59,566 nucleotides of DNA from a virus: IMG/VR virus record IMGVR_UViG_3300015263_001819, positions 1-59,566 of that record; one strand, 5' to 3'. Below, in pieces: positions 1-59,566 of the stretch (position 1 is the stretch's first letter; every line of letters begins with the position of its first letter). The position numbers were made by a program, and so were the translations under genes. The notes beneath the pieces were generated by a model that saw nothing but the letters and a program-made list of their open reading frames with translations, did not search any database and had not been told where the DNA came from.

Positions 1-262
1 TCGCCATGTCGCATCTCGGCGCTCGCCATCCGACATCCGCCGTCGAGGTCGGCCGCCCATCGCCATGTCGCATCTCGGCGCTCGCCATCCGACATCCGCC
101 GTCGAGGTCGGCCGCCCATCGCCATGTCGCATCTCGGCGCTCGCCATCCGACATCCGCCGTCGAGGTCGGCCGCCATCCGACGTGTCGCATCTCGGCGCT
201 CGCCATCCGACATCCGCCGTCGAGGTCGGCCGCCGTCCGACATCCGCCGTCGAAGTCGGCCA
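1..262. repeat. 59-bp tandem repeat array (about 4 copies)
   Basis: A unit of 59 bases starting with cgccatgtcgcatctcgg recurs at positions 2, 61, 120 and (degenerate) about 180, with partial fragments up to about 262. Because 59 is not a multiple of three, the array is open in all three forward frames, which creates overlapping spurious ORFs. No protein is inferred. The array lies at the window edge, so it may continue to the left. Confidence 0.9.
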
Positions 263-634
263 ACATGGCGCCATGCCGACATCCGTCGGCATCCGTCGAC
301 ATCCTGTGGATCAGACCCACCTTTCCCCACCAGTCGGCCGTGGTACGCCATCGTACCTGCCTTCCTCACCAAGTGTCTAGTTATCCTCCGATGGCATACA
401 TCGGGGCCTGCATCTGACAAGGTAGGCAAGTATCCGACATGTCGCATGCCATCGCCTTAGAACTCACCGTGTGGTGAATTAGGGGGCGATCGGCGGTGAG
501 CGGCGAAGATGTGCGCAAGGTAGGCGGATCGGGGGCGGTCGGCGCTCGAGGCCTACGGGTGAAGCCCATGTGTGCGGAGGTCGGGGGGCTACCCACGGGG
601 GTTCCGGTGTAGGGCGGTGTGGGGTGGGGGTTGG
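263..634. other. non-coding stretch
   Basis: No ORF with a ribosome site or recognisable product was found. The first part still contains fragments of the 59-bp unit (for example ccgacatgtcgcatgcc near 436). The remainder is G-rich and low in complexity. Confidence 0.5.
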
Positions 635-710
635 CCCAAGACCGGCTACGAAAATTTCGTGGCGAAATCCGCCCCCCAAGACCGGCTACGAAATTTTCGT
701 GGCGAAATCC
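635..710. repeat. two 36-bp direct repeats with palindromic cores
   Basis: The segment 635-670 recurs at 675-710 (period 40). Each copy carries an A/T-rich core: acgaaaatttcgt in the first and acgaaattttcgt in the second, which are exact reverse complements of each other. The arrangement looks like a pair of protein-binding sites. Which protein binds is unknown. Confidence 0.75.
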
Positions 711-916
711 CGATTCGCGGCTAGCTAGGCGGAATCGTTACCGAAAAACCGAACGGCGGGCGCGACGGTGTCTGGAATCCAGTGACGACGGACTACGGGA
801 AACGGTCGACGCTAACCGCTCGAGAAATTTCACAATTCGGTATTCTAGAATCGCGAACGGGCGCCGGGGGCGGGCCTTCGATCGGCCCTTACGGGCCTTG
901 CGCCGGGCGCGGCGTG

Positions 917-968
917 TGTTATGTTCGATTTACCTTCTCCTCATAGGAGATGCCCATCGCGAGATGGG
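917..968 (+). promoter_or_regulatory. extended -10 followed by two small hairpins
   Basis: TGTTATGTT at 917-925 fits the extended -10 pattern used elsewhere in this phage. Seven to ten bases downstream the predicted transcript begins with two adjacent perfect hairpins: TCTCCT-cat-AGGAGA (936-950) and CCCATC-gcga-GATGGG (953-968, GNRA-type loop). A 26-codon ORF from ATG 950 is possible but has no independent support. This may be the 5' end of a short untranslated RNA. Confidence 0.4.
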
Positions 969-1310
969 GGCGATTCGAGAGAACCGTCGTGGTGGTGGAG
1001 GCCTTCCGGCGACGGACGGCGGTCAAATAGACTGGGTAAGCCGAGATAAACGAAGCGATTCTCGCCCCTTCCACGCTCCGAGCCGTAAGGCGAGGAGAGC
1101 CCCCCTCGAACCCGATCCCCCGGGACGGTTCACTCCGAAGCATGCGCCGGCGATACAAAACCCGCGAACTTGCTGGCGAAGAGAGTCGCTTGGGAGTACT
1201 CGAGGGGTGGCTATCGTCCGGGGGGCGGGGCGGTAGCCCCGACCGGATCCGATGCCGACCGACTATCGTCGGCCGACTTCGAAACCGAATCGCCTACGAT
1301 CCTAAACGGT
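969..1310. other. non-coding stretch
   Basis: No gene, terminator or repeat was recognised. Forward ORFs here have no ribosome site and arginine-rich, shadow-like translations. Confidence 0.4.
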
Positions 1311-1640
1311 TAGACGCCTACGGAACGAGATGCGAATCGCTTCCGAGCCCCACTTCGCTCGCTCTAGCCTAAAAGCGAACGATCCTAGCCGCCTAGATGC
1401 ATATCGCGTACGAACCTAAAAGCCGATTTGAGTATCGCGTTCGAGTCGAGATGTAAATCGCCGTCGAACCCCTAACCGATGTGCAAATCGGCTAAGGCTA
1501 ACGATACTAGTAGGTTAGCCGACTAGATGCGTATCGCGCCCAAACCGATGTGCTAATCCGCTCCGCTCGTTCTAGCCTAAGTGCGAATCGGCTAAGAGCG
1601 AACGATCCTAGTAGGTTAGCCGCCTAGATGCGTATCGGAT
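1311..1640. repeat. family of diverged CTAG-containing repeats
   Basis: A core of CTAGATGCRTATCG occurs at 1393-1406, 1523-1536 and 1624-1637. Two copies are preceded by a shared block CTAGTAGGTTAGCC. Variants of gatgtgcaaatcggct are scattered between them (about 1330, 1450, 1482, 1545 and 1582). At 1496-1520 there is a dyad GGCTAAC/GTTAGCC around ACTAGT. The layout resembles an iteron or operator array upstream of the terminase genes. No ORF uses this stretch. Confidence 0.65.
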
Positions 1641-1834
1641 CGACGCCCAAATGGCGGAGGGAGTTGTATCTAGCGCCCTTATACTGACCAACCGTTTAGT
1701 GTATCGGCGTTTAGCTCGTTCGATCTGCCCGACTCGCCCCGTTCGAAGCGCCCGTTTTACGACTCGGATCGGACTCGACTCGCGCGTCGATCGCTCCCGT
1801 TACTCGTCCTATTCGCCCTTCTGCGCTCTCCCTC
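1641..1834. other. non-coding stretch with a possible -10
   Basis: No gene was seen. TATACT at 1680-1685 is a good -10 hexamer on the plus strand but lacks a clear -35. If it is used, the terminase transcript would carry the hairpin at 1835-1865 in its leader. Confidence 0.3.
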
Positions 1835-1865
1835 GGGCGGGGAGGCCCGTAGGGCCTCCCCGCCC
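1835..1865. other. perfect 14-bp inverted repeat, 3-nt loop
   Basis: GGGCGGGGAGGCCC (1835-1848) pairs perfectly with GGGCCTCCCCGCCC (1852-1865) across a GTA loop. No T-tract follows on the plus strand, so it is not a canonical terminator. It lies about 125 bp before the small terminase gene, a usual place for packaging-recognition sequences, but that role is only a possibility. Confidence 0.7.
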
Positions 1866-1974
1866 TCCACCTCGCCTCTCGCGCCCGGCTAGGGGCCTTT
1901 CTTGGCCCGTCTAATCGCAAAGCCGATCCCGTCGTTTGGGTTTCGGACTTGATAAACTACCGAATGGGATGTGG

Positions 1975-1980
1975 TAGGTT
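1975..1980 (+). promoter_or_regulatory. candidate -10 TAGGTT for terminase small subunit
   Basis: TAGGTT ends 8 nt before ATG 1989. This fits the close -10-to-start spacing seen at many genes here. It supports ATG 1989 over the GTG at 1971, which lies upstream of the element. Confidence 0.45.
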
Positions 1981-1988
1981 TAGGTGCG

Positions 1989-2600
1989 ATGCCTACTGCC
2001 ACTTCTCCCGTTTCCGCTCCCTCGATCTTCGATGCCGAGTTCGACGATCCGGACGACGACGAAGCGCCTCCCGATCCGAACGCCGAGCCGATCGCTCCCG
2101 TCGTTCGGTCCGAGCCCGACACGTCTCTCGAGCGCTTGCCTTTGCCTCGCGGCCGGCGATCGTCTCTCGACAAGCGCTCGATCGGCACGATCCGCGCCGC
2201 GCTTCGTTCGGGAATGCCGCTGTCGCAAACCGCGGGGTTGATCGGCATTTCTAGCTCGACGCTCCACTCGTGGTTGCGAAAGGGGTACGAGCCCGAGCCC
2301 GGCGACGATCCGTTGTACGCGGAATTGGCCCACGTCGTCGACTTCGAACGATCGCAACAAACGTTGCAAGGCGTGGAATTGATGAAGATCCACGCGTTGA
2401 AAGACCCTCGCGCCGCGAGATGGTTGCTGCAAGCGCAAGATCCGCACACGTGGGGCGATAAGCTTCAGCAAAAGGTCGAAGTGGAGCACACCCACAAGAA
2501 GGCCGCCGAGGACTTGTCGATGCTGACCGACGAAGAACTCGAGCTTCGCGCCCGGATCGAGGAGAAGATCACCGCCGGGCGGCTCGGAGAAGGCGGATGA
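1989..2600 (+). CDS. terS: terminase small subunit (terS)
   Basis: This 203-residue protein lies directly before the large terminase. It has an acidic, disordered N-terminus, then a helix-turn-helix around residues 55-85 (SLSQTAGLIGISSSTLHSWL-type sequence). A repeated-helix region follows, with the H-x-W-x-D-K-L-Q-Q-K-V-E-V-E signature typical of terS proteins. It should recognise the packaging site and assist the large subunit. GTG 1971 is an alternative start, but the candidate -10 at 1975-1980 favours ATG 1989. The stop overlaps the next start as ATGA. Confidence 0.85.
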   Translation: MPTATSPVSAPSIFDAEFDDPDDDEAPPDPNAEPIAPVVRSEPDTSLERLPLPRGRRSSLDKRSIGTIRAALRSGMPLSQTAGLIGISSSTLHSWLRKGYEPEPGDDPLYAELAHVVDFERSQQTLQGVELMKIHALKDPRAARWLLQAQDPHTWGDKLQQKVEVEHTHKKAAEDLSMLTDEELELRARIEEKITAGRLGEGG

Positions 2601-3142
2601 TCGACGATCCGGAAAGCGAAGCGCCCGAAGCCGAGAGCGAAAGCGAAGCGCCCGCGGCCGAAGCGCCCGAGAAGCGCGGCCGGGCGCCGTTCACGCCGAT
2701 GCGTCGATGGCGGATCGGCGCGGCGCTCTTCGGCCAACCTAAATCGCCCGAGCATCGGCTCGCCATGTCCGAAGCCCACCGCAAAAGGAAGCGCTCCGAG
2801 GCCCACCGCAAGGCCATCTCCGAAGGCCGGCGTCGGCAAATCGCCGAGGGCAAAGCCGCGACCCACGAGCGCGCCCAAAAAGAGCACCTCGCCCGCAAGC
2901 GTCGGCAATACGAACTCGACCTTCTCCGAGCCTACGAGGCGGGTCGGATGGATTTGTATTGGGACGTGTGGGCGAGCCAAGGATGGCGCGAGGAGCGGTG
3001 GATCTTCGACTCGTCGGTCGTGTCCGACGGGACGGTCGCCCTCTACCGCCGCTCTCGCCGCCGGCGGAAGCTGCCCGACCACATCATCGAGACGTACTTC
3101 GCCCCAATCGTAAAGGAACTCCATGGCCTCCCCCGCGACTGA
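2597..3142 (+). CDS. NUMOD3-like DNA-binding protein
   Basis: This 181-residue protein is inserted between the terminase subunits and overlaps both (4 bp with terS, 20 bp with terL). The N-terminus is acidic and Ala/Glu-rich. Residues 45-80 contain two copies of a motif like SPEHRLAMSEAHR and SEAHRKAISEGRR, resembling the NUMOD3 helix found in homing nucleases and some phage proteins. No GIY-YIG or HNH nuclease domain is visible, and the basic C-terminal half is not recognised. It could be a packaging accessory factor or the remnant of a homing-type gene. The family call rests on the motif alone. Confidence 0.5.
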   Translation: MIDDPESEAPEAESESEAPAAEAPEKRGRAPFTPMRRWRIGAALFGQPKSPEHRLAMSEAHRKRKRSEAHRKAISEGRRRQIAEGKAATHERAQKEHLARKRRQYELDLLRAYEAGRMDLYWDVWASQGWREERWIFDSSVVSDGTVALYRRSRRRRKLPDHIIETYFAPIVKELHGLPRD

Positions 3143-4604
3143 TCGAGAGCTAGTGCGCCGCGGCGGTTTTGCGAAGTTCGTCCAACTCGCATGGCACGTC
3201 ATCGATACGTCGACGCTCGTGTGGGAGCCCCACATGCAACTCCTCGCCGACCACTACGACGCCGTCTCGCGCGGGGAAATCACCCGCCTCGTCGTGAACG
3301 TTCCGCCGGGCACCGGCAAGACGCTGATCACTTGCGTACTATGGCCCGCATGGGACTGGATTACGAACCCCCGGCGCAAGTGGATGTTCATCGGCTACTC
3401 GGACGATAAGGTTCGCGAGTCGGCGGATTTGCACATCCGGCTCGTGCGCTCGGAGTGGTTTCAAGAGCGCTGGGGTGACGTCGTCGGCAACATCGAAGGC
3501 GGCGAGCGCGCCGCGTCGGGGCGGTTCTACAACACCCACGGCGGGATGCGCATGTCGACGACGATGAACTCGAGCGCGACCGGATTCCACGTCGACATCC
3601 AAGTATGCGATGACCCGAACAAGGCGCAGGACCTCGACCTCGGCGGCGACTCGGCGCGGGAGAAGATGTCGCAATCGGTCGCGCGATGGCGCGGCGCGTT
3701 CGCCACCCGCACCGGTAATCGCCTCGAGTTCCGCCGCGTGGTGATCATGCAGCGCCTTCACGAGGCGGACCTCGCGGGCGATTGCATCGCCGCCGGCTAC
3801 CAAGCGCTCATCTTGCCGATGGAGTTCGAGCCCGAGCGCGCGTATCGGTCGAAGTGGGGCTCGGATTGGCGCACCGAAGAAGGGGAGCTACTCGCACCGA
3901 AGCGCTTCCCGCGCGAGGTCATCGACATGCTCAAGACGGGCGCCGATGCGATGACGGCGCTCGATTGGGCAGCGCAAATGCAGCAACGGCCGAGCCCCGC
4001 CGCGGGCGTCGTGTTCTCGACGCAGCACTTCCAGCGGCGATGGGACGCGCGCCCGTCGAACCTAGGGCGGATCATCCTCTCGGTGGACGCGACGTTCAAG
4101 GAGACGAAGAACTCTGACTTTTGCGTCATCCAAGTGTGGGGCCAACGCACCTCGACCGAGTTCTATTTGCTCGATCAATGGCGAAAGCGCACGGGCTTAC
4201 ACGGTGCGATCGAGGCGACGCTCGCGCTCCGGGCGCAATGGGGCGCGACGACGGTCATCGTCGAGGATCGCGCGAACGGGAGCGCGGTCATCGAGACCCT
4301 ACGCGGGCAAATCCCCGGCGTCGTGCCGGTGCAACCCGAAGGCGGTAAAGAAGCGCGGGCGTGGTCGATCCAACCGATGCTCGAACACGGCTCGGTGGTG
4401 TTCCCGTCGGACCGCGTAGCGCCGTGGATGGAAGGCTTCGTCGCCAACGCCGTGGGCTTCCCGACGGCGCGCTACGACGACGAGGTCGACGCGATGAGCC
4501 AAGCCCTCCGCTACCTCGCCGGCCGCGGACGCCGGGCGAAATGGCGCGACGCGATCGGCGGGATGTCGAAACTAGCCGGCGCGCTCGGCCCCGGGCGTTT
4601 TTAG
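3123..4604 (+). CDS. terL: terminase large subunit (terL)
   Basis: This 493-residue protein is the ATP-driven packaging motor and nuclease. The Walker A motif PPGTGKT is at residues 61-67, and a Walker B-like VDIQVCDDP at 157-165 is followed by the coupling region. The RNase H-fold nuclease domain begins around 315, with LSVDATFKETKNSDF (D322), VIVEDRANG (E381/D382) and YDDEVDAMSQAL (D452-D456) supplying the acidic residues. Length and motif order are normal for the family. The start overlaps the upstream gene by 20 bp, suggesting translational coupling. Confidence 0.96.
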   Translation: MASPATDRELVRRGGFAKFVQLAWHVIDTSTLVWEPHMQLLADHYDAVSRGEITRLVVNVPPGTGKTLITCVLWPAWDWITNPRRKWMFIGYSDDKVRESADLHIRLVRSEWFQERWGDVVGNIEGGERAASGRFYNTHGGMRMSTTMNSSATGFHVDIQVCDDPNKAQDLDLGGDSAREKMSQSVARWRGAFATRTGNRLEFRRVVIMQRLHEADLAGDCIAAGYQALILPMEFEPERAYRSKWGSDWRTEEGELLAPKRFPREVIDMLKTGADAMTALDWAAQMQQRPSPAAGVVFSTQHFQRRWDARPSNLGRIILSVDATFKETKNSDFCVIQVWGQRTSTEFYLLDQWRKRTGLHGAIEATLALRAQWGATTVIVEDRANGSAVIETLRGQIPGVVPVQPEGGKEARAWSIQPMLEHGSVVFPSDRVAPWMEGFVANAVGFPTARYDDEVDAMSQALRYLAGRGRRAKWRDAIGGMSKLAGALGPGRF

Positions 4605-4642
4605 CTGGACGCGCGCCCCGCGGGGGCATACGTTCTAGACGG

Positions 4643-4660
4643 GCCTCATGGGGAGGCTTT
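4643..4660 (+). terminator. weak terminator-like hairpin
   Basis: GCCTC (4643-4647) pairs with GAGGC (4653-4657), followed by only three T residues, 40 bp after terL. The stem is short, so termination would be partial at best. Confidence 0.3.
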
Positions 4661-4680
4661 GTGGTAACATAAAAGCCCAA

Positions 4681-4705
4681 ACCCGATCGGGGTCTAGGAT
4701 CGGGT
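4681..4705 (+). promoter_or_regulatory. dyad ACCCGATC/GATCGGGT around a -10-like TAGGAT
   Basis: The 8-bp inverted repeat at 4681-4688 and 4698-4705 brackets TAGGAT (4695-4700). A bound protein would occlude that element, so this may be an operator-promoter for the gene at 4798. Confidence 0.4.
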
Positions 4706-4797
4706 AGCCTGCCGGCGGGCTAGTGGATCGGGCGCTCGTCAAGGCGTTCGAAGCCGGCTTTTTTCGCGCCCGTTTGAGGGCGCCGAAGGAGGAGCCG

Positions 4798-5103
4798 ATG
4801 TCTAGCGAGAGCGATCCGCTTACGACCAAGGAGCGTAGGGCCGTTGCTTGGGTGAAGCGGAACTCGCCACCACATTCCAGATACTACGTCATAGCGCGAG
4901 CCCTCGAGCGCGTGGCGCCGGAGCCGAAAGAGTGGGTGGACTGCACGTTCGGCGAGGCGATGGTCGCTCTTGAGGAAGGCAAACGCGTTCGCAGGAGAGC
5001 GAACGTCCCAGGCGCCCCGTGGTATGAGAGCCCTGTAGGCGAAGAGTGCACCGTAGCCGCGTTTCGATCGCTCCGGTGGCAACGTGAAAGGACGACGCCG
5101 TGA
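4798..5103 (+). CDS. small protein with C-terminal FGEA module (DUF2829-like signature)
   Basis: This is a 101-residue protein. ATG 4798 is chosen over GTG 4723 because aaggaggagccg precedes it as a strong ribosome site. Residues 46-68 read EWVDCTFGEAMVALEEGKRV, nearly identical to residues 75-92 of the gene at 7366 and partly like the gene at 5216. The F-G-E-A-(x)5-L-x-x-G-K-x-V-x-R pattern is reminiscent of the start of DUF2829 proteins, which include the Thoeris antagonist Tad2. Here the module is C-terminal and shorter than usual, so function is unproven. Confidence 0.6.
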   Translation: MSSESDPLTTKERRAVAWVKRNSPPHSRYYVIARALERVAPEPKEWVDCTFGEAMVALEEGKRVRRRANVPGAPWYESPVGEECTVAAFRSLRWQRERTTP

Positions 5104-5219
5104 AGGACGAAGACACAACCCACTCGACCCGACTGCGCACGAGATCTCGGCGGAGTGCGAGCGCGTGGGATACCAGACACGAGGATTGGGCGCCGAAAAG
5201 CAGAGGAGGTAAGCGGTGA
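5100..5219 (+). CDS. 39-residue coupled small protein
   Basis: This GTG-initiated ORF overlaps the stop of the previous gene (GTGA, 5100-5103) and the start of the next (GTGA, 5216-5219), the same coupling used by its neighbours. AAAGGA lies 9 nt upstream. The product is hydrophilic and rich in Arg, Ser and Thr, with no recognised domain. Support comes from gap-filling and double overlap only. Confidence 0.45.
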   Translation: MKDEDTTHSTRLRTRSRRSASAWDTRHEDWAPKSRGGKR

Positions 5220-5710
5220 AAGTTGTAAAGACGACGAAGGCGACGGACGTCGCCGATGCGCTACGAGCTGGGGCGATCGGCGCCTTCGACGGCGAACGTG
5301 ACGTCTTCTATCTAGGCAAAGGGCCACATCCGCAGGCGTACGCCATTGAGATGTTCGACGAGTCCGAGTGGTATGTCGTCTACGCTGACGACGTCCCCGC
5401 GCCCGAGATCGATCCGCTCTCGCCGGACGATCGGCTTATCGTCGAACGGCACCGAAAGTCGTCCGACCGAGCCGTTCGGCGGATGATCGAATTGCTCGAT
5501 GTCTTCGCGCCCAAGCCCGCCTTGGATTTCGAGGAGTGCACACCCGGCGAGGCTTGCGATGCGGCGCTGTCGGGGGTCATCGTCGAGTACGAAACCGTCC
5601 GCGACGATTGGCGACGTCTAACCGATTCGCCCGGCGACGTGCAGTGGGCGAAGTCCCGATGGAGGAAGGCCAAGGCTAGGCCCCCGGAGACGGGGGGCGG
5701 CGCGGCGTGA
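5216..5710 (+). CDS. hypothetical protein with C-(S/T)-x-G-E-A motif
   Basis: This 164-residue protein starts at GTG 5216 behind gaggaggtaagcg. It is acidic, with an N-terminal segment of predicted alpha/beta character. Around residues 103-120 it carries FEECTPGEACDAAL, which aligns with the WVDCTFGEAMVAL module of the genes on either side (4798 and 7366). It may be a diverged member of the same three-gene family flanking the portal gene. Function is unknown. Confidence 0.65.
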   Translation: MKVVKTTKATDVADALRAGAIGAFDGERDVFYLGKGPHPQAYAIEMFDESEWYVVYADDVPAPEIDPLSPDDRLIVERHRKSSDRAVRRMIELLDVFAPKPALDFEECTPGEACDAALSGVIVEYETVRDDWRRLTDSPGDVQWAKSRWRKAKARPPETGGGAA

Positions 5711-5719
5711 TGCTACCCT
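5711..5719 (+). promoter_or_regulatory. extended -10 TGCTACCCT, leaderless spacing
   Basis: The hexamer TACCCT ends 5 nt before portal ATG 5725, with TGC upstream. No ribosome-binding site precedes the ATG. Confidence 0.6.
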
Positions 5720-5724
5720 AAGGC

Positions 5725-7320
5725 ATGGCCGAAACCGTATCCGACGCCGCGCCGCCCGACGCCCCCGCCCCTCCCCGTCTCCGGGGGCTCGGCGATAGCC
5801 TCGGAGATCGTTTAGGGATTCCGGTTTTCGCCGTCGACGCGGTCGTCAACTCGATGACCGGAACGGGCACGACCCGCTCGAAGTCGACGTACAACCGCTA
5901 CGCCGCCGCCGCCCGCCTCTCCGAGGCGGACATCGAGATCCTCTTCCGGGACAACCCCCTCGCCCGCCGCATCGTCGCCAAGATGCCCGAGACCGCGCTC
6001 CGGGCGGGGTTCGGGATTCGCCGAGCGGGCGCCTCGCCGGCGGCCGACGCCGACGCCCGGATGAAGATCACCCGGCGATGGGCGGAGCTCGAGGGACCCA
6101 AGCGCCTCAAGCGCGGCGCGCAATGGGCGCGCGCCTTCGGCGGCGGTGGGCTCATCGTAGCTGCGACGGGCTCAGGCCCGCTCGACGCGCCTCTCGTGCC
6201 GTCGCGGGTGACGGCCGTCGAGCGCTTCATCGAGTGGGATCGCCAGCAACTCACCGAGTTTCAGTGGTATCCGGACGGCGAGCCGAGCCACTACCTCTTC
6301 ACCCCCCGACGCCGCGGCGTAAATCTAGCGCCGATGGTCGTCCACGCGTCTCGGGTGCTCGCGTTCCCCGCGGCCGACGCTACGGTCACCCAACGCGTCG
6401 AGAACGACGGGTGGGACGACTCGGTGCTCCAAGCCGTCTATGAGACGCTCCTCGACTACGACGGCTCGTGGGCGTCGATCACCGACATGTTCGCCGACGC
6501 AAGCCAAGCCGTCTTCAAGCTCTCAGGGCTCATCGAGTCGCTGACCGAGGGCAACGGCAACGACGGCGTGCGCGACGTGCTCACCCGCCTTCGGACGATG
6601 GACCTCACTCGTAGCTCGAGTCGCGCGCTCGTGCTCGACGCCGGCGACGAGAACGGCCGGGGCGGCGAGTCGTTCGAGGTCATCGACCGCTCGGGCTTCG
6701 GGACGCTCGCGCCTATGGTCATCCAAATGTTCGTCCGGTTGTGCGCGGCGGCGGACATGCCGATGACGGTGCTGCTCGGCACGTCCCCGTCGGGCCAAGA
6801 CGCTACCGGCGAGTCGGACATGGCGTTGTGGTTCAACTCCGTCGACGTCTACCGGCAAAGCCTGACGCCCTTCATCGCGGCGATGGTTCGGATGATCGCG
6901 TACGAAGTCGGCGACGAAGACCCGGAGAGCTGGGAAGTCGTGTGGCCGGAGCTTCAACGCCCCAAGCCGCTGGACGTGGCGACCGCGCGCAACATGACCG
7001 TCACGTCGATCATGCAGCTCATCGACAACAACGTCGTCACGCCCGAGGAAGTGGCGCTCTCGATGCCGTCGTGGGTCGAGGAGGGTCTTGCCGGGCTCGA
7101 CATCGACATGCCGGCGCGACTCGAGGCGCTCCCCGAAGCGCTCCGGGAGGTCGCCGAGCGCGACTATGCCGAGGAACCCCCCGAGCCCGCCGACGTGGGG
7201 CCCGGCCAACTCGATCCGGGCGAAGACCCCGAGCCCCCGGAAGACGGCCCGAAGCCTCCTCCAGAGCGGATGACGGAGAGAAAAACGCCGTCGAAGACCG
7301 CCGGGCGACAAATCGGCTAG
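5725..7320 (+). CDS. portal protein (DUF1073-type)
   Basis: This 531-residue protein follows the terminase genes in the usual portal position. The N-terminal third contains the NRYAAAARLSEADIE...FRDNPLARRIVAKMPE segment typical of DUF1073 portals. The middle carries the conserved MCM-like wing and stem with MTVLLGTSPSGQDATGESD around 347-366. The C-terminal 60 residues are Pro/Glu-rich and probably disordered. It would form the dodecameric DNA gate at one capsid vertex. Translation is probably leaderless, since a TANNNT -10 sits 5 nt before the ATG and no GGAGG is present. Confidence 0.9.
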   Translation: MAETVSDAAPPDAPAPPRLRGLGDSLGDRLGIPVFAVDAVVNSMTGTGTTRSKSTYNRYAAAARLSEADIEILFRDNPLARRIVAKMPETALRAGFGIRRAGASPAADADARMKITRRWAELEGPKRLKRGAQWARAFGGGGLIVAATGSGPLDAPLVPSRVTAVERFIEWDRQQLTEFQWYPDGEPSHYLFTPRRRGVNLAPMVVHASRVLAFPAADATVTQRVENDGWDDSVLQAVYETLLDYDGSWASITDMFADASQAVFKLSGLIESLTEGNGNDGVRDVLTRLRTMDLTRSSSRALVLDAGDENGRGGESFEVIDRSGFGTLAPMVIQMFVRLCAAADMPMTVLLGTSPSGQDATGESDMALWFNSVDVYRQSLTPFIAAMVRMIAYEVGDEDPESWEVVWPELQRPKPLDVATARNMTVTSIMQLIDNNVVTPEEVALSMPSWVEEGLAGLDIDMPARLEALPEALREVAERDYAEEPPEPADVGPGQLDPGEDPEPPEDGPKPPPERMTERKTPSKTAGRQIG

Positions 7321-7365
7321 CGCGCGCGGGCGTTCTCGGGTAGCCTCCGAAGCGGAGGTTACGAT

Positions 7366-7758
7366 ATGGATGTCCCCGAGAAGAAGACGTACGACTTGAC
7401 GAAACCCACCGAGCGCTTCCGGGCGCTGCTGGACGGGCGCACGTTGGTGCTGAACGGACACGAGTGTCTCGTCGTTGGTGACGAGATCCGCTACCGCCAG
7501 GAAGGCGGAACGGGCGAGAGCCTAGCACGATTCTCGATAGCGTATCTCAACAACCGTTATAAAAAAGTGAGCCTCAAGCCTGAGAAGCGGTGGGTCGACT
7601 GCTCGTTTGGTGAGGCGATGTTCGCCCTCGAGAAAGGCGAACCTATCCGTTCACGCAACCCCATCGGTCCCGAGAATGCGTGGGCGCAAGGGGGCTGGAT
7701 CGAAGGCTCTTTGTCGCGGATGGCCGCCCGCGTGTGGCAGCGCGAGATCGAGGAGTGA
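7366..7758 (+). CDS. paralogous FGEA-module protein
   Basis: This 130-residue protein starts at ATG 7366 with gcggaggt upstream. The first 70 residues are unlike the gene at 4798. Residues 75-92 (RWVDCSFGEAMFALEKGE) and the C-terminal ARVWQRE match that gene closely, so the two share a C-terminal module and differ in their N-terminal parts. The resemblance of FGEAMFALEKG to DUF2829/Tad2-type proteins is suggestive only. It lies between the portal and a run of unknown small genes. Confidence 0.65.
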   Translation: MDVPEKKTYDLTKPTERFRALLDGRTLVLNGHECLVVGDEIRYRQEGGTGESLARFSIAYLNNRYKKVSLKPEKRWVDCSFGEAMFALEKGEPIRSRNPIGPENAWAQGGWIEGSLSRMAARVWQREIEE

Positions 7759-7760
7759 CC

Positions 7761-8351
7761 ATGAACAAGCAAGAACGTTTCGACCGCCTCGATCGTTTCA
7801 TCGAGGAAGACCGCATCGTGCGGCATACGTGGGGCGACGGGCAAGAGCTTGCGTGCCTGCTTTTGGCCATCGCGCCGGAGGTGTCATACGAGGACGACAA
7901 CGGCCAGACGTACTCGTCGCCGATGCGTTGCCCGGCGGACGTACTCCCGAAGTGGATGGCGAAGTTGACGCCGTACATCGACGACTGTGGATCGGATACG
8001 GCGTGGCCGAAGACGATCCGACGCTACGCGCGCACGGTGCGCGCCGCCTCGATGACCTTCTCGGAAGAGCAGTGGGCGAAGGTGGAGCTGGCCGTACAGC
8101 TCGCTTTCCTGCACAAGTACGGGCACCGATTGGAAGGCCTGACATCCACCGTCGAGAATGCGTGCAGGGCGTGGGCGGCCGGCGAAGAAGCCTTCCCCGA
8201 CGCCGTCTATCCGTGCGGCTCCGATGTCACTGAACACGTATACGCGCCCGGCCTCTTACAGGTGCTAGACGGCCCACGCGAGTGGGACGACTTCACCGAC
8301 ATGCTTCTCTCGACGATCGAGCGGGAGTTGGGGGTACGCGCATGTGGATAA
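7761..8351 (+). CDS. hypothetical protein
   Basis: This 196-residue soluble protein starts at ATG 7761 right behind gaggagtgacc. It is rich in acidic residues and Trp, with predicted helices in the second half and three cysteines not arranged as a metal site. No family was recognised. It overlaps the next gene by 10 bp and lies in an operon of unknown genes between portal and MuF. Confidence 0.7.
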   Translation: MNKQERFDRLDRFIEEDRIVRHTWGDGQELACLLLAIAPEVSYEDDNGQTYSSPMRCPADVLPKWMAKLTPYIDDCGSDTAWPKTIRRYARTVRAASMTFSEEQWAKVELAVQLAFLHKYGHRLEGLTSTVENACRAWAAGEEAFPDAVYPCGSDVTEHVYAPGLLQVLDGPREWDDFTDMLLSTIERELGVRACG

Positions 8352-8761
8352 TCGTCGCCGTCGTCGCGGCGGTCGTGTTCGTGAAGTGGGCGTTCCGCGC
8401 CCGGGAGAGAAGGATCATGGAGGAAATGGAAGCGGCCGGCGGCGGCGAGTTGCGGTATTTCATGAAGGCGAAGGTCGGTCGGATCCTTCGCGACAACGAC
8501 GGCGTCCGTCTTGTGGTGATCGCGGTGATGTGCCCCGGCGTCCCGATTCCGGAAAGCCCGAACGAACTTGCGGTGCTGAACCTCGGTCGCGCGATGCGCA
8601 CCCCGACGCCTTTTCGCTTGACCGACGGCGGGCTTCACACTACGCTGCTCTTCTCGGGCGTATCGACCGACGTCTTCATTCCGTGGTCGGCGGTCTATCG
8701 CGCCTTTCCGTTGAACCCGACCGGCGGCGGCCGTCCGCCGCGTATCGCCCTCGCCGTATAG
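8342..8761 (+). CDS. membrane-anchored SspB-like protein
   Basis: This is a 139-residue protein. Residues 2-17 (WIIVAVVAAVVFVKWA) form one transmembrane helix followed by a basic stretch, giving N-out/C-in topology. Residues 53-122 follow the pattern of the ClpXP adaptor SspB: a strand ending in CPGVPIPE, then ELAVLNL, then GGLHTTLLFSGV and VFIPWSAVYRAF. In SspB the last part is the G-x-x-x-x-(V/I)-P-(F/W)-x-A-(V/I) strand lining the peptide groove. If correct, it could present tagged substrates to a host AAA+ protease from the membrane. A chance match to a small beta-rich fold cannot be excluded. Confidence 0.5.
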   Translation: MWIIVAVVAAVVFVKWAFRARERRIMEEMEAAGGGELRYFMKAKVGRILRDNDGVRLVVIAVMCPGVPIPESPNELAVLNLGRAMRTPTPFRLTDGGLHTTLLFSGVSTDVFIPWSAVYRAFPLNPTGGGRPPRIALAV

Positions 8762-8785
8762 CGGCCAAATCCGAAGGAGAACGAC

Positions 8786-9277
8786 ATGAAGATCCTAGCC
8801 AACGCCACCCCCGAAGAGATCTACCTTCTCAACAAAACGATGGACGCGCTTATTGAGGCGGCGGGCGACGCCGGCGGCGCGGAAGATTTGTCCGAGAAAT
8901 ATCACGAGGTCTTCAAGAAGATCGACCCGAAGGCCACCGCGTTCGTGGCGGCGGTGTGTGCGTCTATCTGCTCTCGTGTCAACGCGTTGTCGGACGACGC
9001 CTTGAGCGGCATGGGCGCCTCGAGTGAGTACAAGCTTCTGGACTTGCAGGGCTTGGACAGAGGCCCCTTCACGACGAGCATGTCGGAGATCCTACACGAG
9101 CGCCTCGGTGAGATGGGTCTGGACAAGTACGACTACCGCGCTTTGACGGCGAGATTGTTGACCACGATCTCGATTTTGGGCTTGATCGCGAAGGCAGCAG
9201 GCCGGGGCCTGGACACCGCGGCGCTGCTGCTCAAGACGGAATATCCGAAGATGTACGCCGCCGAAGGGGAAAAGTGA
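8786..9277 (+). CDS. hypothetical protein
   Basis: This 163-residue protein is mostly helical by composition. ATG 8786 is preceded by ccgaaggagaacgac. A hydrophobic Ala/Leu-rich stretch near 130-150 (TISILGLIAKAAGRGLDTAALLL) looks amphipathic rather than membrane-spanning. It shares a general layout, including a late helix with ALLLxxE, with the next gene (ALSLLALLV...AEALLRLE), so the two may be distant relatives. Function is unknown. Confidence 0.7.
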   Translation: MKILANATPEEIYLLNKTMDALIEAAGDAGGAEDLSEKYHEVFKKIDPKATAFVAAVCASICSRVNALSDDALSGMGASSEYKLLDLQGLDRGPFTTSMSEILHERLGEMGLDKYDYRALTARLLTTISILGLIAKAAGRGLDTAALLLKTEYPKMYAAEGEK

Positions 9278-10011
9278 TCGCCATGGCGACCTACGATCAC
9301 ATCCACCCCAAAGACGTCGACGAAGCCACCGAAGCGCTCGGACGCTTGGCCATCGCCGGCGCCGACGAGGAAGCCGCTTTCGAGGCGCTCGAGGGCGTCT
9401 CCTCGACGTCTCTCCGGTTGTTGGTCTCGCAATTCGCATCCGCCGACGCGCGAATCACCGAGTTGCAGCGCCAAGTCTACCGGATGCTGGCGGACTCGGA
9501 AGACTCCAAGCGGATCCTCGACATCACCGAGACCTCGGTCGGCGTCGGGACGTTGTCCGAGGCGTTGGGTCAAGCCTTGGCGAAGGCGGACCTTGACCGC
9601 GAGGCGTTGGTGAAAGGCGCCGCGAAGGCGATGGCGGCGTTGTCGCTCCTCGCGTTGTTGGTCGACCCGGTCCAGTCGAAGTGGGACGCCGCCGAAGCGC
9701 TTCTTCGCCTCGAGCGCGGCGAGCCTCTTCATCCCCCCGCCCCCGAACCCGCTTCGCCCACCGCCGAGATCTCCGAGGCGACCGTCTACGCCGCCGAGTG
9801 CGGCTCCGTCGACGAGATGCGCGCGTGCCTGGCGGCGGGGTGCACGATCCTCGATTTCTCGTACATGGTGCCTTACCGGCTCTACGCCACCCCTGAGGCG
9901 GCCGTCGCGGCGGGCGAGCATCGGAACTCCGGGCGATGGGTGTCGCTCCAATCTTACGACGCGGGCGCCGTGATCGGTGGCGGCCCTTACCAGGTCATAC
10001 GCCCATGTTGA
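9274..10011 (+). CDS. hypothetical protein
   Basis: This 245-residue protein starts at GTG 9274, overlapping the previous stop as GTGA; ATG 9283 is an alternative. Helical N-terminal two thirds are followed by a Pro-rich linker around residue 155 and a C-terminal domain containing VSLQSYDAGAVIGGGPYQVI. The N-terminal region may be related to the upstream gene. No family was recognised. Confidence 0.65.
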   Translation: MIAMATYDHIHPKDVDEATEALGRLAIAGADEEAAFEALEGVSSTSLRLLVSQFASADARITELQRQVYRMLADSEDSKRILDITETSVGVGTLSEALGQALAKADLDREALVKGAAKAMAALSLLALLVDPVQSKWDAAEALLRLERGEPLHPPAPEPASPTAEISEATVYAAECGSVDEMRACLAAGCTILDFSYMVPYRLYATPEAAVAAGEHRNSGRWVSLQSYDAGAVIGGGPYQVIRPC

Positions 10012-10166
10012 CGACCCATCGCATGGACGACGTTTCGCTCGAACTCACGAACGAGTGGGAGTTCGTGCGCGAGGACGAACTCGAGGCGTTCTTGGTGCGT
10101 CTGATAGAGTATCAGCGTGGCACCCGCGAAGCGTACCCTGAATCAAGTCCTAGCCGACAACACTGA
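10005..10166 (+). CDS. small acidic protein
   Basis: This 53-residue ORF starts at ATG 10005 (MLTTHRMDDVSLEL). It overlaps the end of the preceding gene by 7 bp and the start of the MuF-like gene by 50 bp. It is acidic with no recognised domain. The start depends on coupling, since no ribosome site is visible. Confidence 0.4.
   Translation: MLTTHRMDDVSLELTNEWEFVREDELEAFLVRLIEYQRGTREAYPESSPSRQH
10102..10110 (+). promoter_or_regulatory. extended -10 TGATAGAGT, leaderless spacing
   Basis: TAGAGT ends exactly 6 nt before GTG 10117, with TG one base upstream of the hexamer. Confidence 0.5.
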
Positions 10167-10932
10167 CCCGAGCCGGCGCCGGAGATCTAAGCGTCGCCCC
10201 CCGCGACGCAAAACCGCGCGCCTCGCGCCGGGTCCTTCAAAGAAGGCGATCGAAGCGTACTCGAGGGTGATGGCCTCATACGCCGCGCGCGTCGAGCGGC
10301 TCGTCATGCGTCACGTCATCTCGGCGCTTCCGGTGCTCGGCTCGGGCGACTACCTAGACCGTCGAGCGCTCGACGAAGGCCTCGACGCCTTGCAAGCCGC
10401 GCTCGACGAAGCCGCGGGCAAGACTCGGCGCAACGCGCGCGCCGCCGCGAGGCGGGCGTCTAGCCACGCTCGGCGAGGCGTCGAGAAGCTCTTCAATCTC
10501 GAGCGCCTACCGAACGACGCCCGTACGGCGGCGACGATCGACGTCTTCGTTCAGCGCAACGTCGACCTCATCCGGCGGATGGGCACCGACCAAGTCCGCC
10601 AAATCCGCTCGGCGGTGTTCAACCATCGCGAGGGCGAATCGCTGCGTAAGAAGATCCTCGACTCGTTGTGGGTCGCGCGCAACCGCGGCCAACTCATCGC
10701 CCGCGACCAAGTCCAGAAGCTGCATATCGAGACGGTCCGGGATTGGTCGCTCGCGGTCGGCTCGGATTCGTACGTGTATGTCACCCGCCGGGATGAGCGC
10801 GTACGCGAATCGCACCGCCCGCACGACGGGAAGGTGTTTCGGTGGAGTGACCCGCCATCGACCGGCCATCCGGGAACGCAACCGAATTGCCGATGTTTGG
10901 CTTTGCCATTCGAGGCGCTATCGGGTAACTAA
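10117..10932 (+). CDS. MuF-like head morphogenesis protein
   Basis: This is a 271-residue protein starting at GTG. The N-terminal 45 residues are strongly basic and a helical region follows. The C-terminal motif spans residues 216-262: YVTRRDERVRESHRPHDGKV, then HPGTQPNCRCLALPF. The D-x-R-V-R-x-x-H...G...NCRC pattern is diagnostic of the SPP1 gp7/Mu gpF family. These minor head proteins associate with the portal and often leave with the DNA. The position after portal fits. A TANNNT element 6 nt upstream suggests a leaderless transcript. Confidence 0.88.
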   Translation: MAPAKRTLNQVLADNTDPSRRRRSKRRPPRRKTARLAPGPSKKAIEAYSRVMASYAARVERLVMRHVISALPVLGSGDYLDRRALDEGLDALQAALDEAAGKTRRNARAAARRASSHARRGVEKLFNLERLPNDARTAATIDVFVQRNVDLIRRMGTDQVRQIRSAVFNHREGESLRKKILDSLWVARNRGQLIARDQVQKLHIETVRDWSLAVGSDSYVYVTRRDERVRESHRPHDGKVFRWSDPPSTGHPGTQPNCRCLALPFEALSGN

Positions 10933-10951
10933 AGCGTAGGAGGTTCGCGAC

Positions 10952-11131
10952 ATGGAAGTCGGAGAATACTACGCAAAGGCGCTCGAGGAAGCGCATCGAG
11001 GCAACTTCGTTGGGGCGGGGTATTTGCTCGCACGCGGCGACGCGAAGGGCGGCGATCCGCAAGCATCCGCCGACGCGTTCGCTCGAGTCATGCTCGCGCA
11101 ATCCCGCGCGGAGAAGGCGGGGGCGCGATGA
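10952..11131 (+). CDS. small protein, 59 residues
   Basis: ATG 10952 follows gtaggaggttcgcgac, one of the better ribosome sites in this region. The product is helical and Ala-rich, beginning MEVGEYYAKALEEAHRGNF. It resembles a single Sel1/TPR-like helical hairpin (AGYLLARGDAKGGDPQASADAF), but one repeat is not enough to assign a family. Its stop overlaps the next start (ATGA). Confidence 0.6.
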   Translation: MEVGEYYAKALEEAHRGNFVGAGYLLARGDAKGGDPQASADAFARVMLAQSRAEKAGAR

Positions 11132-11535
11132 AAGCCTTCTGGAGATCGGTGGTTGCCACCATGCCTAAATCGGCGACACGCAAGGCGAAGATCTTACGCG
11201 CGTTGATTCAGCTCGTGGGTGCTCTGCACGCATGGCTCTTGTCCAAGGAGGGACTGCCGACATGGCGATGTGTTGATGGTCGGGTGATGTTCATCCACGA
11301 GATGGGTACGGAGCACCTAGCCAACTCAGCGTTGCTGATGACGCGCCGGGAGGCTTTGTCCGCCAGCGACGTCGCCAAGCTCGAGGTCTTTCGTTCTACG
11401 TTGATGGACAGAATTGACGATGTCGAGGAGGACAAGACGTGCTCATCTAGAGCGCGCCGACGCACGCTAGGAAAGCTAGAACGCGCGCTGACTTGCGTGG
11501 AGTTGAAACTGCTCTCGAGAGGAGGCGCGCGATGA
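11128..11535 (+). CDS. hypothetical protein
   Basis: This 135-residue basic protein is translationally coupled to the genes on both sides by ATGA overlaps. Helices dominate and a Lys/Arg-rich N-terminus is present. No family was recognised. Confidence 0.6.
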   Translation: MKAFWRSVVATMPKSATRKAKILRALIQLVGALHAWLLSKEGLPTWRCVDGRVMFIHEMGTEHLANSALLMTRREALSASDVAKLEVFRSTLMDRIDDVEEDKTCSSRARRRTLGKLERALTCVELKLLSRGGAR

Positions 11536-11762
11536 ACGGCACGCTGGACGCGGAGACGATCGAGCACATCGCCGCGACGCTTGCATCCGTGATGTTCTTC
11601 GTCCGCGACGGGTGCTATCGATGGGCCCACAATCTACTCGACGAACTCACCGAAGACGTCTACGACACTCCCGTCTGCGACGCGCAAGACCGCGCGTTCG
11701 GTTTGATTCGAGGCGCTCGGGCGTTGATCTACTTTCGCGAGAGGGAGGCTTTCCGTGGTTGA
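11532..11762 (+). CDS. hypothetical small protein
   Basis: This 76-residue helical protein starts at ATG 11532 behind ggaggcgcgcg. It resembles the next ORF in size and layout (helix, aromatic/basic segment, helix), so the pair may be a diverged duplication. Function is unknown. Confidence 0.6.
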   Translation: MNGTLDAETIEHIAATLASVMFFVRDGCYRWAHNLLDELTEDVYDTPVCDAQDRAFGLIRGARALIYFREREAFRG

Positions 11763-11985
11763 CGTCGAAGCGGCTGCGATCAAACACTTGGCCGAGGGCA
11801 TATCCTTGGCGTCCGGGTTTATACGAGCAAAGAAGTACTTGGCGGCCGGTGCGCAGCTGGCCTTCATCGCTCACCAACTCGGCAAGCTGCCCGCCTGCGA
11901 ATTGAAGGGCAAAGCCCTCGAGCTGATTCATGCCGTGACGAACGCCGGCTTTCTCCTTGAAGACGGAGACCTCCGTGGACGATGA
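11755..11985 (+). CDS. hypothetical small protein
   Basis: This 76-residue GTG-initiated protein overlaps the previous gene by 8 bp. It is Ala/Leu-rich and helical with no recognised domain. Confidence 0.55.
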   Translation: MVDVEAAAIKHLAEGISLASGFIRAKKYLAAGAQLAFIAHQLGKLPACELKGKALELIHAVTNAGFLLEDGDLRGR

Positions 11986-12160
11986 GTACGTCTTCGACGC
12001 CCGGCACGTCATTCCGGTGTGCTCGGGGTGCGGCGGGACGACCGGGTGCGCCCATTGCGGCGGCACCGGCACCGACGGTCACGCCCGAGACGAGGACCCG
12101 GACGTGCTAACCTACCTTCAATGGTTGAGGGATTCTTCGTCGATCGGGCCGGAACGCTAG
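11975..12160 (+). CDS. small DnaJ-type zinc-knuckle protein
   Basis: This 61-residue protein starts at GTG 11975 behind cggagacctcc. Residues 16-34 read CSGCGGTTGCAHCGGTG, two CxxCxG units as in the DnaJ zinc-binding region, likely binding one zinc. Two other small proteins in the window (32910 and 48767) carry similar pairs. The gene extends 40 bp past the start of the protease gene at 12121. Confidence 0.6.
   Translation: MDDEYVFDARHVIPVCSGCGGTTGCAHCGGTGTDGHARDEDPDVLTYLQWLRDSSSIGPER
12105..12113 (+). promoter_or_regulatory. extended -10 TGCTAACCT, leaderless spacing
   Basis: TAACCT ends 7 nt before ATG 12121 of the protease/scaffold gene, and no ribosome site is present. Confidence 0.6.
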
Positions 12161-13209
12161 GGCGCCTAGAGCAAACCCCACAAGGCGGGTATCGTGCTCC
12201 GGCCGTCGTCGCCCGAACGGGCATCCTTCGCTACACCGCCGGCGAGCTTCGTCGGATGGGCCTCCCGCTCGCTTCGGAAGTCCGAGACACCGAGATCCTT
12301 CGGGTTTACAACCCGCCCGAAGTGGTCCAATCGGCGCTCGACTCTCTCGCCGACGCCCCCGTGACTCGCGACCACCCCTCCCGGTTCGTGACCCCCGAGA
12401 CGTTCGCTCAAGTCGCCCGCGGGACGGTTTCCGCGGGCTCGCCGGCGTTCAACGGCACCGAACTCTCGGCTACCCTCGTCATCCAAGACGCGGCGCTGCT
12501 CGCCGAGATCGAGAGCGGCGTCCGACGCGAAATCTCTTTGGGTTACCGATGCTTGACGGCCATGGAGGCCGGTCAGACTCCCGACGGGGAGAGTTACGAC
12601 GCCATCCGATCGTCGATGGTCGTAAACCATGTAGCGATAGTCCCGAGGGGCCGAGCCGGGCAAAAAGTATGCCTTGCGCTAGACTCTGAATGGATTCCGC
12701 CGCAAGAGCCAGGAGATGCAACGATGAAGCTGAAGGTAAAGGGGGCCGAAGTGTCGGCCGAAGATGCGCAGGCCGCGGTTGATGCCGCTCTCGTAGAGGC
12801 CAACGACGCGCTCCGCGCCGCCGAAGCCCGCGCCGCGGTCGCCGAAGCGAAGCTCTCCGACGTCAAGGCGCTTTGCGACGCGAAGGACGCCGAGATCGAG
12901 GCTCTGAAGGCAAAGACCACGGAAGAGGCCATCGACGCGATCGTCGAAGCGCGCGCTGCCAAGGCGGCGGCGGCGGCCGAAGCCGAGAAGCGTCGGAGCG
13001 TGGTCAAAGCCCGCGGCATCGACGTCGAGGGCAAGCCCGCGGAGTTCATCGACGCCGCATACGAACTCATCCAGAAGGATGACGGTTCGTCGCTTATCCT
13101 CGGGCGCGCGCCCGCCGCGCCGGTGAACGCCGCCGATTCGGCCAAGCCGAAGGCGCCCAAGACCTCTTCGCGCGACCGCATGAAGGCTCGCCTCCGCGCC
13201 GCGAAGTAA
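12121..13209 (+). CDS. DUF2213-type head maturation protease fused to scaffold
   Basis: This is a 362-residue protein. Residues 1-190 match the DUF2213 prohead protease layout, with VTRDHPSRFVTPETF (catalytic-type His), GVRREISLGYRC (Ser region) and MVVNHVAIVPRGRAG. From about residue 200 onward the sequence is an Ala/Glu/Lys-rich coiled coil (ALVEANDALRAAEARAAVAE) with a basic C-terminus, as expected for a scaffold. The full-length product would cleave scaffold and capsid delta regions. Methionine at 12724 has its own ribosome site, giving a probable second scaffold-only product. The capsid gene and its cement protein follow. Confidence 0.85.
   Translation: MVEGFFVDRAGTLGRLEQTPQGGYRAPAVVARTGILRYTAGELRRMGLPLASEVRDTEILRVYNPPEVVQSALDSLADAPVTRDHPSRFVTPETFAQVARGTVSAGSPAFNGTELSATLVIQDAALLAEIESGVRREISLGYRCLTAMEAGQTPDGESYDAIRSSMVVNHVAIVPRGRAGQKVCLALDSEWIPPQEPGDATMKLKVKGAEVSAEDAQAAVDAALVEANDALRAAEARAAVAEAKLSDVKALCDAKDAEIEALKAKTTEEAIDAIVEARAAKAAAAAEAEKRRSVVKARGIDVEGKPAEFIDAAYELIQKDDGSSLILGRAPAAPVNAADSAKPKAPKTSSRDRMKARLRAAK
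12724..13209 (+). CDS. internal-start scaffold product (in frame)
   Basis: ATG 12724 is preceded by caggagatgcaacg, a good Shine-Dalgarno sequence inside the protease gene. It would yield a 161-residue scaffold starting MKLKVKGAEVSAEDAQ. Nested scaffolds of this kind are known in lambda (C/Nu3). The second start is inferred from the site, the domain boundary and this precedent. Confidence 0.55.
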   Translation: MKLKVKGAEVSAEDAQAAVDAALVEANDALRAAEARAAVAEAKLSDVKALCDAKDAEIEALKAKTTEEAIDAIVEARAAKAAAAAEAEKRRSVVKARGIDVEGKPAEFIDAAYELIQKDDGSSLILGRAPAAPVNAADSAKPKAPKTSSRDRMKARLRAAK

Positions 13210-13233
13210 GCCCGAGCCGCGGAACTCCCCGAG

Positions 13234-13269
13234 AAGCCCGTCGACCCACCAAGGTCGCACGGGCTTTTT
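13234..13269 (+). terminator. rho-independent terminator after scaffold
   Basis: AAGCCCGT (13234-13241) pairs with ACGGGCTT (13259-13266), running into five T residues. Confidence 0.85.
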
Positions 13270-13283
13270 GGCACTTGACCGTA

Positions 13284-13292
13284 TGCTAGGAT
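13284..13292 (+). promoter_or_regulatory. extended -10 TGCTAGGAT for cement gene
   Basis: This element lies between a terminator and the cement gene, giving a roughly 45-nt leader before ATG 13345. TTGACC at 13275 is too close to serve as its -35. Confidence 0.6.
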
Positions 13293-13344
13293 ACGGAAAG
13301 TACCGGCCGCGAATGTGTGAACGGCCTTCGACACCGAGGACAGA

Positions 13345-14247
13345 ATGCCCGTAATGCAGAGTACGTATTCCGACGCGCCCGGTCAGGGTTACCTGGGTCA
13401 GCTCATCAATTCGGCGGCCCCCCGCGCCATCCGAGCGCGCATCGCTCGCGGCTACGTGGACGCCGGCTACGCGGTGTTCCGCGCCGCGGCGGCCTTCGCC
13501 GGCTTCGGAACGTCGGGCACGAGCGACCCGGGCGAGATCTTCCAGCGCCCGAGTCCCGCGGCCGCGGCCGACGTCGACGCGTTGATCACGTCCATCACGA
13601 CCTCGACTTCGGTGCAGACCCTCGAGACGACCGACTTCGATGGCGTGGTGGGCCTCGATGAGATGTTCCCGCCCCGGCGCGTTACGCTGACCCTCAGCAA
13701 CCATGCGGACTGGGATGCGACCACGGCGGTCGTGACCGGCATCGATGCCGACACGAACCTCGAGGTCACCGAGAACCTCTCGATCCCCGACACCGGCAAC
13801 ACGACGTTGACCACGACCGGCTACTTCAAGTCGGTCTCGAAGCTGGTAATCCCCGCGCAGTCCGGCACCGGCGGCACGGCGACCTTCGGCATCGCGGCCA
13901 TGGCGACGCTGACGGCGGCGGACTTCGACGGCGTCGCCAAGCGTGACCTCGTCAAGCGCACCTTCTCGGCGGACGACGTCGCAAACGGCGTGGCGACGAC
14001 CACGGCGGACTTCGTCGACAACGAGACCGTCTCGGTGGTCCGCGTCGGGTCGCTGTGGGTGTACGCGGAAGAGGCCGTGAACGAAGGGGATTCGGTCTAC
14101 GTCCGCATCGCCTCCGGCGCCGGCGGAACCCACCTCGGAGCCTTCCGCAACGACTCGGATTCGAGCACGTGCGTCCAGCTCACGAACGCCTACTTCCGGG
14201 CCAAGGCATCGGCCGCGGGCCCCGTGCAGCTGACGATCCTCGCCTAA
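13345..14247 (+). CDS. capsid cement/decoration protein (gp24-like)
   Basis: This 300-residue protein sits immediately before the major capsid gene. The N-terminus (YSDAPGQGYLGQLINSAAPR) and the C-terminal GDSVYVRIASGAGGTHLGAF...RNDSDSST...AYFRAKASAAGPVQLTIL match the pattern of phage structural cement proteins that stabilise the shell. The middle is a Thr/Ser-rich beta region with a repeated DFDGV motif (TTDFDGVVGLDEM, AADFDGVAKRDLV). Terminators on both sides give it its own transcript, as expected for a protein needed in hundreds of copies. Confidence 0.75.
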   Translation: MPVMQSTYSDAPGQGYLGQLINSAAPRAIRARIARGYVDAGYAVFRAAAAFAGFGTSGTSDPGEIFQRPSPAAAADVDALITSITTSTSVQTLETTDFDGVVGLDEMFPPRRVTLTLSNHADWDATTAVVTGIDADTNLEVTENLSIPDTGNTTLTTTGYFKSVSKLVIPAQSGTGGTATFGIAAMATLTAADFDGVAKRDLVKRTFSADDVANGVATTTADFVDNETVSVVRVGSLWVYAEEAVNEGDSVYVRIASGAGGTHLGAFRNDSDSSTCVQLTNAYFRAKASAAGPVQLTILA

Positions 14248-14269
14248 GGACACCCCGTAGTGCCGCCTG

Positions 14270-14302
14270 AGAGCCGCCTCGCTACCCGCTGGGCGGCTCT
14301 TT
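14270..14302 (+). terminator. rho-independent terminator after cement gene
   Basis: AGAGCCGCC (14270-14278) pairs with GGCGGCTCT (14292-14300), followed by TT. Confidence 0.75.
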
Positions 14303-14324
14303 GCGTAAGGCACTTCACATGACG

Positions 14325-14333
14325 TGCTAGATT
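14325..14333 (+). promoter_or_regulatory. extended -10 TGCTAGATT for capsid gene
   Basis: The element precedes a leader of about 45 nt that contains a small GCCCG/CGGGC hairpin and GAGGAG at 14372-14377, 7 nt before GTG 14385. Unlike many other genes here, the capsid message therefore has a leader. Confidence 0.6.
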
Positions 14334-14384
14334 GCATGTAGATTCTAGCCCGCGAGGCCGGGCGCACTAAAGAGGAGATCCCGC

Positions 14385-15416
14385 GTGGCTGAATACGTTC
14401 CGACTCAAGTCTACGATGCTGAGAGCTTCGAGGCCATCGACTCCGTGAAGGATGTCAACGGCGCGATCCTCGATGCGGTCCGCAACTTCAACCAAGCCTT
14501 GCCGGTGGGCGAGGCCGTGGACGACAACGAGAGCGTCATCTTCGCACGCCAGCTCGAGACCGTCAAGAACCGCGTCTACGAGATCCAGTACCCCGCGCTC
14601 CGCGGCCGGTCGTTCGTGCCGATGTCGAATGAGGCGGGGCCGAACACGAAGTATATCACCTACCGCGTGTGGGACAAGGTCACCTCAGCGGCGCTGATCT
14701 CCGACTACTCGACCGACTTCCCGAGTGTCTCGGCGAGCGCGCGCGAGCTGACGATCAAGTTCCACGACTACGGCAACTCGTTCGAGTACTCGATTCCGGA
14801 GCTGCGCGAGGCGCGTGAAGCCGGCGTCCCGCTCGACTCGAAGATGGCGGCGCTTTCTCGCGAAGGCATGGAGCGCGAGATCGACGCGGCCATCGCGTTC
14901 GGCGAGCCGGCCATCCGCACCTACGGATTGCTGAACCACCCGAACGTCGCGCTCGTGACGCTGCCCAACGGCCAGTGGACGACTTCGGCGACCGGCCTGC
15001 AAATGCTCGAGGATTTGAACGCGATGGTGTCCGCCGTCGAGGTCGACTCGAAGGACATCGAGAGCGTCACGAACGTGGTGATGGGTGTGGCGGACTACCG
15101 GCGCATCTCCACGACCTACGTGGACTCGGCGGGCGGGCGCGACACCGTTCTCCAGGCCTTCATGGCGCAGAACCCCGGCGTGACGGTCGACAAGTGGACC
15201 AAGGCGGAGCTGGCGTCGGCCGACGGCACGGGCTCGCGCATCGTGGCCTACTCGAAGCGCCCCGAGGTCCTCGAGTTCGAGATGGGTCTCGAGTACGAGA
15301 TCTACGGTCCGCAGGCCCACGCCTTCGTGCTGAAGTTCTTCGCTCGCGGCCGATGGGCCGGCCTCACGGTGCACCGCCCGAACGCGATCAAGTACGCCGA
15401 CGACCACAACGGCTAA
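14385..15416 (+). CDS. major capsid protein (DUF2184 type, HK97 fold)
   Basis: This 343-residue protein starts at GTG with a strong GAGGAG site. Sequence features fit DUF2184 capsid proteins: an N-terminal arm, FARQLETVKNRVYEIQYPAL, then KITYRVWDKV and the E-loop region. AFGEPAIRTYGLLNHPNVAL and the C-terminal EYEIYGPQAHAFVLKFFARGRWAGLTVHRP follow. It has its own promoter and terminator, consistent with very high expression. No separate delta domain is seen, in keeping with the upstream scaffold. Confidence 0.9.
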   Translation: MAEYVPTQVYDAESFEAIDSVKDVNGAILDAVRNFNQALPVGEAVDDNESVIFARQLETVKNRVYEIQYPALRGRSFVPMSNEAGPNTKYITYRVWDKVTSAALISDYSTDFPSVSASARELTIKFHDYGNSFEYSIPELREAREAGVPLDSKMAALSREGMEREIDAAIAFGEPAIRTYGLLNHPNVALVTLPNGQWTTSATGLQMLEDLNAMVSAVEVDSKDIESVTNVVMGVADYRRISTTYVDSAGGRDTVLQAFMAQNPGVTVDKWTKAELASADGTGSRIVAYSKRPEVLEFEMGLEYEIYGPQAHAFVLKFFARGRWAGLTVHRPNAIKYADDHNG

Positions 15417-15440
15417 GCGCCCCGGCGCCCGCGCCAGAAG

Positions 15441-15466
15441 GCCGCTCCCCCGGGGGCGGCTTTTTT
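15441..15466 (+). terminator. strong terminator after capsid gene
   Basis: GCCGCTCCCC pairs with GGGGGCGGC (15441-15460), followed by six T residues (15461-15466). Confidence 0.85.
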
Positions 15467-15492
15467 CGTTTGCGTCGCCGGTCGAGTTCGCG

Positions 15493-15498
15493 TAGGTT
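15493..15498 (+). promoter_or_regulatory. candidate -10 TAGGTT
   Basis: TAGGTT would start transcription near 15505, inside the first strand of the RNA fold at 15500-15655. It lacks the TGC extension. Confidence 0.35.
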
Positions 15499-15499
15499 C

Positions 15500-15655
15500 T
15501 AGGCAACCACCCCGACCTCCGCAGCGTGCCGTCAACTGAGGGACTACAGCGAAGGTTAGCGACGTCAGCTTCTCATACGTGTACTAGGCGTAGATCTACA
15601 CCTTTTTGTCGCTTCGGTGTAGCTAGCCGACACTGCTGGTCGGGGTGGTTGCCTA
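15500..15655 (+). ncRNA. structured RNA or leader with 18-bp closing stem
   Basis: TAGGCAACCACCCCGACC (15500-15517) is perfectly complementary to 15638-15655. Inside it nest a second helix (GCAGCGTG 15521-15528 with CACTGC 15631-15636, one bulged C), a third (GGTTAGC 15554-15560 with GCTAGCC 15622-15628) and a terminal hairpin (CTACACC 15596-15602 with GGTGTAG 15616-15622). The helices are mutually compatible except for one shared base. No coding capacity was seen. The outer stem ends directly before the ribosome site ctaggagg of the gene at 15670, so the element could be a regulatory leader or a free-standing RNA. Confidence 0.65.
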
Positions 15656-15669
15656 CTAGGAGGTCGCCC

Positions 15670-15930
15670 ATGCCGCGCTACGTTTGCCGAGAGAGTCAAT
15701 TCCCGCCCGAGCCCGACGACTCAGTCATCGAGGCGGAGTCGCCCACCGTCGCCGCCGTCGCGTTCGCGCTGCCGATGGTGGAGGAGGGCGCCGTCGCCCC
15801 TGAGGAGGAGATCAAGATCGACGTCACGGATGAAGACGGTCGCTCGGTCGCGATCCGCATGCACTTCGTCGTGGCGGTGGTCGTCAACGGGGAGACGTAC
15901 TTGATCGAGAAGCCGAAGGAGACGCCATGA
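15670..15930 (+). CDS. hypothetical small protein
   Basis: This 86-residue acidic protein starts at ATG 15670 behind ctaggaggtcgccc. The second half is beta-rich (KIDVTDEDGRSVAIRMHFVV, then VVNGETYLIEK). Its stop overlaps the next start (ATGA), so its translation is tied to the 532-residue gene and possibly controlled by the RNA fold upstream. Confidence 0.65.
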   Translation: MPRYVCRESQFPPEPDDSVIEAESPTVAAVAFALPMVEEGAVAPEEEIKIDVTDEDGRSVAIRMHFVVAVVVNGETYLIEKPKETP

Positions 15931-17525
15931 AGACGAGCTTGGGTGTGCGCCACCGCTACACGCAATACGACATCGACCGCGAGTATGCGGTGCTGCTCCA
16001 CGAAATGCAGCGCACGTTTTCGTTCGCGTCGACACAACCGCTCTTCGAGACCACCGCCGACGCCGACGAACTCTTCGAGGCGTACTTGGAGGCGATGCCG
16101 GAGGAGTGGCGACAATACCACCGGTGCTCGGCGTGTCGCGAATTCTTCCGCACCGTGGGTGACCTAGTCACGATCGACCCGAACACCGGGCGCACGGTGT
16201 CGGCGGTGTGGCCGGCGAACGTCACCGGCTTCTATGCGGCGCCCGTCGAGGCGGTTCGCAAGGCCGTCCACCGCGCCCACGCGCGCATGCCGTTCTACTC
16301 TTCGTCGACGGTTCACGGCTCGCCGGAGAAGGGCGGATGGACGCACTTCCACGTTCGGCCGGCGAAGGCGGGGGTGTATTCCTCGCGGTTGCAGACGTCG
16401 TGGCAGCGCGCCGCGGAGAAGCACCAAAACTACATCTCCGTCTACCAAGCGTTGAACGACTTCTCGATCGACACCGTGCGGCAAGCCGTCACGCTGCTCA
16501 AGACCGACTCGCTCTACCGCTCGGAGAAGGTGCTCGGCGCCGCCGAGTGGCTTCTCGACTTGCACGAGAAGCGCGAAGCTGTTGGCGGCGTGCTCAAGCG
16601 CCACGTCGTGATGCGCGCGGTGTCGGCGGCGCCGGACGGGTTTTGCCACCCGCGGTCGAGCATGATTGGCTCGTTGCTCGAGGACTTGCAATCCGGGATG
16701 TCGATCGACCGCGTGAAGCAACGCTTCGCCGCCAAGATGAATCCGATGGCCTACCTTCGCCCGCAAGCCGCGCCGAAGTCGGGCGCGATCGACCAAGCCG
16801 AGAAGTTGTTCGATCAACTCGGCCTCGCTCCGGCGCTCCGCCGCCGGTTCGCGCGCCTCGACGAAATCGAGGCGATGTGGCTGCCTAAGCCGAGCGTACC
16901 GGAGCCGACCGTCGGCGGAACCTTCGCCGTGCTCCGCCAAGCGCCGCCTTCGAAAGCTCTCGACTTGGGCACCGAGACGATGACGTGGGTCAAGTTCGTA
17001 CGTGACGTCTTGCCGGAGGCGTTGAGTATCGAGCTGGACGTGCCGTATCGCGGCAACTTCACTGCCATCACCACCGCGGCCGACATGGGCGCCCCGCCGA
17101 TCTTGCGGTGGGATTCGGACGACCCAACGCGGCGCAACCCATGTTGCGTGTACGTCTACAACGGCGGCTCTGGCGCAAGGCAATGGGGCTTGAACGGCAC
17201 GTCCACCGTCACGGCGATTTGTCGCCGCCCGGAGAAGTGGAACGGTCGCGACTTCAAAGACGAGACCGACGGCGCGGTGCTCGTGCTGGAAGGCGCCGTC
17301 GACTCGCGCGACTCGGGTTTGGCTCTCTTCCCGGAGACGCTTAGCTCGGAGCTGCATGGCGTGCGTTCGGTCATCGAAGCATACTCCGCCCAAGGCCGCA
17401 TCGAGGGCCGTGACGAAGCCTCGGCGTGCGGGATTTTGCTCGGCGCGAAGAGCACCATCGGCTTGACTTTGAAGGCCCACGCCGTAGGATGGACGCGAAC
17501 GATCCGCCTGGATCGGTGGGAGTGA
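15927..17525 (+). CDS. conserved-looking phage protein of unknown function
   Basis: This 532-residue protein is coupled to the preceding small gene. Near residues 65-95 it contains YHRCSACREFFRTVGDLVTI, a CxxC knuckle followed by a hydrophobic strand, then WPANVTGFY. A mostly helical middle and a beta-rich C-terminal third (PCCVYVYNGGSGARQWGLNG) follow. I have an impression of similar YHxCxxCRxFxxxxGxLV proteins in other phages but cannot attach a function. It lies between capsid and methylase, so a role in nucleic acid transactions or virion maturation is equally possible. Confidence 0.7.
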   Translation: MKTSLGVRHRYTQYDIDREYAVLLHEMQRTFSFASTQPLFETTADADELFEAYLEAMPEEWRQYHRCSACREFFRTVGDLVTIDPNTGRTVSAVWPANVTGFYAAPVEAVRKAVHRAHARMPFYSSSTVHGSPEKGGWTHFHVRPAKAGVYSSRLQTSWQRAAEKHQNYISVYQALNDFSIDTVRQAVTLLKTDSLYRSEKVLGAAEWLLDLHEKREAVGGVLKRHVVMRAVSAAPDGFCHPRSSMIGSLLEDLQSGMSIDRVKQRFAAKMNPMAYLRPQAAPKSGAIDQAEKLFDQLGLAPALRRRFARLDEIEAMWLPKPSVPEPTVGGTFAVLRQAPPSKALDLGTETMTWVKFVRDVLPEALSIELDVPYRGNFTAITTAADMGAPPILRWDSDDPTRRNPCCVYVYNGGSGARQWGLNGTSTVTAICRRPEKWNGRDFKDETDGAVLVLEGAVDSRDSGLALFPETLSSELHGVRSVIEAYSAQGRIEGRDEASACGILLGAKSTIGLTLKAHAVGWTRTIRLDRWE

Positions 17526-17527
17526 AG

Positions 17528-18094
17528 ATGCCCAAGCCCAACGCCTTGCATTCGCTCTACGGCGGAAAGACGGCCCTGTCGGGGAACATCGGCGGTCAGA
17601 AGCGTGAGCAAACCGTCTTCACGCCGGAGTGGTTCATCGACCAAATCTCGCTCGCCGCCGGCTCCGGCCCTTCCCTCGATCCGTGTACGACCTCGGAAAA
17701 CCCCGTCGGTGCGGACTTGTATTACACGGAGGCAGTGAACGGGCTCCTTTTGCCGTGGAAGACGCCGCGGTGGGTGTACTGGAACCCGCCATACAACCGA
17801 CTCGAGCAATGGATGCTCAAGGCGTTCGCTGAGGCGCAAAACGGTGTGCCGTCGTATGGGCTCATACCGCTCCGCCCACAGCGCGGGTGGTACGCGCGAT
17901 ACGCCCGAGGCGCCGAACTCGTCCCGCTCGCTCCGTTCCCGTTCCAAGGCCACAAAAGCTCGTTCCCCGCGCCGTTGGTGTTGTTGGCGTGGCATCTACC
18001 ACCGCCCGAGAGGATCCTGAATCCGAAGAACAAGAACCTCGTCTTGGGGTTCATGGAGATTCACGCCACCCCGCGGGCGAAACGCGCGGCGTAG
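17528..18094 (+). CDS. phage N6-adenine DNA methyltransferase (Dam-like)
   Basis: This 188-residue protein has FTPEWFIDQI at residues 31-40 and the SAM-site-like SLDPCTTSENPVGADLYYTE from 49. WNPPYN at 85-90 is the catalytic NPPY motif of amino-methylating enzymes, and PLRPQRGWY follows. Length and motif spacing match the compact phage Dam family. It would methylate adenine in phage DNA, probably as protection from restriction. The start is ATG 17528 behind gggagtgaag. It is transcribed with the preceding unknown gene. Confidence 0.85.
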   Translation: MPKPNALHSLYGGKTALSGNIGGQKREQTVFTPEWFIDQISLAAGSGPSLDPCTTSENPVGADLYYTEAVNGLLLPWKTPRWVYWNPPYNRLEQWMLKAFAEAQNGVPSYGLIPLRPQRGWYARYARGAELVPLAPFPFQGHKSSFPAPLVLLAWHLPPPERILNPKNKNLVLGFMEIHATPRAKRAA

Positions 18095-18142
18095 TTTTTT
18101 CGACCACACGTACGTTTTCCACTTGCACGGGTCGGTGACGTG

Positions 18143-18160
18143 CATCACATTCGTGTGATG
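18143..18160 (+). promoter_or_regulatory. 7-bp hairpin with TTCG loop over a start codon
   Basis: CATCACA (18143-18149) and TGTGATG (18154-18160) pair across TTCG. The 3' arm contains ATG 18158. The fold may limit initiation at that ATG, or the dyad may be a protein-binding site. Confidence 0.5.
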
Positions 18161-18814
18161 TCTCCATCTACCCGTCGTAAAGCCAATTCCGAGTCGTCCG
18201 ACGGCTCGCCCGAGCCCGCGCTCGACGCCGCCGAGGAAACCGTGACCGAACTAGAAGCGCCCGCCCCGGCCACCCCCGAGCCGAACTTGAAGGGTGTAGT
18301 CGTCATCGAGAACAACGGCTACTCGGACGTGTTCCTCCCCAGCACGAAGTCGCACGCCAAAGGCAAGCGGCTCATCCCGGGGCTCAACAACGTCCCGCGG
18401 CTCTACCTCCACGAGCTGATGACCCACCGCGTCAAGAACCGCGACAACGACGGCGAGCCCGGCGGCTACCGCTACCCAGGTCAAGAGGCGTTGAAGCGCT
18501 TGCAGACCCCCGTGCGCATCTCTCAAATGGAGCACGCCGACTACTTAGGCCCACGCATCACCATCTACGAGCCCGACCAACTCCGCGCGCGCGGCATCGA
18601 GGTCGGCGATTACGGCGTCGATGCCGAGGGCCCGCCCCCGCCCGCTTCGCTCGCCGCCGGCGGCTACAACTTCGAGACCGCCGCACGCATCATCCGCATC
18701 ACGAAGGACCCCGAGGCGCTGAAGCGTTGGGCCGCCGAGCGTGGCGTCAAGCAGGACATCAAAGATGAGTGCCTCAAGCGACTCGGCCAAATCGCCCCCG
18801 CGCCGCGCGCGTAA
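18158..18814 (+). CDS. hypothetical head-tail region protein
   Basis: This 218-residue protein has a Glu/Pro/Ala-rich disordered N-terminus (about 45 residues). A compact domain beginning LKGVVVIENNGYSDVFLPST and a helical C-terminus containing FETAARIIRITKDPEALKRWA follow. GTG 18140 is an alternative start upstream of the hairpin. Position between methylase and connector suggests a virion or head-completion role, but no family was recognised. Confidence 0.65.
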   Translation: MSPSTRRKANSESSDGSPEPALDAAEETVTELEAPAPATPEPNLKGVVVIENNGYSDVFLPSTKSHAKGKRLIPGLNNVPRLYLHELMTHRVKNRDNDGEPGGYRYPGQEALKRLQTPVRISQMEHADYLGPRITIYEPDQLRARGIEVGDYGVDAEGPPPPASLAAGGYNFETAARIIRITKDPEALKRWAAERGVKQDIKDECLKRLGQIAPAPRA

Positions 18815-18983
18815 GGCGAAGCCGCCGCCGGTCCCCTCGGCGCACTTGTGGGTGTGCGAGTCGTGCGGGCATGTGCTGGAAGGCGTCTCGCCCCCCGACA
18901 CGTGCTCGTGGTGCACCCACGAGTACTTCGCAAACATGAAGGATCTCGAGGACGAACGCGCCTCCGACGGAGCGCTCGAGTAG
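18765..18983 (+). CDS. small rubredoxin/rubrerythrin-type zinc ribbon
   Basis: This 72-residue ORF starts at ATG 18765 and overlaps the previous gene by 50 bp. WVCESCGHVLEGVSPPDTCS and WCTHEYF give two CxxC pairs arranged as in rubrerythrin-like metal sites. The first 20 residues are basic. The role is unknown. Confidence 0.6.
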   Translation: MSASSDSAKSPPRRARKAKPPPVPSAHLWVCESCGHVLEGVSPPDTCSWCTHEYFANMKDLEDERASDGALE

Positions 18984-18995
18984 CCGACCGAGGCG

Positions 18996-19004
18996 CGCTA
19001 GACT
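18996..19004 (+). promoter_or_regulatory. -10 CGCTAGACT, leaderless spacing
   Basis: TAGACT ends 6 nt before ATG 19011. The upstream triplet is CGC instead of TGC. Confidence 0.5.
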
Positions 19005-19010
19005 TACGGC

Positions 19011-19298
19011 ATGGCTACCCTCGCCGGCTTCCGCGCCCGTTTCCCCGAGTTCGACAACGCTTCCGACACGTACGTCCAAACCGCGTTGGACGACGCGGCG
19101 TTGTCTACGTACGCTGACATGTACGGATCCTCGGCGCTCGCCGACCAAGCCGTGATGTTGAAGGCGGCGATCCACCTAGTGGAGAGCCCCCGGGCGCGGG
19201 AGATGCGCGTCAACATCCCCGGAGAGCAAGTCTACACCTACATGTCGCGCCTTCAGCGCCTTCAACGATCGGCGGCTATGGGCGTTCGGGTATTCTAG
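19011..19298 (+). CDS. head-tail connector (DUF4054/gp6-like)
   Basis: This 95-residue protein begins MATLAGFRARFPEFDNASDT, the usual start of DUF4054-type adaptors (F-x-x-x-F-P-E-F followed by helices). ALADQAVMLKAAIHLVE and a C-terminal basic tail follow. It should form the ring attached to the portal. The gene has a leaderless-type -10 and is followed closely by a gp10-like gene. Confidence 0.75.
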   Translation: MATLAGFRARFPEFDNASDTYVQTALDDAALSTYADMYGSSALADQAVMLKAAIHLVESPRAREMRVNIPGEQVYTYMSRLQRLQRSAAMGVRVF

Positions 19299-19307
19299 GG
19301 GTTCTAA

Positions 19308-19826
19308 GTGCCCGCAAAGATAAAGGATACCGACCACGGCTTCAAGAAGCTCATGGGCGAACTCGGGGAACTCGGCACGATCACGATCGGCGTGCAAGGC
19401 CAAGAGGCGCTCTCGATGCACCCCGAGGCGAACATGACGGTCGGTGAGCTGGCCCAACGCCACGAACTCGGCCTCGGCGTTCCGCAGCGCTCGTTCATCC
19501 GGGCGTGGTTCGACAAGCACGAGGCGCGGCTTCGCAAAGAGACCGCCGCCGAACTCGAAGCGGTGCTGAAGGGCACATCCACCCGCAAGAAGTCGCTCGC
19601 CGCGCTCGGCTACAAATGGACCGAGGAAATCCGCGAGCACATCGACCGGAACGAAGTCGACGGTCCGCCGCTCGCGCCGGCGACGGTGGCGAAGAAGGGC
19701 CACGACACGAAATTGCTCGGCTTTACTTACACGCTACGCAACGCCGTCACGTACAAGCTCTTCCTCCCGCAGAAGAAGTCCATCCGTGATGTCGAGCAAC
19801 GCAAAGCGGCGAGAGGACAATCGTAG
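19308..19826 (+). CDS. HK97 gp10-like head closure/tail completion protein
   Basis: This 172-residue protein starts at GTG 19308. Residues 40-66 hold the family-typical segment: a Gly-rich strand, then LGLGVPQRSFIRAWFDKHEARL, like the G-x-P-x-R-(P/S)-F motif of gp10-type proteins. A long helix with EELEAVLKG-like composition and a C-terminal LAPATVAKKGHDTKLLG (an 'S/A-x-x-T...K...K-x-L' motif) follow. It completes the neck between connector and tail. Confidence 0.75.
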   Translation: MPAKIKDTDHGFKKLMGELGELGTITIGVQGQEALSMHPEANMTVGELAQRHELGLGVPQRSFIRAWFDKHEARLRKETAAELEAVLKGTSTRKKSLAALGYKWTEEIREHIDRNEVDGPPLAPATVAKKGHDTKLLGFTYTLRNAVTYKLFLPQKKSIRDVEQRKAARGQS

Positions 19827-20201
19827 ATGCCGAACGGTACGGAAGTCCGGGGGCTGAAGCAACCACCTAAGCGCCGACCGCCGCCGCGCGTGCGCAAGCC
19901 TAGACGCGGGAAGTTCACCCAAGCCGCTCCGGGCGGGGCTAGGAGCCTCCGAACGACGCCGAGCGCCTCGGGCGCGCGCTTTCGGGCGCGCGGGCCGCGG
20001 TCGTTCCGGATGAAGCTCCGACCGTGGCGTCCGGGGCTCGGGTTGCGCTCGGCGTTCGCCCGGCAACTGCTCCGTATGCTTGGCAAATTGAGACAAACCA
20101 CATCCGCCGGGCGCTTCCGTAACCACGGCTTCACTGGCTCGCGCAATGCCGACGCTACGGGTCTCCGAGCCCGGAAGCGGCTCCCGCTCCGGTTCTTCTA
20201 G
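19827..20201 (+). CDS. very basic hypothetical protein
   Basis: This 124-residue ORF starts at ATG 19827, immediately after the previous stop and behind gagaggacaatcgtag. More than a quarter of the residues are Arg or Lys and no hydrophobic core is evident. It fills the gap exactly between two well-supported genes, which is the main argument for it. It could bind DNA or be a head-closure tail extension. Confidence 0.45.
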   Translation: MPNGTEVRGLKQPPKRRPPPRVRKPRRGKFTQAAPGGARSLRTTPSASGARFRARGPRSFRMKLRPWRPGLGLRSAFARQLLRMLGKLRQTTSAGRFRNHGFTGSRNADATGLRARKRLPLRFF

Positions 20202-20207
20202 CCGACG

Positions 20208-20216
20208 CGCTACACT
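20208..20216 (+). promoter_or_regulatory. -10 CGCTACACT, leaderless spacing
   Basis: TACACT ends 6 nt before ATG 20223. Confidence 0.5.
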
Positions 20217-20222
20217 TAGCCC

Positions 20223-20585
20223 ATGGAAATCGTAGCATCCGGGCATAGCGGCGGCGCGCGGGACAAGACCGGAGCGGACTCGTCTACGGTCGTGGCCCTC
20301 GACCTCTCCGAGTTCGAAAACCGGTGGGTCGAGTTGTGGTTCGACCAAGACGCCGAGATCGCGTGGGCGACGACGGCTACGAACCCGACGATTGCCTCGA
20401 CGTCGGCCGCAGTCTCGGCCAACGTCGACTCGGCCACCCCGACGAACGTCGGGCGGAAGGTGCCGGCGGAGACGTACGTGTCGCGCTTCGTGCGTCGACC
20501 GAATTCATTTTTGCTCTATCGTGCCCAATCCACATCGATTACAATCGTCGAAGTCATCCCGACGTCGCCTAAGCAGGTGTTCTAG
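20223..20585 (+). CDS. hypothetical virion-region protein
   Basis: This 120-residue, Ser/Thr- and Val-rich, beta-type protein ends in an SITIVEVIPTSP strand. Its position between neck genes and decoration genes suggests a structural role. The stop overlaps the start of the next gene by one base. Confidence 0.6.
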   Translation: MEIVASGHSGGARDKTGADSSTVVALDLSEFENRWVELWFDQDAEIAWATTATNPTIASTSAAVSANVDSATPTNVGRKVPAETYVSRFVRRPNSFLLYRAQSTSITIVEVIPTSPKQVF

Positions 20586-21358
20586 TGTCTGGCTTCCGTC
20601 GAGATTCGGCGGGGACCGCGCGCCGTGAGCCAGCGGAACCGCGCGCCGGGTGGTTGGAGCCTAGCACCCCGGCTTTGCCAGCGACGTTATACGGCGGCGT
20701 CGGCTTCGGCGGCGGCACGACGTTGATGACCGCATACCCTGCAGTACAGGGAGATGGCACGACTGGATTGTGGATCTGCGCGCTGGCGTGGTGGACATCC
20801 GTACCAACCGGGTATGGCTATTTGAGCGGGTGCTTCGGCGGGGCGACCGGTTGGGGCATAGAGCAAAACGCCGCTAGCTTGACGTTCTTCATCGACGCCA
20901 CCGGGACCTACTCACCGACGTACACAATAACCGGCGGGGTTGTAAATACTCCCATGGTTATCGTAGGGTGGTGGGATGGCAGCGCCGTACGTTTGAGCGT
21001 AAACGGCGCGGAAGTAGGCTCGGGTACTGCAGATGCAACCTATGCGCCCAACAACTCTCCGATGGCGTTCAATTCGAGAAACACCGGAACATCGGGCAGC
21101 GAAGCGTATCTAGCTGGGCTCGTCGGGGCGAATACGTTCATCAATGCCGCCGGCGCCGCCGATTTGTACGCGCAATTCGTAGCAACTCATCGCACTCCGC
21201 TAGGTGCAGCCCAAAGCGCCGAACACCGATGGGACGTCAGCGAGCAAGTCACCGGGGCATCTTTCCCCGCGGGCTTGGTTGACTCAATCGGGTCTGATAA
21301 CATGGCCTTCACCTTAGGGTCAGAGGCCGACATCACGCTGGGATCGCTGGCTTTGTAG
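20585..21358 (+). CDS. LamG-like carbohydrate-binding protein
   Basis: This 257-residue protein starts at GTG. After a basic N-terminal segment it shows the concanavalin/LamG jelly-roll pattern: TTGLWICALAWWTSVP, then TPMVIVGWWDGSAVRLSVNG and a late AYLAGLVGANTF strand. Such domains on phage particles bind glycans. Two further genes downstream carry similar folds, so this looks like a cluster of surface decorations. The fold call rests on pattern only. Confidence 0.6.
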   Translation: MSGFRRDSAGTARREPAEPRAGWLEPSTPALPATLYGGVGFGGGTTLMTAYPAVQGDGTTGLWICALAWWTSVPTGYGYLSGCFGGATGWGIEQNAASLTFFIDATGTYSPTYTITGGVVNTPMVIVGWWDGSAVRLSVNGAEVGSGTADATYAPNNSPMAFNSRNTGTSGSEAYLAGLVGANTFINAAGAADLYAQFVATHRTPLGAAQSAEHRWDVSEQVTGASFPAGLVDSIGSDNMAFTLGSEADITLGSLAL

Positions 21359-21364
21359 TACTCT
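21359..21364 (+). promoter_or_regulatory. candidate -10 TACTCT, leaderless spacing
   Basis: TACTCT ends 7 nt before GTG 21372. The TG extension is imperfect. Confidence 0.3.
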
Positions 21365-21371
21365 AAGATGG

Positions 21372-22709
21372 GTGAGAAGAGAAGGCGCTGGACGCCCCAG
21401 CCCACGTTTCGAGCACGCGATGGGTCTAGAAGGCCTTCCGATAGCGGCTAGGTGGAGAGCCAACTATTTCGACGGCACGTGGCCGTCGATTGGCGGTAGC
21501 GCCGTTTTCGAGGGCACCGCTTCTGCTTTGGTAGGGACCCTACGAGCCGGCCGTTACCCGATGGTCGCAACTACGAGCATGACGTGCGGCGCGGTGGGCG
21601 TCTCTGGTGGCTCATTCTCTGTCGCGTGGTGGGGCTATGCAGAGACGTCGTCGGTGCCTATTCGGCTTGACTTCGAGTCGCTGTACGCCCAGCTATCCTC
21701 CGTGCCCGAGTGGGCCGCCGGCGACTATTGGCGCTCTTCGCCGCCCACGGACACGCCGTGGGAGACGGCCGACGTGCAGTGGCCGCATTGGTGGGTGTGG
21801 GTGGTGGACCACGACAGGTGGACGCTTTATCGCGACGGCGAGTCCATAGGATACCGAGACAACCGCGGTGTCGCCTCCGGCTCGTGCGTCAGCGTGACGT
21901 TGGGCGACTCCGCTTGGAGTGAGATCGTTTTGTTCTCCGCGCCGCTGCGCCCTCCTCAAGTGAGGCAAACGTGGCACTACGCCAAGCGTTACGTAGCCAG
22001 CGCTTCTCGTGACGTGTGGGTTTGCTTGGGCGACTCGGAGATGGAAGGCCGCGCCGATCCGGTCGACGTGCCAGTCGGCTACCCGCCTTTGGATGGTTCT
22101 TTGTGGATGCTGAGGTATTTCGAACCGTCTACTTACTGGAACGCATGGTCGGAGTTGACGGAGCCGTGCAACCGATCGGGAACGTTCGCCGACGGCAAAG
22201 GCGTCGGTCCGGCGGGGTTGTTCGGGTGGCTTAGGTCGTTGCGGACGTCTCGCGAGACGGGCGTGTTGAATTGCGCACACGGCGGGCGTAAATCCTCCGA
22301 GCAGCTCGAGGGCGGCACGTATTGGTCAGTGAACACGCCGCGAATCGACGCGGCGTTGTCGACGCCTGGCGCTCGCTTAGCCGGATATGTGCTCTATGAC
22401 GGCGCCAACGATGCGGTCGATGCAGATCCCGCCTACGCGGCGAATTGGACGGCCACGCTCGGCGCTTACGTTGCACGCTACGGCTCCGCGCCGATGATCG
22501 TAACGCGTTTACCTACCACCGTACCGACTGATGGCGCCTATCCTTCGTGGGAGTCCGTACGCACCCAACAAGCCGAACTTGCGGCTGCGCTAGGCGCCCG
22601 GTTGGTCGACGCCCCTGAAGGGCCGTGGATCGAGGCGTACAAGCTTCACCTAGCGATTCCGGGGAGTTTGGGGGTAGCCACGCGGTGGGATGCTAGTCTT
22701 GGGGAATGA
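21372..22709 (+). CDS. LamG plus SGNH/SASA-type esterase
   Basis: This is a 445-residue protein. Residues 25-200 are a LamG-like module (FSVAWWGYAETSSVP, DHDRWTLYRDGESIG, EIVLFSAPL). From about 212 an SGNH hydrolase begins: VWVCLGDSEMEG at 215-226 with the candidate nucleophile Ser222, LYDGANDA at 341-348 as block III, and His426 in KLHLAIPG. In family members an Asp normally lies three residues before that His; here the residue is Tyr, so activity is uncertain. It would deacetylate or de-esterify surface polysaccharide. GTG 21372 is used; ATG 21420 is an alternative. Confidence 0.65.
   Translation: MRREGAGRPSPRFEHAMGLEGLPIAARWRANYFDGTWPSIGGSAVFEGTASALVGTLRAGRYPMVATTSMTCGAVGVSGGSFSVAWWGYAETSSVPIRLDFESLYAQLSSVPEWAAGDYWRSSPPTDTPWETADVQWPHWWVWVVDHDRWTLYRDGESIGYRDNRGVASGSCVSVTLGDSAWSEIVLFSAPLRPPQVRQTWHYAKRYVASASRDVWVCLGDSEMEGRADPVDVPVGYPPLDGSLWMLRYFEPSTYWNAWSELTEPCNRSGTFADGKGVGPAGLFGWLRSLRTSRETGVLNCAHGGRKSSEQLEGGTYWSVNTPRIDAALSTPGARLAGYVLYDGANDAVDADPAYAANWTATLGAYVARYGSAPMIVTRLPTTVPTDGAYPSWESVRTQQAELAAALGARLVDAPEGPWIEAYKLHLAIPGSLGVATRWDASLGE
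22691..22699 (+). promoter_or_regulatory. extended -10 TGCTAGTCT, leaderless spacing
   Basis: TAGTCT ends 6 nt before ATG 22706, inside the end of the previous coding region. Confidence 0.55.
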
Positions 22710-23986
22710 GCTGGGTCACCGTCCGCGAAGCCGTCCGAGTCGCCGTCGCTAGTTGCCTGGGCGTCGCGACCGACGCCGGCGGGCCGGTGGAGTGGGTCGA
22801 CCGCGCGCTCGCCAACCGATGGACGGGCAACGACGGCGAGCCATGGGCCGACCTTCGCCTCTCCCCCAAAGCACAAGTCGCCCAAGGCGAGACTCGCTAC
22901 GCCTACGACTCGGACAACGACGTCATGGTCGAATACCGGATCGGATGGCGGAACTTCACCGTGACGGTGCTCGTCCAGACCGAGTCGCAAGAGCCCGGCG
23001 AGAACGCCGTCGATTTGGCGTCGAATCTACAAACCCGACTTCGCCACTCGTCGATCCTCGCGGGCCTCCAGGCCGCGAGGATCTCGCTCATCGACATCGG
23101 TCCGGCCATCGACGCAACCTACACGGACTCCGAAGGGCGGGCGGCATCGCAAGCGGCCGTCGAGCTGTTCATGGCCACCGTCGAAGAGTGGACGCCGACT
23201 GTGCCGTCGGGCGACTTCTTCACGACGGTCTCGGGCGCTGGTCTTGAAGGTTCGGACCTAGCAGGCGTCTCCTTCGGACCGGTATCGGATCCGTCTTCGT
23301 TGCAGCCGATCCAAATGTGGCTACGGGCTGACACGAACGTCACGACGGTAGACGGGTATATCTCGGCATGGTCGACCATCGGCGAGACCGACACGTTCGC
23401 GCAGTCCACGCCGTCGCTTCGCCCGCCACTAAGCGCCGACTCCGGCGGTAATTTGAACTCCGAGCCGTCCATGAACGCCAACGACCCAGACGTTTTGGTG
23501 TCGTCAGCCGCGGCTCCTTCCCGGTGGGCGTTCTTGCACGACGGGTCGCCGTGGACGGTTATCGTGCCGCTCCACCACTACTCACCTTCCCATGGCACGG
23601 ACATGTTGCTGACTACTGGCGGCGACGCGAACGATGTCGGCGTCCAGATCTTTTTGGACTCCTCACATCAAGTGAACGCGACGATCGCGAACGGCTCGGG
23701 GACGTACCACATCCAGCTCGTAGGGCCGGAGTTGCTCCACGCAGAAGACGAATGGTTTGCAGTCCGCTACGACGGAAGCGAGGCCCGAGTCGACGCCAGC
23801 GCAGGGTCGGCGACGGTGGCCGCGGTGGGCTCGCCGTCAAGTAGCGACCCGCTGACGACGCTGATGTTGGCCGGAGACGATTGCTACATTCCGGAAATCG
23901 TTGTGTATTCGTCGTACGTGTCCGACGACAATCTCGCCGCACTCGTCACGAACTACCTCGTTCCGAGGTACGGCGTCGCGGCATAA
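22706..23986 (+). CDS. tail terminator-like domain fused to LamG-like domain
   Basis: This is a 426-residue protein. Residues 1-155 resemble phage neck/tail terminator proteins of the LIC_12616 type (VREAVRVAV...WVDRALANRW...RIGWRNFTVTVLVQTESQE...ARISLIDIGP). They sit in the correct gene order, directly before the sheath. Residues 200-426 form a second, LamG-like module (PIQMWLRADTNVTTVDGYIS, WFAVRYDGSEARVD, EIVVYSSYVSD). A neck protein carrying a surface lectin-like domain is unusual. The domain boundary lies near residue 175. Confidence 0.65.
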   Translation: MSWVTVREAVRVAVASCLGVATDAGGPVEWVDRALANRWTGNDGEPWADLRLSPKAQVAQGETRYAYDSDNDVMVEYRIGWRNFTVTVLVQTESQEPGENAVDLASNLQTRLRHSSILAGLQAARISLIDIGPAIDATYTDSEGRAASQAAVELFMATVEEWTPTVPSGDFFTTVSGAGLEGSDLAGVSFGPVSDPSSLQPIQMWLRADTNVTTVDGYISAWSTIGETDTFAQSTPSLRPPLSADSGGNLNSEPSMNANDPDVLVSSAAAPSRWAFLHDGSPWTVIVPLHHYSPSHGTDMLLTTGGDANDVGVQIFLDSSHQVNATIANGSGTYHIQLVGPELLHAEDEWFAVRYDGSEARVDASAGSATVAAVGSPSSSDPLTTLMLAGDDCYIPEIVVYSSYVSDDNLAALVTNYLVPRYGVAA

Positions 23987-24016
23987 GGACGCCCGGGGCG
24001 GCCAAAGCGTTCGGTG

Positions 24017-24025
24017 TGCTAACCT
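24017..24025 (+). promoter_or_regulatory. extended -10 TGCTAACCT for sheath gene
   Basis: The leader is about 30 nt. It contains AAACCCT-CGCG-AGGTTT (24041-24056), a hairpin that would cover the ribosome site GCGAGG (24048-24053) upstream of GTG 24061. Confidence 0.55.
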
Positions 24026-24060
24026 ACAAGCAGGTTTAGAAACCCTCGCGAGGTTTGCAC

Positions 24061-25386
24061 GTGGCGGAAATCGACTCAATTGTTGCGGTGAGCATCACGG
24101 CGGATACGACCAATCCGTCGCGCGCGGGTTTCGGCACGCCGTTGGTGCTGACCTACCATACCCGCTTCGCGGATTCGTACCGCACGTATTCTTCGATCTC
24201 GGAGATGGTGTCGGACGGCTTCACGTCCTATGACGACGCCTACCGGATGGTGGCGAAGATCTTCGCGCAGAACCCGTCGCCGCAAGAGGTCGTGGTTGGG
24301 CGCCTTTCGTCTGCGCCGTCCTACACGCGGACGGTGACCATCACCTCCGCCACCGAGGGCGAGTACGTCCGGTGTACGGTGGTCGACCCGACGTCGGGCG
24401 GCGCCACGGACATCGAGTACCTCATCGGCAATTCGGAGACGACCACGACCGTCGCGACGGCGGTGGAGCTGCTCATCGAAGCGGTGACCGGTGTCGACTC
24501 GTCGTCGGCTGGCGCCGTCATCACGGTTACGCCTACGACCGCCGGCCGTCAGGTCTTCATATACGACCTCGAGAATTGCACGGTCCAGGATACGACCGCG
24601 GACCCGGGCGTAGGCGCGGCGCTCGACGCGCTCCAGCTCGAGAACGACGATTGGTATTGGGTGCTGTGCAGCATCGGCTCACAGGCCGTCATCAACGCGT
24701 TGGCGCTGTGGGTGTCGACGCAGAAGAAGCTCTACGGGGCGACGGTTTCAGACACGATCGAGCTGACCGGCGCCGGCACGATCGGCTCGACGCTGGCCAC
24801 GGCCTACTCCACCGATTCGCGCGTCTTCACGATCCTCTCGAAGCGCCCCGACCAATTCGCCGCCGCCGCTTGGGTGGGCGTAATGGCGTCGCGCGACCCG
24901 GGCACGTATGCCGCGGCGCTCAAGTCGCTCTCGGGCGTGACCGCCGATGGGTTGACGACGACCCAAAAGAACTACCTCGAAGCCGACGACATCAACCACT
25001 ACATGTCGGTGAACTCGGTCTCGATCACCCGCAACGGGGTACTCTCGGACGGGACGTATATCGACGACCGGCACGGCATCGATGCCTTGCTCGCGGCCGT
25101 TCAGGAGGCCGTGTACACGGTGTTCGTGAACTCGGACAAGGTCCCTTACACCGAGGCCGGGCTCGACATCGTGAAGTACAACATCCTCGCAGCCATGCAG
25201 CGCTTCGAGGGCACCGCGGACGTGCCCGGGTTGCTCACCCCCGGAACCTCGGCCGTCATCATGCCGACCATCGCCTCCATCTCGAACGCGGACAAGCTAG
25301 CTCGGCGGTTGACGGGCGTGCGGTTCACCGCCGAACTCGCCGGCGCCATCCAGGGCGCGACCCTCGTCGGTAGCCTGAGCGTCTAG
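24061..25386 (+). CDS. contractile tail sheath protein
   Basis: This 441-residue protein starts at GTG 24061. The N-terminus IDSIVAVSITADTTNPSRAGF is the usual beginning of DUF3383-type sheath proteins. FKDYDDAYRMVAKIFAQNP-like and EVVVGR strands follow. The C-terminus carries PTIASISNADKLARRLTGVR and FTAELAGAIQGATLVGSLSV, which form the inner domain contacting the tube. It establishes myovirus morphology. The leader hairpin and dedicated promoter suggest separate control. Confidence 0.9.
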   Translation: MAEIDSIVAVSITADTTNPSRAGFGTPLVLTYHTRFADSYRTYSSISEMVSDGFTSYDDAYRMVAKIFAQNPSPQEVVVGRLSSAPSYTRTVTITSATEGEYVRCTVVDPTSGGATDIEYLIGNSETTTTVATAVELLIEAVTGVDSSSAGAVITVTPTTAGRQVFIYDLENCTVQDTTADPGVGAALDALQLENDDWYWVLCSIGSQAVINALALWVSTQKKLYGATVSDTIELTGAGTIGSTLATAYSTDSRVFTILSKRPDQFAAAAWVGVMASRDPGTYAAALKSLSGVTADGLTTTQKNYLEADDINHYMSVNSVSITRNGVLSDGTYIDDRHGIDALLAAVQEAVYTVFVNSDKVPYTEAGLDIVKYNILAAMQRFEGTADVPGLLTPGTSAVIMPTIASISNADKLARRLTGVRFTAELAGAIQGATLVGSLSV

Positions 25387-25399
25387 TCCTAGGCCACAA

Positions 25400-25642
25400 A
25401 TGTCAAGAGTTCGAGCCACTTACTCGGACGTGGTCTGGCTTTCGCTCGACCGCATCCTGACCGGCGCGGCGTGGGCGCAAACCCCCGACGACGAGCGGGT
25501 CACCGTCCGCCGCCTCGGCGACTCGACGTGGCGCTACAACATCGCCGGCGAGGTCTTCGGCCCGTTCGCGACCTATGACGCGGCGCTGAAGGACCTCGAC
25601 CAACAGCTCCTTGGGCGCGGGTGGCTGCTCCGACTCGGGTAA
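25400..25642 (+). CDS. hypothetical small tail-region protein
   Basis: This 80-residue protein lies between sheath and tube genes. TWRYNIAGEVFGPFATYDAALKDLD suggests a small alpha/beta domain. No ribosome site is evident before ATG 25400. Function is unknown. Confidence 0.55.
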   Translation: MSRVRATYSDVVWLSLDRILTGAAWAQTPDDERVTVRRLGDSTWRYNIAGEVFGPFATYDAALKDLDQQLLGRGWLLRLG

Positions 25643-25652
25643 CCGCCCGGCG

Positions 25653-25661
25653 TGCTATCGT
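25653..25661 (+). promoter_or_regulatory. extended -10 TGCTATCGT for tube gene
   Basis: It precedes a leader of about 25 nt with GAGGAG just before ATG 25691. Confidence 0.55.
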
Positions 25662-25690
25662 AATACAAATTACCGACGTCGAGGAGACGC

Positions 25691-26125
25691 ATGCCGACGC
25701 CCCAGACCACGATTCACGACCTAGACCAATGGACGCTGTTGTACGGTGCGGCGCTCATCGACGGGTTTGGCCCGGACGAGGTCGCCTCGATCACGTTCCC
25801 TCAGGCATTCACCAAGATCACCGGCGCCGACGGCAAGGTCACCCGGTCCAAGACCCTCGACACGACGGCGATGGTCACCTTCAAGCTCATGACGTCGTCC
25901 GCGGCCAACGCCGCGCTGAGCGCGCTGCTCACGGCGGACTTGGCCGCGCCCAACGGCGTCGGCGTCCTGCCGCTCGTGCTCGTCGACCGCCAAGGCACGA
26001 CGGCCTTTCAGTCTCCTTCGGCGTGGATCGAGAAGTGGCCGGATTTCTCGCTCACGCGTGAAGCCACGGTCGTCGAGTGGGTGTTCGCATGCTCGCGCAT
26101 GACGCCGTATCTGGGCGGCAACTAG
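25691..26125 (+). CDS. tail tube protein (DUF3277-like)
   Basis: This 144-residue protein directly follows the sheath region. DLDQWTLLYGAALIDGFGPD, then ASITFPQAFTKITGADGKVT and the C-terminal strand EATVVEWVFACSRM fit the small tube proteins paired with DUF3383-type sheaths. It should polymerise into the inner tube. The start has a strong GAGGAG site, and the 3' end overlaps the next ORF by 37 bp. Confidence 0.82.
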   Translation: MPTPQTTIHDLDQWTLLYGAALIDGFGPDEVASITFPQAFTKITGADGKVTRSKTLDTTAMVTFKLMTSSAANAALSALLTADLAAPNGVGVLPLVLVDRQGTTAFQSPSAWIEKWPDFSLTREATVVEWVFACSRMTPYLGGN

Positions 26126-26817
26126 TAGCGGGTGACGGCGCCCTCCATGCGCTGTTCATCCACGGTGTAGGCGAGCAATCCCCCGCCTTCGCCACGCTAG
26201 CCGCCGCGCGCTTCGGCGACGCGTTGGACGACCGCAGCATCCGGCTCTACCACACCTCAGCACACTGGGCGCCGCTCGCCGACCGCCTCGAGTCGGACTT
26301 CATGTCGCGGGTGGTGGCTAAAGGCTCGGCTGGGCGCCCGCTTCAGCACCTCGTCGCGATGACCCTCGCCGATGCGCTCGTCTACCAATCGAACGGCGCG
26401 CTCCGCGAGCAAATTCAAGCGCTGCTCGACCGCGAGATCGCGCGGCTTCGGGGGCGGCACGTCGTCGTCTTTGCCCATTCGCTCGGGTGCTTGATCTTCA
26501 CCGACTACCTCCGCGCGCGCCCGAACCTCAAGAACGTCTCGCTCGTGACTATGGGGCTCAACCTCGAGTTGTTCTTCCTAGGAGAGCGTGTGCCGAGGGT
26601 GCCGCAACTCGAGAACACCGGGTGGGTAAACCTCTATGATCGCGACGATCTTTTGGGGTGGCCGGCGACCGACCCGAACCTCAAGAAGGTCCTCAACTAC
26701 GAGGTCTCGGTGGGTAGTTGGTGGCAACGGTGGATCGTTCGCGGCGCGGCGCACATCGGGTATTGGGACGACCGGAAGTTGTGGTCGAAGACGATGCCTT
26801 TCGTGCTCGGTTTGTAG
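26089..26817 (+). CDS. alpha/beta hydrolase (serine esterase-like)
   Basis: This 242-residue protein is inserted between tail tube and tail chaperone. ALFIHGVGEQ (21-30) is the oxyanion-hole strand, and VVVFAHSLGC (125-134) the nucleophile elbow with Ser131. NLYDRDDLLGWP (181-192) supplies the acid and AAHIGYW (220-226) the His222, so the triad appears complete. Such folds hydrolyse esters or lipids; the target here is unknown. The start lies within the tube gene (ATG 26089 or GTG 26077), so the two are co-translated. No signal peptide is present. Confidence 0.8.
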   Translation: MLAHDAVSGRQLVAGDGALHALFIHGVGEQSPAFATLAAARFGDALDDRSIRLYHTSAHWAPLADRLESDFMSRVVAKGSAGRPLQHLVAMTLADALVYQSNGALREQIQALLDREIARLRGRHVVVFAHSLGCLIFTDYLRARPNLKNVSLVTMGLNLELFFLGERVPRVPQLENTGWVNLYDRDDLLGWPATDPNLKKVLNYEVSVGSWWQRWIVRGAAHIGYWDDRKLWSKTMPFVLGL

Positions 26818-26834
26818 CACGAGCCACATCCCGG

Positions 26835-26843
26835 TGCTACACT
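26835..26843 (+). promoter_or_regulatory. extended -10 TGCTACACT, leaderless spacing
   Basis: TACACT ends 7 nt before ATG 26851 of the tail chaperone. Confidence 0.55.
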
Positions 26844-26850
26844 ACACGTC

Positions 26851-27297
26851 ATGCTCAAATCCGAGGAAATCGATCTCATCGGTCGTAAATTCACGATCCG
26901 AACGCTGAAGTACGGCAAGGCCCGCGAGGTCTACTCCAAGCTTCAGAACATCCTGCTCGCCTACGTCGATGACGAGGCCGCCTCTTTCGGCGCGGTGATG
27001 GGGGCCATGATGGGCGGAGCCATCTCGGACGCCGACTTCGACTTCATCGTCGAGCGCTTCGGCGAGGAGACGACCGTAGTGTCGTACGTCGACGGCAAGG
27101 AGCACGTCATCCCGAGGCTCAACAAGGAGGCCCGAGAGGACGTATTCGCCGGCGAGTTCCAAGCCGTGTTCGATTGGCTCGAGGCGTGCATCCAGCTCAA
27201 CTTCGCGGGTGTCGTAAAAAAACTCGAAGCCGTCAAGCCCGCAGTCGCCGAAGCCAAGGAGAAGCTCCGGGCGGCGACGGGGCTGTCGGCGGCGTAA
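26851..27297 (+). CDS. tail assembly chaperone, unshifted product
   Basis: This 148-residue protein begins MLKSEEIDLIGRKFTIRTLKYGKA, a layout typical of chaperones preceding the tape measure gene. The sequence GTA AAA AAA C near its end is a -1 slippery site. Both products would coat the tape measure during tail assembly. Translation is probably leaderless. Confidence 0.8.
   Translation: MLKSEEIDLIGRKFTIRTLKYGKAREVYSKLQNILLAYVDDEAASFGAVMGAMMGGAISDADFDFIVERFGEETTVVSYVDGKEHVIPRLNKEAREDVFAGEFQAVFDWLEACIQLNFAGVVKKLEAVKPAVAEAKEKLRAATGLSAA
27216..27222 (+). promoter_or_regulatory. -1 programmed frameshift site A AAA AAA
   Basis: Seven A residues in a GC-rich gene fall in the slippery register (A AAA AAA C, codons GTA AAA AAA). 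A -1 slip joins codon 124 of the chaperone to an open frame running to the TAA at 27479. Confidence 0.8.
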
Positions 27298-27479
27298 AGG
27301 ACCTCGAAGGCATCGACTTGGAGGTGTGGTCGATCATGACCTCCGAGCACTTCAGCGTGCCGTCCCCACGCACGATCCTAGAAGAGTGGTCCGCCGAGGA
27401 CGTCCTGGACGCGTTCATCTTGCTGGAATGGTTTGCGAAACGCCGAGAGGATGCCGCGAAGAAAGCCGCGGCATGCTAA
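27222..27479 (+). CDS. tail assembly chaperone, frameshift extension
   Basis: This is the -1 frame continuation of the chaperone; the fusion would be about 209 residues. The extension contains VKDLEGIDLEVWSIMTSEHF and ILEEWSAEDVLDAFILLEWF, the helical domain expected in a G-T type fusion. ATG 27336 with ggaggtg upstream could also start a 47-residue separate product. The stop TAA sits inside the -10 of the tape measure gene. Confidence 0.75.
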   Translation, partial: TRSRQARSRRSQGEAPGGDGAVGGVKDLEGIDLEVWSIMTSEHFSVPSPRTILEEWSAEDVLDAFILLEWFAKRREDAAKKAAAC

Positions 27480-27482
27480 CCT
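27474..27482 (+). promoter_or_regulatory. extended -10 TGCTAACCT, leaderless spacing
   Basis: TAACCT ends 5 nt before ATG 27488; the TAA of the hexamer is also the stop of the frameshift product. Confidence 0.55.
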
Positions 27483-27487
27483 AGGGC

Positions 27488-29230
27488 ATGGGCGTCCTCC
27501 GCGAAATCGTTGCGTCATTCGCTGTCAAGGTCGACGACCAACCGTTGTCGAAGCTCGACAAGCGCATTGAGGCGACCAAGCAGCGATGGCGCAACATGGC
27601 GACCGTCGCCGTAACGGCGCTCGGCGCCGCCACCTTCGCGGCGTACAACTTCGTCGCCGCTGCGTCTCGCGTCGAGGAGAACCTCAACATCCTACGAACG
27701 ACGTTCAAGGGTAACTCCGACGCGATCATCGCGTGGTCGAGGACCTTCGGCAAGGTCGTAGGCCGCTCCGAGTTCGGCTTGCAGGAGTCGGTCTCGAAGT
27801 TGGGGGCGTTGTTGACGACGATGCTGCAAGGCACCGGAGCGCCCATCGACGAGATGTCGAAGAAGTTGTCGGAACTCGTCGTCGACTTGGCTTCGTTCTG
27901 GAACACGACCGAAGGCGAAGCGCTCTTGCGCCTTCAATCAGGTCTCGTCGGCGAGACGGAGGCCGTGCGCCGATACGGTGTAGATATCTCCGACGCGGCG
28001 CTGCGCCAGGAGGCGGAGAAGCTAGGCCTCGGCGGCCAGTACAAGAACATGGACAACTCGCGCAAGGTATTGTTGCGCTATCAAAAGATCCTGAAGGACA
28101 CGGCGCTCGCGCAAGGCGACGCGGCCAAGACGGCCGACTCGTGGGCGAACATGACGCGCCGTGTGTCTGACCAAACCAAAGACCTTGCCGTGCGCATGGG
28201 TCAAAAGCTCATGCCCGCCGCGAAGAGCGTGCTTTACGTCGTCTCGAACCTCATTACGGCGTTTCAAGAGCTACGCCTTTCGATCTCAAACATCTTCGAG
28301 GCCGCGATGATTACTGGCTTGTCGCTTACCGCGGCTAAGTTGGTGTACATGCGCAAGGAGATCTTCCAGGCGGCTAAGAACCTGAAGTTGTTGGTCGACA
28401 TCATGTGGATTTGGGCGGGCGCTCAAAAACTCGCGCTCCTGCGCTTCGGGTTGCTGAGCGCCGCCGCCGCGGCGTTGTACCTTATCGTCGAGGACACGCT
28501 GGGCTTCTTCAAAGGCTACGACTCGGCGCTGGGGATGGCCATCACGACGTTGACCGGCATCGAAGACCCGCTGGCGATGGTGCAGCTCGCATGGGAGAAG
28601 ATCAAGTTCGAGGCCGAAGGCGTCGTCGAGTTGATGCAGCTCATGGTGAAAATCGCACCCGACCTAGCCTTGGCTTTGGTGCCGGGGGCGGGAGCACTCA
28701 CCGATGTCAACAAGCGCATCTTCGACGCAGTACAAGGATACCGAGACCGACGCCAAGTCGCTCAAGAGCAATTCGACATCCAGCACGGCCCGGAGAACGT
28801 CCGTAAGCGCTCGATCGGGCGCATCCGGGAGTTGGCGTTGTCCGACCGTCCCGCAGGCGTACACGACCAAACGACACGCGGTCTAGCCAAGGGTTTCTCT
28901 GACTCTCAGCGTGAACAGCTCTACATCCAGCAGCGCGCGCAAGCCATCCTCACCGGCGAGGCGAACATTTCGCCCAACGACGTCGCGCTCGGTATCGTCC
29001 CGCAGAACATGCTCAACTCGCCGATCGTGACGGGGGCCGCGGCGCTCAACGAGAAAGGCGTGGGCGCGGCCGCTGCGGCGGCCGGCGCGGTCACGAACAA
29101 CGTCACGTTTCAGATGAACTTCAACGGGCCGACGGATCCCGCTGCTGTAAGCACGGCGGTGAAGGACGCGTCAGGCGAAGCAGCGGACGCCTTGGCCCGG
29201 CGGCAAGCCGCGGCAGGGTTGAGGAACTAA
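27488..29230 (+). CDS. tape measure protein
   Basis: This 580-residue protein follows the frameshifted chaperone. The N-terminus VKVDDQPLSKLDKRIEATKQRWRN-type coiled coil and the segment RVEENLNILRTTFKGN are typical of tape measures. Hydrophobic segments occur around 270-340 (ITGLSLTAAKLVYM, LRFGLLSAAAAALYLIV). The C-terminus is NNVTFQMNFNGPTDPAAVSTAV. At roughly 1.5 angstrom per residue it implies a short tail of about 85 nm. Confidence 0.9.
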   Translation: MGVLREIVASFAVKVDDQPLSKLDKRIEATKQRWRNMATVAVTALGAATFAAYNFVAAASRVEENLNILRTTFKGNSDAIIAWSRTFGKVVGRSEFGLQESVSKLGALLTTMLQGTGAPIDEMSKKLSELVVDLASFWNTTEGEALLRLQSGLVGETEAVRRYGVDISDAALRQEAEKLGLGGQYKNMDNSRKVLLRYQKILKDTALAQGDAAKTADSWANMTRRVSDQTKDLAVRMGQKLMPAAKSVLYVVSNLITAFQELRLSISNIFEAAMITGLSLTAAKLVYMRKEIFQAAKNLKLLVDIMWIWAGAQKLALLRFGLLSAAAAALYLIVEDTLGFFKGYDSALGMAITTLTGIEDPLAMVQLAWEKIKFEAEGVVELMQLMVKIAPDLALALVPGAGALTDVNKRIFDAVQGYRDRRQVAQEQFDIQHGPENVRKRSIGRIRELALSDRPAGVHDQTTRGLAKGFSDSQREQLYIQQRAQAILTGEANISPNDVALGIVPQNMLNSPIVTGAAALNEKGVGAAAAAAGAVTNNVTFQMNFNGPTDPAAVSTAVKDASGEAADALARRQAAAGLRN

Positions 29231-29232
29231 CC

Positions 29233-30048
29233 ATGGCGATTTTGTTGTGGACCGACCCGGACACGTTCATCCAGCACGGCATCGAGTTCGACGCGACCGT
29301 CACCGAAGAGCTTACGTTTTCGTCGAACGTCACGCGCTCGCCGATCGAGAAGGGCGTCGCCACGACCGACCACGTCGAGCCCGAACCTGACGGGGTGCGG
29401 CTCGAGGGCATGGTGACCAACACGCCGTTGGTAGACCGCACCCCGGGCGCGGGCTTCACGGATGGGGATTTGTACGGACCGATCGTCTCGGCTTTCTTGC
29501 CGGAGACTGTTCAATACTCGACCAAGTACCTGCAAACCGGCGCTCGGGTGCGTCCCAACAACCGAACCGCGGCGCACTTGCCTGGGGTACCGCCTAGGCT
29601 GTTGAGCGGAGGAACGGCGACCGTCACGCCTGCTGTGTGGTCTCGCCGCGAAAACGTACAAACGTTCCAAGTCCTCAAAGCCGTGACGCCGGTTGACCGC
29701 GTGCAGAAGGTGCTTGAGTTCCTGCGCAGCTTGGCTTTCCGCGGCGTGGAGTTCTCGCTCGATACCCGCTACGTCTTCTTCCCGTCGATGTTGATCTCCT
29801 CGGTCGTATGCCCGACAACGAACCAAGACTCGATGACGTTCGCGCTGGACATCATCTCGGCGCAATTCTCCGAGGTCACGACGACTACGATCGCACCGAA
29901 GCGCACGGCCGTCGCTCAAACCCGGCAGCAGCAAAAGGTCTCCGCTGGCGTCGTGCCGGTCGACCCGTTCCACCCGGGCGGTAAGGAAGACAAAGCTCAA
30001 ACCATACTCGACAATAACCTAGGGTGGGCCGCCGAGTTCTTCAGGTAG
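29233..30048 (+). CDS. baseplate Dit-like protein
   Basis: This 271-residue protein has TVTEELTFSSNVTRSPIEKG, then VATTDHVEPEPDGVRLEGMV, the beta-rich N-terminal pattern of Dit-like baseplate proteins in simple myoviruses. A galectin-like remainder follows, with TFQVLKAVTPVDRVQKVLEF and MLISSVVCPTTNQDSMTFAL. It would form the ring around the hub at the tube end. It is co-oriented with the plug and hub genes. Confidence 0.7.
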   Translation: MAILLWTDPDTFIQHGIEFDATVTEELTFSSNVTRSPIEKGVATTDHVEPEPDGVRLEGMVTNTPLVDRTPGAGFTDGDLYGPIVSAFLPETVQYSTKYLQTGARVRPNNRTAAHLPGVPPRLLSGGTATVTPAVWSRRENVQTFQVLKAVTPVDRVQKVLEFLRSLAFRGVEFSLDTRYVFFPSMLISSVVCPTTNQDSMTFALDIISAQFSEVTTTTIAPKRTAVAQTRQQQKVSAGVVPVDPFHPGGKEDKAQTILDNNLGWAAEFFR

Positions 30049-30051
30049 ATC

Positions 30052-30411
30052 ATGCAGCTCATCAAAACACTGAAACGTAAAGCCTTCTTCGACGCCCGCG
30101 CTACGTTGGACGATCGCGAGTATACGCTCCAATTCCAGTGGAATCAGCGAGATGGGTGGTATCTCGGCATGCTCGACGCGAACGGCAACACGTTGTTCTC
30201 GCCGCGTAAGTTGGTGCTGGATTGGGATATCCTTCGCTCGTTGAGGTGGAACGATGCGGTGCCGCAAGGTTCGCTCATCGCGGTCGACTTGGAGAGTTCC
30301 GGAGTCAAGCCTGGGTATCTGGAGCTAGCCACGTCGTTGAGCAGTGACGATGGGCGCGTGCTCGTCGTGTACTTCACCGAGGCCGAGCGCCTTGCTAGTT
30401 TGGGGGCGTAG
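30052..30411 (+). CDS. baseplate plug protein (Pam3 gp18-like)
   Basis: This 119-residue beta-rich protein has YTLQFQWNQRDGWYLGMLDA and GNTLFSPRKLVLDWDILRSL. It fits the small plug proteins between Dit-like and hub genes in Pam3-type baseplates. The next gene starts with GTG immediately after its stop. Confidence 0.65.
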   Translation: MQLIKTLKRKAFFDARATLDDREYTLQFQWNQRDGWYLGMLDANGNTLFSPRKLVLDWDILRSLRWNDAVPQGSLIAVDLESSGVKPGYLELATSLSSDDGRVLVVYFTEAERLASLGA

Positions 30412-31296
30412 GTGGCTAGGTTCTTCGGGCGGAAGTGGGCGCTCACCCTCGGCACGTCGTCGACCACGGCGCTCCGCACGGAGGGGCTCTACCTCGACTT
30501 CCAGATCGAGAAGTCGCTCGCTCAAGAGCCGAACAAAGCCGCCATCACCGTCTACAACCTCTCCGCCGAGCATCGCAAGGCCGTCGAAGACCTCAGCACC
30601 TACGACCCGCTAGTCAAGGCCAAGACACGCCCGAATGCCAACGCGCACAAAGTGCCGAAGACCGGCAAGATCCGCGTCGAGCTGGAAGCCGGCTACGAGG
30701 ACTTTTCGGGCGTCATCTTCCGCGGAGATTTGCGATGGGCGCGCTCCACGTTCTCGGGCGGGACGTGGGCTACCGAAATCGAAGGCGAAGACGGCGGGCG
30801 AACGTACCTTGCCTCGCGCATCTCTCAAGCCTTCCCCGCCGGCACGACCGCGTACAACGTCGTCACGGCGTGTGCCGATGCGATGGGCCTCGGGCGCGGC
30901 AACCTAGCCAACGTTGCCGACAAGCTCGCGTGGGCGTACTCGCACGGCACGGTGGCTTCGGGGTGGGCCGCCGAGGAGCTAGCGGGCGTGATCCGCCGTT
31001 CGGGGCTCCGCTACTCAATCCAAAACGGCGCGCTGTTCTTCGAGAACATAGCCTTGCGCACGGAGCTACCGGCACTCGTCATCGCGCCCGATTCGGGGCT
31101 CGTCGGCTATCCGGCTAAAGACGCAAATGGGCTCGTGACGTTCACGTCGCTGCTACATCCCGACTTAGCTCCAGGCGCGTACGTGGCGCTCCAAAGCTCG
31201 CACATCTCGGGCAACCTCAAGATCTACCGAGTGACCTACTCCGGGTCGGTCGACAAGTCCGAGTGGTACGCTAAGTGCGAATGCTTGCCGGGGTAA
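30412..31296 (+). CDS. baseplate hub protein (gp27/gp44-like)
   Basis: This 294-residue GTG-started protein has FQIEKSLAQEPNKAAITVYN and LSAEHRKAVEDLS, typical of hub proteins. VELEAGYEDFSGVIFRGDL, IEGEDGGRTYLASRISQAFP and a C-terminal LLHPDLAPGAYVALQSSHIS...YRVTYSGSVDKSEWYAKCEC follow. It should form the trimeric hub joining tube and spike, and is followed by the spike gene after one base. Confidence 0.78.
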   Translation: MARFFGRKWALTLGTSSTTALRTEGLYLDFQIEKSLAQEPNKAAITVYNLSAEHRKAVEDLSTYDPLVKAKTRPNANAHKVPKTGKIRVELEAGYEDFSGVIFRGDLRWARSTFSGGTWATEIEGEDGGRTYLASRISQAFPAGTTAYNVVTACADAMGLGRGNLANVADKLAWAYSHGTVASGWAAEELAGVIRRSGLRYSIQNGALFFENIALRTELPALVIAPDSGLVGYPAKDANGLVTFTSLLHPDLAPGAYVALQSSHISGNLKIYRVTYSGSVDKSEWYAKCECLPG

Positions 31297-31297
31297 G

Positions 31298-31942
31298 ATG
31301 CTGAACGTCGGGACACCTACTTGGGAAGAACTCTTCCGCTCCGCCATCGCCGAGGCGCGGTCGGGCGTGGGCGTGGCATTGCCGGGTAACGTCGTGGCGT
31401 ACGCGGATGGCTTCGCGGACATCCGCCCCGGCGTGCGCCGGCTGGCGCCGTCGGAGACGGCTTTCGAGCCCGACTACCCGGAAGAGATCCCCGTCATCCC
31501 ATCGGTGCCTGTGATTTGGCCGCGGGGGCGAAACTTCCGCATCGTCGGCGAACTCGGCGTAGGCGATCCGGTGCTACTCGTGTGCGCCGACTACGACATC
31601 TCGGGGTGGCTTCGCTCGGGGAAGCTATCCGACCCCGAGGACGCTCGAGAGCACTCGTGGGGGCACGGAGCGGTATGCATCCCCGGGCTCATCCCCGACG
31701 TCGGGTGGTCGGCCTCGGCGCCCGCCGACGCGGCGGCGCTCGCCTCGGTGGTGGACGCGTTCGGTAACCAAATCGCCGGACTCACCCCGCCAACCAACCC
31801 GGCAGAGACACAAGCCGCGGTGGCGTTCATCATCGCAGCGTTCAACCTTGCCATGAACGGCGTATCGTTCCCCTCAGGCTTGCCGTCGCCTTCGCCGACT
31901 GCCGGCACTTGCGCTTCCGACACCCTACTCACGGACTCGTAG
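31298..31942 (+). CDS. baseplate spike, gp138-type OB domain
   Basis: This 214-residue protein has RSGVGVALPGNVVAYADGFA, VIPSVPVIWPRGRNFRIVGE and LGVGDPVLLVCADYDISGWL, the OB-fold pattern of gp138-type spikes. REHSWGHGAVCIPGLIPD then follows, and the C-terminus is Ala-rich and Pro/Ser-rich. No metal-binding HxH tip is visible. It pierces the outer surface on contraction. Confidence 0.75.
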   Translation: MLNVGTPTWEELFRSAIAEARSGVGVALPGNVVAYADGFADIRPGVRRLAPSETAFEPDYPEEIPVIPSVPVIWPRGRNFRIVGELGVGDPVLLVCADYDISGWLRSGKLSDPEDAREHSWGHGAVCIPGLIPDVGWSASAPADAAALASVVDAFGNQIAGLTPPTNPAETQAAVAFIIAAFNLAMNGVSFPSGLPSPSPTAGTCASDTLLTDS

Positions 31943-31950
31943 GACGACCT

Positions 31951-32352
31951 ATGGAACTCGCAATCACCACCGTCACCGACTACCTAAACCCGACGCTCGG
32001 AGACTTGCGTCTCGGCGAGGACCACCAAGAAGTCGTCTTGACCGAGCTAGCGGACGAGGCCCAGCAACGCCTCACGATCTCGCTACGCCTCTTCAAAGGC
32101 GAGTGGGGGCTCAACCTCGATGCGGGCATGCCGTGGTTCCAATCCATCCTCGTACGGAGCCCGAGTCTCGCGCTCATCCGCGCGATCTTGACTTCGGCGA
32201 TCGTGAAGGTGGAAGGGATCGCGTCGGTCGAGTACATGGACCTCGACTTCAACAAAGCGACCCGCACGCTAGCCGTCGACTTCCGTGCGCGGCTCGAAGA
32301 CGGCTCGACCTACTCGACGAGCGAGTACGGGCCGTTCGTCTTGCCGTTCTAG
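31951..32352 (+). CDS. gp25-like baseplate wedge protein
   Basis: This 133-residue protein has LRLGEDHQEVVLTELADEAQ, QRLTISLRLFKGEWGLNLDA and GMPWFQSI. This is the gp25/lysozyme-fold wedge signature in which the EPR core of T4 gp25 is replaced by this family's LFKGEWxLxxxxGxPW. It links sheath to wedge. The stop shares a CTAG with the convergent minus-strand gene. Confidence 0.82.
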   Translation: MELAITTVTDYLNPTLGDLRLGEDHQEVVLTELADEAQQRLTISLRLFKGEWGLNLDAGMPWFQSILVRSPSLALIRAILTSAIVKVEGIASVEYMDLDFNKATRTLAVDFRARLEDGSTYSTSEYGPFVLPF

Positions 32353-32609
32353 GCCCACGAGATAAACCACTGGACGCCCAAATCGTCGTTTCCGGCAACG
32401 TAATAACCCTCGCTGCGCAAGCGATCCGCGGCCAACGACGTCAAGACGGTGACGACTAGGTCCGTCCTTTCGTATCGGGCGGCCATGCGGATCTTGCGGT
32501 AGATGTCGTCCAGCTCATCCTCCAGCCCGGCTTGCTCTCTTGCAAGGCGTTGAACGCCGGCAGCAGCGGCGATTTCACGAGCTTCGCTCGGTGCGATGCG
32601 GTTCGTCAT
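32349..32609 (-). CDS. hypothetical small protein (paralogue of next gene)
   Basis: This 86-residue protein has EAREIAAAAGVQRLAREQAG, LEDELDDIYRKIRMAAR and a C-terminal aromatic segment. It aligns with the neighbour at 32620, which has QRLTRLADEEEPGLEKELAR and IYSAVRAVAS. Helical N-terminus, beta C-terminus. It is the last gene of a five-gene minus-strand island inside the baseplate operon. Function is unknown. Confidence 0.65.
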   Translation of the reverse strand: MTNRIAPSEAREIAAAAGVQRLAREQAGLEDELDDIYRKIRMAARYERTDLVVTVLTSLAADRLRSEGYYVAGNDDLGVQWFISWA

Positions 32610-32619
32610 CGTCGGTTCC

Positions 32620-32913
32620 TCACCAACAGAAAAGGTAATAACCGTCGTTCGATTCGTACCAATTCACACTGAAGCCGTTCTCGCACAAGATCCGGTAGGC
32701 TTCATCCGAGCACGTCAAGCCGATTTGGCTGCCGTTGGCGCTCGCCACGGCGCGGACGGCCGAGTAGATGCGAGCCAGCTCTTTCTCCAACCCCGGCTCT
32801 TCTTCGTCGGCCAAACGCGTTAGGCGCTGGGCTTCTTTACTTGTCATGGTGTTTCTTGCTGCTCGGTTCATGCTCTCTGCCTTGTACAGCAGTTTGTCGT
32901 TTCGGGTCGTCAT
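32620..32913 (-). CDS. hypothetical small protein (paralogue of previous gene)
   Basis: This 97-residue protein starts at ATG 32913 behind gaaaggaaccgacg. The shared pattern with its neighbour covers a helical pair followed by a segment ending in aromatic residues (SVNWYESNDGYYLFCW against DDLGVQWFISWA). The two probably arose by tandem duplication. Confidence 0.65.
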   Translation of the reverse strand: MTTRNDKLLYKAESMNRAARNTMTSKEAQRLTRLADEEEPGLEKELARIYSAVRAVASANGSQIGLTCSDEAYRILCENGFSVNWYESNDGYYLFCW

Positions 32914-33140
32914 CGTCGGTTCCTTTCAGAAAGTTGTCCGAGGAGTTCGCAATACCGGTCCTCGAGCCGGTCGATTTCGCGGAGGATGGCCTCGAGTTCC
33001 GCCTTCTCGGGGGCGGGCGGAGGAGGAGAGAACACCCACCCTGCGCCATTACAGCGCCAGCAAACCTCGAAAAGGTACACGGTGGTGAAATCGATCGCCG
33101 GTATGCATGCAGAGCCTCCACAAATCGGGCACGGCTTCAT
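32910..33140 (-). CDS. zinc-knuckle plus coiled-coil small protein
   Basis: This 76-residue protein has CPICGGSACIP near the start and CWRCNGAG around residue 27, a DnaJ-type pair of CxxCxG knuckles. A Pro-rich linker and a Glu-rich helix (AELEAILREIDRLEDRYCEL) follow. Its stop overlaps the next gene's start (ATGA). Similar knuckle proteins occur at 11975 and 48767. Confidence 0.65.
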   Translation of the reverse strand: MKPCPICGGSACIPAIDFTTVYLFEVCWRCNGAGWVFSPPPPAPEKAELEAILREIDRLEDRYCELLGQLSERNRR

Positions 33141-33652
33141 CGGAATGCCTCCGCGACGGCGTCGTCGACGAGCATCGCCACTCGAATTTGGGAGTCGTAC
33201 GGACGGATGCGGATGTCATCCCCGAAGAGTGCGGCGGACTCGAGGACCTCGAGCGGGGAGTCGCACGCGGCCGTTTTCAAGAAGGCGGTGACCCATCGCG
33301 CGCCGGCGGGAGCCGGAGGGTCGATCATCGCGCCGCGAAACATCACCAACGTCTCGGTCGTGTTGTGCTCGATCCACACCTTCGCTGCGAGGTCGGCGCC
33401 GCCGCGGGCGTAGACGTGCTCTTCGGTGTACGGCGTAAAGCCGGCGTACACGTCGTGGTCCTCCGCGACCACGATCGCCTCCCCGTCCAACTTCACGGGG
33501 TAGCGATACGCGTCGTCCCGCGAGTCGTCGAACGTCGTGCACACCTCGACGCCGGCTTCGAGCAACTTCCGGATACCGTCGACGTACGACGGGATGCGCG
33601 TCCATCCGTGCAGTGGCCCGACCCACGGCGCCGTCTTCGTTTCCTCGGTCAT
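33137..33652 (-). CDS. hypothetical protein
   Basis: This 171-residue protein starts at ATG 33652 behind ctaggaggaagac. It has acidic alpha/beta character (EAIVVAEDHDVYAGFTPYTE, then KVWIEHNTTETLVMFRGAMI), with no recognised family. A GGCTAGGGT element (33670-33678) is its likely promoter. Confidence 0.65.
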   Translation of the reverse strand: MTEETKTAPWVGPLHGWTRIPSYVDGIRKLLEAGVEVCTTFDDSRDDAYRYPVKLDGEAIVVAEDHDVYAGFTPYTEEHVYARGGADLAAKVWIEHNTTETLVMFRGAMIDPPAPAGARWVTAFLKTAACDSPLEVLESAALFGDDIRIRPYDSQIRVAMLVDDAVAEAFR

Positions 33653-33669
33653 GTCTTCCTCCTAGTCGC

Positions 33670-33678
33670 TACCCTAGC
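33670..33678 (-). promoter_or_regulatory. -10 GGCTAGGGT
   Basis: On the minus strand TAGGGT lies 17 nt upstream of ATG 33652, with an aggagg ribosome site between them. Confidence 0.45.
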
Positions 33679-34093
33679 CGACCTCGACGTTCGCGTCCAT
33701 CTTTTTCGGCCCGAGCCGCTCGCCGAGCCATCGATTCGCTTCGTCGGCGGCGATGAGCCCCCCGCGGCGCCCCCGCGGCGCGACCGCGTAACGGAGAGCC
33801 CCGCGCGAGAGGGCCTTCCAAATCGCTGCCCTGGACGCCCCCGAGGCGTCGGCGAGCTGGGCGACGGTGAGGAGATCGCCCTCGCGTACGGCGGCCCGCA
33901 CCGCGGCGCGTAGGCGGTTCGCCGCCGCTACGCTCGGGCGCGTGCCTCGGCCTCCGAAACGCCCGAGCGCGAGGTTCGCCCGCGAGGCGGGGTTCTCTCC
34001 GGGGGCGTGCGGCGTGCCGTATGCGACGAGGGGTGCGACCGCCCGCTCGGCGAAGATTTCCAGAACACCTTCGTGCAGATCCGTAAAAGCCAC
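33674..34093 (-). CDS. helix-turn-helix DNA-binding protein
   Basis: This 139-residue GTG-initiated protein has basic central helices. EGDLLTVAQLADASGASRAA, then IWKALSRGALRYA (about residues 72-105), match a winged-helix/AsiA-independent excisionase-like HTH, and the C-terminal helix ADEANRWLGERLG resembles that of MerR/Xis-type proteins. It lies divergently next to the baseplate J gene. It is a candidate regulator, possibly of the back-to-back promoters at 34100-34151. Confidence 0.6.
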   Translation of the reverse strand: MAFTDLHEGVLEIFAERAVAPLVAYGTPHAPGENPASRANLALGRFGGRGTRPSVAAANRLRAAVRAAVREGDLLTVAQLADASGASRAAIWKALSRGALRYAVAPRGRRGGLIAADEANRWLGERLGPKKMDANVEVG

Positions 34094-34099
34094 GGGCCT

Positions 34100-34108
34100 A
34101 CCCTAGCG
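34100..34108 (-). promoter_or_regulatory. -10 CGCTAGGGT, leaderless spacing, divergent
   Basis: On the minus strand TAGGGT ends 6 nt before GTG 34093. It lies 34 bp from the plus-strand promoter of the baseplate J gene. Confidence 0.55.
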
Positions 34109-34142
34109 CGCGGGGCGCGGGGCGTCCACCCCGGAAATCGGG

Positions 34143-34151
34143 TGCTAGAAT
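34143..34151 (+). promoter_or_regulatory. extended -10 TGCTAGAAT, leaderless spacing
   Basis: TAGAAT ends exactly 6 nt before ATG 34158. It is identical to the element at 37556-37564. Confidence 0.65.
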
Positions 34152-34157
34152 GACCCC

Positions 34158-35327
34158 ATGGCCGGGCTAAGCGCTACTGGATTCGACGCCAAAGCACTCG
34201 ACGATATCCAGAGCGAAATCGTTGACTTTCTTCACTCGGAGATCGATCCGACGCTGAACCTCACCGAGACGTCGATCCTCGGCCAGGCCATCGGCGCCTT
34301 CGCCACACAGCTCCGAGCCGGGTGGGAGGCCATCGCCGCGACGTACGTTTCGCGAGACCCGTCCCAAGCCGAGGACGACGCGCTCGAGGCGATCTCCGAG
34401 ATCACCGGCACGATTCGCGCGGCGGCGACCTACTCGACGATGACCGTGACGTGCACGCTCGCGGCGGGGTCGTACGCGGCGGGGGATTTGATCGTCTACC
34501 TACCCGGCTCGCCGGACGAGACCTTCACCAACGACGCGGCCATCACCACCGCCGGGCCTACCGAGGACCTCGCCTTCACCGCGACCGTGACCGGCCCCAT
34601 CCAAGTCCCGGCCGCCACCACGCTCGCGCTTTCGAGCCCACCCTCGGGTTTCACCGCCGCGGTCTCGGTCGGCGCCGCCGCGCCGGGCTCTGACGTCGAG
34701 ACCATCCCCGAGCTGCGCATCCGCCGCGAACGCGAGCTTCGGCGCCAAGGCTCGACCTCGACCGATGCCGTCCGCGTAGACGTCGACGACGTCGCGGCGA
34801 CGACCTACGTCACGGTCTACGAGAACGACACCGACGCGACGAACGGCGACGGGATGCCGCCGCACTCCATCGAGGTCGTTGTAGTGGGCGGCGACGACGA
34901 CGAGATCGCCACGGCCATCCTCGCTTCGAAAGCCGCTGGCATCCAAGCCCACGGCTCGACGACCGTCACGGCCTACGACGATGTCGGCAACGCGCACACG
35001 ATCAAATTCTCGCGCCCGACTTCGAAAACGATCTACATCCACCTCGACATCACCGCGAAGACCGGGACGTATCTCGGGGACTCGGCCGTACAGGACGCTA
35101 TCACGGAGTGGACCGACGTCAACCTATCCGTAGGCATCGACGTCTTGAAGGCGCGCATCGAAAGCTTGGCCATGTCGGTAGACGGCGTCATCAATGTGCT
35201 CGCGGCCATCGACGACTCTTACCCCGCCGCGGTGAACGACGACTTCGTCATCGGCGGGCGCGAGCGGGCGATCGTCACCACGGCCAACATCGAGATCTCC
35301 ACGACCTACGTGAACGGAGCGCCGTAA
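34158..35327 (+). CDS. baseplate J-like protein
   Basis: This 389-residue protein has IQSEIVDFLHSEIDPTLNLT, SILGQAIGAF and SQAEDDALEAISEITGTIR, the N-terminal signature of baseplate J/gp47 proteins. A Thr-rich domain, VETIPELRIRRERELRRQGS, VVVVGGDDDEIATAIL and a C-terminal beta segment follow. It forms the wedge ring with gp25 and the tail protein I-like product. The plus-strand operon resumes here after the minus-strand island. Confidence 0.88.
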   Translation: MAGLSATGFDAKALDDIQSEIVDFLHSEIDPTLNLTETSILGQAIGAFATQLRAGWEAIAATYVSRDPSQAEDDALEAISEITGTIRAAATYSTMTVTCTLAAGSYAAGDLIVYLPGSPDETFTNDAAITTAGPTEDLAFTATVTGPIQVPAATTLALSSPPSGFTAAVSVGAAAPGSDVETIPELRIRRERELRRQGSTSTDAVRVDVDDVAATTYVTVYENDTDATNGDGMPPHSIEVVVVGGDDDEIATAILASKAAGIQAHGSTTVTAYDDVGNAHTIKFSRPTSKTIYIHLDITAKTGTYLGDSAVQDAITEWTDVNLSVGIDVLKARIESLAMSVDGVINVLAAIDDSYPAAVNDDFVIGGRERAIVTTANIEISTTYVNGAP

Positions 35328-36580
35328 TGCCTATGCCGACCATCACCGCGGTCTCGCCGGCGGATACCGGAACGTTGGCGAAGCAGGACTTCATCATCGT
35401 CGACATCACCGACGCGGACATGGTCTATCACGTGGTCGCGGTGCGCTTCCCCGAGTACGGCGTGACCGAGGTCGCCTACCACGCCGGGTCGGTCGCTCTC
35501 TCGACGCCGTACGAAGTCTACCGGCACGCGATCGCCAACGGCTACCGCTACCGCATCCGGCGCCGCGGCGGATGGCTCGCGGGTATGGGCCCGCCGGAAG
35601 TCTACGCGACGTCGGCGGACAACCTCTCAGTGACTCTCACGGCGCCGAACGGCGGCGGCTCGTACATCGCTGGCGACTCGATCTCCGTGACGTGGACGTC
35701 GGTCGGGACGTTCTCCTCGTTCGACTTGGAGTACTCGACCAACAACGGATCGTCATGGACGTCGATCGCTACGGGCGTTACCTCGCCGTACGCGTGGACC
35801 GCGCCCTCGACGGTCTCGTCGCAATACCTCGTGCGCGTGACCGGAAACGGCGCGACGACGGTCACCGACACGTCGGATGCGACCTTCTCAGTGGCTCTCC
35901 AATCCGCATGGACCGGCTCGTCGTTCATGGAGGCGAACGCGGCCTGCATCTCGGCGCTGTACTCCGACGACGCCGTCGATTCGGGTTCTAGTCCGTACAC
36001 GTTGACGTCGCTTCCTGACACGGACACGACGTACGGTGTCTCGGCGTGGTCTAGCCCATCGGGGTTGAAGCGAGCGAATTGGCCGAACCCACAACTCACA
36101 TACAACACCGGCTATGCCACGCGCTCGGTCAACGATGTACTCGGTCTCCATACGCTGCTCAACGGTGGCGCCGGAACGAACCCCGAAGGCGGCGGTTCGA
36201 CGTATGTGCTCACGTACTTCTTCTACGCCAAGACGATCACGTACGGCTTCAACGGGCCTTCGTCTCGCCGCCACTACGTCAGCATCGACGCCACGAACGT
36301 TACGTGGTACTACGGCACGGCCAGCTCGATCACGCTCGCCCACGGTCTCGATACATCGAGCTTCCGGCATTGGACGGTGTATTGCGACGGCTCCTCATCG
36401 GGATCGTCGCACATCATGACCGTCTACGCCGACAACGTTTTGGTAGGCTCGGACTCGGGCTCGAACTTCTCCTCATCCGGCGGGCCGTGGACGATGTTCG
36501 CTGCGTCGGGGAACTGGCTAGCCGCGGGGTGCTTCGCCAACTCGCTCTCGTCCACCAACCGCGCTAATTTCCAGTCGTAA
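35327..36580 (+). CDS. tail surface protein: repeat domain, Ig-like, LamG-like
   Basis: This is a 417-residue protein. Residues 1-95 match the whole of the next gene (shared YEVYRHAIANGYRYRIRRRGGW and TDGYRLAVTRRGGW). Residues 95-190 form an Ig-like beta sandwich (GSYIAGDSISVTWTSVG, then SFDLEYSTNNGSSWTSI). Residues 200-417 are LamG-like, with a late NLSSTN-type end. The arrangement suggests a baseplate-attached glycan-binding decoration. The start overlaps the previous stop by one base. Confidence 0.65.
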   Translation: MPMPTITAVSPADTGTLAKQDFIIVDITDADMVYHVVAVRFPEYGVTEVAYHAGSVALSTPYEVYRHAIANGYRYRIRRRGGWLAGMGPPEVYATSADNLSVTLTAPNGGGSYIAGDSISVTWTSVGTFSSFDLEYSTNNGSSWTSIATGVTSPYAWTAPSTVSSQYLVRVTGNGATTVTDTSDATFSVALQSAWTGSSFMEANAACISALYSDDAVDSGSSPYTLTSLPDTDTTYGVSAWSSPSGLKRANWPNPQLTYNTGYATRSVNDVLGLHTLLNGGAGTNPEGGGSTYVLTYFFYAKTITYGFNGPSSRRHYVSIDATNVTWYYGTASSITLAHGLDTSSFRHWTVYCDGSSSGSSHIMTVYADNVLVGSDSGSNFSSSGGPWTMFAASGNWLAAGCFANSLSSTNRANFQS

Positions 36581-36586
36581 CCGACC

Positions 36587-36913
36587 ATGGCCACCTTCAC
36601 GCTCATCTCCCCCTCCGAATCAAAAGGCGTCGCCCGCGCCGGGGCGATCACGTTCGAGTTCACCGATGCGGACTTGGCGTACTACGCGGTCTTCGCCGCC
36701 TACGACGACGGCTATGCGGAACTCGTCTACGACTCGGAGTCGGGGGCCTTCTATCCGTTCTCGGCGACGTCGACGCCCATTACCGACGGCTACCGCTTGG
36801 CGGTGACGCGGCGGGGCGGGTGGCGGACGTCGCCGACGGTACGTGTCGTGACGGCCGACTCGACCGGCGTGTCGAGCGAAGGATCGTGGCGTTTGGAGTT
36901 GCTCAATGCCTAG
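36587..36913 (+). CDS. stand-alone copy of the N-terminal domain of the previous gene
   Basis: This 108-residue protein has ITFEFTDADLAYYAVFAAYD and TPITDGYRLAVTRRGGW, aligning with the first 95 residues of the gene at 35327. A beta-rich adaptor fold is likely. The domain probably attaches to the baseplate or to the DUF2612-like protein next to it. Confidence 0.65.
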   Translation: MATFTLISPSESKGVARAGAITFEFTDADLAYYAVFAAYDDGYAELVYDSESGAFYPFSATSTPITDGYRLAVTRRGGWRTSPTVRVVTADSTGVSSEGSWRLELLNA

Positions 36914-37544
36914 CTACGTCATCGAATCGCCGACCGCGGCGGAGGCCACTACACCCGAAGACTTCGGCGGGACGTACGAACTAGAGACCGACCACGCAGG
37001 CAAGCTCATCGAGCAACTCACGTCGTTCTTTCGGGACGGCCCGCGCAACCAAGCGCTCATGCGCGCGCTCGGCGCCCAAGTCCAGGAACTTGAACAAGCG
37101 ACGTGGGACGTCTTCAACGCGTTCGACCTCGACACAGCCACCGGTCACCGGCTCGACTTGCTCGGCAAGATCGTCGGCGAGGGGCGCTCGGATCGCTCCG
37201 ACACCGACTACCGCGCCGCCATCCGCGTCCGAGCGCTCATCAACCGGTCGAACGGCAAGCTGCCGGAGTTGCTCACCATCGCGGGGCTTTTGGCCTCCGC
37301 CGCGACGATTCACGCCCGGGAGACCTATCCGGCGACGATTTCGATTGACTTCGACGATCACGGCGCAGTGAAATGGGCGCTAATCGTTCGGCTATTGACC
37401 CAAGCGAAGGGCGGCGGCATCCGTCTCCTAGCGACGACAGGCTACGGCGAGTTCGCGGTGGGCTCGGAGGACGGCACGCCGGCGGGCGGCGTCATCGGCT
37501 CGGAGGACGGCACGCCGGCGGGGTTTTTGGTCGGGGCGGCCTAG
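36906..37544 (+). CDS. tail protein I-like (DUF2612)
   Basis: This 212-residue protein has QLTSFFRDGPRNQALMRALG and ATGHRLDLLGKIVGEGRSDR, then SDTDYRAAIRVRALINRSNG. This is the D-x-x-Y-R-x-x-I-R-x-R pattern of DUF2612/tail protein I. It connects the baseplate to fibres. The C-terminus holds two copies of GSEDGTPAG from a DNA repeat. Confidence 0.82.
   Translation: MPSYVIESPTAAEATTPEDFGGTYELETDHAGKLIEQLTSFFRDGPRNQALMRALGAQVQELEQATWDVFNAFDLDTATGHRLDLLGKIVGEGRSDRSDTDYRAAIRVRALINRSNGKLPELLTIAGLLASAATIHARETYPATISIDFDDHGAVKWALIVRLLTQAKGGGIRLLATTGYGEFAVGSEDGTPAGGVIGSEDGTPAGFLVGAA
37461..37522 (+). repeat. 26-bp direct repeat, period 36, in-frame
   Basis: Copies start at 37461 and 37497 and encode GSEDGTPAG twice at the C-terminus of the tail protein I-like gene. 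Confidence 0.85.
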
Positions 37545-37555
37545 CAGCGGCGAGA

Positions 37556-37564
37556 TGCTAGAAT
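37556..37564 (+). promoter_or_regulatory. extended -10 TGCTAGAAT, leaderless spacing
   Basis: TAGAAT ends 6 nt before ATG 37571. This favours ATG 37571 over GTG 37565. Confidence 0.65.
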
Positions 37565-37570
37565 GTGGCC

Positions 37571-38566
37571 ATGGCCACTAAGCCCACAATTGCCGACGCC
37601 GAATGGGCTACCGACGCGTTGATGACCTCGGCGCCCGACGTAGACGAGCAGGCCAAGTCGCCGACGCTCGATCCGGGGACGTCCTACCGCAAGCAAGGGT
37701 GGATTCCGAATACGAACTTCATCGGCCGCTATATGAATTGGATCCTCAACCAATTCTACTTGTGGGCCGTCTACCTCAACGACCTCCACAACTCGACCGC
37801 GTTCCTTTCGCAGGCGTACACGTGGACCGGCGCCCACACGTTCAACACCGCCGAAGCGACGTTCGCCCAAGAGATCCAAGCCAACGGCGGCATCGACACC
37901 AACGGCGGCGGCATCCTCACCGGTGCCGGGGCGTTGTCCACCGAAGGTGGCAGCATCTCATCCGCCGGTGGGAACATCTCCAGCGTCACAGGCGACTACT
38001 CGTCAAGCGGAGGGGACTACACAGCGGCGGGCGGGTCGTTCACGACTACCGGAGCGGGGGCTTTTCAGTGCCTGAACGCGAGCGGTAGCGATACGTTCGC
38101 GTTCACCGGCACGAAGCCTTCGCGCACGATTATGGTCAACATGTCTGGCGCTCACGTCAACGGCTCCGGCTGGATCGTCACTTCTGGTAAGTTGCAATCC
38201 ACTACGCCTAACGCCAACGTCGCGTATGTGCCGCTGAAGCTACCACACGGAGCTACCGTTACAGGCTTGACTGTAGCTGGTTATCAAAATGTAGACACCG
38301 CTGCAGATACGCTGGTTCAGTTGATGAGCAACTCTATCTCCGGCTACACTATGGCCGGAGAGAATCAAGAAGGAGTTCGCTCACTTACTACGGGATTCGG
38401 TGGCTCTGATGTAGATTTCCCGTTCGGTTCAGCGCCCTCGTTCACAGTAGACAACACCGATACGATCTACTACCTGAAAATCACCGAGTGCGACTCCTCT
38501 GGAGTAGCGTGCGGTGTCAACTACGTCAAGTTGACTATTGGTGATCCAGGACCACGTAACTTCTAA
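37571..38566 (+). CDS. tail fibre protein
   Basis: This is a 331-residue protein. The N-terminal 100 residues (PNTNFIGRYMNWILNQFYLW) are likely the attachment domain. Residues 105-180 are Gly/Ser/Thr-rich pseudo-repeats (GGGILTGAGALSTEGGSISS), consistent with a beta-helical shaft. From about residue 190 the C-terminal domain is encoded by DNA of visibly lower GC and different codon choice, suggesting exchange of the receptor-binding tip. Confidence 0.7.
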   Translation: MATKPTIADAEWATDALMTSAPDVDEQAKSPTLDPGTSYRKQGWIPNTNFIGRYMNWILNQFYLWAVYLNDLHNSTAFLSQAYTWTGAHTFNTAEATFAQEIQANGGIDTNGGGILTGAGALSTEGGSISSAGGNISSVTGDYSSSGGDYTAAGGSFTTTGAGAFQCLNASGSDTFAFTGTKPSRTIMVNMSGAHVNGSGWIVTSGKLQSTTPNANVAYVPLKLPHGATVTGLTVAGYQNVDTAADTLVQLMSNSISGYTMAGENQEGVRSLTTGFGGSDVDFPFGSAPSFTVDNTDTIYYLKITECDSSGVACGVNYVKLTIGDPGPRNF

Positions 38567-38589
38567 ACCGCTCGACCGCGAGGGGCAGT

Positions 38590-39291
38590 ATGGATCGCGA
38601 TCAACAAGAATGGAACGAGCGGCACTCGGTGACGCTGGCTAGGGTAGAAGAGAAGCTCGACTCACTCGCGGGGCACGAAGCCCGCATCACCGCTCTCGAG
38701 CACGAACGTACGCGCGCGCGGACGGCGCTCACGCTCATCACCGGCGCGCTCGGGTGGGTCGTCTCGCGGTTCTTCGCGGGGGCGATGCTGTTCTTGCTCA
38801 TCGGCGCCGGCGGGTGTGCCGCGCCTCAAATCGATCACGCCCCGCCGGGCTGTGCGAAGTGGCTCTCGAAGGATCGCCCGGTCGAGGTCGTCGTTCACCC
38901 CGACGTAGACGCCGATTGCGCCGTGGCGATGGTCGACGCGATTGCGTTTTGGTCGACGTACGTTTCGTATCTCGAGTACCCCGACGTGGCATGGAAGGTA
39001 GGCCCCATCACGCTCGAGGCCGGCGACCCGAACGAGTACTACCCGCCCGGAGCGCTTCCCGAAGGCTTCGTTGCCGCCGGCGCTACTACCGTACGCGTCC
39101 ACCCCCATGGGCGGATGGAGAAGGCCGTCATCCGCATCGACCCCGACCATTGCGGCGACGCGCACGTCATGGCGCACGAACTCGGCCATGCGCTCGGGCT
39201 CCCGCACGACGAGAACATCGAGAATTTGATGTACCCCACCGTCGAGGGCGGGTGGGGCGTGTCGGCGAAGGATGCGGCATGGCTACGCTAG
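38590..39291 (+). CDS. XhlA-like membrane segment fused to a metzincin protease
   Basis: This is a 233-residue protein. Residues 1-45 are a charged coiled coil and residues 47-75 hydrophobic (GALGWVVSRFFAG, then MLFLLIGAGGC), as in XhlA-type phage proteins. Cys76 follows a lipobox-like AGG. Residues 95-233 contain HVMAHELGHALGLPHDEN (His196, Glu197, His200, His206) and the Met-turn NLMYP at 212-216, a complete metzincin zinc site. An internal ATG at 38785 would give a stand-alone lipoprotein protease. It lies directly before a probable endolysin, suggesting a lysis role. The start is ATG 38590 behind gcgagggg. Confidence 0.78.
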   Translation: MDRDQQEWNERHSVTLARVEEKLDSLAGHEARITALEHERTRARTALTLITGALGWVVSRFFAGAMLFLLIGAGGCAAPQIDHAPPGCAKWLSKDRPVEVVVHPDVDADCAVAMVDAIAFWSTYVSYLEYPDVAWKVGPITLEAGDPNEYYPPGALPEGFVAAGATTVRVHPHGRMEKAVIRIDPDHCGDAHVMAHELGHALGLPHDENIENLMYPTVEGGWGVSAKDAAWLR

Positions 39292-39800
39292 CGTTCGGGG
39301 AGTGCCGATACGAAGCCACCGATGAGGATCGGTTGTGGCTTCTGCGCGCGGTCGCGCGCGAGGGGCGTGTCCATAGGCAGGTCGCCCAAACGCTCGTGAA
39401 CGGTTTTGCGTGGGGGCATGCCCGTAAGCCGAAGTCGATCCCGACGTTGACGTGGTGGGTGCAAGCCTACGCCCAGCCGGTCAACCCGAGGTGGTTTCCG
39501 GACGGAAAGATCTTCCAGCGGTGGCACGCGAAGGACCCGAAGAAGTACCCGCTCGGAGCGGCGATGCGCCGGCGGGACATCTACTCGGTCGAGACCCGCT
39601 TCGAGAAGCCGATCGTCGAGGCCGTCGAGCGCGCGCTCACCGAAGGCCCGGTCGACATCCCGGCAAACGCGACCGACTACGCCGCGGCGTGGATCGACGC
39701 GACGCGCAAAGGCCAAACCCCGCTCACGGCCCCGAAGAAGGGGTACAACCGGTTGTGGACGCGCGCGCCGGAGTGGGACGGCTACGCGGTCGTCAGCTAG
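39279..39800 (+). CDS. SleB-like cell wall hydrolase (probable endolysin)
   Basis: This is a 173-residue protein. RLWLLRAVAREGRVHRQVAQ, TLVNGFAW fits the Hydrolase_2/SleB start (L-x-R-x-V-x-x-E-G...V-x-x-x-V-x-N) with the candidate catalytic Glu in AREG. WWVQAYAQPVNPRWF and IPANATDYAAAWIDATRKGQ correspond to later conserved blocks. It probably cleaves peptidoglycan glycan strands. The gene overlaps the preceding metzincin gene by 13 bp. The match is by pattern and lacks the usual THYHA box in exact form. Confidence 0.55.
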   Translation: MATLAFGECRYEATDEDRLWLLRAVAREGRVHRQVAQTLVNGFAWGHARKPKSIPTLTWWVQAYAQPVNPRWFPDGKIFQRWHAKDPKKYPLGAAMRRRDIYSVETRFEKPIVEAVERALTEGPVDIPANATDYAAAWIDATRKGQTPLTAPKKGYNRLWTRAPEWDGYAVVS

Positions 39801-40180
39801 GCTGCGCTCAAATCTAAGAGCCACCCCGGCTTCTCTTCGATGCCGAGCAGGTCACATGCCTTCTGAAAGAGCGCAGTCGTGGCCTCGTCGATGGACGTGT
39901 CGACATCGCACGTGCCTGTGTTGTAAGGGCCGTTGATGGTGCGCGCAACGAAGGCGTACTTGCAGTACTCGCCGCAACACCCGCCGACTCGCTCGAACGA
40001 AAACTCTTCGGCGTCTTCACCGAGTTCGTCGACCAACGCCTGAAGTATCGCGCACTCCGCGTCTTCTTCGTCACACCCGTCGTGCCACCCATGCTTCGCG
40101 GCAAACTCGTAGAGTTCCGACGACAAGTCCTCGCCTAGGACGACTCCGTAGTGGAGGTATGTATAGAAATCGACTCCCAT
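39797..40180 (-). CDS. hypothetical protein (paralogue of next gene)
   Basis: This 127-residue acidic protein has YGVVLGEDLSSELYEFAAKH, matching YGVLLGDTLPGDLLVYAEKA in the neighbour. A CCGEYC cluster lies near residue 68, and both end with LLGIxxxPGWLL-like or LPPMPGGWIL segments. Function is unknown. Its stop shares CTAG with the endolysin gene. It is the last gene of the long minus-strand programme. Confidence 0.7.
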   Translation of the reverse strand: MGVDFYTYLHYGVVLGEDLSSELYEFAAKHGWHDGCDEEDAECAILQALVDELGEDAEEFSFERVGGCCGEYCKYAFVARTINGPYNTGTCDVDTSIDEATTALFQKACDLLGIEEKPGWLLDLSAA

Positions 40181-40190
40181 GTCTTTACCC

Positions 40191-40574
40191 TCATCCGTAC
40201 TTGGACGTCAAAATCCACCCGCCTGGCATCGGCGGAAGGCCCACCGCCGCTAGCGCGGCTTGCAGCGTCTCTTCGAGTGTCGATGCGCGGGCGAGCAAGT
40301 CCGCCGACACGTGCACGGCTCCGTACTCGACGGAGGGGTGGGCGTGCAGAACGAAGAAACCGAACTCGAAGTCTCCGTAGTCGTCGTAAGACCCACCGGC
40401 GCGCTCGACCTCGACGCCGAACGATCGGAGTGCCTTCGATAAGTAGTACGCGATCTCGTTCTCGCTTTCATCGGTGTCGACGCCCGCCTTCTCAGCGTAG
40501 ACGAGCAGATCGCCGGGTAGCGTGTCGCCCAGCAAAACGCCGTAGCGCAAAGCGGCCTCGGGGTGGCATCCCAT
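40191..40574 (-). CDS. hypothetical protein (paralogue of previous gene)
   Basis: This 127-residue acidic protein starts at ATG 40574 (GTG 40577 possible) with ggaggtgcg upstream. The shared YGVxLGxxLxxxL block, the acidic middle and the PGGWIL end relate it to the gene at 39797. The family is unrecognised. Confidence 0.7.
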   Translation of the reverse strand: MGCHPEAALRYGVLLGDTLPGDLLVYAEKAGVDTDESENEIAYYLSKALRSFGVEVERAGGSYDDYGDFEFGFFVLHAHPSVEYGAVHVSADLLARASTLEETLQAALAAVGLPPMPGGWILTSKYG

Positions 40575-40972
40575 CACGCACCTCCGTTGTTTGCGCCGAG
40601 AACCGAAGCGTCGAGGCCGTACTCGTCGGCGAGTCCGCGCATGCTCGCGACGAAGTCCGCCACGAAGTTCTTGCTCTCCGCCGCTTCGTCGTGCGCGTAT
40701 TGCATGTCGCGCAAGAAGCCGACGTCCTCAAGCGGCGCGCCGACGGCCTGGACGACGGCTGGGTTTTTGGCGGAGAAGTCGCCGTCGTCCAGGCGCGTCT
40801 CGTAACGCTCGTCGGGGATGAGCCATCCAACCACGCACCGGCACCCGTCCGGACCGCGGTACACGCAGTCTCCGTTGTCGCCCACCGAGGGCCGGCCTTG
40901 GGCGATCACACCCCTCGCTCCGCGGTCGAAGTAGTCTTGTCGTCGCTTGCGGGTTTCTTCGTTCGTGTCCAT
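40574..40972 (-). CDS. hypothetical protein
   Basis: This 132-residue protein starts at ATG 40972 behind gaaagaggtgtaacg. DCVYRGPDGCRCVVGWLIPD and YETRLDDGDF look like a small module binding something through Cys residues. LRDMQYAHDEAAESKNFVAD near the end is helical. The segment resembles phage and plasmid proteins with a 'C-x-YRGPDGxxCAVG-x-LIPDE-x-Y' motif, but the function is unknown to me. Confidence 0.65.
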   Translation of the reverse strand: MDTNEETRKRRQDYFDRGARGVIAQGRPSVGDNGDCVYRGPDGCRCVVGWLIPDERYETRLDDGDFSAKNPAVVQAVGAPLEDVGFLRDMQYAHDEAAESKNFVADFVASMRGLADEYGLDASVLGANNGGA

Positions 40973-40974
40973 CG

Positions 40975-41541
40975 TTACACCTCTTTCGTCCAATACGCCG
41001 CCATCGCGGCGGCTTCGGGGTCGTTCGGGAGCTTCGCCGCCAAGGCGAGCACGTCCGCTTTCGCGTCACGGACGAGCCACGCCCGCCCGGGCTTCTTGCA
41101 CAAACGAAGCACGTCGAAGACGTTCGACCACGGCCGCCATCCGTGCTCGTCTTTGCGCTGAATGGCGCCGTCCATCAACCGCCCGACGATCTTCTCGTCA
41201 TCCCAATCGGCGATCTCGATGTACCATCCGTCGGCGAGCGCGCGGAGGACGTCCTCGGTCGTGTGCAAGACGCGCTCGGCGGGCGCCGGGGGCTCGGCGG
41301 CGGGCGGTTCGCGGAGGACGACGAACTCCGCGTCGGGCTTGTGCCTAGACAACCACACCTCTCGGGTAGGGTACCAACAATGCCCTGGCAGACCTTGCCG
41401 CATGTCGCGGGCGGTCAAACTCGATGCGACGCCGCCCTCGTATCGAGTGTACGGGTTCACGCTAGTCTCCACGTCGACGACCTCGCCGCCCGCTCGGGTG
41501 ACGTTCCACGCCTCGGCGGCGCTCACAGTATAGTAGGTCAT
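40975..41541 (-). CDS. hypothetical protein with SAEAW-AGGEV module
   Basis: This 188-residue protein has SAAEAWNVTRAGGEVVDVET, matching GSAEAWDIARAGGEV of the next gene. A second module (TTEDVLRALADGWYIEIADW) and a C-terminal helix follow. ADVLRALADGW resembles the 'EAxxALxxGxxV' pattern of the FGEA proteins near the portal. Function is unknown. Confidence 0.65.
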   Translation of the reverse strand: MTYYTVSAAEAWNVTRAGGEVVDVETSVNPYTRYEGGVASSLTARDMRQGLPGHCWYPTREVWLSRHKPDAEFVVLREPPAAEPPAPAERVLHTTEDVLRALADGWYIEIADWDDEKIVGRLMDGAIQRKDEHGWRPWSNVFDVLRLCKKPGRAWLVRDAKADVLALAAKLPNDPEAAAMAAYWTKEV

Positions 41542-42017
41542 CGTGCGCCTCCGTTTCCGGACGCCGGCGCGACGGGCGGTTCATGCAGGACGTAGTACTT
41601 GACGTCCTCGCCGTCGTACTCGATCCACCTATCACGCGAGTAGACATAAATGCCTTCGTCGTCCCCCTCTTCCTCGTGCTCTTTGCAGTCGAGCGTAGAT
41701 ACGCCGCCGCGAAACGCCACCCACGGGTTGTCGTCGCGGGGGCTGTCTCCGACCTCGCCTCCCGCTCGGGCGATGTCCCACGCCTCCGCCGAGCCGACGA
41801 CGCGCGGGGGCTTCGTTTCCGAGGCCGGCGCGGCGAGTTCGACGTGCGATGAAACGGTCACGACGGCGTGCAGCTCGGTGACGATCCGTCGTACTTCGAC
41901 AGAGCGGCTCTCGGAGAGCGAGAGCGCCTCGGCTTGCTTCAGCGCGTCGTCGAGGTCGTAGCGGCCGCCCTCCAAGCCGTCGACTTCGTAGTACATCTCT
42001 TTGTACGTCACGCTCAT
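41538..42017 (-). CDS. hypothetical protein with SAEAW-AGGEV module
   Basis: This 159-residue protein starts at ATG 42017 behind ttggagggtgct. A beta/alpha N-terminal domain (KEMYYEVDGLEGGRYDLDDA) is followed by the GSAEAWDIARAGGEVGD module shared with the gene at 40975. Both continue with NPYTRYEGGVAS or NPWVAFRGGVST and a YYVLHEPP-like end. Confidence 0.65.
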   Translation of the reverse strand: MSVTYKEMYYEVDGLEGGRYDLDDALKQAEALSLSESRSVEVRRIVTELHAVVTVSSHVELAAPASETKPPRVVGSAEAWDIARAGGEVGDSPRDDNPWVAFRGGVSTLDCKEHEEEGDDEGIYVYSRDRWIEYDGEDVKYYVLHEPPVAPASGNGGAR

Positions 42018-42757
42018 AGCACCCTCCAAAAAGTGGCGAAGCCGTCCGGCAACCGCCGATACTCAACCATCCGACCGACGACCTTCGCGCGGTTGGTGGC
42101 GAACGCGATGCGTTGCGCCTCGGAGAAACCTTGATCCAAAACGTCGCCACCTTCAAGTGAAATCGATACGCAACGATCCGATTCGACCTCGACCGAGGCG
42201 ACCCGTCCGGCTACGCATCGCGCGCGGGCGAGATACGACATCGCCGAGGCCGTCGCGCGGCCGTACACGTACGGCGCCGACTCCGAGCGGAGGACCACCC
42301 CGCCGAAGCCTTCGCCGACGGCCGAGCGCTCTAGGGTCTCGACTTGGGCCTTCGTCGCGCATCGGATTTGGGGGACGATCTCGACTTGCAGGTGATGGCG
42401 GAGCGAGCGCAATCGGTCCGCGAAAGGCTCGCGGCGGAGGTCCCAGTCCCCTCGGTCGAAGGCGTAGAACGTGAACGCCTCGGGCGGGGCGTCGCCGATG
42501 TTGGGGTCATCGAACGCCACGGATGCCTCGTAGCCTTTCGGCGCTCCGAAGGCGAGCACGCCGTCGTACCCCTCGAGGTCCGGCCCGGAGAACGTCGCGA
42601 GCGCGGCCAGCGAGGGCCCGACGAGCGGGCGGCCGTCGGCGCCAAGGACGACGCCCTTGCGGACGAAGGTGCGGCGCCCTATCAGCATCGGCGATACGAG
42701 AATCGGAAAATCGATACGGCGAGCGGCCGGCCAACAAACGGGCAGCATCGGTTTCAT
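42014..42757 (-). CDS. ATP-dependent DNA ligase-like protein lacking the catalytic lysine
   Basis: This 247-residue protein starts at ATG 42757 behind cgaggagtccgc. FPILVSPMLIGRRTFVRKGV aligns with ligase motif I (SPKLDGxR) but has Met24 in place of the nucleotidylated Lys and Ile for Asp. EGYDGVLAFG replaces the usual DGE acidic residue by Val. Motif III-like FTFYAFD (95-101), motif IV-like EGFGGVVLRS (149-158) and a motif V-like YLARAR (175-180) remain, followed by an OB-type domain. It probably binds nicks or nucleotides without sealing. Family assignment is by motif alignment. Confidence 0.6.
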   Translation of the reverse strand: MKPMLPVCWPAARRIDFPILVSPMLIGRRTFVRKGVVLGADGRPLVGPSLAALATFSGPDLEGYDGVLAFGAPKGYEASVAFDDPNIGDAPPEAFTFYAFDRGDWDLRREPFADRLRSLRHHLQVEIVPQIRCATKAQVETLERSAVGEGFGGVVLRSESAPYVYGRATASAMSYLARARCVAGRVASVEVESDRCVSISLEGGDVLDQGFSEAQRIAFATNRAKVVGRMVEYRRLPDGFATFWRVL

Positions 42758-43554
42758 GCGGACTCCTCGATACGGTCGAACGTCGCGGCGACGTCGGCGA
42801 TGGCTTCTTCGTGCGTATTGTATACACGTGCGACTATTTGCATACCCGTGGGGTCTTTGATTTGCACTGTCGCTGACGCGTGATCTGCGATCACGCGATA
42901 CTTCCCGCACTGTGTGCGGACGCACAGCATCGTCAATCCTCCTCTAGCACGCGAGGCCCAATCAGTCCATAACGCTCGGACGCAGCGCCATTCGTCGGAG
43001 TGCGAGAACTTCGGACGCGGAGAGACGATCCGGCCGTTGTCTACGTAGTAGATGCCGTACAACGCCATCTCCGTCTCCTTGTTTTGGTATATTCTCACCC
43101 CAGCATATATGTAGGCGTCCAGATAAGACAAGAACTCCTCGGCTGTACGGTAGCTAGACGCAGGGCGGCCGGGCACTGAAGCGAACACCGTGCCGCTCGG
43201 CATCTTGCAAGCCTCTACCTCTACCTCTCCCCAAGGCATGTCGAGCTTGCGCTTGAACGACTCGCCGACCTTCAAGTAGTAGAGCCCATAACGGGTGGCC
43301 ATATAGTCTTCGAGGGCGTTCGTGAGGTCCGCGGTGACCGGCTCGGGGTCGCACATCGGGCACTCTTCGTCGGCTCGGTGATGGCCGTGATACTTCGAGA
43401 CGGCGCACGGAATCATACGATCCGGCGCCCCGCCGCCGTACTCGGCGCGGAGTTCGTCGAGCGTTCGGTACGTTCCGTTTCTGTAGTACTTGCCAGTCCA
43501 GTACCCGGTGGCTTTCACCCACCCGTCTTTCGCGATGCGCGTGTCGAGATCCAT
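42754..43554 (-). CDS. hypothetical protein with HGHH-type metal site
   Basis: This 266-residue protein has IPCAVSKYHGHHRADEECPM, then CDPEP (residues 48-72), four Cys/His ligands in one short stretch, similar to the N-terminus of the gene at 46602. A helical middle (YYLKVGESFKRKLDMPWGEV) and a beta-rich end follow. The family is unrecognised. The shared module suggests a common partner or ligand. Confidence 0.65.
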   Translation of the reverse strand: MDLDTRIAKDGWVKATGYWTGKYYRNGTYRTLDELRAEYGGGAPDRMIPCAVSKYHGHHRADEECPMCDPEPVTADLTNALEDYMATRYGLYYLKVGESFKRKLDMPWGEVEVEACKMPSGTVFASVPGRPASSYRTAEEFLSYLDAYIYAGVRIYQNKETEMALYGIYYVDNGRIVSPRPKFSHSDEWRCVRALWTDWASRARGGLTMLCVRTQCGKYRVIADHASATVQIKDPTGMQIVARVYNTHEEAIADVAATFDRIEESA

Positions 43555-43564
43555 CTCGGCCTCC

Positions 43565-43819
43565 CTAGTTCAACGCCCGAACGGCGTCGCGCCGGGCCAT
43601 TACCGCCTCTTTGAGTTCGCCGCGGAGTTCGTCATCCTCGAGCACCGCGTCGCGGATGCTAGAATCGACGGTGGGCGGGATGGCGATCATGTCTAGGCGC
43701 AACGAATAGGACACCCGCGCCTCGGCGTTACACGCCCGCTCTTCGTCCCACAACGTCAAATCGAAGACGCCGACGGCGCCGTCGTTCATCACTACCCGAG
43801 GTTCGTCGACGACTTGCAT
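43565..43819 (-). CDS. hypothetical small protein
   Basis: This 84-residue protein starts at ATG 43819 behind cggagtaagt. One beta strand region (GAVGVFDLTLWDEERACNAE) precedes a C-terminal helix. Overlap and spacing place it in the same operon as the pentapeptide protein. Confidence 0.6.
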   Translation of the reverse strand: MQVVDEPRVVMNDGAVGVFDLTLWDEERACNAEARVSYSLRLDMIAIPPTVDSSIRDAVLEDDELRGELKEAVMARRDAVRALN

Positions 43820-43821
43820 AC

Positions 43822-44604
43822 TTACTCCGTTTCGAGTCTGCGTACGAGCTTCACCCGCGCGGCACGGAACTTCCCGTCGGAGTTGTACGGAACAACGATG
43901 TCGGCCATGTCGGCGACTTCGATCAAGCACTCCCATACCGGTTGGTTTGGGTATTGCGCCCGGCACCATCCCGGCGTCGTAGCGACGTTCACACCACACC
44001 CACACGCGTCGGTGCGGTTGGGGTTCGGCGTCTCGGTAAGGTAGGCGCCTTCTTCGGCCTTCCATTCGCTTTTGAACGGATAGTTGGTTTGACCGACGGC
44101 TTTGTAGCACCGCACGCCATCGGCTCCTAAATTAGCCGCAAGAAAGTCGCGGGCGGTCAGCAAACCGGTCGCCCCCGAGAGGTCCGCCCCCGAGAGGTTC
44201 GCCCCCGAGAGGTTCGCCCCCGAGAGGTTCGCCCCCTCGAGGTTCGCCCCCGAGAGGTTCGCCCCGTAGAGGTTCGCCCCCGAGAGGTTCGCCCCCTCGA
44301 GGTTCGCGTACGATAGTTTCGCGTACGATAGTTTCGCGTCCGAGAGGTTCGCCCCCGAGAGTTTCGCGTCCGAGAGGGTCGCGTCCGAGAGGTTAGCCCC
44401 CGAGAGGCGAGCCCCCGAGAGGCGAGCCCCCGATAGGTTCGCCCCCGATAGGTTCGCCCTCGATAGGATCACCCCCGATAGGATCACCCCCGATAGGTTC
44501 GCCCTCAAGAGGTTCGCGTCCGAGAGGTTAGCCCTCTCCCCGCCTTCGCCTCTCAGCCACTTTCCGTGTTCCTCTACGATCTTCGCTAGCTCTTCTTTCG
44601 TCAT
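43822..44604 (-). CDS. pentapeptide-repeat protein
   Basis: This is a 260-residue protein. From residue 24 to about 148 it consists of A(N/D)LSG-type pentapeptides (ANLSGANLSGARLSG), forming a right-handed quadrilateral beta helix. The C-terminal 110 residues are a separate domain with CGCGVNV and CRAQYPNQPVWECLIEV. Some pentapeptide proteins mimic DNA and inhibit gyrase; no such role can be read from this sequence. The 15-bp DNA repeats imply expansion by slippage. Confidence 0.9.
   Translation of the reverse strand: MTKEELAKIVEEHGKWLRGEGGERANLSDANLLRANLSGVILSGVILSRANLSGANLSGARLSGARLSGANLSDATLSDAKLSGANLSDAKLSYAKLSYANLEGANLSGANLYGANLSGANLEGANLSGANLSGANLSGADLSGATGLLTARDFLAANLGADGVRCYKAVGQTNYPFKSEWKAEEGAYLTETPNPNRTDACGCGVNVATTPGWCRAQYPNQPVWECLIEVADMADIVVPYNSDGKFRAARVKLVRRLETE
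44157..44535 (-). repeat. 15-bp tandem repeats encoding the pentapeptides
   Basis: Units of gttcgcccccgagag and variants repeat head-to-tail, matching the five-residue protein periodicity. Confidence 0.9.
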
Positions 44605-45233
44605 GACTTGCCTCTCCCGGTGACGCGCGTCGACGCCGTGCGCGTGAACCGCACGCCTTCAATCGCCGGCTCGACGTTCGAGCCCTTCACCGTCTTAAGA
44701 TACGCTTTCACGGCGTCGGTGTCCAGCGTTTTCTTCACGAACGCGGCCGGGACGCGGTCGATGTCCTCGGCCTCGAACTTCCACGAGTACGTCGTGGCGG
44801 TGCCGGCGGTGGCTACGCGCTCGGGTACCGCGGCGACGATCGCGACGGCGGCCTCGGCGTCCCCTGTCTCGGCGGCGGCGCGCGCTTCGGCGAGGGCCTT
44901 GCGCTCCGCCTCGGCGATGGCGAGGTCGTACTCGCTCATCTTCCGCGAGGCGAGGGCTTTGAAAGCCTTTACGTGCTCGGCGGTCTTGGCGAACTCCTCG
45001 TCGACTCGGCGCTTGGACTCGAGCAACGGGCGCGTAAGGTTTACTCGATCCTCTTCGAGTCCCTTCAGAACGGACTGGGCGTGAGCGGCTTGGGTCGCCC
45101 ACCAATCTTTTTGCGCCGGGGTGCTGCACGGCCGCGCTTCGAAGCGGGCCGCGAGCGGTTTCCACGTGGCGACGACGAGGGCGAGGTGGTGTCGGTCGAT
45201 GGGGTCGACGTAATCGGGTTCGGACTCGGACAT
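44601..45233 (-). CDS. coiled-coil protein of replication region
   Basis: This 210-residue protein has a long central helix (VNLTRPLLESKRRVDEEFAK, TAEHVKAFKALASRKMSEYD) and a C-terminal beta domain (ATTYSWKFEAEDIDRVPAAF, VKKTLDTDAVKAYLKT). Similar helical-plus-beta proteins occur beside recombination genes in other phages, with no proven function. The first 56 codons overlap the RuvC-like gene in another frame. Confidence 0.7.
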   Translation of the reverse strand: MSESEPDYVDPIDRHHLALVVATWKPLAARFEARPCSTPAQKDWWATQAAHAQSVLKGLEEDRVNLTRPLLESKRRVDEEFAKTAEHVKAFKALASRKMSEYDLAIAEAERKALAEARAAAETGDAEAAVAIVAAVPERVATAGTATTYSWKFEAEDIDRVPAAFVKKTLDTDAVKAYLKTVKGSNVEPAIEGVRFTRTASTRVTGRGKS

Positions 45234-45691
45234 AGCGGATCCATTCTGCCTAGGGCGTAGAGGCCGATGCCGACGGCATCGATGGCGTTATGTCGCAGCT
45301 TAGCGGGTTTTACGCGCTCGACCATCGCTTTTTCTTCGTCGTCGAGCGCAGCGAGGATGCGTGGTTGATGAATCTCTTTTGGGACGGCGCCCTTCCAATC
45401 CGACGGGGCGTAGTACGTATGCGCGCGCATGGCGCCCGCTACGACAGACACGTCCATTAGATCTTGGTGGGCGAAGCGCATCTTGCGCCCGCGGGTGGTC
45501 ATCCTCTCGCACACTCGCCGAGCGCCCGGCGGATCGGGGACTCGCGCGACGTGGGCGAGCGCGCACTCGCCGAGCGTTCCCTTCGCCCGGGAGAGCCCGA
45601 CGTCGACGAGGCGCCCGCCGCGAAACTCGGCGTAGCCGAGGGTTTTGATACCGGGGTCGACAGCGACGAGGACTTCGAACGATTCGGTCAT
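45065..45691 (-). CDS. RuvC-like Holliday junction resolvase
   Basis: This is a 208-residue protein. FEVLVAVDPGIKTLGYAEF (Asp11) is the first RNase H-fold strand, the Glu of TLGECALAHVARV follows, and HNAIDAVGIGLYALG supplies the C-terminal acidic residues. The last 55 residues are Pro/Ser/Arg-rich and overlap the next gene. It would resolve branched DNA before packaging. A TATGTA element lies 6 nt before ATG 45691 but departs from TANNNT. Confidence 0.75.
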   Translation of the reverse strand: MTESFEVLVAVDPGIKTLGYAEFRGGRLVDVGLSRAKGTLGECALAHVARVPDPPGARRVCERMTTRGRKMRFAHQDLMDVSVVAGAMRAHTYYAPSDWKGAVPKEIHQPRILAALDDEEKAMVERVKPAKLRHNAIDAVGIGLYALGRMDPLCPSPNPITSTPSTDTTSPSSSPRGNRSRPASKRGRAAPRRKKIGGRPKPLTPSPF

Positions 45692-45734
45692 CCGAAGTAC
45701 ATAGCGCGACTATCGACCGAAGGCCCGGGCTTTT

Positions 45735-46598
45735 TCAGCCGTCGGCGTCGCGCGCGTCGAGGTACTTCCGGTAGTGCGCCGGGAGCCCCGCCGAGCATCC
45801 CTTGACGATGTCCTTCCAGATCTTCGGCCACAACGCGTCGCGGATCTCGGCCTCGGACTCTTCGGTCAAGTCGCGGGCGTGCTCGCGCATGAGCGCCCCG
45901 ACGTCGCGCATCGAGAACTCCAAGTCGCCCGCTTCGCGGAGGTGCTGGATGCACTTGTCCCAATGCGCCTCGGTGCCGTACTGCGTGATGTAGTCATGCA
46001 CGGACGACGTCTTCGGCGGCTTTTGCCCGGTCTTCTCGAGGAAGGCCTTACCGACCCACTTCGCTTTCGCCCGGTCGGCCCCGCCGCCGACGCGTTTGAT
46101 GACGATGCCCTCGCGCGGGCCGCCGAGCATGGACGGCCCCTCGACTAGCTTCTCGAGGTCCGAGGACGTGTAGAGCCCGGTGGGGGCGATGAGCGGGACG
46201 ACCTCGAGGCCTAGCTCGTCGGCGAGGGCTTCCACAGACACTCGATCGAAGTAGCCACCGTCGAGCTGCGCGTCGAAGACGACAAGCCCAGCGGCTGGCG
46301 CTCGCTCGTAGGTGAGCTTGTTGTGGCGTGGTGCGCACACTGCCTCGGCGCGTACGGTCAAACCCGGCTCGAACTTCGGGGCGAGCGCCCGGGCCGTCTC
46401 GACCGCCTTACGGAAGAGCTTGTCGGTCGTGTTCCAATCCAGCAAACCGCCGCGCGAGGCGCACCACACGACCCCGTCCGGCGACTTGCCGAAGGAGAAT
46501 TGCGAGCCGTCGATCTTCTCCTCGACGTAGACCGGCTCCCGAAGGATGTCCGAGACCTCGCGCTTGCCGATGTGAATGACTTTGCCGTAGCTCTCCAT
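45735..46598 (-). CDS. RNA ligase (Rnl2-like)
   Basis: This is a 287-residue protein. VYVEEKIDGSQFSFG contains motif I KxDG with Lys28. LTVRAEAVCAPRHNKLTYER is the motif III region, REGIVIKRV (162-170) motif IV, and AKAKWVGKAF motif V. All five nucleotidyltransferase motifs are intact, unlike in the ligase-like gene at 42014. It seals nicked RNA, typically to reverse host tRNA cleavage; no kinase-phosphatase partner was found in the window. The C-terminal 100 residues are helical. Confidence 0.88.
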   Translation of the reverse strand: MESYGKVIHIGKREVSDILREPVYVEEKIDGSQFSFGKSPDGVVWCASRGGLLDWNTTDKLFRKAVETARALAPKFEPGLTVRAEAVCAPRHNKLTYERAPAAGLVVFDAQLDGGYFDRVSVEALADELGLEVVPLIAPTGLYTSSDLEKLVEGPSMLGGPREGIVIKRVGGGADRAKAKWVGKAFLEKTGQKPPKTSSVHDYITQYGTEAHWDKCIQHLREAGDLEFSMRDVGALMREHARDLTEESEAEIRDALWPKIWKDIVKGCSAGLPAHYRKYLDARDADG

Positions 46599-46601
46599 GC
46601 G

Positions 46602-47723
46602 TCAACCCTCGTCGTCGTTAGAGACGACCAAAAACGAATCGTGGTCGGCGAAGATCGCCGAGAAGACCGCCATCGACGCTTTGACCGGATCGGCGGGGTT
46701 CATGCCCATCGCCTCGCGTACGCGCCGCTCGACGTACGCGTCGATCGGTGGTGGCGAGTACAAATCCAAGCCCTCCCCGGGGAACTTCGCCGCGAAGGCG
46801 GCGCGGAAGGCGTCTCGATGGGCGTAGTCGTCTAGGTCGACGTCCCATTCTCCGGGGTCGGCGTAGTAGCGGTAGTCGACGACGTGCTCGTGCGTGGACA
46901 GCCACGCTTCGACGTCGACGTACGTCGAGGGAACGATCGGTTTCCCGAAGAAATCCACGGGGGTACGCTCAGCGTCTCGCACCGCCTTGGCCGTAAGCTC
47001 CAAATCGTCGAGGATGTTGGCTGACGGTGACGACCACCCGGACTGGGTACTAGGCTCCGGAGCGTACGCCAGCGGCGCCGTGTATTCCAGCGACGCCGAA
47101 CGGTACGAGTTCTTCGAGGTGTAGTAGCCTTTCTCGTCGAACGTGACGTCTTCTTCGACGCGATCACCGTTCACGTCGGTTCCGACGATCCGGACGGCGG
47201 ACGAGCCAACGGGTACGTCGCTCGCCGGGACTCTAAAGCGCGGCTTCGCGAAGTACTCCTCGAGGGCGTCTTGGATGCGCGCCCGGAGCGCGGCGTCGTA
47301 TTCGCCGACGTAGTAACGCGCCGGAGTTTCGATTACGTACTCGTCATGCAGGAAGTGGCCCACTTCCTTTTCGGCTTCGGTGTAAGTCAACACGCCGGCG
47401 TCGATGAGCGCCTGGAACTCGGCGAGCTTCTCGGCGGCCGGGCGGGGGGAGTGCGTCTTGCACGGGACGTCGACGCGTGACGGCCAATCCGCGATCGCGT
47501 TCCCGTAGCCCGCGGCGGCGGGCGGGCTCCCTATCAACGCCGGCGGCTCGTACATGCCGTGCTGGATTGGCGACGTCTCGAAGTCGAAGGCCTTGGTGCC
47601 TACGCGGATCGATTTGATCACCGCGTTGACGACCGGTGTCTTCGGCGGCTCACAATACGGGCACGGCGAGTCGGCGTCGTGGTGTCCGTGCCACTCGGAC
47701 TTCGCGCATTGGATGAGAGTCAT
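46602..47723 (-). CDS. hypothetical protein with HGHH metal site and exonuclease-like FDFET motif
   Basis: This 373-residue protein starts at ATG 47723. The first 25 residues (IQCAKSEWHGHHDADSPCPY) repeat the metal module of the gene at 42754. KAFDFETSPIQHGMYEPPAL is nearly the same as the exonuclease motif I of the polymerase in this window (FDFETFPIQPGALAPPPV), yet no further exonuclease motifs follow. The remainder is mixed and unrecognised. It could be a mosaic carrying a captured motif. Confidence 0.65.
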   Translation of the reverse strand: MTLIQCAKSEWHGHHDADSPCPYCEPPKTPVVNAVIKSIRVGTKAFDFETSPIQHGMYEPPALIGSPPAAAGYGNAIADWPSRVDVPCKTHSPRPAAEKLAEFQALIDAGVLTYTEAEKEVGHFLHDEYVIETPARYYVGEYDAALRARIQDALEEYFAKPRFRVPASDVPVGSSAVRIVGTDVNGDRVEEDVTFDEKGYYTSKNSYRSASLEYTAPLAYAPEPSTQSGWSSPSANILDDLELTAKAVRDAERTPVDFFGKPIVPSTYVDVEAWLSTHEHVVDYRYYADPGEWDVDLDDYAHRDAFRAAFAAKFPGEGLDLYSPPPIDAYVERRVREAMGMNPADPVKASMAVFSAIFADHDSFLVVSNDDEG

Positions 47724-48280
47724 TTCGCTTTCCTTTCGATCGCTTGGAGCGGTTGGAACGCTCGGTCGATGGCGTCGGCCGCGCGACCGATGGCACGGGA
47801 CCCGCTTCTTCCGTCGTAGCCGCACATTCGGAGATGATGCCGGATGTCGCGGAGTTCGTCAAGCCCTTTGCGGTACGCGAAGCCGGCCTCGGCGATGATC
47901 TTCGCGACCTCGGCATGCCTCTCGGCTTGGGCGCGGATGCGGTCGTTCGCCGTCGCTAAGGCGGTTTCGTACTCGCGCTCGCGCCCGGCGGCTCGGGCAG
48001 CGAGCTTTTGGGTCGCGTCGACGGTGCGCTTGAGGGCGTTCTTCGCCTTGGAGAGCGCCTCGACATCCTCGACGTGTTGAAGCTCGAGGGCGGCGATGCG
48101 CTCCTCGAGCCGGCCGATCCGCCACTCCGCGGTCTTCGCCGCGACGCGCGCCGCGAGCGCGAAGACGACCGTCTCGTACTCCTCGACGCTACGAGCGCGG
48201 CCGAGGGACGAGATTTCGTCGCGTAGCGTTCGCCGGCGCGTTTCGAGGCGGTCTAGGGTTTCTTCTTCGTGGGTCTTCAT
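47720..48280 (-). CDS. coiled-coil protein
   Basis: This 186-residue protein is almost entirely heptad-rich helix (ERIAALELQHVEDVEALSKA, then RTVDATQKLAARAAGREREY). It shares the start MKTHEE and the N-terminal helix style with the next gene. It may be a scaffold or an inhibitor; function is unknown. Confidence 0.65.
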   Translation of the reverse strand: MKTHEEETLDRLETRRRTLRDEISSLGRARSVEEYETVVFALAARVAAKTAEWRIGRLEERIAALELQHVEDVEALSKAKNALKRTVDATQKLAARAAGREREYETALATANDRIRAQAERHAEVAKIIAEAGFAYRKGLDELRDIRHHLRMCGYDGRSGSRAIGRAADAIDRAFQPLQAIERKAK

Positions 48281-48456
48281 GGTTCACCCTCTAGAACTAC
48301 GCACCAAAAGTACGAGTCGCCGTCTTCGAGTCGGCTTTCGGCATCGGCTATTGCTGAACGGTAGTGGTCGATTTGTTCGAGCATCTCCGTCAGTGAGGTT
48401 CTAAGCGCCGAGACCTCGGACTCTAGTTCGCGTATGCGCTCTTCGTGGGTCTTCAT
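48277..48456 (-). CDS. small coiled-coil protein (MKTHEE paralogue)
   Basis: This 59-residue protein starts at ATG 48456 (MKTHEERIRELESEVSALRT). The start matches the gene at 47720 and the two are joined by an ATGA overlap. Confidence 0.6.
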   Translation of the reverse strand: MKTHEERIRELESEVSALRTSLTEMLEQIDHYRSAIADAESRLEDGDSYFWCVVLEGEP

Positions 48457-48770
48457 CGTCCTTTGCCTTTCGCCTGCGGGGAGGCCCACCACGCCTCGGC
48501 CAACGCCACCTTCGCGCGGTCGAGGAAGTCTTCGCGCTCGTCGTCATCGAAGCACCCGTCGCCGTGTGGGTGGTCGAGCAGCACCACCGGAGCGTCGAGC
48601 AGATCGTCGGTTTCGTAGGTGTACTTTACACGAAACACCCCGTAACGAAGACGCAAGTAACCTATCGCGCGAGCGCCGTAGTAGGCGTCGTATTGCTCGG
48701 GGCACGCTTCGCACGTCCGCTCGAGACGGATGGCGTCCGCCGTCTTGCGGATCTTCTTCGGGCTCGTCAT
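48453..48770 (-). CDS. hypothetical small protein
   Basis: This 105-residue protein starts at ATG 48770 behind gaggtacggt. RTCEACPEQYDAYYGARAIG has a CxxC pair. An acidic segment (DGCFDDDEREDFLDRAKVAL) and a C-terminal helix follow. Confidence 0.6.
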   Translation of the reverse strand: MTSPKKIRKTADAIRLERTCEACPEQYDAYYGARAIGYLRLRYGVFRVKYTYETDDLLDAPVVLLDHPHGDGCFDDDEREDFLDRAKVALAEAWWASPQAKGKGR

Positions 48771-48958
48771 ACCGTACCTCCTCGGATGTACGCGTAGACG
48801 ATCGGCGCAATCCGGTCTCGCCACGCCTTCGAGTAGAAGACCAAGCGCTCGCCTTTCCCACTGCAAAGCAGACAAGGCTCTTCACCGTCCTCTCGAATGC
48901 CTACCCCGTGGCAGTCTACGCACTCCTCTAGACGCATCTCAGGCTTCGGGTTTGTCAT
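48767..48958 (-). CDS. small DnaJ-type zinc protein
   Basis: This 63-residue protein has CVDCHGVG and CLLCSGKG forming a paired CxxCxGxG site. It starts at ATG 48958 behind ccggagcacgt. Confidence 0.6.
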   Translation of the reverse strand: MTNPKPEMRLEECVDCHGVGIREDGEEPCLLCSGKGERLVFYSKAWRDRIAPIVYAYIRGGTV

Positions 48959-49122
48959 ACGTGCTCCGGTGTGAGTATCAAGCTCGCTTGGCACAACCCC
49001 GCGATCGCCGTCGCGGCTAGCGGCGGGCATCCGACGTACGTGTAGCCGAAGAAGATCGCGGCGTTGATAGCCACGGTGCCGAGCAAGAAGATGACGTACG
49101 GGATGACGGCTACTGGTTTCAT
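48955..49122 (-). CDS. small membrane protein
   Basis: This 55-residue protein has two hydrophobic segments (PVAVIPYVIFLLGTVAINAA and PLAATAIAGLCQASLIL). It may be a pinholin-like or superinfection-type protein; no family was recognised. Confidence 0.55.
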   Translation of the reverse strand: MKPVAVIPYVIFLLGTVAINAAIFFGYTYVGCPPLAATAIAGLCQASLILTPEHV

Positions 49123-49358
49123 GGCCGGCTCACGCACACGACCTCGCCGTTCACGATGGCGGGCGTTCCGTGAGCGCACTTCGTGCGCGCGAGGGTGCAC
49201 TCCTCGGGTGGCATGGCGGCGAAGGCCTCCTTCGCTGCTTGGCGCTCTTTAGTGCTGCCGATGACCACCCCTAGGCTCAGGCACGCTATCGCCGTGATGA
49301 ACACGGAAAAAACCAACATGCCTATGTGGGTACGCATGTCAACATCACATTCGCTCAC
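49119..49358 (-). CDS. single-pass membrane protein
   Basis: This 79-residue protein starts at GTG 49358, chosen because ctaggaggttcta lies 5 nt upstream; ATG 49337 lacks such a site. MLVFSVFITAIACLSLGVVI is the transmembrane helix. A C-terminal domain with two Cys follows. Confidence 0.6.
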   Translation of the reverse strand: MSECDVDMRTHIGMLVFSVFITAIACLSLGVVIGSTKERQAAKEAFAAMPPEECTLARTKCAHGTPAIVNGEVVCVSRP

Positions 49359-49376
49359 TAGAACCTCCTAGCCGTC

Positions 49377-49385
49377 ACCCTAGCC
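49377..49385 (-). promoter_or_regulatory. -10 GGCTAGGGT
   Basis: This lies in the gap between the polymerase gene and the small membrane genes. It would start a transcript near 49370 with the ribosome site for GTG 49358. Confidence 0.45.
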
Positions 49386-49418
49386 CACTAGGCGTCGTAT
49401 GTCGAGTGCTAAACGCCG

Positions 49419-51536
49419 CTACGCAGCTTCTTCGTACGGGATGAGTTCGCCGTTTCGGTAGACCGGATCGCCGGCGGCCTTCGACCACCGATACGACGCC
49501 GCGGGCAGCGCCGAGAAATACAAATCCGGGCAGTACTCCTTAGCGGTGCTGATCATGATGCGAGCCATCTCGTTACCGGCTTCGTGGATGAGCTCGCGGG
49601 GTACTTCGTAGAGCCATTCGTCATGGATGAACGCCAATGGTCGGCACCCGTACAACGGCGACCGTCGGTTCTCGTACGCCGCCTCGACTAGGCGCCATCC
49701 GGCTGCCGTGGCGATGTCCGCGGCGAGGCCTTGGAACATCCCGTTTGCCGCGTCGCAAAAGCCCACGTCGCCGCGCAGGCGCTTGGAAACGAATTGCTCG
49801 ATGGTCGCCCGCGCGCCGTACCGACCGCCGAGGAGGTCTTGTGAGACCCAATCGAGGTACGGTTGCGACTCGGCGTAGATCTCCCGCCACACCCGGCACG
49901 CGAGTTCGGCTTCCTCAATCGAGATAGTGACGCCGTAGGACTTGAAGCAATAATCCACGAGTCGCGCCGCACCCATCCCGCCGGGCAAGCCGAAGTTCGG
50001 CCCCTTCGCGAGCCCGCGAAGCTTCTTTAGCCACGTCTTTTCGTCCTTCGTCCCCTTCTTCCACCGGTAGGCTTCCTCGACCGAGACGTGCTCGCCATGC
50101 TCGTTCTTCCACAACCGCGCGCCCATCTCGATGTGAGGGCACCGCGCCGGGTCGTTGAGGATCTCGCGCAAGTCCGAATAGCCGAGCACCCAAAAGCACA
50201 CTTGCGCCCACGTCCGAAGCTCGAACGAGTCGTAGTCCACCGAGACGATGCACCACTTCGGCCGGACGATCGTATTCAACGCGTCGGAGAACGTCAAACC
50301 CCGGGCGCGTTGCTCGTGGATGAACCGCGCCACGTCTCGGGCGATGAAGCACTCGCGCGTTCCGGGCTTGTGCGTCTCCTTGCCCGTCGTCGGGTCGATG
50401 AGCTTGATATCCCGTAGTTGGTTTTGCATTTGCATGCCGTAGGACGACCACGGCTCTCCGGGCGCCGGATCGTCGCCTTGGCGGGACGACGTTCGGCCGG
50501 TGTTCACGACGGGGTTGTACGAGCACTGGATGGGCTTGCCGGCCTCGGCCGCGCGCACGAGCCTAAGCACCTTCGACATCGTCGTAGAGGCTTGGGTGAA
50601 CTCCCGGTAGTCCTCGAGCAGCGGGTCTTTCAGCTCCCGAAGCGTGTCCGCGTCTAGTTTGATGTTGCCCTCGGTGAGCCCCTTCTCGAGCATCTTCTCG
50701 GTCGGAGCGCCGCGCGGGACATCGCGCCCCGTCCGGCGGCACACCTCGACGACGAGCGCCTCGGCCGCCTTCTTGTCCTTCTGAACGAACATCTCACCTT
50801 TGCGCTTTACCCACCGTGCTAGCCCGTGCTTCAAGATCGAGGCTTGCGCTTGGTCGATGCGTGCGGCAGTATCGGCGGCGAGTTCCCGGGCTTGGTGTAT
50901 GTCGACCGCGAAGCCCCAACACGACGTGAGGTGAAGCGAGACCGACGTCTTGAGTTTGTTGTGTTGGTCGATGAGGTACTGCGGATCGACTTGCTCTTGG
51001 CGGAAGTAGACGTCTCGCGTCGCGACGTCGCCGAGGGCGTACTCGACCGCCTCCGCCGGCCACTCCGTGATCGGCTTGCCGTAGAGCGTCCCATAGCGCG
51101 TACGCCACGGCGACTTCTTGTCGAGCATGATCGGGAGCCGCCAATACTCGCACACGTCATCGAGCGCGTACGTAAGGTTCTTGAGCCGCGCGTCATCGCC
51201 GCGCCCGATGCGGATGAGCTTGTCGCGGATGTACGTGCACCGGATGCGACCCTCCCGCAGGGCTTGGAAGATGAGCGGCGTCCACTCCGGGCGCCACGCC
51301 ATCATTACGCCGACCTCGAACGCGGCGTTGTGCGCCACCATCACGACGTTCGGGTCGCGTAGGCACTTCTCGAGCAACGACGGCAAGAACGGCGTCCACG
51401 CCGGCACGAGCTTCGGCGCATCGCGGTCGAAGGCGTACGCGCAACACACCGGCGGCGGGGCGAGCGCGCCGGGCTGGATCGGGAAGGTCTCAAAGTCGAA
51501 GAAGAAGTACCTAGTTCGGGGAGCGCGAGCGGACAC
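49419..51536 (-). CDS. family A DNA polymerase with 3'-5' exonuclease
   Basis: This is a 705-residue protein. The exonuclease motifs are FDFET (13-17), AHNAAFEVG (68-76) and YALGDVATRD (166-175). Polymerase motif A is VSVDYDSFELR (431-441), motif B R507-x3-K511...NFGLPGG (514-520), and motif C FIHDEWLYEV (636-645). It is the replicative polymerase. The O-helix sequence NFGLPGG differs from the bacterial FG-x-x-YG but is a form I know from phage enzymes. The 5' end overlaps the SprT-like gene by 26 bp. Confidence 0.95.
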   Translation of the reverse strand: MSARAPRTRYFFFDFETFPIQPGALAPPPVCCAYAFDRDAPKLVPAWTPFLPSLLEKCLRDPNVVMVAHNAAFEVGVMMAWRPEWTPLIFQALREGRIRCTYIRDKLIRIGRGDDARLKNLTYALDDVCEYWRLPIMLDKKSPWRTRYGTLYGKPITEWPAEAVEYALGDVATRDVYFRQEQVDPQYLIDQHNKLKTSVSLHLTSCWGFAVDIHQARELAADTAARIDQAQASILKHGLARWVKRKGEMFVQKDKKAAEALVVEVCRRTGRDVPRGAPTEKMLEKGLTEGNIKLDADTLRELKDPLLEDYREFTQASTTMSKVLRLVRAAEAGKPIQCSYNPVVNTGRTSSRQGDDPAPGEPWSSYGMQMQNQLRDIKLIDPTTGKETHKPGTRECFIARDVARFIHEQRARGLTFSDALNTIVRPKWCIVSVDYDSFELRTWAQVCFWVLGYSDLREILNDPARCPHIEMGARLWKNEHGEHVSVEEAYRWKKGTKDEKTWLKKLRGLAKGPNFGLPGGMGAARLVDYCFKSYGVTISIEEAELACRVWREIYAESQPYLDWVSQDLLGGRYGARATIEQFVSKRLRGDVGFCDAANGMFQGLAADIATAAGWRLVEAAYENRRSPLYGCRPLAFIHDEWLYEVPRELIHEAGNEMARIMISTAKEYCPDLYFSALPAASYRWSKAAGDPVYRNGELIPYEEAA

Positions 51537-51894
51537 GGTTCACCTGACGGGCGAGGAGTTCTTCTTCGTTTCGAGCGCACCACTCCAGTACCGCGGCGTA
51601 ATGCGGGTACTGGCGGTCCATGATGTTGAACGCGGCGTCATGTTCGTGGAAGCCGAGGGCGTGGACCATCTCGTGGTGGATGGTCGACATGACCACGATG
51701 TCGGGCACCCACGGGTCGCGAAGTACCGGGTTTAGGGCGATGTGCTTCGCATCGATGTAGCACCTAGCGAAGACGATGTGACGCTTGGAGCGTGTGCGTA
51801 GCGTCCACCCGATGGACCACTCCGAAAGCGAGTCGGAGAAAAAGACGCGGTCGAGCGCGGCCTTCGACTCCTCCAGCCACGCTCGGTCTCTCAT
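51511..51894 (-). CDS. SprT-like metallopeptidase
   Basis: This 127-residue protein has STIHHEMVHALGFHEHDAAF (70-89), giving the HExxH zinc site (His74, Glu75, His78) with a third ligand nearby, as in SprT/Spartan-like domains. Such domains in phages may remove DNA-crosslinked proteins ahead of replication. It sits beside the DNA polymerase. The fold call is by motif. Confidence 0.75.
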   Translation of the reverse strand: MRDRAWLEESKAALDRVFFSDSLSEWSIGWTLRTRSKRHIVFARCYIDAKHIALNPVLRDPWVPDIVVMSTIHHEMVHALGFHEHDAAFNIMDRQYPHYAAVLEWCARNEEELLARQVNRVRSRSPN

Positions 51895-52607
51895 TCGACG
51901 ACCACCAACGGCAGTCCACGATGCGGATGCACGTAGGATGTTTCGTGCACGTAGAAGCCCTCCGCGTCTTTGAGTTTCACGCCGAGAGAGAGGGCTTTGG
52001 ATACTTCATCCGGGTCACCGCACTCGATGGCTTCGCGGTCCAAGTAGTGGTCTGGCCATTCGATGACGTCCGTGGTGGACAGCAAGTTCCCCACTGACAG
52101 ACGGGAGCCGTACGCAGTACGGACTACACAACCTGCAAACAGCAGATCGTCTACGGCAAACCCTGGCGTATGGCGCCACTTCCACGCGTAGCGCTTCGCC
52201 GGCGGCGGGTTCTCGGGGGTGTGGACTTCGGCCGCGGCCCGGAGCGCCGCTAGATGCGCGACCGTCTCCCGGAGGCGCTCGGATTCTTCCGAGGCCTTCC
52301 CTGGGCGCATGCGGTTGTCCTCCATCGTGCCATTGATTTGCGCATCGAGCACGATCATCAAACTCGCCGCGGCATGGGCGAGGTTGTGCACGTGCGAGTC
52401 CGAGGCGCACTCCTCGCCGTCGAGCCAATTGGCGATGTGGCGCATCGCCGCGGCGCAGTACGAACGGGCCTCGACGGGGATCTCCCGCCAGTTCCCCGGG
52501 CCGTATTTGAGCCCCGACATCATCGCCACCGCAATGTGCATGAGCGCGGTGGGCGGCACGAGTGAGAGGTCCGGCTTGGCAGCGCCGGCGATGTCCTTCG
52601 GGTTCAT
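51891..52607 (-). CDS. DUF5664 (dATP/dGTP diphosphohydrolase N-domain) protein
   Basis: This is a 238-residue protein. KPDLSLVPPTALMHIAVAMM, then SGLKYGPGNWRE and AAMRHIANWLDGEE, match the DUF5664/dGTP_diPhyd_N family. Its MazG-like members include MazZ of 2-aminoadenine phages; no PurZ is visible in the window. The C-terminal half carries a second domain (GCVVRTAYGSRLSVGNLLST). It probably acts on the nucleotide pool. Confidence 0.7.
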   Translation of the reverse strand: MNPKDIAGAAKPDLSLVPPTALMHIAVAMMSGLKYGPGNWREIPVEARSYCAAAMRHIANWLDGEECASDSHVHNLAHAAASLMIVLDAQINGTMEDNRMRPGKASEESERLRETVAHLAALRAAAEVHTPENPPPAKRYAWKWRHTPGFAVDDLLFAGCVVRTAYGSRLSVGNLLSTTDVIEWPDHYLDREAIECGDPDEVSKALSLGVKLKDAEGFYVHETSYVHPHRGLPLVVVE

Positions 52608-53167
52608 CGTACGGCCCCCACGACCGAAGACGCCGCCGCGCGACGGAACCACCGCCACACCGCTTGCGCCTCGGCGAGTTCGTTCTCGCAGTCCGGCATC
52701 GACCGATGTGGCACTCCGGCGTGCGGGTAGGCGATGTCGATGACCGCGCCGGCGGCCTTCGCCTTTCGGAGCTGCGCGCCGGTATCGTCGACTCGGTGCG
52801 ACATCAACGTCGCCGCCCGGGGTAGGTCCTTCCGGCAGAACTCGAGATCGAAGTGTTTGGACCGACCGACGAGCACGACCGACTTTTCGCCGACGTTCGG
52901 GCCGAGCGACTTCAACCAATCGAAGAGTTCGTTATCAACGTCGATCGGCGTGCGGCCTTCGCCGCGGTCGAGCGCCGCGAGGAGACCGTTCTTCTCGTGC
53001 ATGTCGAGCGCGATCGGGTCGCGGAATTCTTCTCGGTTCGCGTCGACGATCGCGTGGAAGCGCGCGACTTCTTCGTAGTCGTCGTTGACGGCGATGGCGC
53101 CGACTTCGACGACGTAGTCGTACTCGTAGTCGAGCCCTGTGGTTTCTAGGTCTAGAACAACTTTCAT
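52604..53167 (-). CDS. DEDDh 3'-5' exonuclease
   Basis: This 187-residue protein starts at ATG 53167. KVVLDLETTGLDYEYDYVVE is exonuclease motif I (Asp6, Glu8), LVGRSKHFDLEFCRKDLP motif II, and AGVPHRSMPDCENELAEAQ motif III with the catalytic His. It is similar to oligoribonuclease and the DnaQ/RNase T group. It could degrade short nucleic acids released during host DNA breakdown. Confidence 0.82.
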   Translation of the reverse strand: MKVVLDLETTGLDYEYDYVVEVGAIAVNDDYEEVARFHAIVDANREEFRDPIALDMHEKNGLLAALDRGEGRTPIDVDNELFDWLKSLGPNVGEKSVVLVGRSKHFDLEFCRKDLPRAATLMSHRVDDTGAQLRKAKAAGAVIDIAYPHAGVPHRSMPDCENELAEAQAVWRWFRRAAASSVVGAVR

Positions 53168-53463
53168 CGCACCGTCTCCTTCAACAACTCCATCGGGAAC
53201 AAATCCCGCAGCTTTTGCTCGGCCATTCGCGACAACACCGTCACGAAGACCTCGTCCATGTCCACGTTCAATCCTCCTGGATTGGGCGGATCGAAGTCCA
53301 CTACGCACACGTTTCCGTAGTCGTACACGCCCTCGACGACTCGAATCGACGCGTCGTTGCGAACAAGCGCTATGATCGTGAAGTGGTGCCACCACCCGTG
53401 CTCGCCTTTGTCGGACCCGACCCACGTCATGTCCATCAACCGAACCGCTTTATGTCGCTTCAT
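53164..53463 (-). CDS. hypothetical protein
   Basis: This 99-residue protein starts at ATG 53463 with the strong site aaaggaggtatgcg. It is beta-rich and contains GWWHHFTIIALVR and an acidic DFDPPNPGGLNVDMDEVFV stretch. The family is unrecognised. Confidence 0.6.
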   Translation of the reverse strand: MKRHKAVRLMDMTWVGSDKGEHGWWHHFTIIALVRNDASIRVVEGVYDYGNVCVVDFDPPNPGGLNVDMDEVFVTVLSRMAEQKLRDLFPMELLKETVR

Positions 53464-53475
53464 CGCATACCTCCT

Positions 53476-53778
53476 TTACGCTTTGAACCAAACCGGCGGA
53501 TCTCCGTATCCGACCGCTCCCGGCGTATGCCTTACGCTGTCTCCGCATACTTGACTCGCATCTACCGTTATGCTCTCCGAGTCTCGGCAATTCTGCACGC
53601 GGACAATCAGCGAACGTCCATCGCCTCCAACCAACGTAGCCAGCACAGCTCCGTCTCTAATGTGGCCGATCCACTCCACCACTGAAACCGAACTTCCATA
53701 CGCCGTCGCGATCGTCACGACTCTCTCGGAAGAGAACAACGCATCGGTGACTTCAGCTTTCACCCAAATCTTGGTCAT
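53476..53778 (-). CDS. hypothetical protein
   Basis: This 100-residue beta-rich protein starts at ATG 53778. The ribosome site aaaggaggtatgcg is identical to that of the next gene downstream, so the two starts appear duplicated even though the proteins do not align. Confidence 0.6.
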   Translation of the reverse strand: MTKIWVKAEVTDALFSSERVVTIATAYGSSVSVVEWIGHIRDGAVLATLVGGDGRSLIVRVQNCRDSESITVDASQVCGDSVRHTPGAVGYGDPPVWFKA

Positions 53779-55121
53779 CGCATACCTCCTTTGTAACGCT
53801 TGCCGACGAAGATGACGATTTGACGCTTGCCGTCTTCGTACAGCGGACAACATGCTTGAACCCACGAAGAAGGCAAGCCGTTATAGCGGTGGTCGAGCGC
53901 CGAGCCGACGCCGACGCGGAAGAAACCGTCGCGAATCCACGGCGTGTGTGAGTGCGCGCCCGTGACCTTCACGCCCATTCGTACGTACGTGAGCACCGAT
54001 GCTCGCGCACCGTTCGCCCCTCGGTCGGCGTGGAAGCCGTGCTCGACGCCCCGCACGCGGAACGAGTCCCCACGCCGAAGGAAGTCGACGTTCTTCGGCA
54101 CCCCCAACCGGCGGCACTCAAGCGCGAGCATGTCCGGCCACGACCCATGAGCCTCACGGTAGTCGTACGCGCGCGCCCACGCCCGGCAAAAGTACGGGTC
54201 GTTGCGCGGGTCGCGGTCGCGGCGGTGTTCGTCTAGCCACCGTTCGAAGTGCTCGTCGTGGTTCGAGCGGACGACCTTCACCCGCGGCACTTTAGTCGAG
54301 ACGTCGGTCAAGTACGCCGCGACGCGCTCGACTTCGTTCTCGACCGAGAGCGGGTGGCGATCGTACCACTCCCGGTGCGTGCGGATATGGTGGTTGCGCG
54401 CGAACATGTCGAGCACGTCGTGCAGCACCAACGACGTCGGCGAGAGTTCGGCGATCAGGCGTTCGGTGGCCGCCGTAAGGTCGGCGTCTTCCCATCCGAC
54501 GTGCACATCGCCGAGCGTGAGCGTGAGCGTCTTAGCTGGGCCTAGGTCGCCCTCGGGGCCGTAGCGTCGGCCGAGGTCGATGAAGCGCCCTTGCGAGTCG
54601 GTCGAGATGTGCCGGACGAAGTACGAACCATCGCGGTCGACCTCGACGATCACCCCGCCGTAGACGTGGTGCTCGCGGGCCTTGCGCCCCGCCTTCGAGT
54701 CGGTGTAGTTCGCGCGGGTGACCGCGCCGGTGGTCCACAGGATCTTCGGCGAACGCGTCGAGGTCGGGACGACCTCGAGTGCTCGGCGAGGGTGGCCGAA
54801 GATGCCCGAAGACTTGCCGGCGAAGACCTCGAAGCCGGAGAGCGGACGCGTCGCCGTCGGCTGGATCGACATGTCGCCGAAGACGCGCAAGTTACGCGAG
54901 AGCGAGCGACATCCGTGGTCAACGTACGGCGCGATATCGGCGTGCCACCAATCATCGTCCGCGTCGCCGGCGGCCCACACCGACGTCGGGTTTTTGTAGC
55001 GCCCGGGGACGACGATGAGCTGCCCTCGGTGGTCGGAGCACCACCGTTTGAACGCCGCCAACGTCGGGGCGTGGGGCGGGGTCGCGTTTTGCGCCCACGT
55101 AACGATGTAGCGCTCGGTCAT
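53775..55121 (-). CDS. T5 A1-like metallophosphoesterase
   Basis: This 448-residue protein starts at ATG 55121. The N-terminal 50 residues (RYIVTWAQNATPPHAPTLAA) and a later segment LIVVPGRYKNPTSVW fit A1-type proteins. LGDVHVGWEDAD (203-214), LHDVLDMFARNHH (233-245), SNHDEHFERWL (286-296) and GAHSHTPW near 403 supply metallophosphoesterase metal ligands. In T5, A1 is needed for complete DNA entry and host DNA destruction. Its neighbours are other nucleases and nucleotide enzymes. Confidence 0.75.
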   Translation of the reverse strand: MTERYIVTWAQNATPPHAPTLAAFKRWCSDHRGQLIVVPGRYKNPTSVWAAGDADDDWWHADIAPYVDHGCRSLSRNLRVFGDMSIQPTATRPLSGFEVFAGKSSGIFGHPRRALEVVPTSTRSPKILWTTGAVTRANYTDSKAGRKAREHHVYGGVIVEVDRDGSYFVRHISTDSQGRFIDLGRRYGPEGDLGPAKTLTLTLGDVHVGWEDADLTAATERLIAELSPTSLVLHDVLDMFARNHHIRTHREWYDRHPLSVENEVERVAAYLTDVSTKVPRVKVVRSNHDEHFERWLDEHRRDRDPRNDPYFCRAWARAYDYREAHGSWPDMLALECRRLGVPKNVDFLRRGDSFRVRGVEHGFHADRGANGARASVLTYVRMGVKVTGAHSHTPWIRDGFFRVGVGSALDHRYNGLPSSWVQACCPLYEDGKRQIVIFVGKRYKGGMR

Positions 55122-55396
55122 ACCAACCTCGCCGAGCGTTGCCACTCGTACAGGCCTTTTCTTTCGGCGATCCAATGCGTCACGGCTATCGTACCGAAAC
55201 CTTCCCGCCTTACGGCGTCCACGTCCATGAACGACGTCACTATGTGGCTCTTAGGTACCCACACTTGGCCGAGACTCGACGACAGCAACCAAGCCTTCGG
55301 CGTCTCGTGCACTAGACGCGCATCGAAAACGACAGGCTCCTCTTCGGCCGCGCCTGGATCAAAGTCTAGAAAATCGTGGTAGTCTAGTGCGCCCAT
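55118..55396 (-). CDS. hypothetical small protein
   Basis: This 92-residue protein starts at ATG 55396 (GTG 55402 possible) behind cgggagtgggt. VVFDARLVHETPKAWLLSSS, then LGQVWVPKSHI, is a pattern of a strand-rich domain seen in several phage proteins with WxPKS, with no assigned function. Confidence 0.6.
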   Translation of the reverse strand: MGALDYHDFLDFDPGAAEEEPVVFDARLVHETPKAWLLSSSLGQVWVPKSHIVTSFMDVDAVRREGFGTIAVTHWIAERKGLYEWQRSARLV

Positions 55397-55641
55397 ACCC
55401 ACTCCCGCGGCTCAGGCTCGAACTTGGAGCACGTCGTCCGGCGAAACGGGAACGACTTGAGGTTGTCGACGCCGCCTCGACCTAAGCATACGTAGTACTC
55501 AGGATGTGGAATCTCCCAAGATTCACGGTCTTTCAGCAAGTGCTTACATCGAAGGCACGAGCGGGGCAGCGGATGCACGTCCGGGGCACGCCGAGGCTTC
55601 GGCTTCTCGGGCTCGCCGAATATGTCCTCGAACGTCATCAT
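55384..55641 (-). CDS. small Cys-rich protein
   Basis: This 85-residue protein starts at ATG 55641, which overlaps the upstream stop as ATGATGA. CLRCKHLLKDRESW, YVCLGRGG and RRTTCSKFEP give a CxxC plus two further Cys, likely one zinc site or a [4Fe-4S]-type arrangement as in many phage 'C-x-x-C-K-H' proteins. Confidence 0.65.
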   Translation of the reverse strand: MMTFEDIFGEPEKPKPRRAPDVHPLPRSCLRCKHLLKDRESWEIPHPEYYVCLGRGGVDNLKSFPFRRTTCSKFEPEPREWVWAH

Positions 55642-56198
55642 CGCCCGAACGCCGATTGCAGCCACACCGACGCCATGAGCAAGTCGTCCTCGGCGGCGCC
55701 GGACCATCCGCGGTTGTACGGTGCTCGGATGGCGACGCCGAAGCCGCCGCTCGCCTCGGACCACCCCTCGAGGTTGTGAGGCGCGTCGTCGATGAGTGCG
55801 TGGCCGTCGACGAGCGACTTGTCCGAGGCGATGACGATGTCGCGCTTGGCAAACCCGCGGTTTAGGAGCCACTGACAGCGCTCGGCGATCCAGCTCCCGC
55901 CGAGCATCGGCGACGTCAAGCACACGACTCGGTCGGCCCATCCGCGTAGGTGTGCCAAGCCTTCCATGGCGTACGGCAGCTCGCGGAGCCCGAGCACGAA
56001 CCCGGGCGTCGAGACGAGGTCCTTCCACACCGCCTCGTTTTGCGCCTTCGTGCACACGCACTCGGAGAACTCGAAGGACGTGACCTCGTCGTACGTGACG
56101 TCGAGGCCGAACTTCTCGTTGAGACGCTCGAGGTAGGGCGTGACCAAGTCCGCCATCACCCCGTCGCAATCCACCAACACCGTGATCGGGTCATTCAT
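55638..56198 (-). CDS. 5'(3')-deoxyribonucleotidase (HAD, NT5C-like)
   Basis: This 186-residue protein has VLVDCDGVMADLVTPYLERL, the HAD DxDGVxAD motif. CLTSPMLGGSWIAERCQWL and ALIDDAPHNLEGW are motifs II-IV. It dephosphorylates deoxynucleoside monophosphates. The neighbouring MazG-like gene implies joint control of the nucleotide pool. Confidence 0.85.
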   Translation of the reverse strand: MNDPITVLVDCDGVMADLVTPYLERLNEKFGLDVTYDEVTSFEFSECVCTKAQNEAVWKDLVSTPGFVLGLRELPYAMEGLAHLRGWADRVVCLTSPMLGGSWIAERCQWLLNRGFAKRDIVIASDKSLVDGHALIDDAPHNLEGWSEASGGFGVAIRAPYNRGWSGAAEDDLLMASVWLQSAFGR

Positions 56199-56662
56199 CG
56201 GATCCCTCCCCCCTCGACGAAACCGTTCGGGTAGCGCTTAGCGAGCTTTGCCATGTTGGCCTCGAGCACGTCGTCGAGCGTCGCCCCGACGTGGGCGGCG
56301 ATGTCGGAAACCTTCGCGAAAAGCGTTGCTGTGCTCGGACCGTAGTAGCGAATGCACACATAGTCCGACAAGTCGACAACATCCGCCCACAGCTTCGTTT
56401 TGTACGGGCTGCGGTGAGGCTTACTTACGCTCTCTTTGTGGTCCAGCGCCAGCGCCACGGCGTACCAACACACGTCGCCGAGTTCGAGGATGAGTTCCTC
56501 GCGGTCGAGCGTTTTGCCGTGCCATTCGACCTTCTTGACGAGGTCGCACACCTCGCCGAGTTCGCCGATGAGCCCCAAACGAAGGAGCGGCTCGGGCATC
56601 GGCTCGCCGTCTTTGTAGCGGCGACGTTCGATGTCTTGGATGAAGCGTTCGAGGACTGTCAT
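56195..56662 (-). CDS. MazG-like nucleotide pyrophosphohydrolase
   Basis: This 155-residue protein starts at ATG 56662. LLRLGLIGELGEVCDLVKKV and REELILELGDVCWYAVALAL give the EExxE...EExxD metal-binding helices of the MazG superfamily. The C-terminal 70 residues (DYVCIRYYGPSTATLFAKVS) are an extension. It converts NTP or dNTP to monophosphate, and in phages may lower ppGpp. Confidence 0.85.
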   Translation of the reverse strand: MTVLERFIQDIERRRYKDGEPMPEPLLRLGLIGELGEVCDLVKKVEWHGKTLDREELILELGDVCWYAVALALDHKESVSKPHRSPYKTKLWADVVDLSDYVCIRYYGPSTATLFAKVSDIAAHVGATLDDVLEANMAKLAKRYPNGFVEGGGIR

Positions 56663-57213
56663 TGGGCTTCCTTTGCGGTGCGGGTCCACGCCCCGCGGTC
56701 GACGTGGTGGACGATGTGCTCGTTGCGGAGCGTTTGGAGAAGGTTTGACGTCTGCATGTGCGTCATGCCGAAGCGCTTACGAAGATCGGCATTCTCGATA
56801 CGAGTGCCGCGGGGTAGTTGCTCGACGTAGAGCCGAGCGTTAGTGCGCGGGTTCTCGACGGGGGCGGCTTCGGACGCCGGGGCCGTTTCGACGAGGTCGT
56901 CCTTCTCGACGAGGTCGTCCTTCTCGACGAGCGCGGCCAACCACGATTGCGCTCGACGTTTGGCGATACGCTCTTTGGCTAGCTCGGCCTCCAGCTCGCC
57001 GATTTTGACCCACGCCTCGGCTTTTTCGTCGAGGGCTTCGTCCCACATCTTCTGAAGATGGTCTACACGAGCCAAACGGAGTTCGTGCTCCTCGACGTGT
57101 GTTGCGGTGATGGCTTTCCATTTGCGCACCTCCGCCTCGGCGCGGGCTTCGAAGAAGATCGCGATGCCGAGGGCGACGGCCTCTACGAGGCATATCCAAT
57201 GCACGGGGGTCAT
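56659..57213 (-). CDS. membrane-anchored coiled-coil winged-helix protein
   Basis: This is a 184-residue protein. MTPVHWICLVEAVALGIAIF is a transmembrane helix. A long coiled coil (EHELRLARVDHLQKMWDEAL) follows, then two copies of EKDDLV, then a helix-turn-helix (ADLRKRFGMTHMQTSNLLQT) with the winged end GAWTRTAKEAQ. It is a clear paralogue of the next gene. It could tether DNA to the membrane. Confidence 0.72.
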   Translation of the reverse strand: MTPVHWICLVEAVALGIAIFFEARAEAEVRKWKAITATHVEEHELRLARVDHLQKMWDEALDEKAEAWVKIGELEAELAKERIAKRRAQSWLAALVEKDDLVEKDDLVETAPASEAAPVENPRTNARLYVEQLPRGTRIENADLRKRFGMTHMQTSNLLQTLRNEHIVHHVDRGAWTRTAKEAQ

Positions 57214-57644
57214 TTCACACCTTTCGCAGTACGGGTCCAGATACCGTATCGTGTATGCGTCACAAACCCACTGGCCGCCAACGTAGTCATCAAATTAGTA
57301 GCTTGAGCAGACGACAAGCCGAAACGCTCTCGTAGCATAGCTACGGGTATGTCGTGCCCTCTGGGCAAAGAGAGGGCGTACGAGCGCGCTTGGCGCGCGT
57401 TAGGCGCGTGGATGGACGTCTTTGTCTGAGATCTGGCAGGTGTCGATTTGCGTGCCTGGGCTGCGACTTCTTCCATCTTCACCTGAGCCTCTGTTAGTTG
57501 ATTTCTGACAACTGAGAGAGTTGCCTCCAGGCCGGCAGCCGTTTCTCGACACCTCCGTAGGTTGGCCTCGGCTCGGCGCTCTAGAACAAGCGCAGCGATC
57601 AAGGCAACCAGCTCGATCGCGCACACCCAATGCACGGGTGTCAT
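57210..57644 (-). CDS. membrane-anchored winged-helix protein (paralogue)
   Basis: This is a 144-residue protein. MTPVHWVCAIELVALIAALV starts exactly like its neighbour. A shorter coiled coil is followed by MLRERFGLSSAQATNLMTTL and GIWTRTAKGVK, matching the neighbour's HTH and wing. Tandem duplication with divergence of the spacer is evident. Confidence 0.72.
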   Translation of the reverse strand: MTPVHWVCAIELVALIAALVLERRAEANLRRCRETAAGLEATLSVVRNQLTEAQVKMEEVAAQARKSTPARSQTKTSIHAPNARQARSYALSLPRGHDIPVAMLRERFGLSSAQATNLMTTLAASGFVTHTRYGIWTRTAKGVK

Positions 57645-57907
57645 TCGTCGCCCTCCTTCTTCGTGGGCTTCGAGATGGTCGTGCCGCGAAGCGCGATTTG
57701 ATAGTGGTAGTCATCGAGCGTGCGCTCGGGAAGGATGCCGTTCTCGGCGAGGGCGTCTTGGATGGCCTTCTCCTTCTTCCATTGCGCGATGCGCGCGGCT
57801 TTCGCGAGCTTCTTCGGTCGCGGGCGGCGGGCGCGGTCCTCGATGCGCATGAGGAGCGACGCGCCCGCGTTCAACTCCCTTTCGGCTCGTTTCTTGGCCT
57901 TCGACAT
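57641..57907 (-). CDS. small basic protein
   Basis: This 88-residue protein has a strongly basic N-terminal half (KKRAERELNAGASLLMRIED) and an acidic C-terminus. The start is ATG 57907, where TAGAAC (57914-57919) lies 6 nt upstream on the minus strand. It may bind nucleic acid. Confidence 0.6.
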   Translation of the reverse strand: MSKAKKRAERELNAGASLLMRIEDRARRPRPKKLAKAARIAQWKKEKAIQDALAENGILPERTLDDYHYQIALRGTTISKPTKKEGDE

Positions 57908-57913
57908 CCCCTC

Positions 57914-57922
57914 GTTCTAGCG
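57914..57922 (-). promoter_or_regulatory. -10 CGCTAGAAC, leaderless spacing
   Basis: It is placed between the terminator at 57945 and the start of the gene at 57907. The hexamer ends in C instead of T, so it is a weak match. Confidence 0.4.
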
Positions 57923-57944
57923 GGTTTTTCGAGAGGCGCAAAGC

Positions 57945-57979
57945 AAAAACGCCGTCCCCGTTTTAGGAGGGCGGCGTTC
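57945..57979 (-). terminator. rho-independent terminator, minus strand
   Basis: On the minus strand AACGCCG (57978-57972) pairs with CGGCGTT (57954-57948), followed by a T run at 57949-57945. It ends the helicase/OB-protein transcript. Confidence 0.8.
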
Positions 57980-58013
57980 TTACCGGTATCGCAAACCGTA
58001 ACGACTTCGGTGC

Positions 58014-58820
58014 TTACGCCCCGAGCTTCGCCTTCAAGGCGTTCTCGCGGAGTTGCTCCTTCGTCGCTGCGTTGTAGTACCACCCCGGGTGCTTCGGAGC
58101 GCGGGAGACCCACCCCGCCTCGAGCGCGAGGTCCTCGAAAGACTTCTCGGGCTCGGGCGGGGGAGCGTCTTCCTCGTCCGGAGGCGGGGCCTCGTCATCC
58201 GACGGCGCGGGTTCGGAACTAACGGCTTGTCCGTGGGCGCCGGCGGCGACGGGGCCGCGCGGAAGGGGCTCTTGTTCGTCGGACGGGCCGAAGGACAAGA
58301 TGACGGTGTGTTCGCCTTTGGCGTTCACGTGGGGCGCCGCCGTGACCTCGAAGAGGCGGCCGGCCAACGCGCAAACTTCGCTCGTCGGGCGGTCCTTCTC
58401 GAAGTACACGACGCACGAATCGAGGACGTCGTCGTCGAAGAAGTCGAGTTCGTTGCCGCCGTAGCCCATGGCTCCGGCCAGCGCCTTCACGATCTTCCCT
58501 CGCTCGCGGTTCTCCAGGTCTTGCCGGGAGAATCCGCCCTTGGGCGTCACGTTCTCCGGGTAGCACGCCCAATGAAAGGACGAGCCGACTCGTGACGTGG
58601 GCCACTCTTCTCCGCTTTCGCGATTGAAAGTCTCCAGCACTTTTTGTACGGTGTAGTCGATGTGTAGACCGTTGCCATTGCGATCGGGACCGACGCGCAC
58701 GTTGTCGACGCGCGCGAGGTACACCCCGGGCTTCATCTTTTCGCGGTTGAAGTTGGTTTGCGTCGCTCCTGCGATCGACATGCGCCGTGCGCGTACGGGT
58801 GCTTTGGGTGCCATTCTCAT
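58014..58820 (-). CDS. OB-like replication-associated protein
   Basis: This 268-residue protein starts at ATG 58820 (overlapping the upstream stop) or ATG 58814. Residues 30-190 form an alpha/beta or OB-like domain (GVYLARVDNVRVGPDRNGNG, LHIDYTVQKVLETFNRESGE). A Pro/Glu/Asp-rich linker (SDDEAPPPDEEDAPPPEPEK) and a short terminal domain (LALEAGWVSRAPKHPGWYYN) follow. It resembles DUF669/ssDNA-binding proteins next to phage helicases, but the identification is tentative. Confidence 0.6.
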   Translation of the reverse strand: MRMAPKAPVRARRMSIAGATQTNFNREKMKPGVYLARVDNVRVGPDRNGNGLHIDYTVQKVLETFNRESGEEWPTSRVGSSFHWACYPENVTPKGGFSRQDLENRERGKIVKALAGAMGYGGNELDFFDDDVLDSCVVYFEKDRPTSEVCALAGRLFEVTAAPHVNAKGEHTVILSFGPSDEQEPLPRGPVAAGAHGQAVSSEPAPSDDEAPPPDEEDAPPPEPEKSFEDLALEAGWVSRAPKHPGWYYNAATKEQLRENALKAKLGA

Positions 58821-59566
58821 TCGCCTTTCTTCTTCGCTGTTTTCGTTACGCTATCCCACCGAGAGCCGCCTCGAGCAGCCAAGTCACGGGCTTTCGGTAA
58901 GTGAATTTGGGCCACGAAGAGCTTTTGACCTACACGCTGCATCTCCCCCGCGAAACGTGAGCGGGTGTCCTTCTGGGCGTAGAAGGCTTTCAGATGATCA
59001 GCACAACCTAGGTACATCCAATTCTCAACTTTGTCAGCAGTCTGACCCGGGCGGTGGGTTCGTGCAAGCTCTTGTTCGCCCGGCGCGGTCAACCACAAGT
59101 TTTTCGACCACTGGAATTGGAGGTTCTTGCCCGTGCCGTTCGCCGAGAAGGACGCGACGGCGGGCGTGCGCGCAGCGTGGTCTAGGATGGACCGCCCGCG
59201 CGAGTCGAGGCCCTTTCCGCGATAGTAAGGGATGCCGAGGTCGCGCTCGAGGCGTTCGCCGAGTCCGATGGAGGCCGTCCAAATGAGCTGGCCGTGCTCC
59301 TCGACCCACCTAGCGACGGCTTGGATGGCTTCGTCCGAGACCCACACCGCGACGCTGGGGGGCTCTCGGTGCCCCGTACGGGCGCGCTCGAGGTCGCGTT
59401 GCTCTATCCATGCCTCGTACAACCCGCCATCGTCCTCGAGCCCCGCAACGACCGCCGCGGCCATCCGGCCTTCGGTGTCGATGCCGCGACGGTTACGCCG
59501 GATGGCCTCCCGGCACCACTTCGCCCACGCCGAGCGCGCCGAGCGCCACTCCCGCGGGGGCGCCGG
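58817..59566 (-). CDS. SNF2-type helicase, C-terminal part (cut by window edge)
   Basis: The frame is open to the window end. LIWTASIGLGERLERDLGIP and PAVASFSANGTGKNLQFQWS, then EQELARTHRPGQTADKV, are superfamily 2/SNF2 motifs V and VI. The last part runs to the stop at 58817 and overlaps the next gene by 4 bp. Helicase motifs I-IV would lie to the right of the window. It probably remodels DNA at replication. Confidence 0.8.
   Translation of the reverse strand, partial: PAPPREWRSARSAWAKWCREAIRRNRRGIDTEGRMAAAVVAGLEDDGGLYEAWIEQRDLERARTGHREPPSVAVWVSDEAIQAVARWVEEHGQLIWTASIGLGERLERDLGIPYYRGKGLDSRGRSILDHAARTPAVASFSANGTGKNLQFQWSKNLWLTAPGEQELARTHRPGQTADKVENWMYLGCADHLKAFYAQKDTRSRFAGEMQRVGQKLFVAQIHLPKARDLAARGGSRWDSVTKTAKKKGE

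Follow-up and report, generated by a model that had tools for sequence, protein, structure and literature searches.

Which kind of element occupies the stretch between the capsid gene of an uncultured phage and the genes that follow it, an RNA of its own or a part of the next messenger? The window analysed here, i.e. the whole stretch of 59,566 bases from IMG/VR record IMGVR_UViG_3300015263_001819 (positions 1 to 59,566), shows the gene order of a contractile-tail phage (terminase, portal, protease, capsid, tail sheath), with a large terminase of the standard kind (PHROG 38, E 5.8e-78). Behind its capsid gene, an element of 156 nt takes up the space that separates the terminator of that gene from the Shine-Dalgarno (SD) sequence of an 86-aa gene. 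The locus comprises the following features:

14385..15416, plus strand: major capsid protein gene, upstream neighbour of the element (PHROG 264, E 3.4e-64)
about 15436-15466, plus strand: intrinsic terminator of the capsid gene, 13-bp GC-rich hairpin and T6 run (from sequence and fold)
15470..15498, plus strand: weak promoter-like pair TTGCGT-17-TAGGTT (match to TTGNNN-17-TANNNT), predicted start about 15504-15505
15500..15517, plus strand: 5' arm of the 18-bp perfect stem, TAGGCAACCACCCCGACC (from sequence pairing)
15514..15520, plus strand: GACCTCC, exact complement of GGAGGTC at 15659-15665 in the SD region (from sequence)
15518..15637, plus strand: interior of 120 nt, non-coding, structure at chance level (from folds versus shuffles and codon-position GC)
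15638..15655, plus strand: 3' arm of the stem, GGTCGGGGTGGTTGCCTA, ending 3 nt before the SD (from sequence pairing)
15658..15663, plus strand: SD sequence AGGAGG, 6 nt 5' of ATG 15670 (from sequence)
15670..15930, plus strand: 86-aa gene (ORF86), function unassigned (from codon-position GC)
15927..17525, plus strand: 532-aa gene of PHROG 1735, function unassigned (E 2.2e-95)
17528..18094, plus strand: Dam-type DNA adenine methyltransferase gene (Pfam PF05869, E 4.4e-7, above cut-off)

The first-pass annotation of this DNA had described an element whose ends pair perfectly over 18 bp, which has no coding function and which lies between a strong terminator and a ribosome site. These points were confirmed: TAGGCAACCACCCCGACC and GGTCGGGGTGGTTGCCTA are complementary at 18 of 18 positions and enclose 120 nt, while the terminator hairpin lies upstream and AGGAGG with ATG 15670 downstream. 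GC content by codon position amounts to 0.44/0.77/0.48 in the upstream in-frame extension of the 86-aa gene and to 0.69/0.40/0.88 from 15670 on, a contrast which indicates that coding begins at 15670 and that the extension running through the element is non-coding. For the 86-aa protein itself, neither a PHROG or Pfam match nor a relative in IMG/VR was found. The three further helices also claimed for the interior did not withstand comparison with shuffled sequences. To measure how anomalous a fold is, we regressed folding energy on composition across 2,970 folds from the window, among which the full 156 nt rank first (residual z −5.7 on the minus strand and −4.5 on the plus strand). The interior alone, however, folds no better than its shuffles on either strand (z +1.0 on the plus and −0.2 on the minus strand), and its two halves, when aligned as a palindrome, gave no significant match (p 0.18–0.25). 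The three inner helices are what any sequence of such composition offers; hence, the case for the element rests on its closing stem and its position. An interior that is random can pass for a multi-helix RNA once a striking stem closes it.

How unusual is the stem itself? A perfect stem of at least 18 bp with a loop of 40–220 nt appeared in one of 300 dinucleotide-shuffled windows. In 1.97 Mb of other DNA, two stems of at least 18 bp were present, one in a locus chosen by a paired-arm pattern and one, unselected, of 19 bp within a coding gene of a related phage. The stem is unusual for the genome, yet reading many windows would yield some such stems by chance. A fortuitous hairpin, i.e. an inverted repeat without function that chance, or a mutational process acting locally, placed in one of the module's few gaps, is an unlikely explanation that nevertheless deserves some weight: it would fit the interior that is no more structured than shuffles, a shuffling frequency that is not negligible across many windows, the coding-region stem of the related phage and the lack of conservation anywhere searched. 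It fits less well with a position in a short non-coding gap, 3 nt before an SD sequence, and with the top rank of the fold in the genome. The element is a real, locally outstanding, single-copy hairpin.

Some other structures and motifs of the window may be recorded alongside. The third-ranked fold, on the minus strand (z −4.1), covers 18020–18175 after the dam gene and includes, where the next gene begins, the hairpin CATCACA-TTCG-TGTGATG. Another hairpin at 5667–5801 (z −4.5 on the plus and −4.1 on the minus strand) spans the end of an open reading frame (5216–5710) and the start of the portal gene, and near its apex lie a TGCTACCCT box and the ATG of that gene (5725), so that read-through transcripts would hide the portal start codon. 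The left end of the window (1–2000, approximately 2 kb) is poor in convincing genes; it has about four tandem repeats of 59 bp at 1–295, direct repeats of 36–40 nt and a GCTACGAAA-TTTCGTGGC palindrome pair, and is possibly an origin or regulatory region. Over-representation of CTAG and CTACACC was examined as well and led nowhere.

Does the element have relatives elsewhere? At the gathering threshold, Rfam contained no family for it, pRNA, 6S, retron and ribozyme families included, and a search at E up to 5 returned sub-threshold matches only. Neither a homologue nor a second copy emerged when phages, plasmids and the record itself were searched by sequence, and no homologue was found in 21 virus records with related terminases. 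One 16-base arm occurs at 48 loci in IMG/VR, at none of them with the partner arm nearby. Scans for paired arms, which require exact arms and miss diverged copies, gave no match in IMG/VR in one case and five chance matches in another, while paired 11-base arms had two matches in 84,980 genomes, both unrelated. One chance match to the arm pattern, in an Abditibacterium MAG (L179:2329-2490), is a 55-bp perfect inverted repeat around 52 nt between genes, which may be real or an assembly artefact.

The surroundings of related genes were covered, too. The leaders of 59 PHROG 1735 homologues displayed no recurrent structure. Folds downstream of the capsid gene at 49 loci included several anomalies; those inspected turned out to be promoter hairpins, terminators or coding sequence, and none had the anatomy of the element. 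The capsid protein as a single query found no relative, and the relatives obtained by a capsid alignment search are only about 30% identical. Among the matches listed, the nearest relative (G001; terminase 45% and capsid 44% identical) has an HNH-type nuclease gene and a methyltransferase gene, the latter by reading frame, in the slot behind its capsid gene, and neither PHROG 1735 nor a matching element there. This difference in gene content points to the slot behind the capsid gene as a place of varying cargo. Because the element is absent from every relative found, nothing points to selection on its pairing. In the G001 slot itself (L275:5956-6726), one hairpin contains the promoter-like box and the start codon of the nuclease gene; the methyltransferase gene is preceded by a long perfect one, CTACACCCTGTCGA...TCGACAGGGTGTAG.

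A location at the edge of a block of cargo genes, which is different in the nearest relative among the matches listed, would also suit a MITE-like foldback insertion, or the remnant of one, with 16-bp terminal inverted repeats, a TA target duplication and an unstructured 120-bp core. The perfect terminal repeats (16–18 bp), the TA at both ends and the interior without structure are consistent with such an origin, with the restriction that the terminal TA is indistinguishable from stem pairs. Still, we regard it as distinctly unlikely: with the arm patterns applied, no second copy turned up in the window, in phages, plasmids, IMG/VR or the 84,980 genomes, and the seven paired-arm pattern matches have no common sequence outside the arms. 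As sequence and arm-pattern searches gave no further copies, a multicopy MITE family is unlikely, although diverged arms would escape such patterns. NEMIS/Correia and ERIC are multicopy, MITE-like foldback families; the element resembles them in size (about 100–160 bp), terminal inverted repeats, TA ends and intergenic location, but is single-copy and has no homologues in the collections searched.

Could the element act as a switch on the ribosome site? GACCTCC at 15514–15520 is the perfect complement of GGAGGTC at the SD, and this pairing and the closing stem are mutually exclusive, which would allow a ligand- or protein-responsive leader switch whose anti-SD toggles between stem and SD. Predicted folding argues otherwise. 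The closing stem forms with a probability of 0.98–0.99, and the alternative pairing is predicted at 0.000 because the 18-bp stem always wins. In a transcript from 15500 to 15720, SD and AUG are predicted to be unpaired with probabilities of 0.65 and 0.75, in one starting at 15505 with 0.48 and 0.78, and in one starting at 15518, in which the 5' arm is absent, with 0.30 and 0.23; in a read-through transcript (15400–15760), the SD is predicted to be merely 0.32 unpaired. An SD and start codon predicted to be mostly open with the stem formed, and the zero probability of the alternative pairing, favour a permanent hairpin over a switch. An internal terminator-like hairpin reaches only −4.2 kcal/mol, and there is no aptamer-like structure and no Rfam family at threshold, an unknown aptamer being invisible to Rfam. 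We therefore judge a switch to be very improbable, and the element is probably not a sensor. From the earlier suggestion of a novel leader switch, the structured leader is retained as a fair reading, given its non-coding sequence and its place between terminator and SD, whereas the switch is dropped in view of the alternative SD pairing and an interior at chance level.

On which strand, and from where, would the element be transcribed? The promoter-like pair is weak, matching the sigma-70 consensus at 6 of 12 positions, and is not of the TGCTANNNT form that is present before many gene starts of the phage. Its predicted start falls inside the 5' arm, at the base of the stem, and perfect pairing extends to 15500, 5' of that start. 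The TGCTANNNT box occurs 14 times on the plus strand and three times on the minus strand of the window, including boxes at 5711, 12105, 13284, 14325, 22691, 24017, 26835, 27474, 34143 and 37556; many lie shortly 5' of gene starts, several of them 11–13 nt before the ATG. TANNNT stands 11–13 nt 5' of a start in 19 cases on the plus strand versus 4–12 cases at control offsets. Judged from sequence, the spacing of the TGCTANNNT boxes suggests leaderless mRNAs, and a host from a lineage in which these are common. Such lineages include the Actinobacteria and Deinococcus-Thermus (PMC3160421).

The minus strand folds slightly better (−75.2 versus −71.2 kcal/mol), with six G-U pairs at the positions at which the plus strand has A-C mismatches, and has the stronger residual (z −5.7 versus −4.5). 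An RNA read from the minus strand, on which the G-U pairs would keep the pairing, could explain this, though we give it little credence: the strand preference by folding is weak because the interior is not significant (z −0.2), a search of the minus strand upstream of the element (15656–15900) found no TANNNT box, and all neighbouring genes as well as 14 of the 17 TGCTANNNT boxes are located on the plus strand. A plus-strand transcript is the simpler expectation.

Such a transcript might be a free small phage RNA, closed by the 18-bp stem and acting in trans, as the first-pass annotation had proposed as one option. The fold has a clear start and end, a candidate promoter lies at its 5' edge and the upstream terminator isolates it; on the other hand, no terminator or U-tract follows 15655, the 3' end runs straight into the ribosome site, the promoter is weak and there are no homologues. 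With no U-tract after the stem and no strong promoter, the proposal found no support, and we consider it improbable. Its more far-reaching form, a separate orphan RNA of a new kind (about 130–156 nt, with an 18-bp clamp, late-expressed and trans-acting on host or cargo genes), is a slim prospect. A discrete RNA, if shown, would matter more, as neither an Rfam family nor a relative in sequence explains the element.

Known classes of non-coding RNA fare worse. A packaging RNA, one of the roles that had been envisaged for a free RNA, or another known kind such as 6S or Y RNA is hardly credible. The element is superficially alike in its paired ends and length, as a comparison with phi29 prohead RNA illustrates (paired ends, roughly similar length), but the latter works with a phi29-type packaging ATPase and is unfit for a phage with a standard large terminase; in addition, no Rfam family matches at threshold and PHROG 1735 is not Ro60-like. 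RtcB adjoins the PHROG 1735 gene in Rhizobium phages, which led us to consider Y RNA and Ro60; the PHROG 1735 protein gave no TROVE and no PDB match. On inspection of the sequence, the element ends misfit the integron attC consensus GTTRRRY, and the core of a hammerhead ribozyme is absent by eye. Riboswitch, packaging RNA and Y RNA are thus all disfavoured. The 532-aa PHROG 1735 protein yields a confident model (pLDDT 92.5) for which no structural match in the PDB was obtained at E ≤ 0.001; it resembles uncharacterised proteins of phages and giant viruses (Megaviridae, Indivirus), and in Bradleyvirinae its gene lies near those of ribonucleotide reductase and DNA ligase.

The stem fills the gap between terminator and SD, is non-coding and forms part of the most anomalous fold of the window, and for these reasons we tentatively favour, at somewhat less than an even chance, a hairpin acting in cis, in the leader of the plus-strand transcript or between its cistrons, which shields the downstream mRNA or helps to process it while keeping the ribosome site open. 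The hairpin would belong to a unit of ORF86, PHROG 1735 and dam, transcribed on the plus strand either from the weak start near 15500–15505 or by read-through of the capsid terminator. Its stem is predicted to be essentially always formed, with the 5' arm keeping SD and start codon accessible. It might act in two ways: (i) as a protective 5' stem-loop and/or (ii) as a cut site for a double-strand-specific RNase, which would part the mRNA of the capsid gene from the one downstream. Rather than a new class of RNA, the element is most likely an ordinary hairpin, protective or processing, with which the next mRNA begins. If so, the result is useful and unsurprising: another phage would be using a strong hairpin to separate its capsid mRNA from the cargo genes behind the capsid.

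Both roles have precedents. It is established that 5' stem-loops can stabilise mRNA, as in ompA, and that RNase III cuts intergenic mRNA (review PMC2777011); the Escherichia coli ompA leader stem-loop goes back to Emory et al. 1992 (as cited in PMC2777011). Like the ompA leader, the element presents a stable hairpin just 5' of a ribosome site, predicted here to be mostly single-stranded, and its stem may have a transcription start at the base; unlike it, the stem encloses 120 nt, sequence homology is absent and the start is predicted, whereas ompA was mapped and tested. An RNase III site takes about two turns of duplex, and 18 perfect pairs are present here in a region whose transcription is putative. 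In phage T7, the RNase III sites between genes are compact hairpins with known cuts. While the element differs from these in its 120-nt interior and in the putative nature of its cleavage, it shares with them an intergenic, non-coding location and a perfect duplex of nearly two helical turns, placed after the terminator of a capsid gene.
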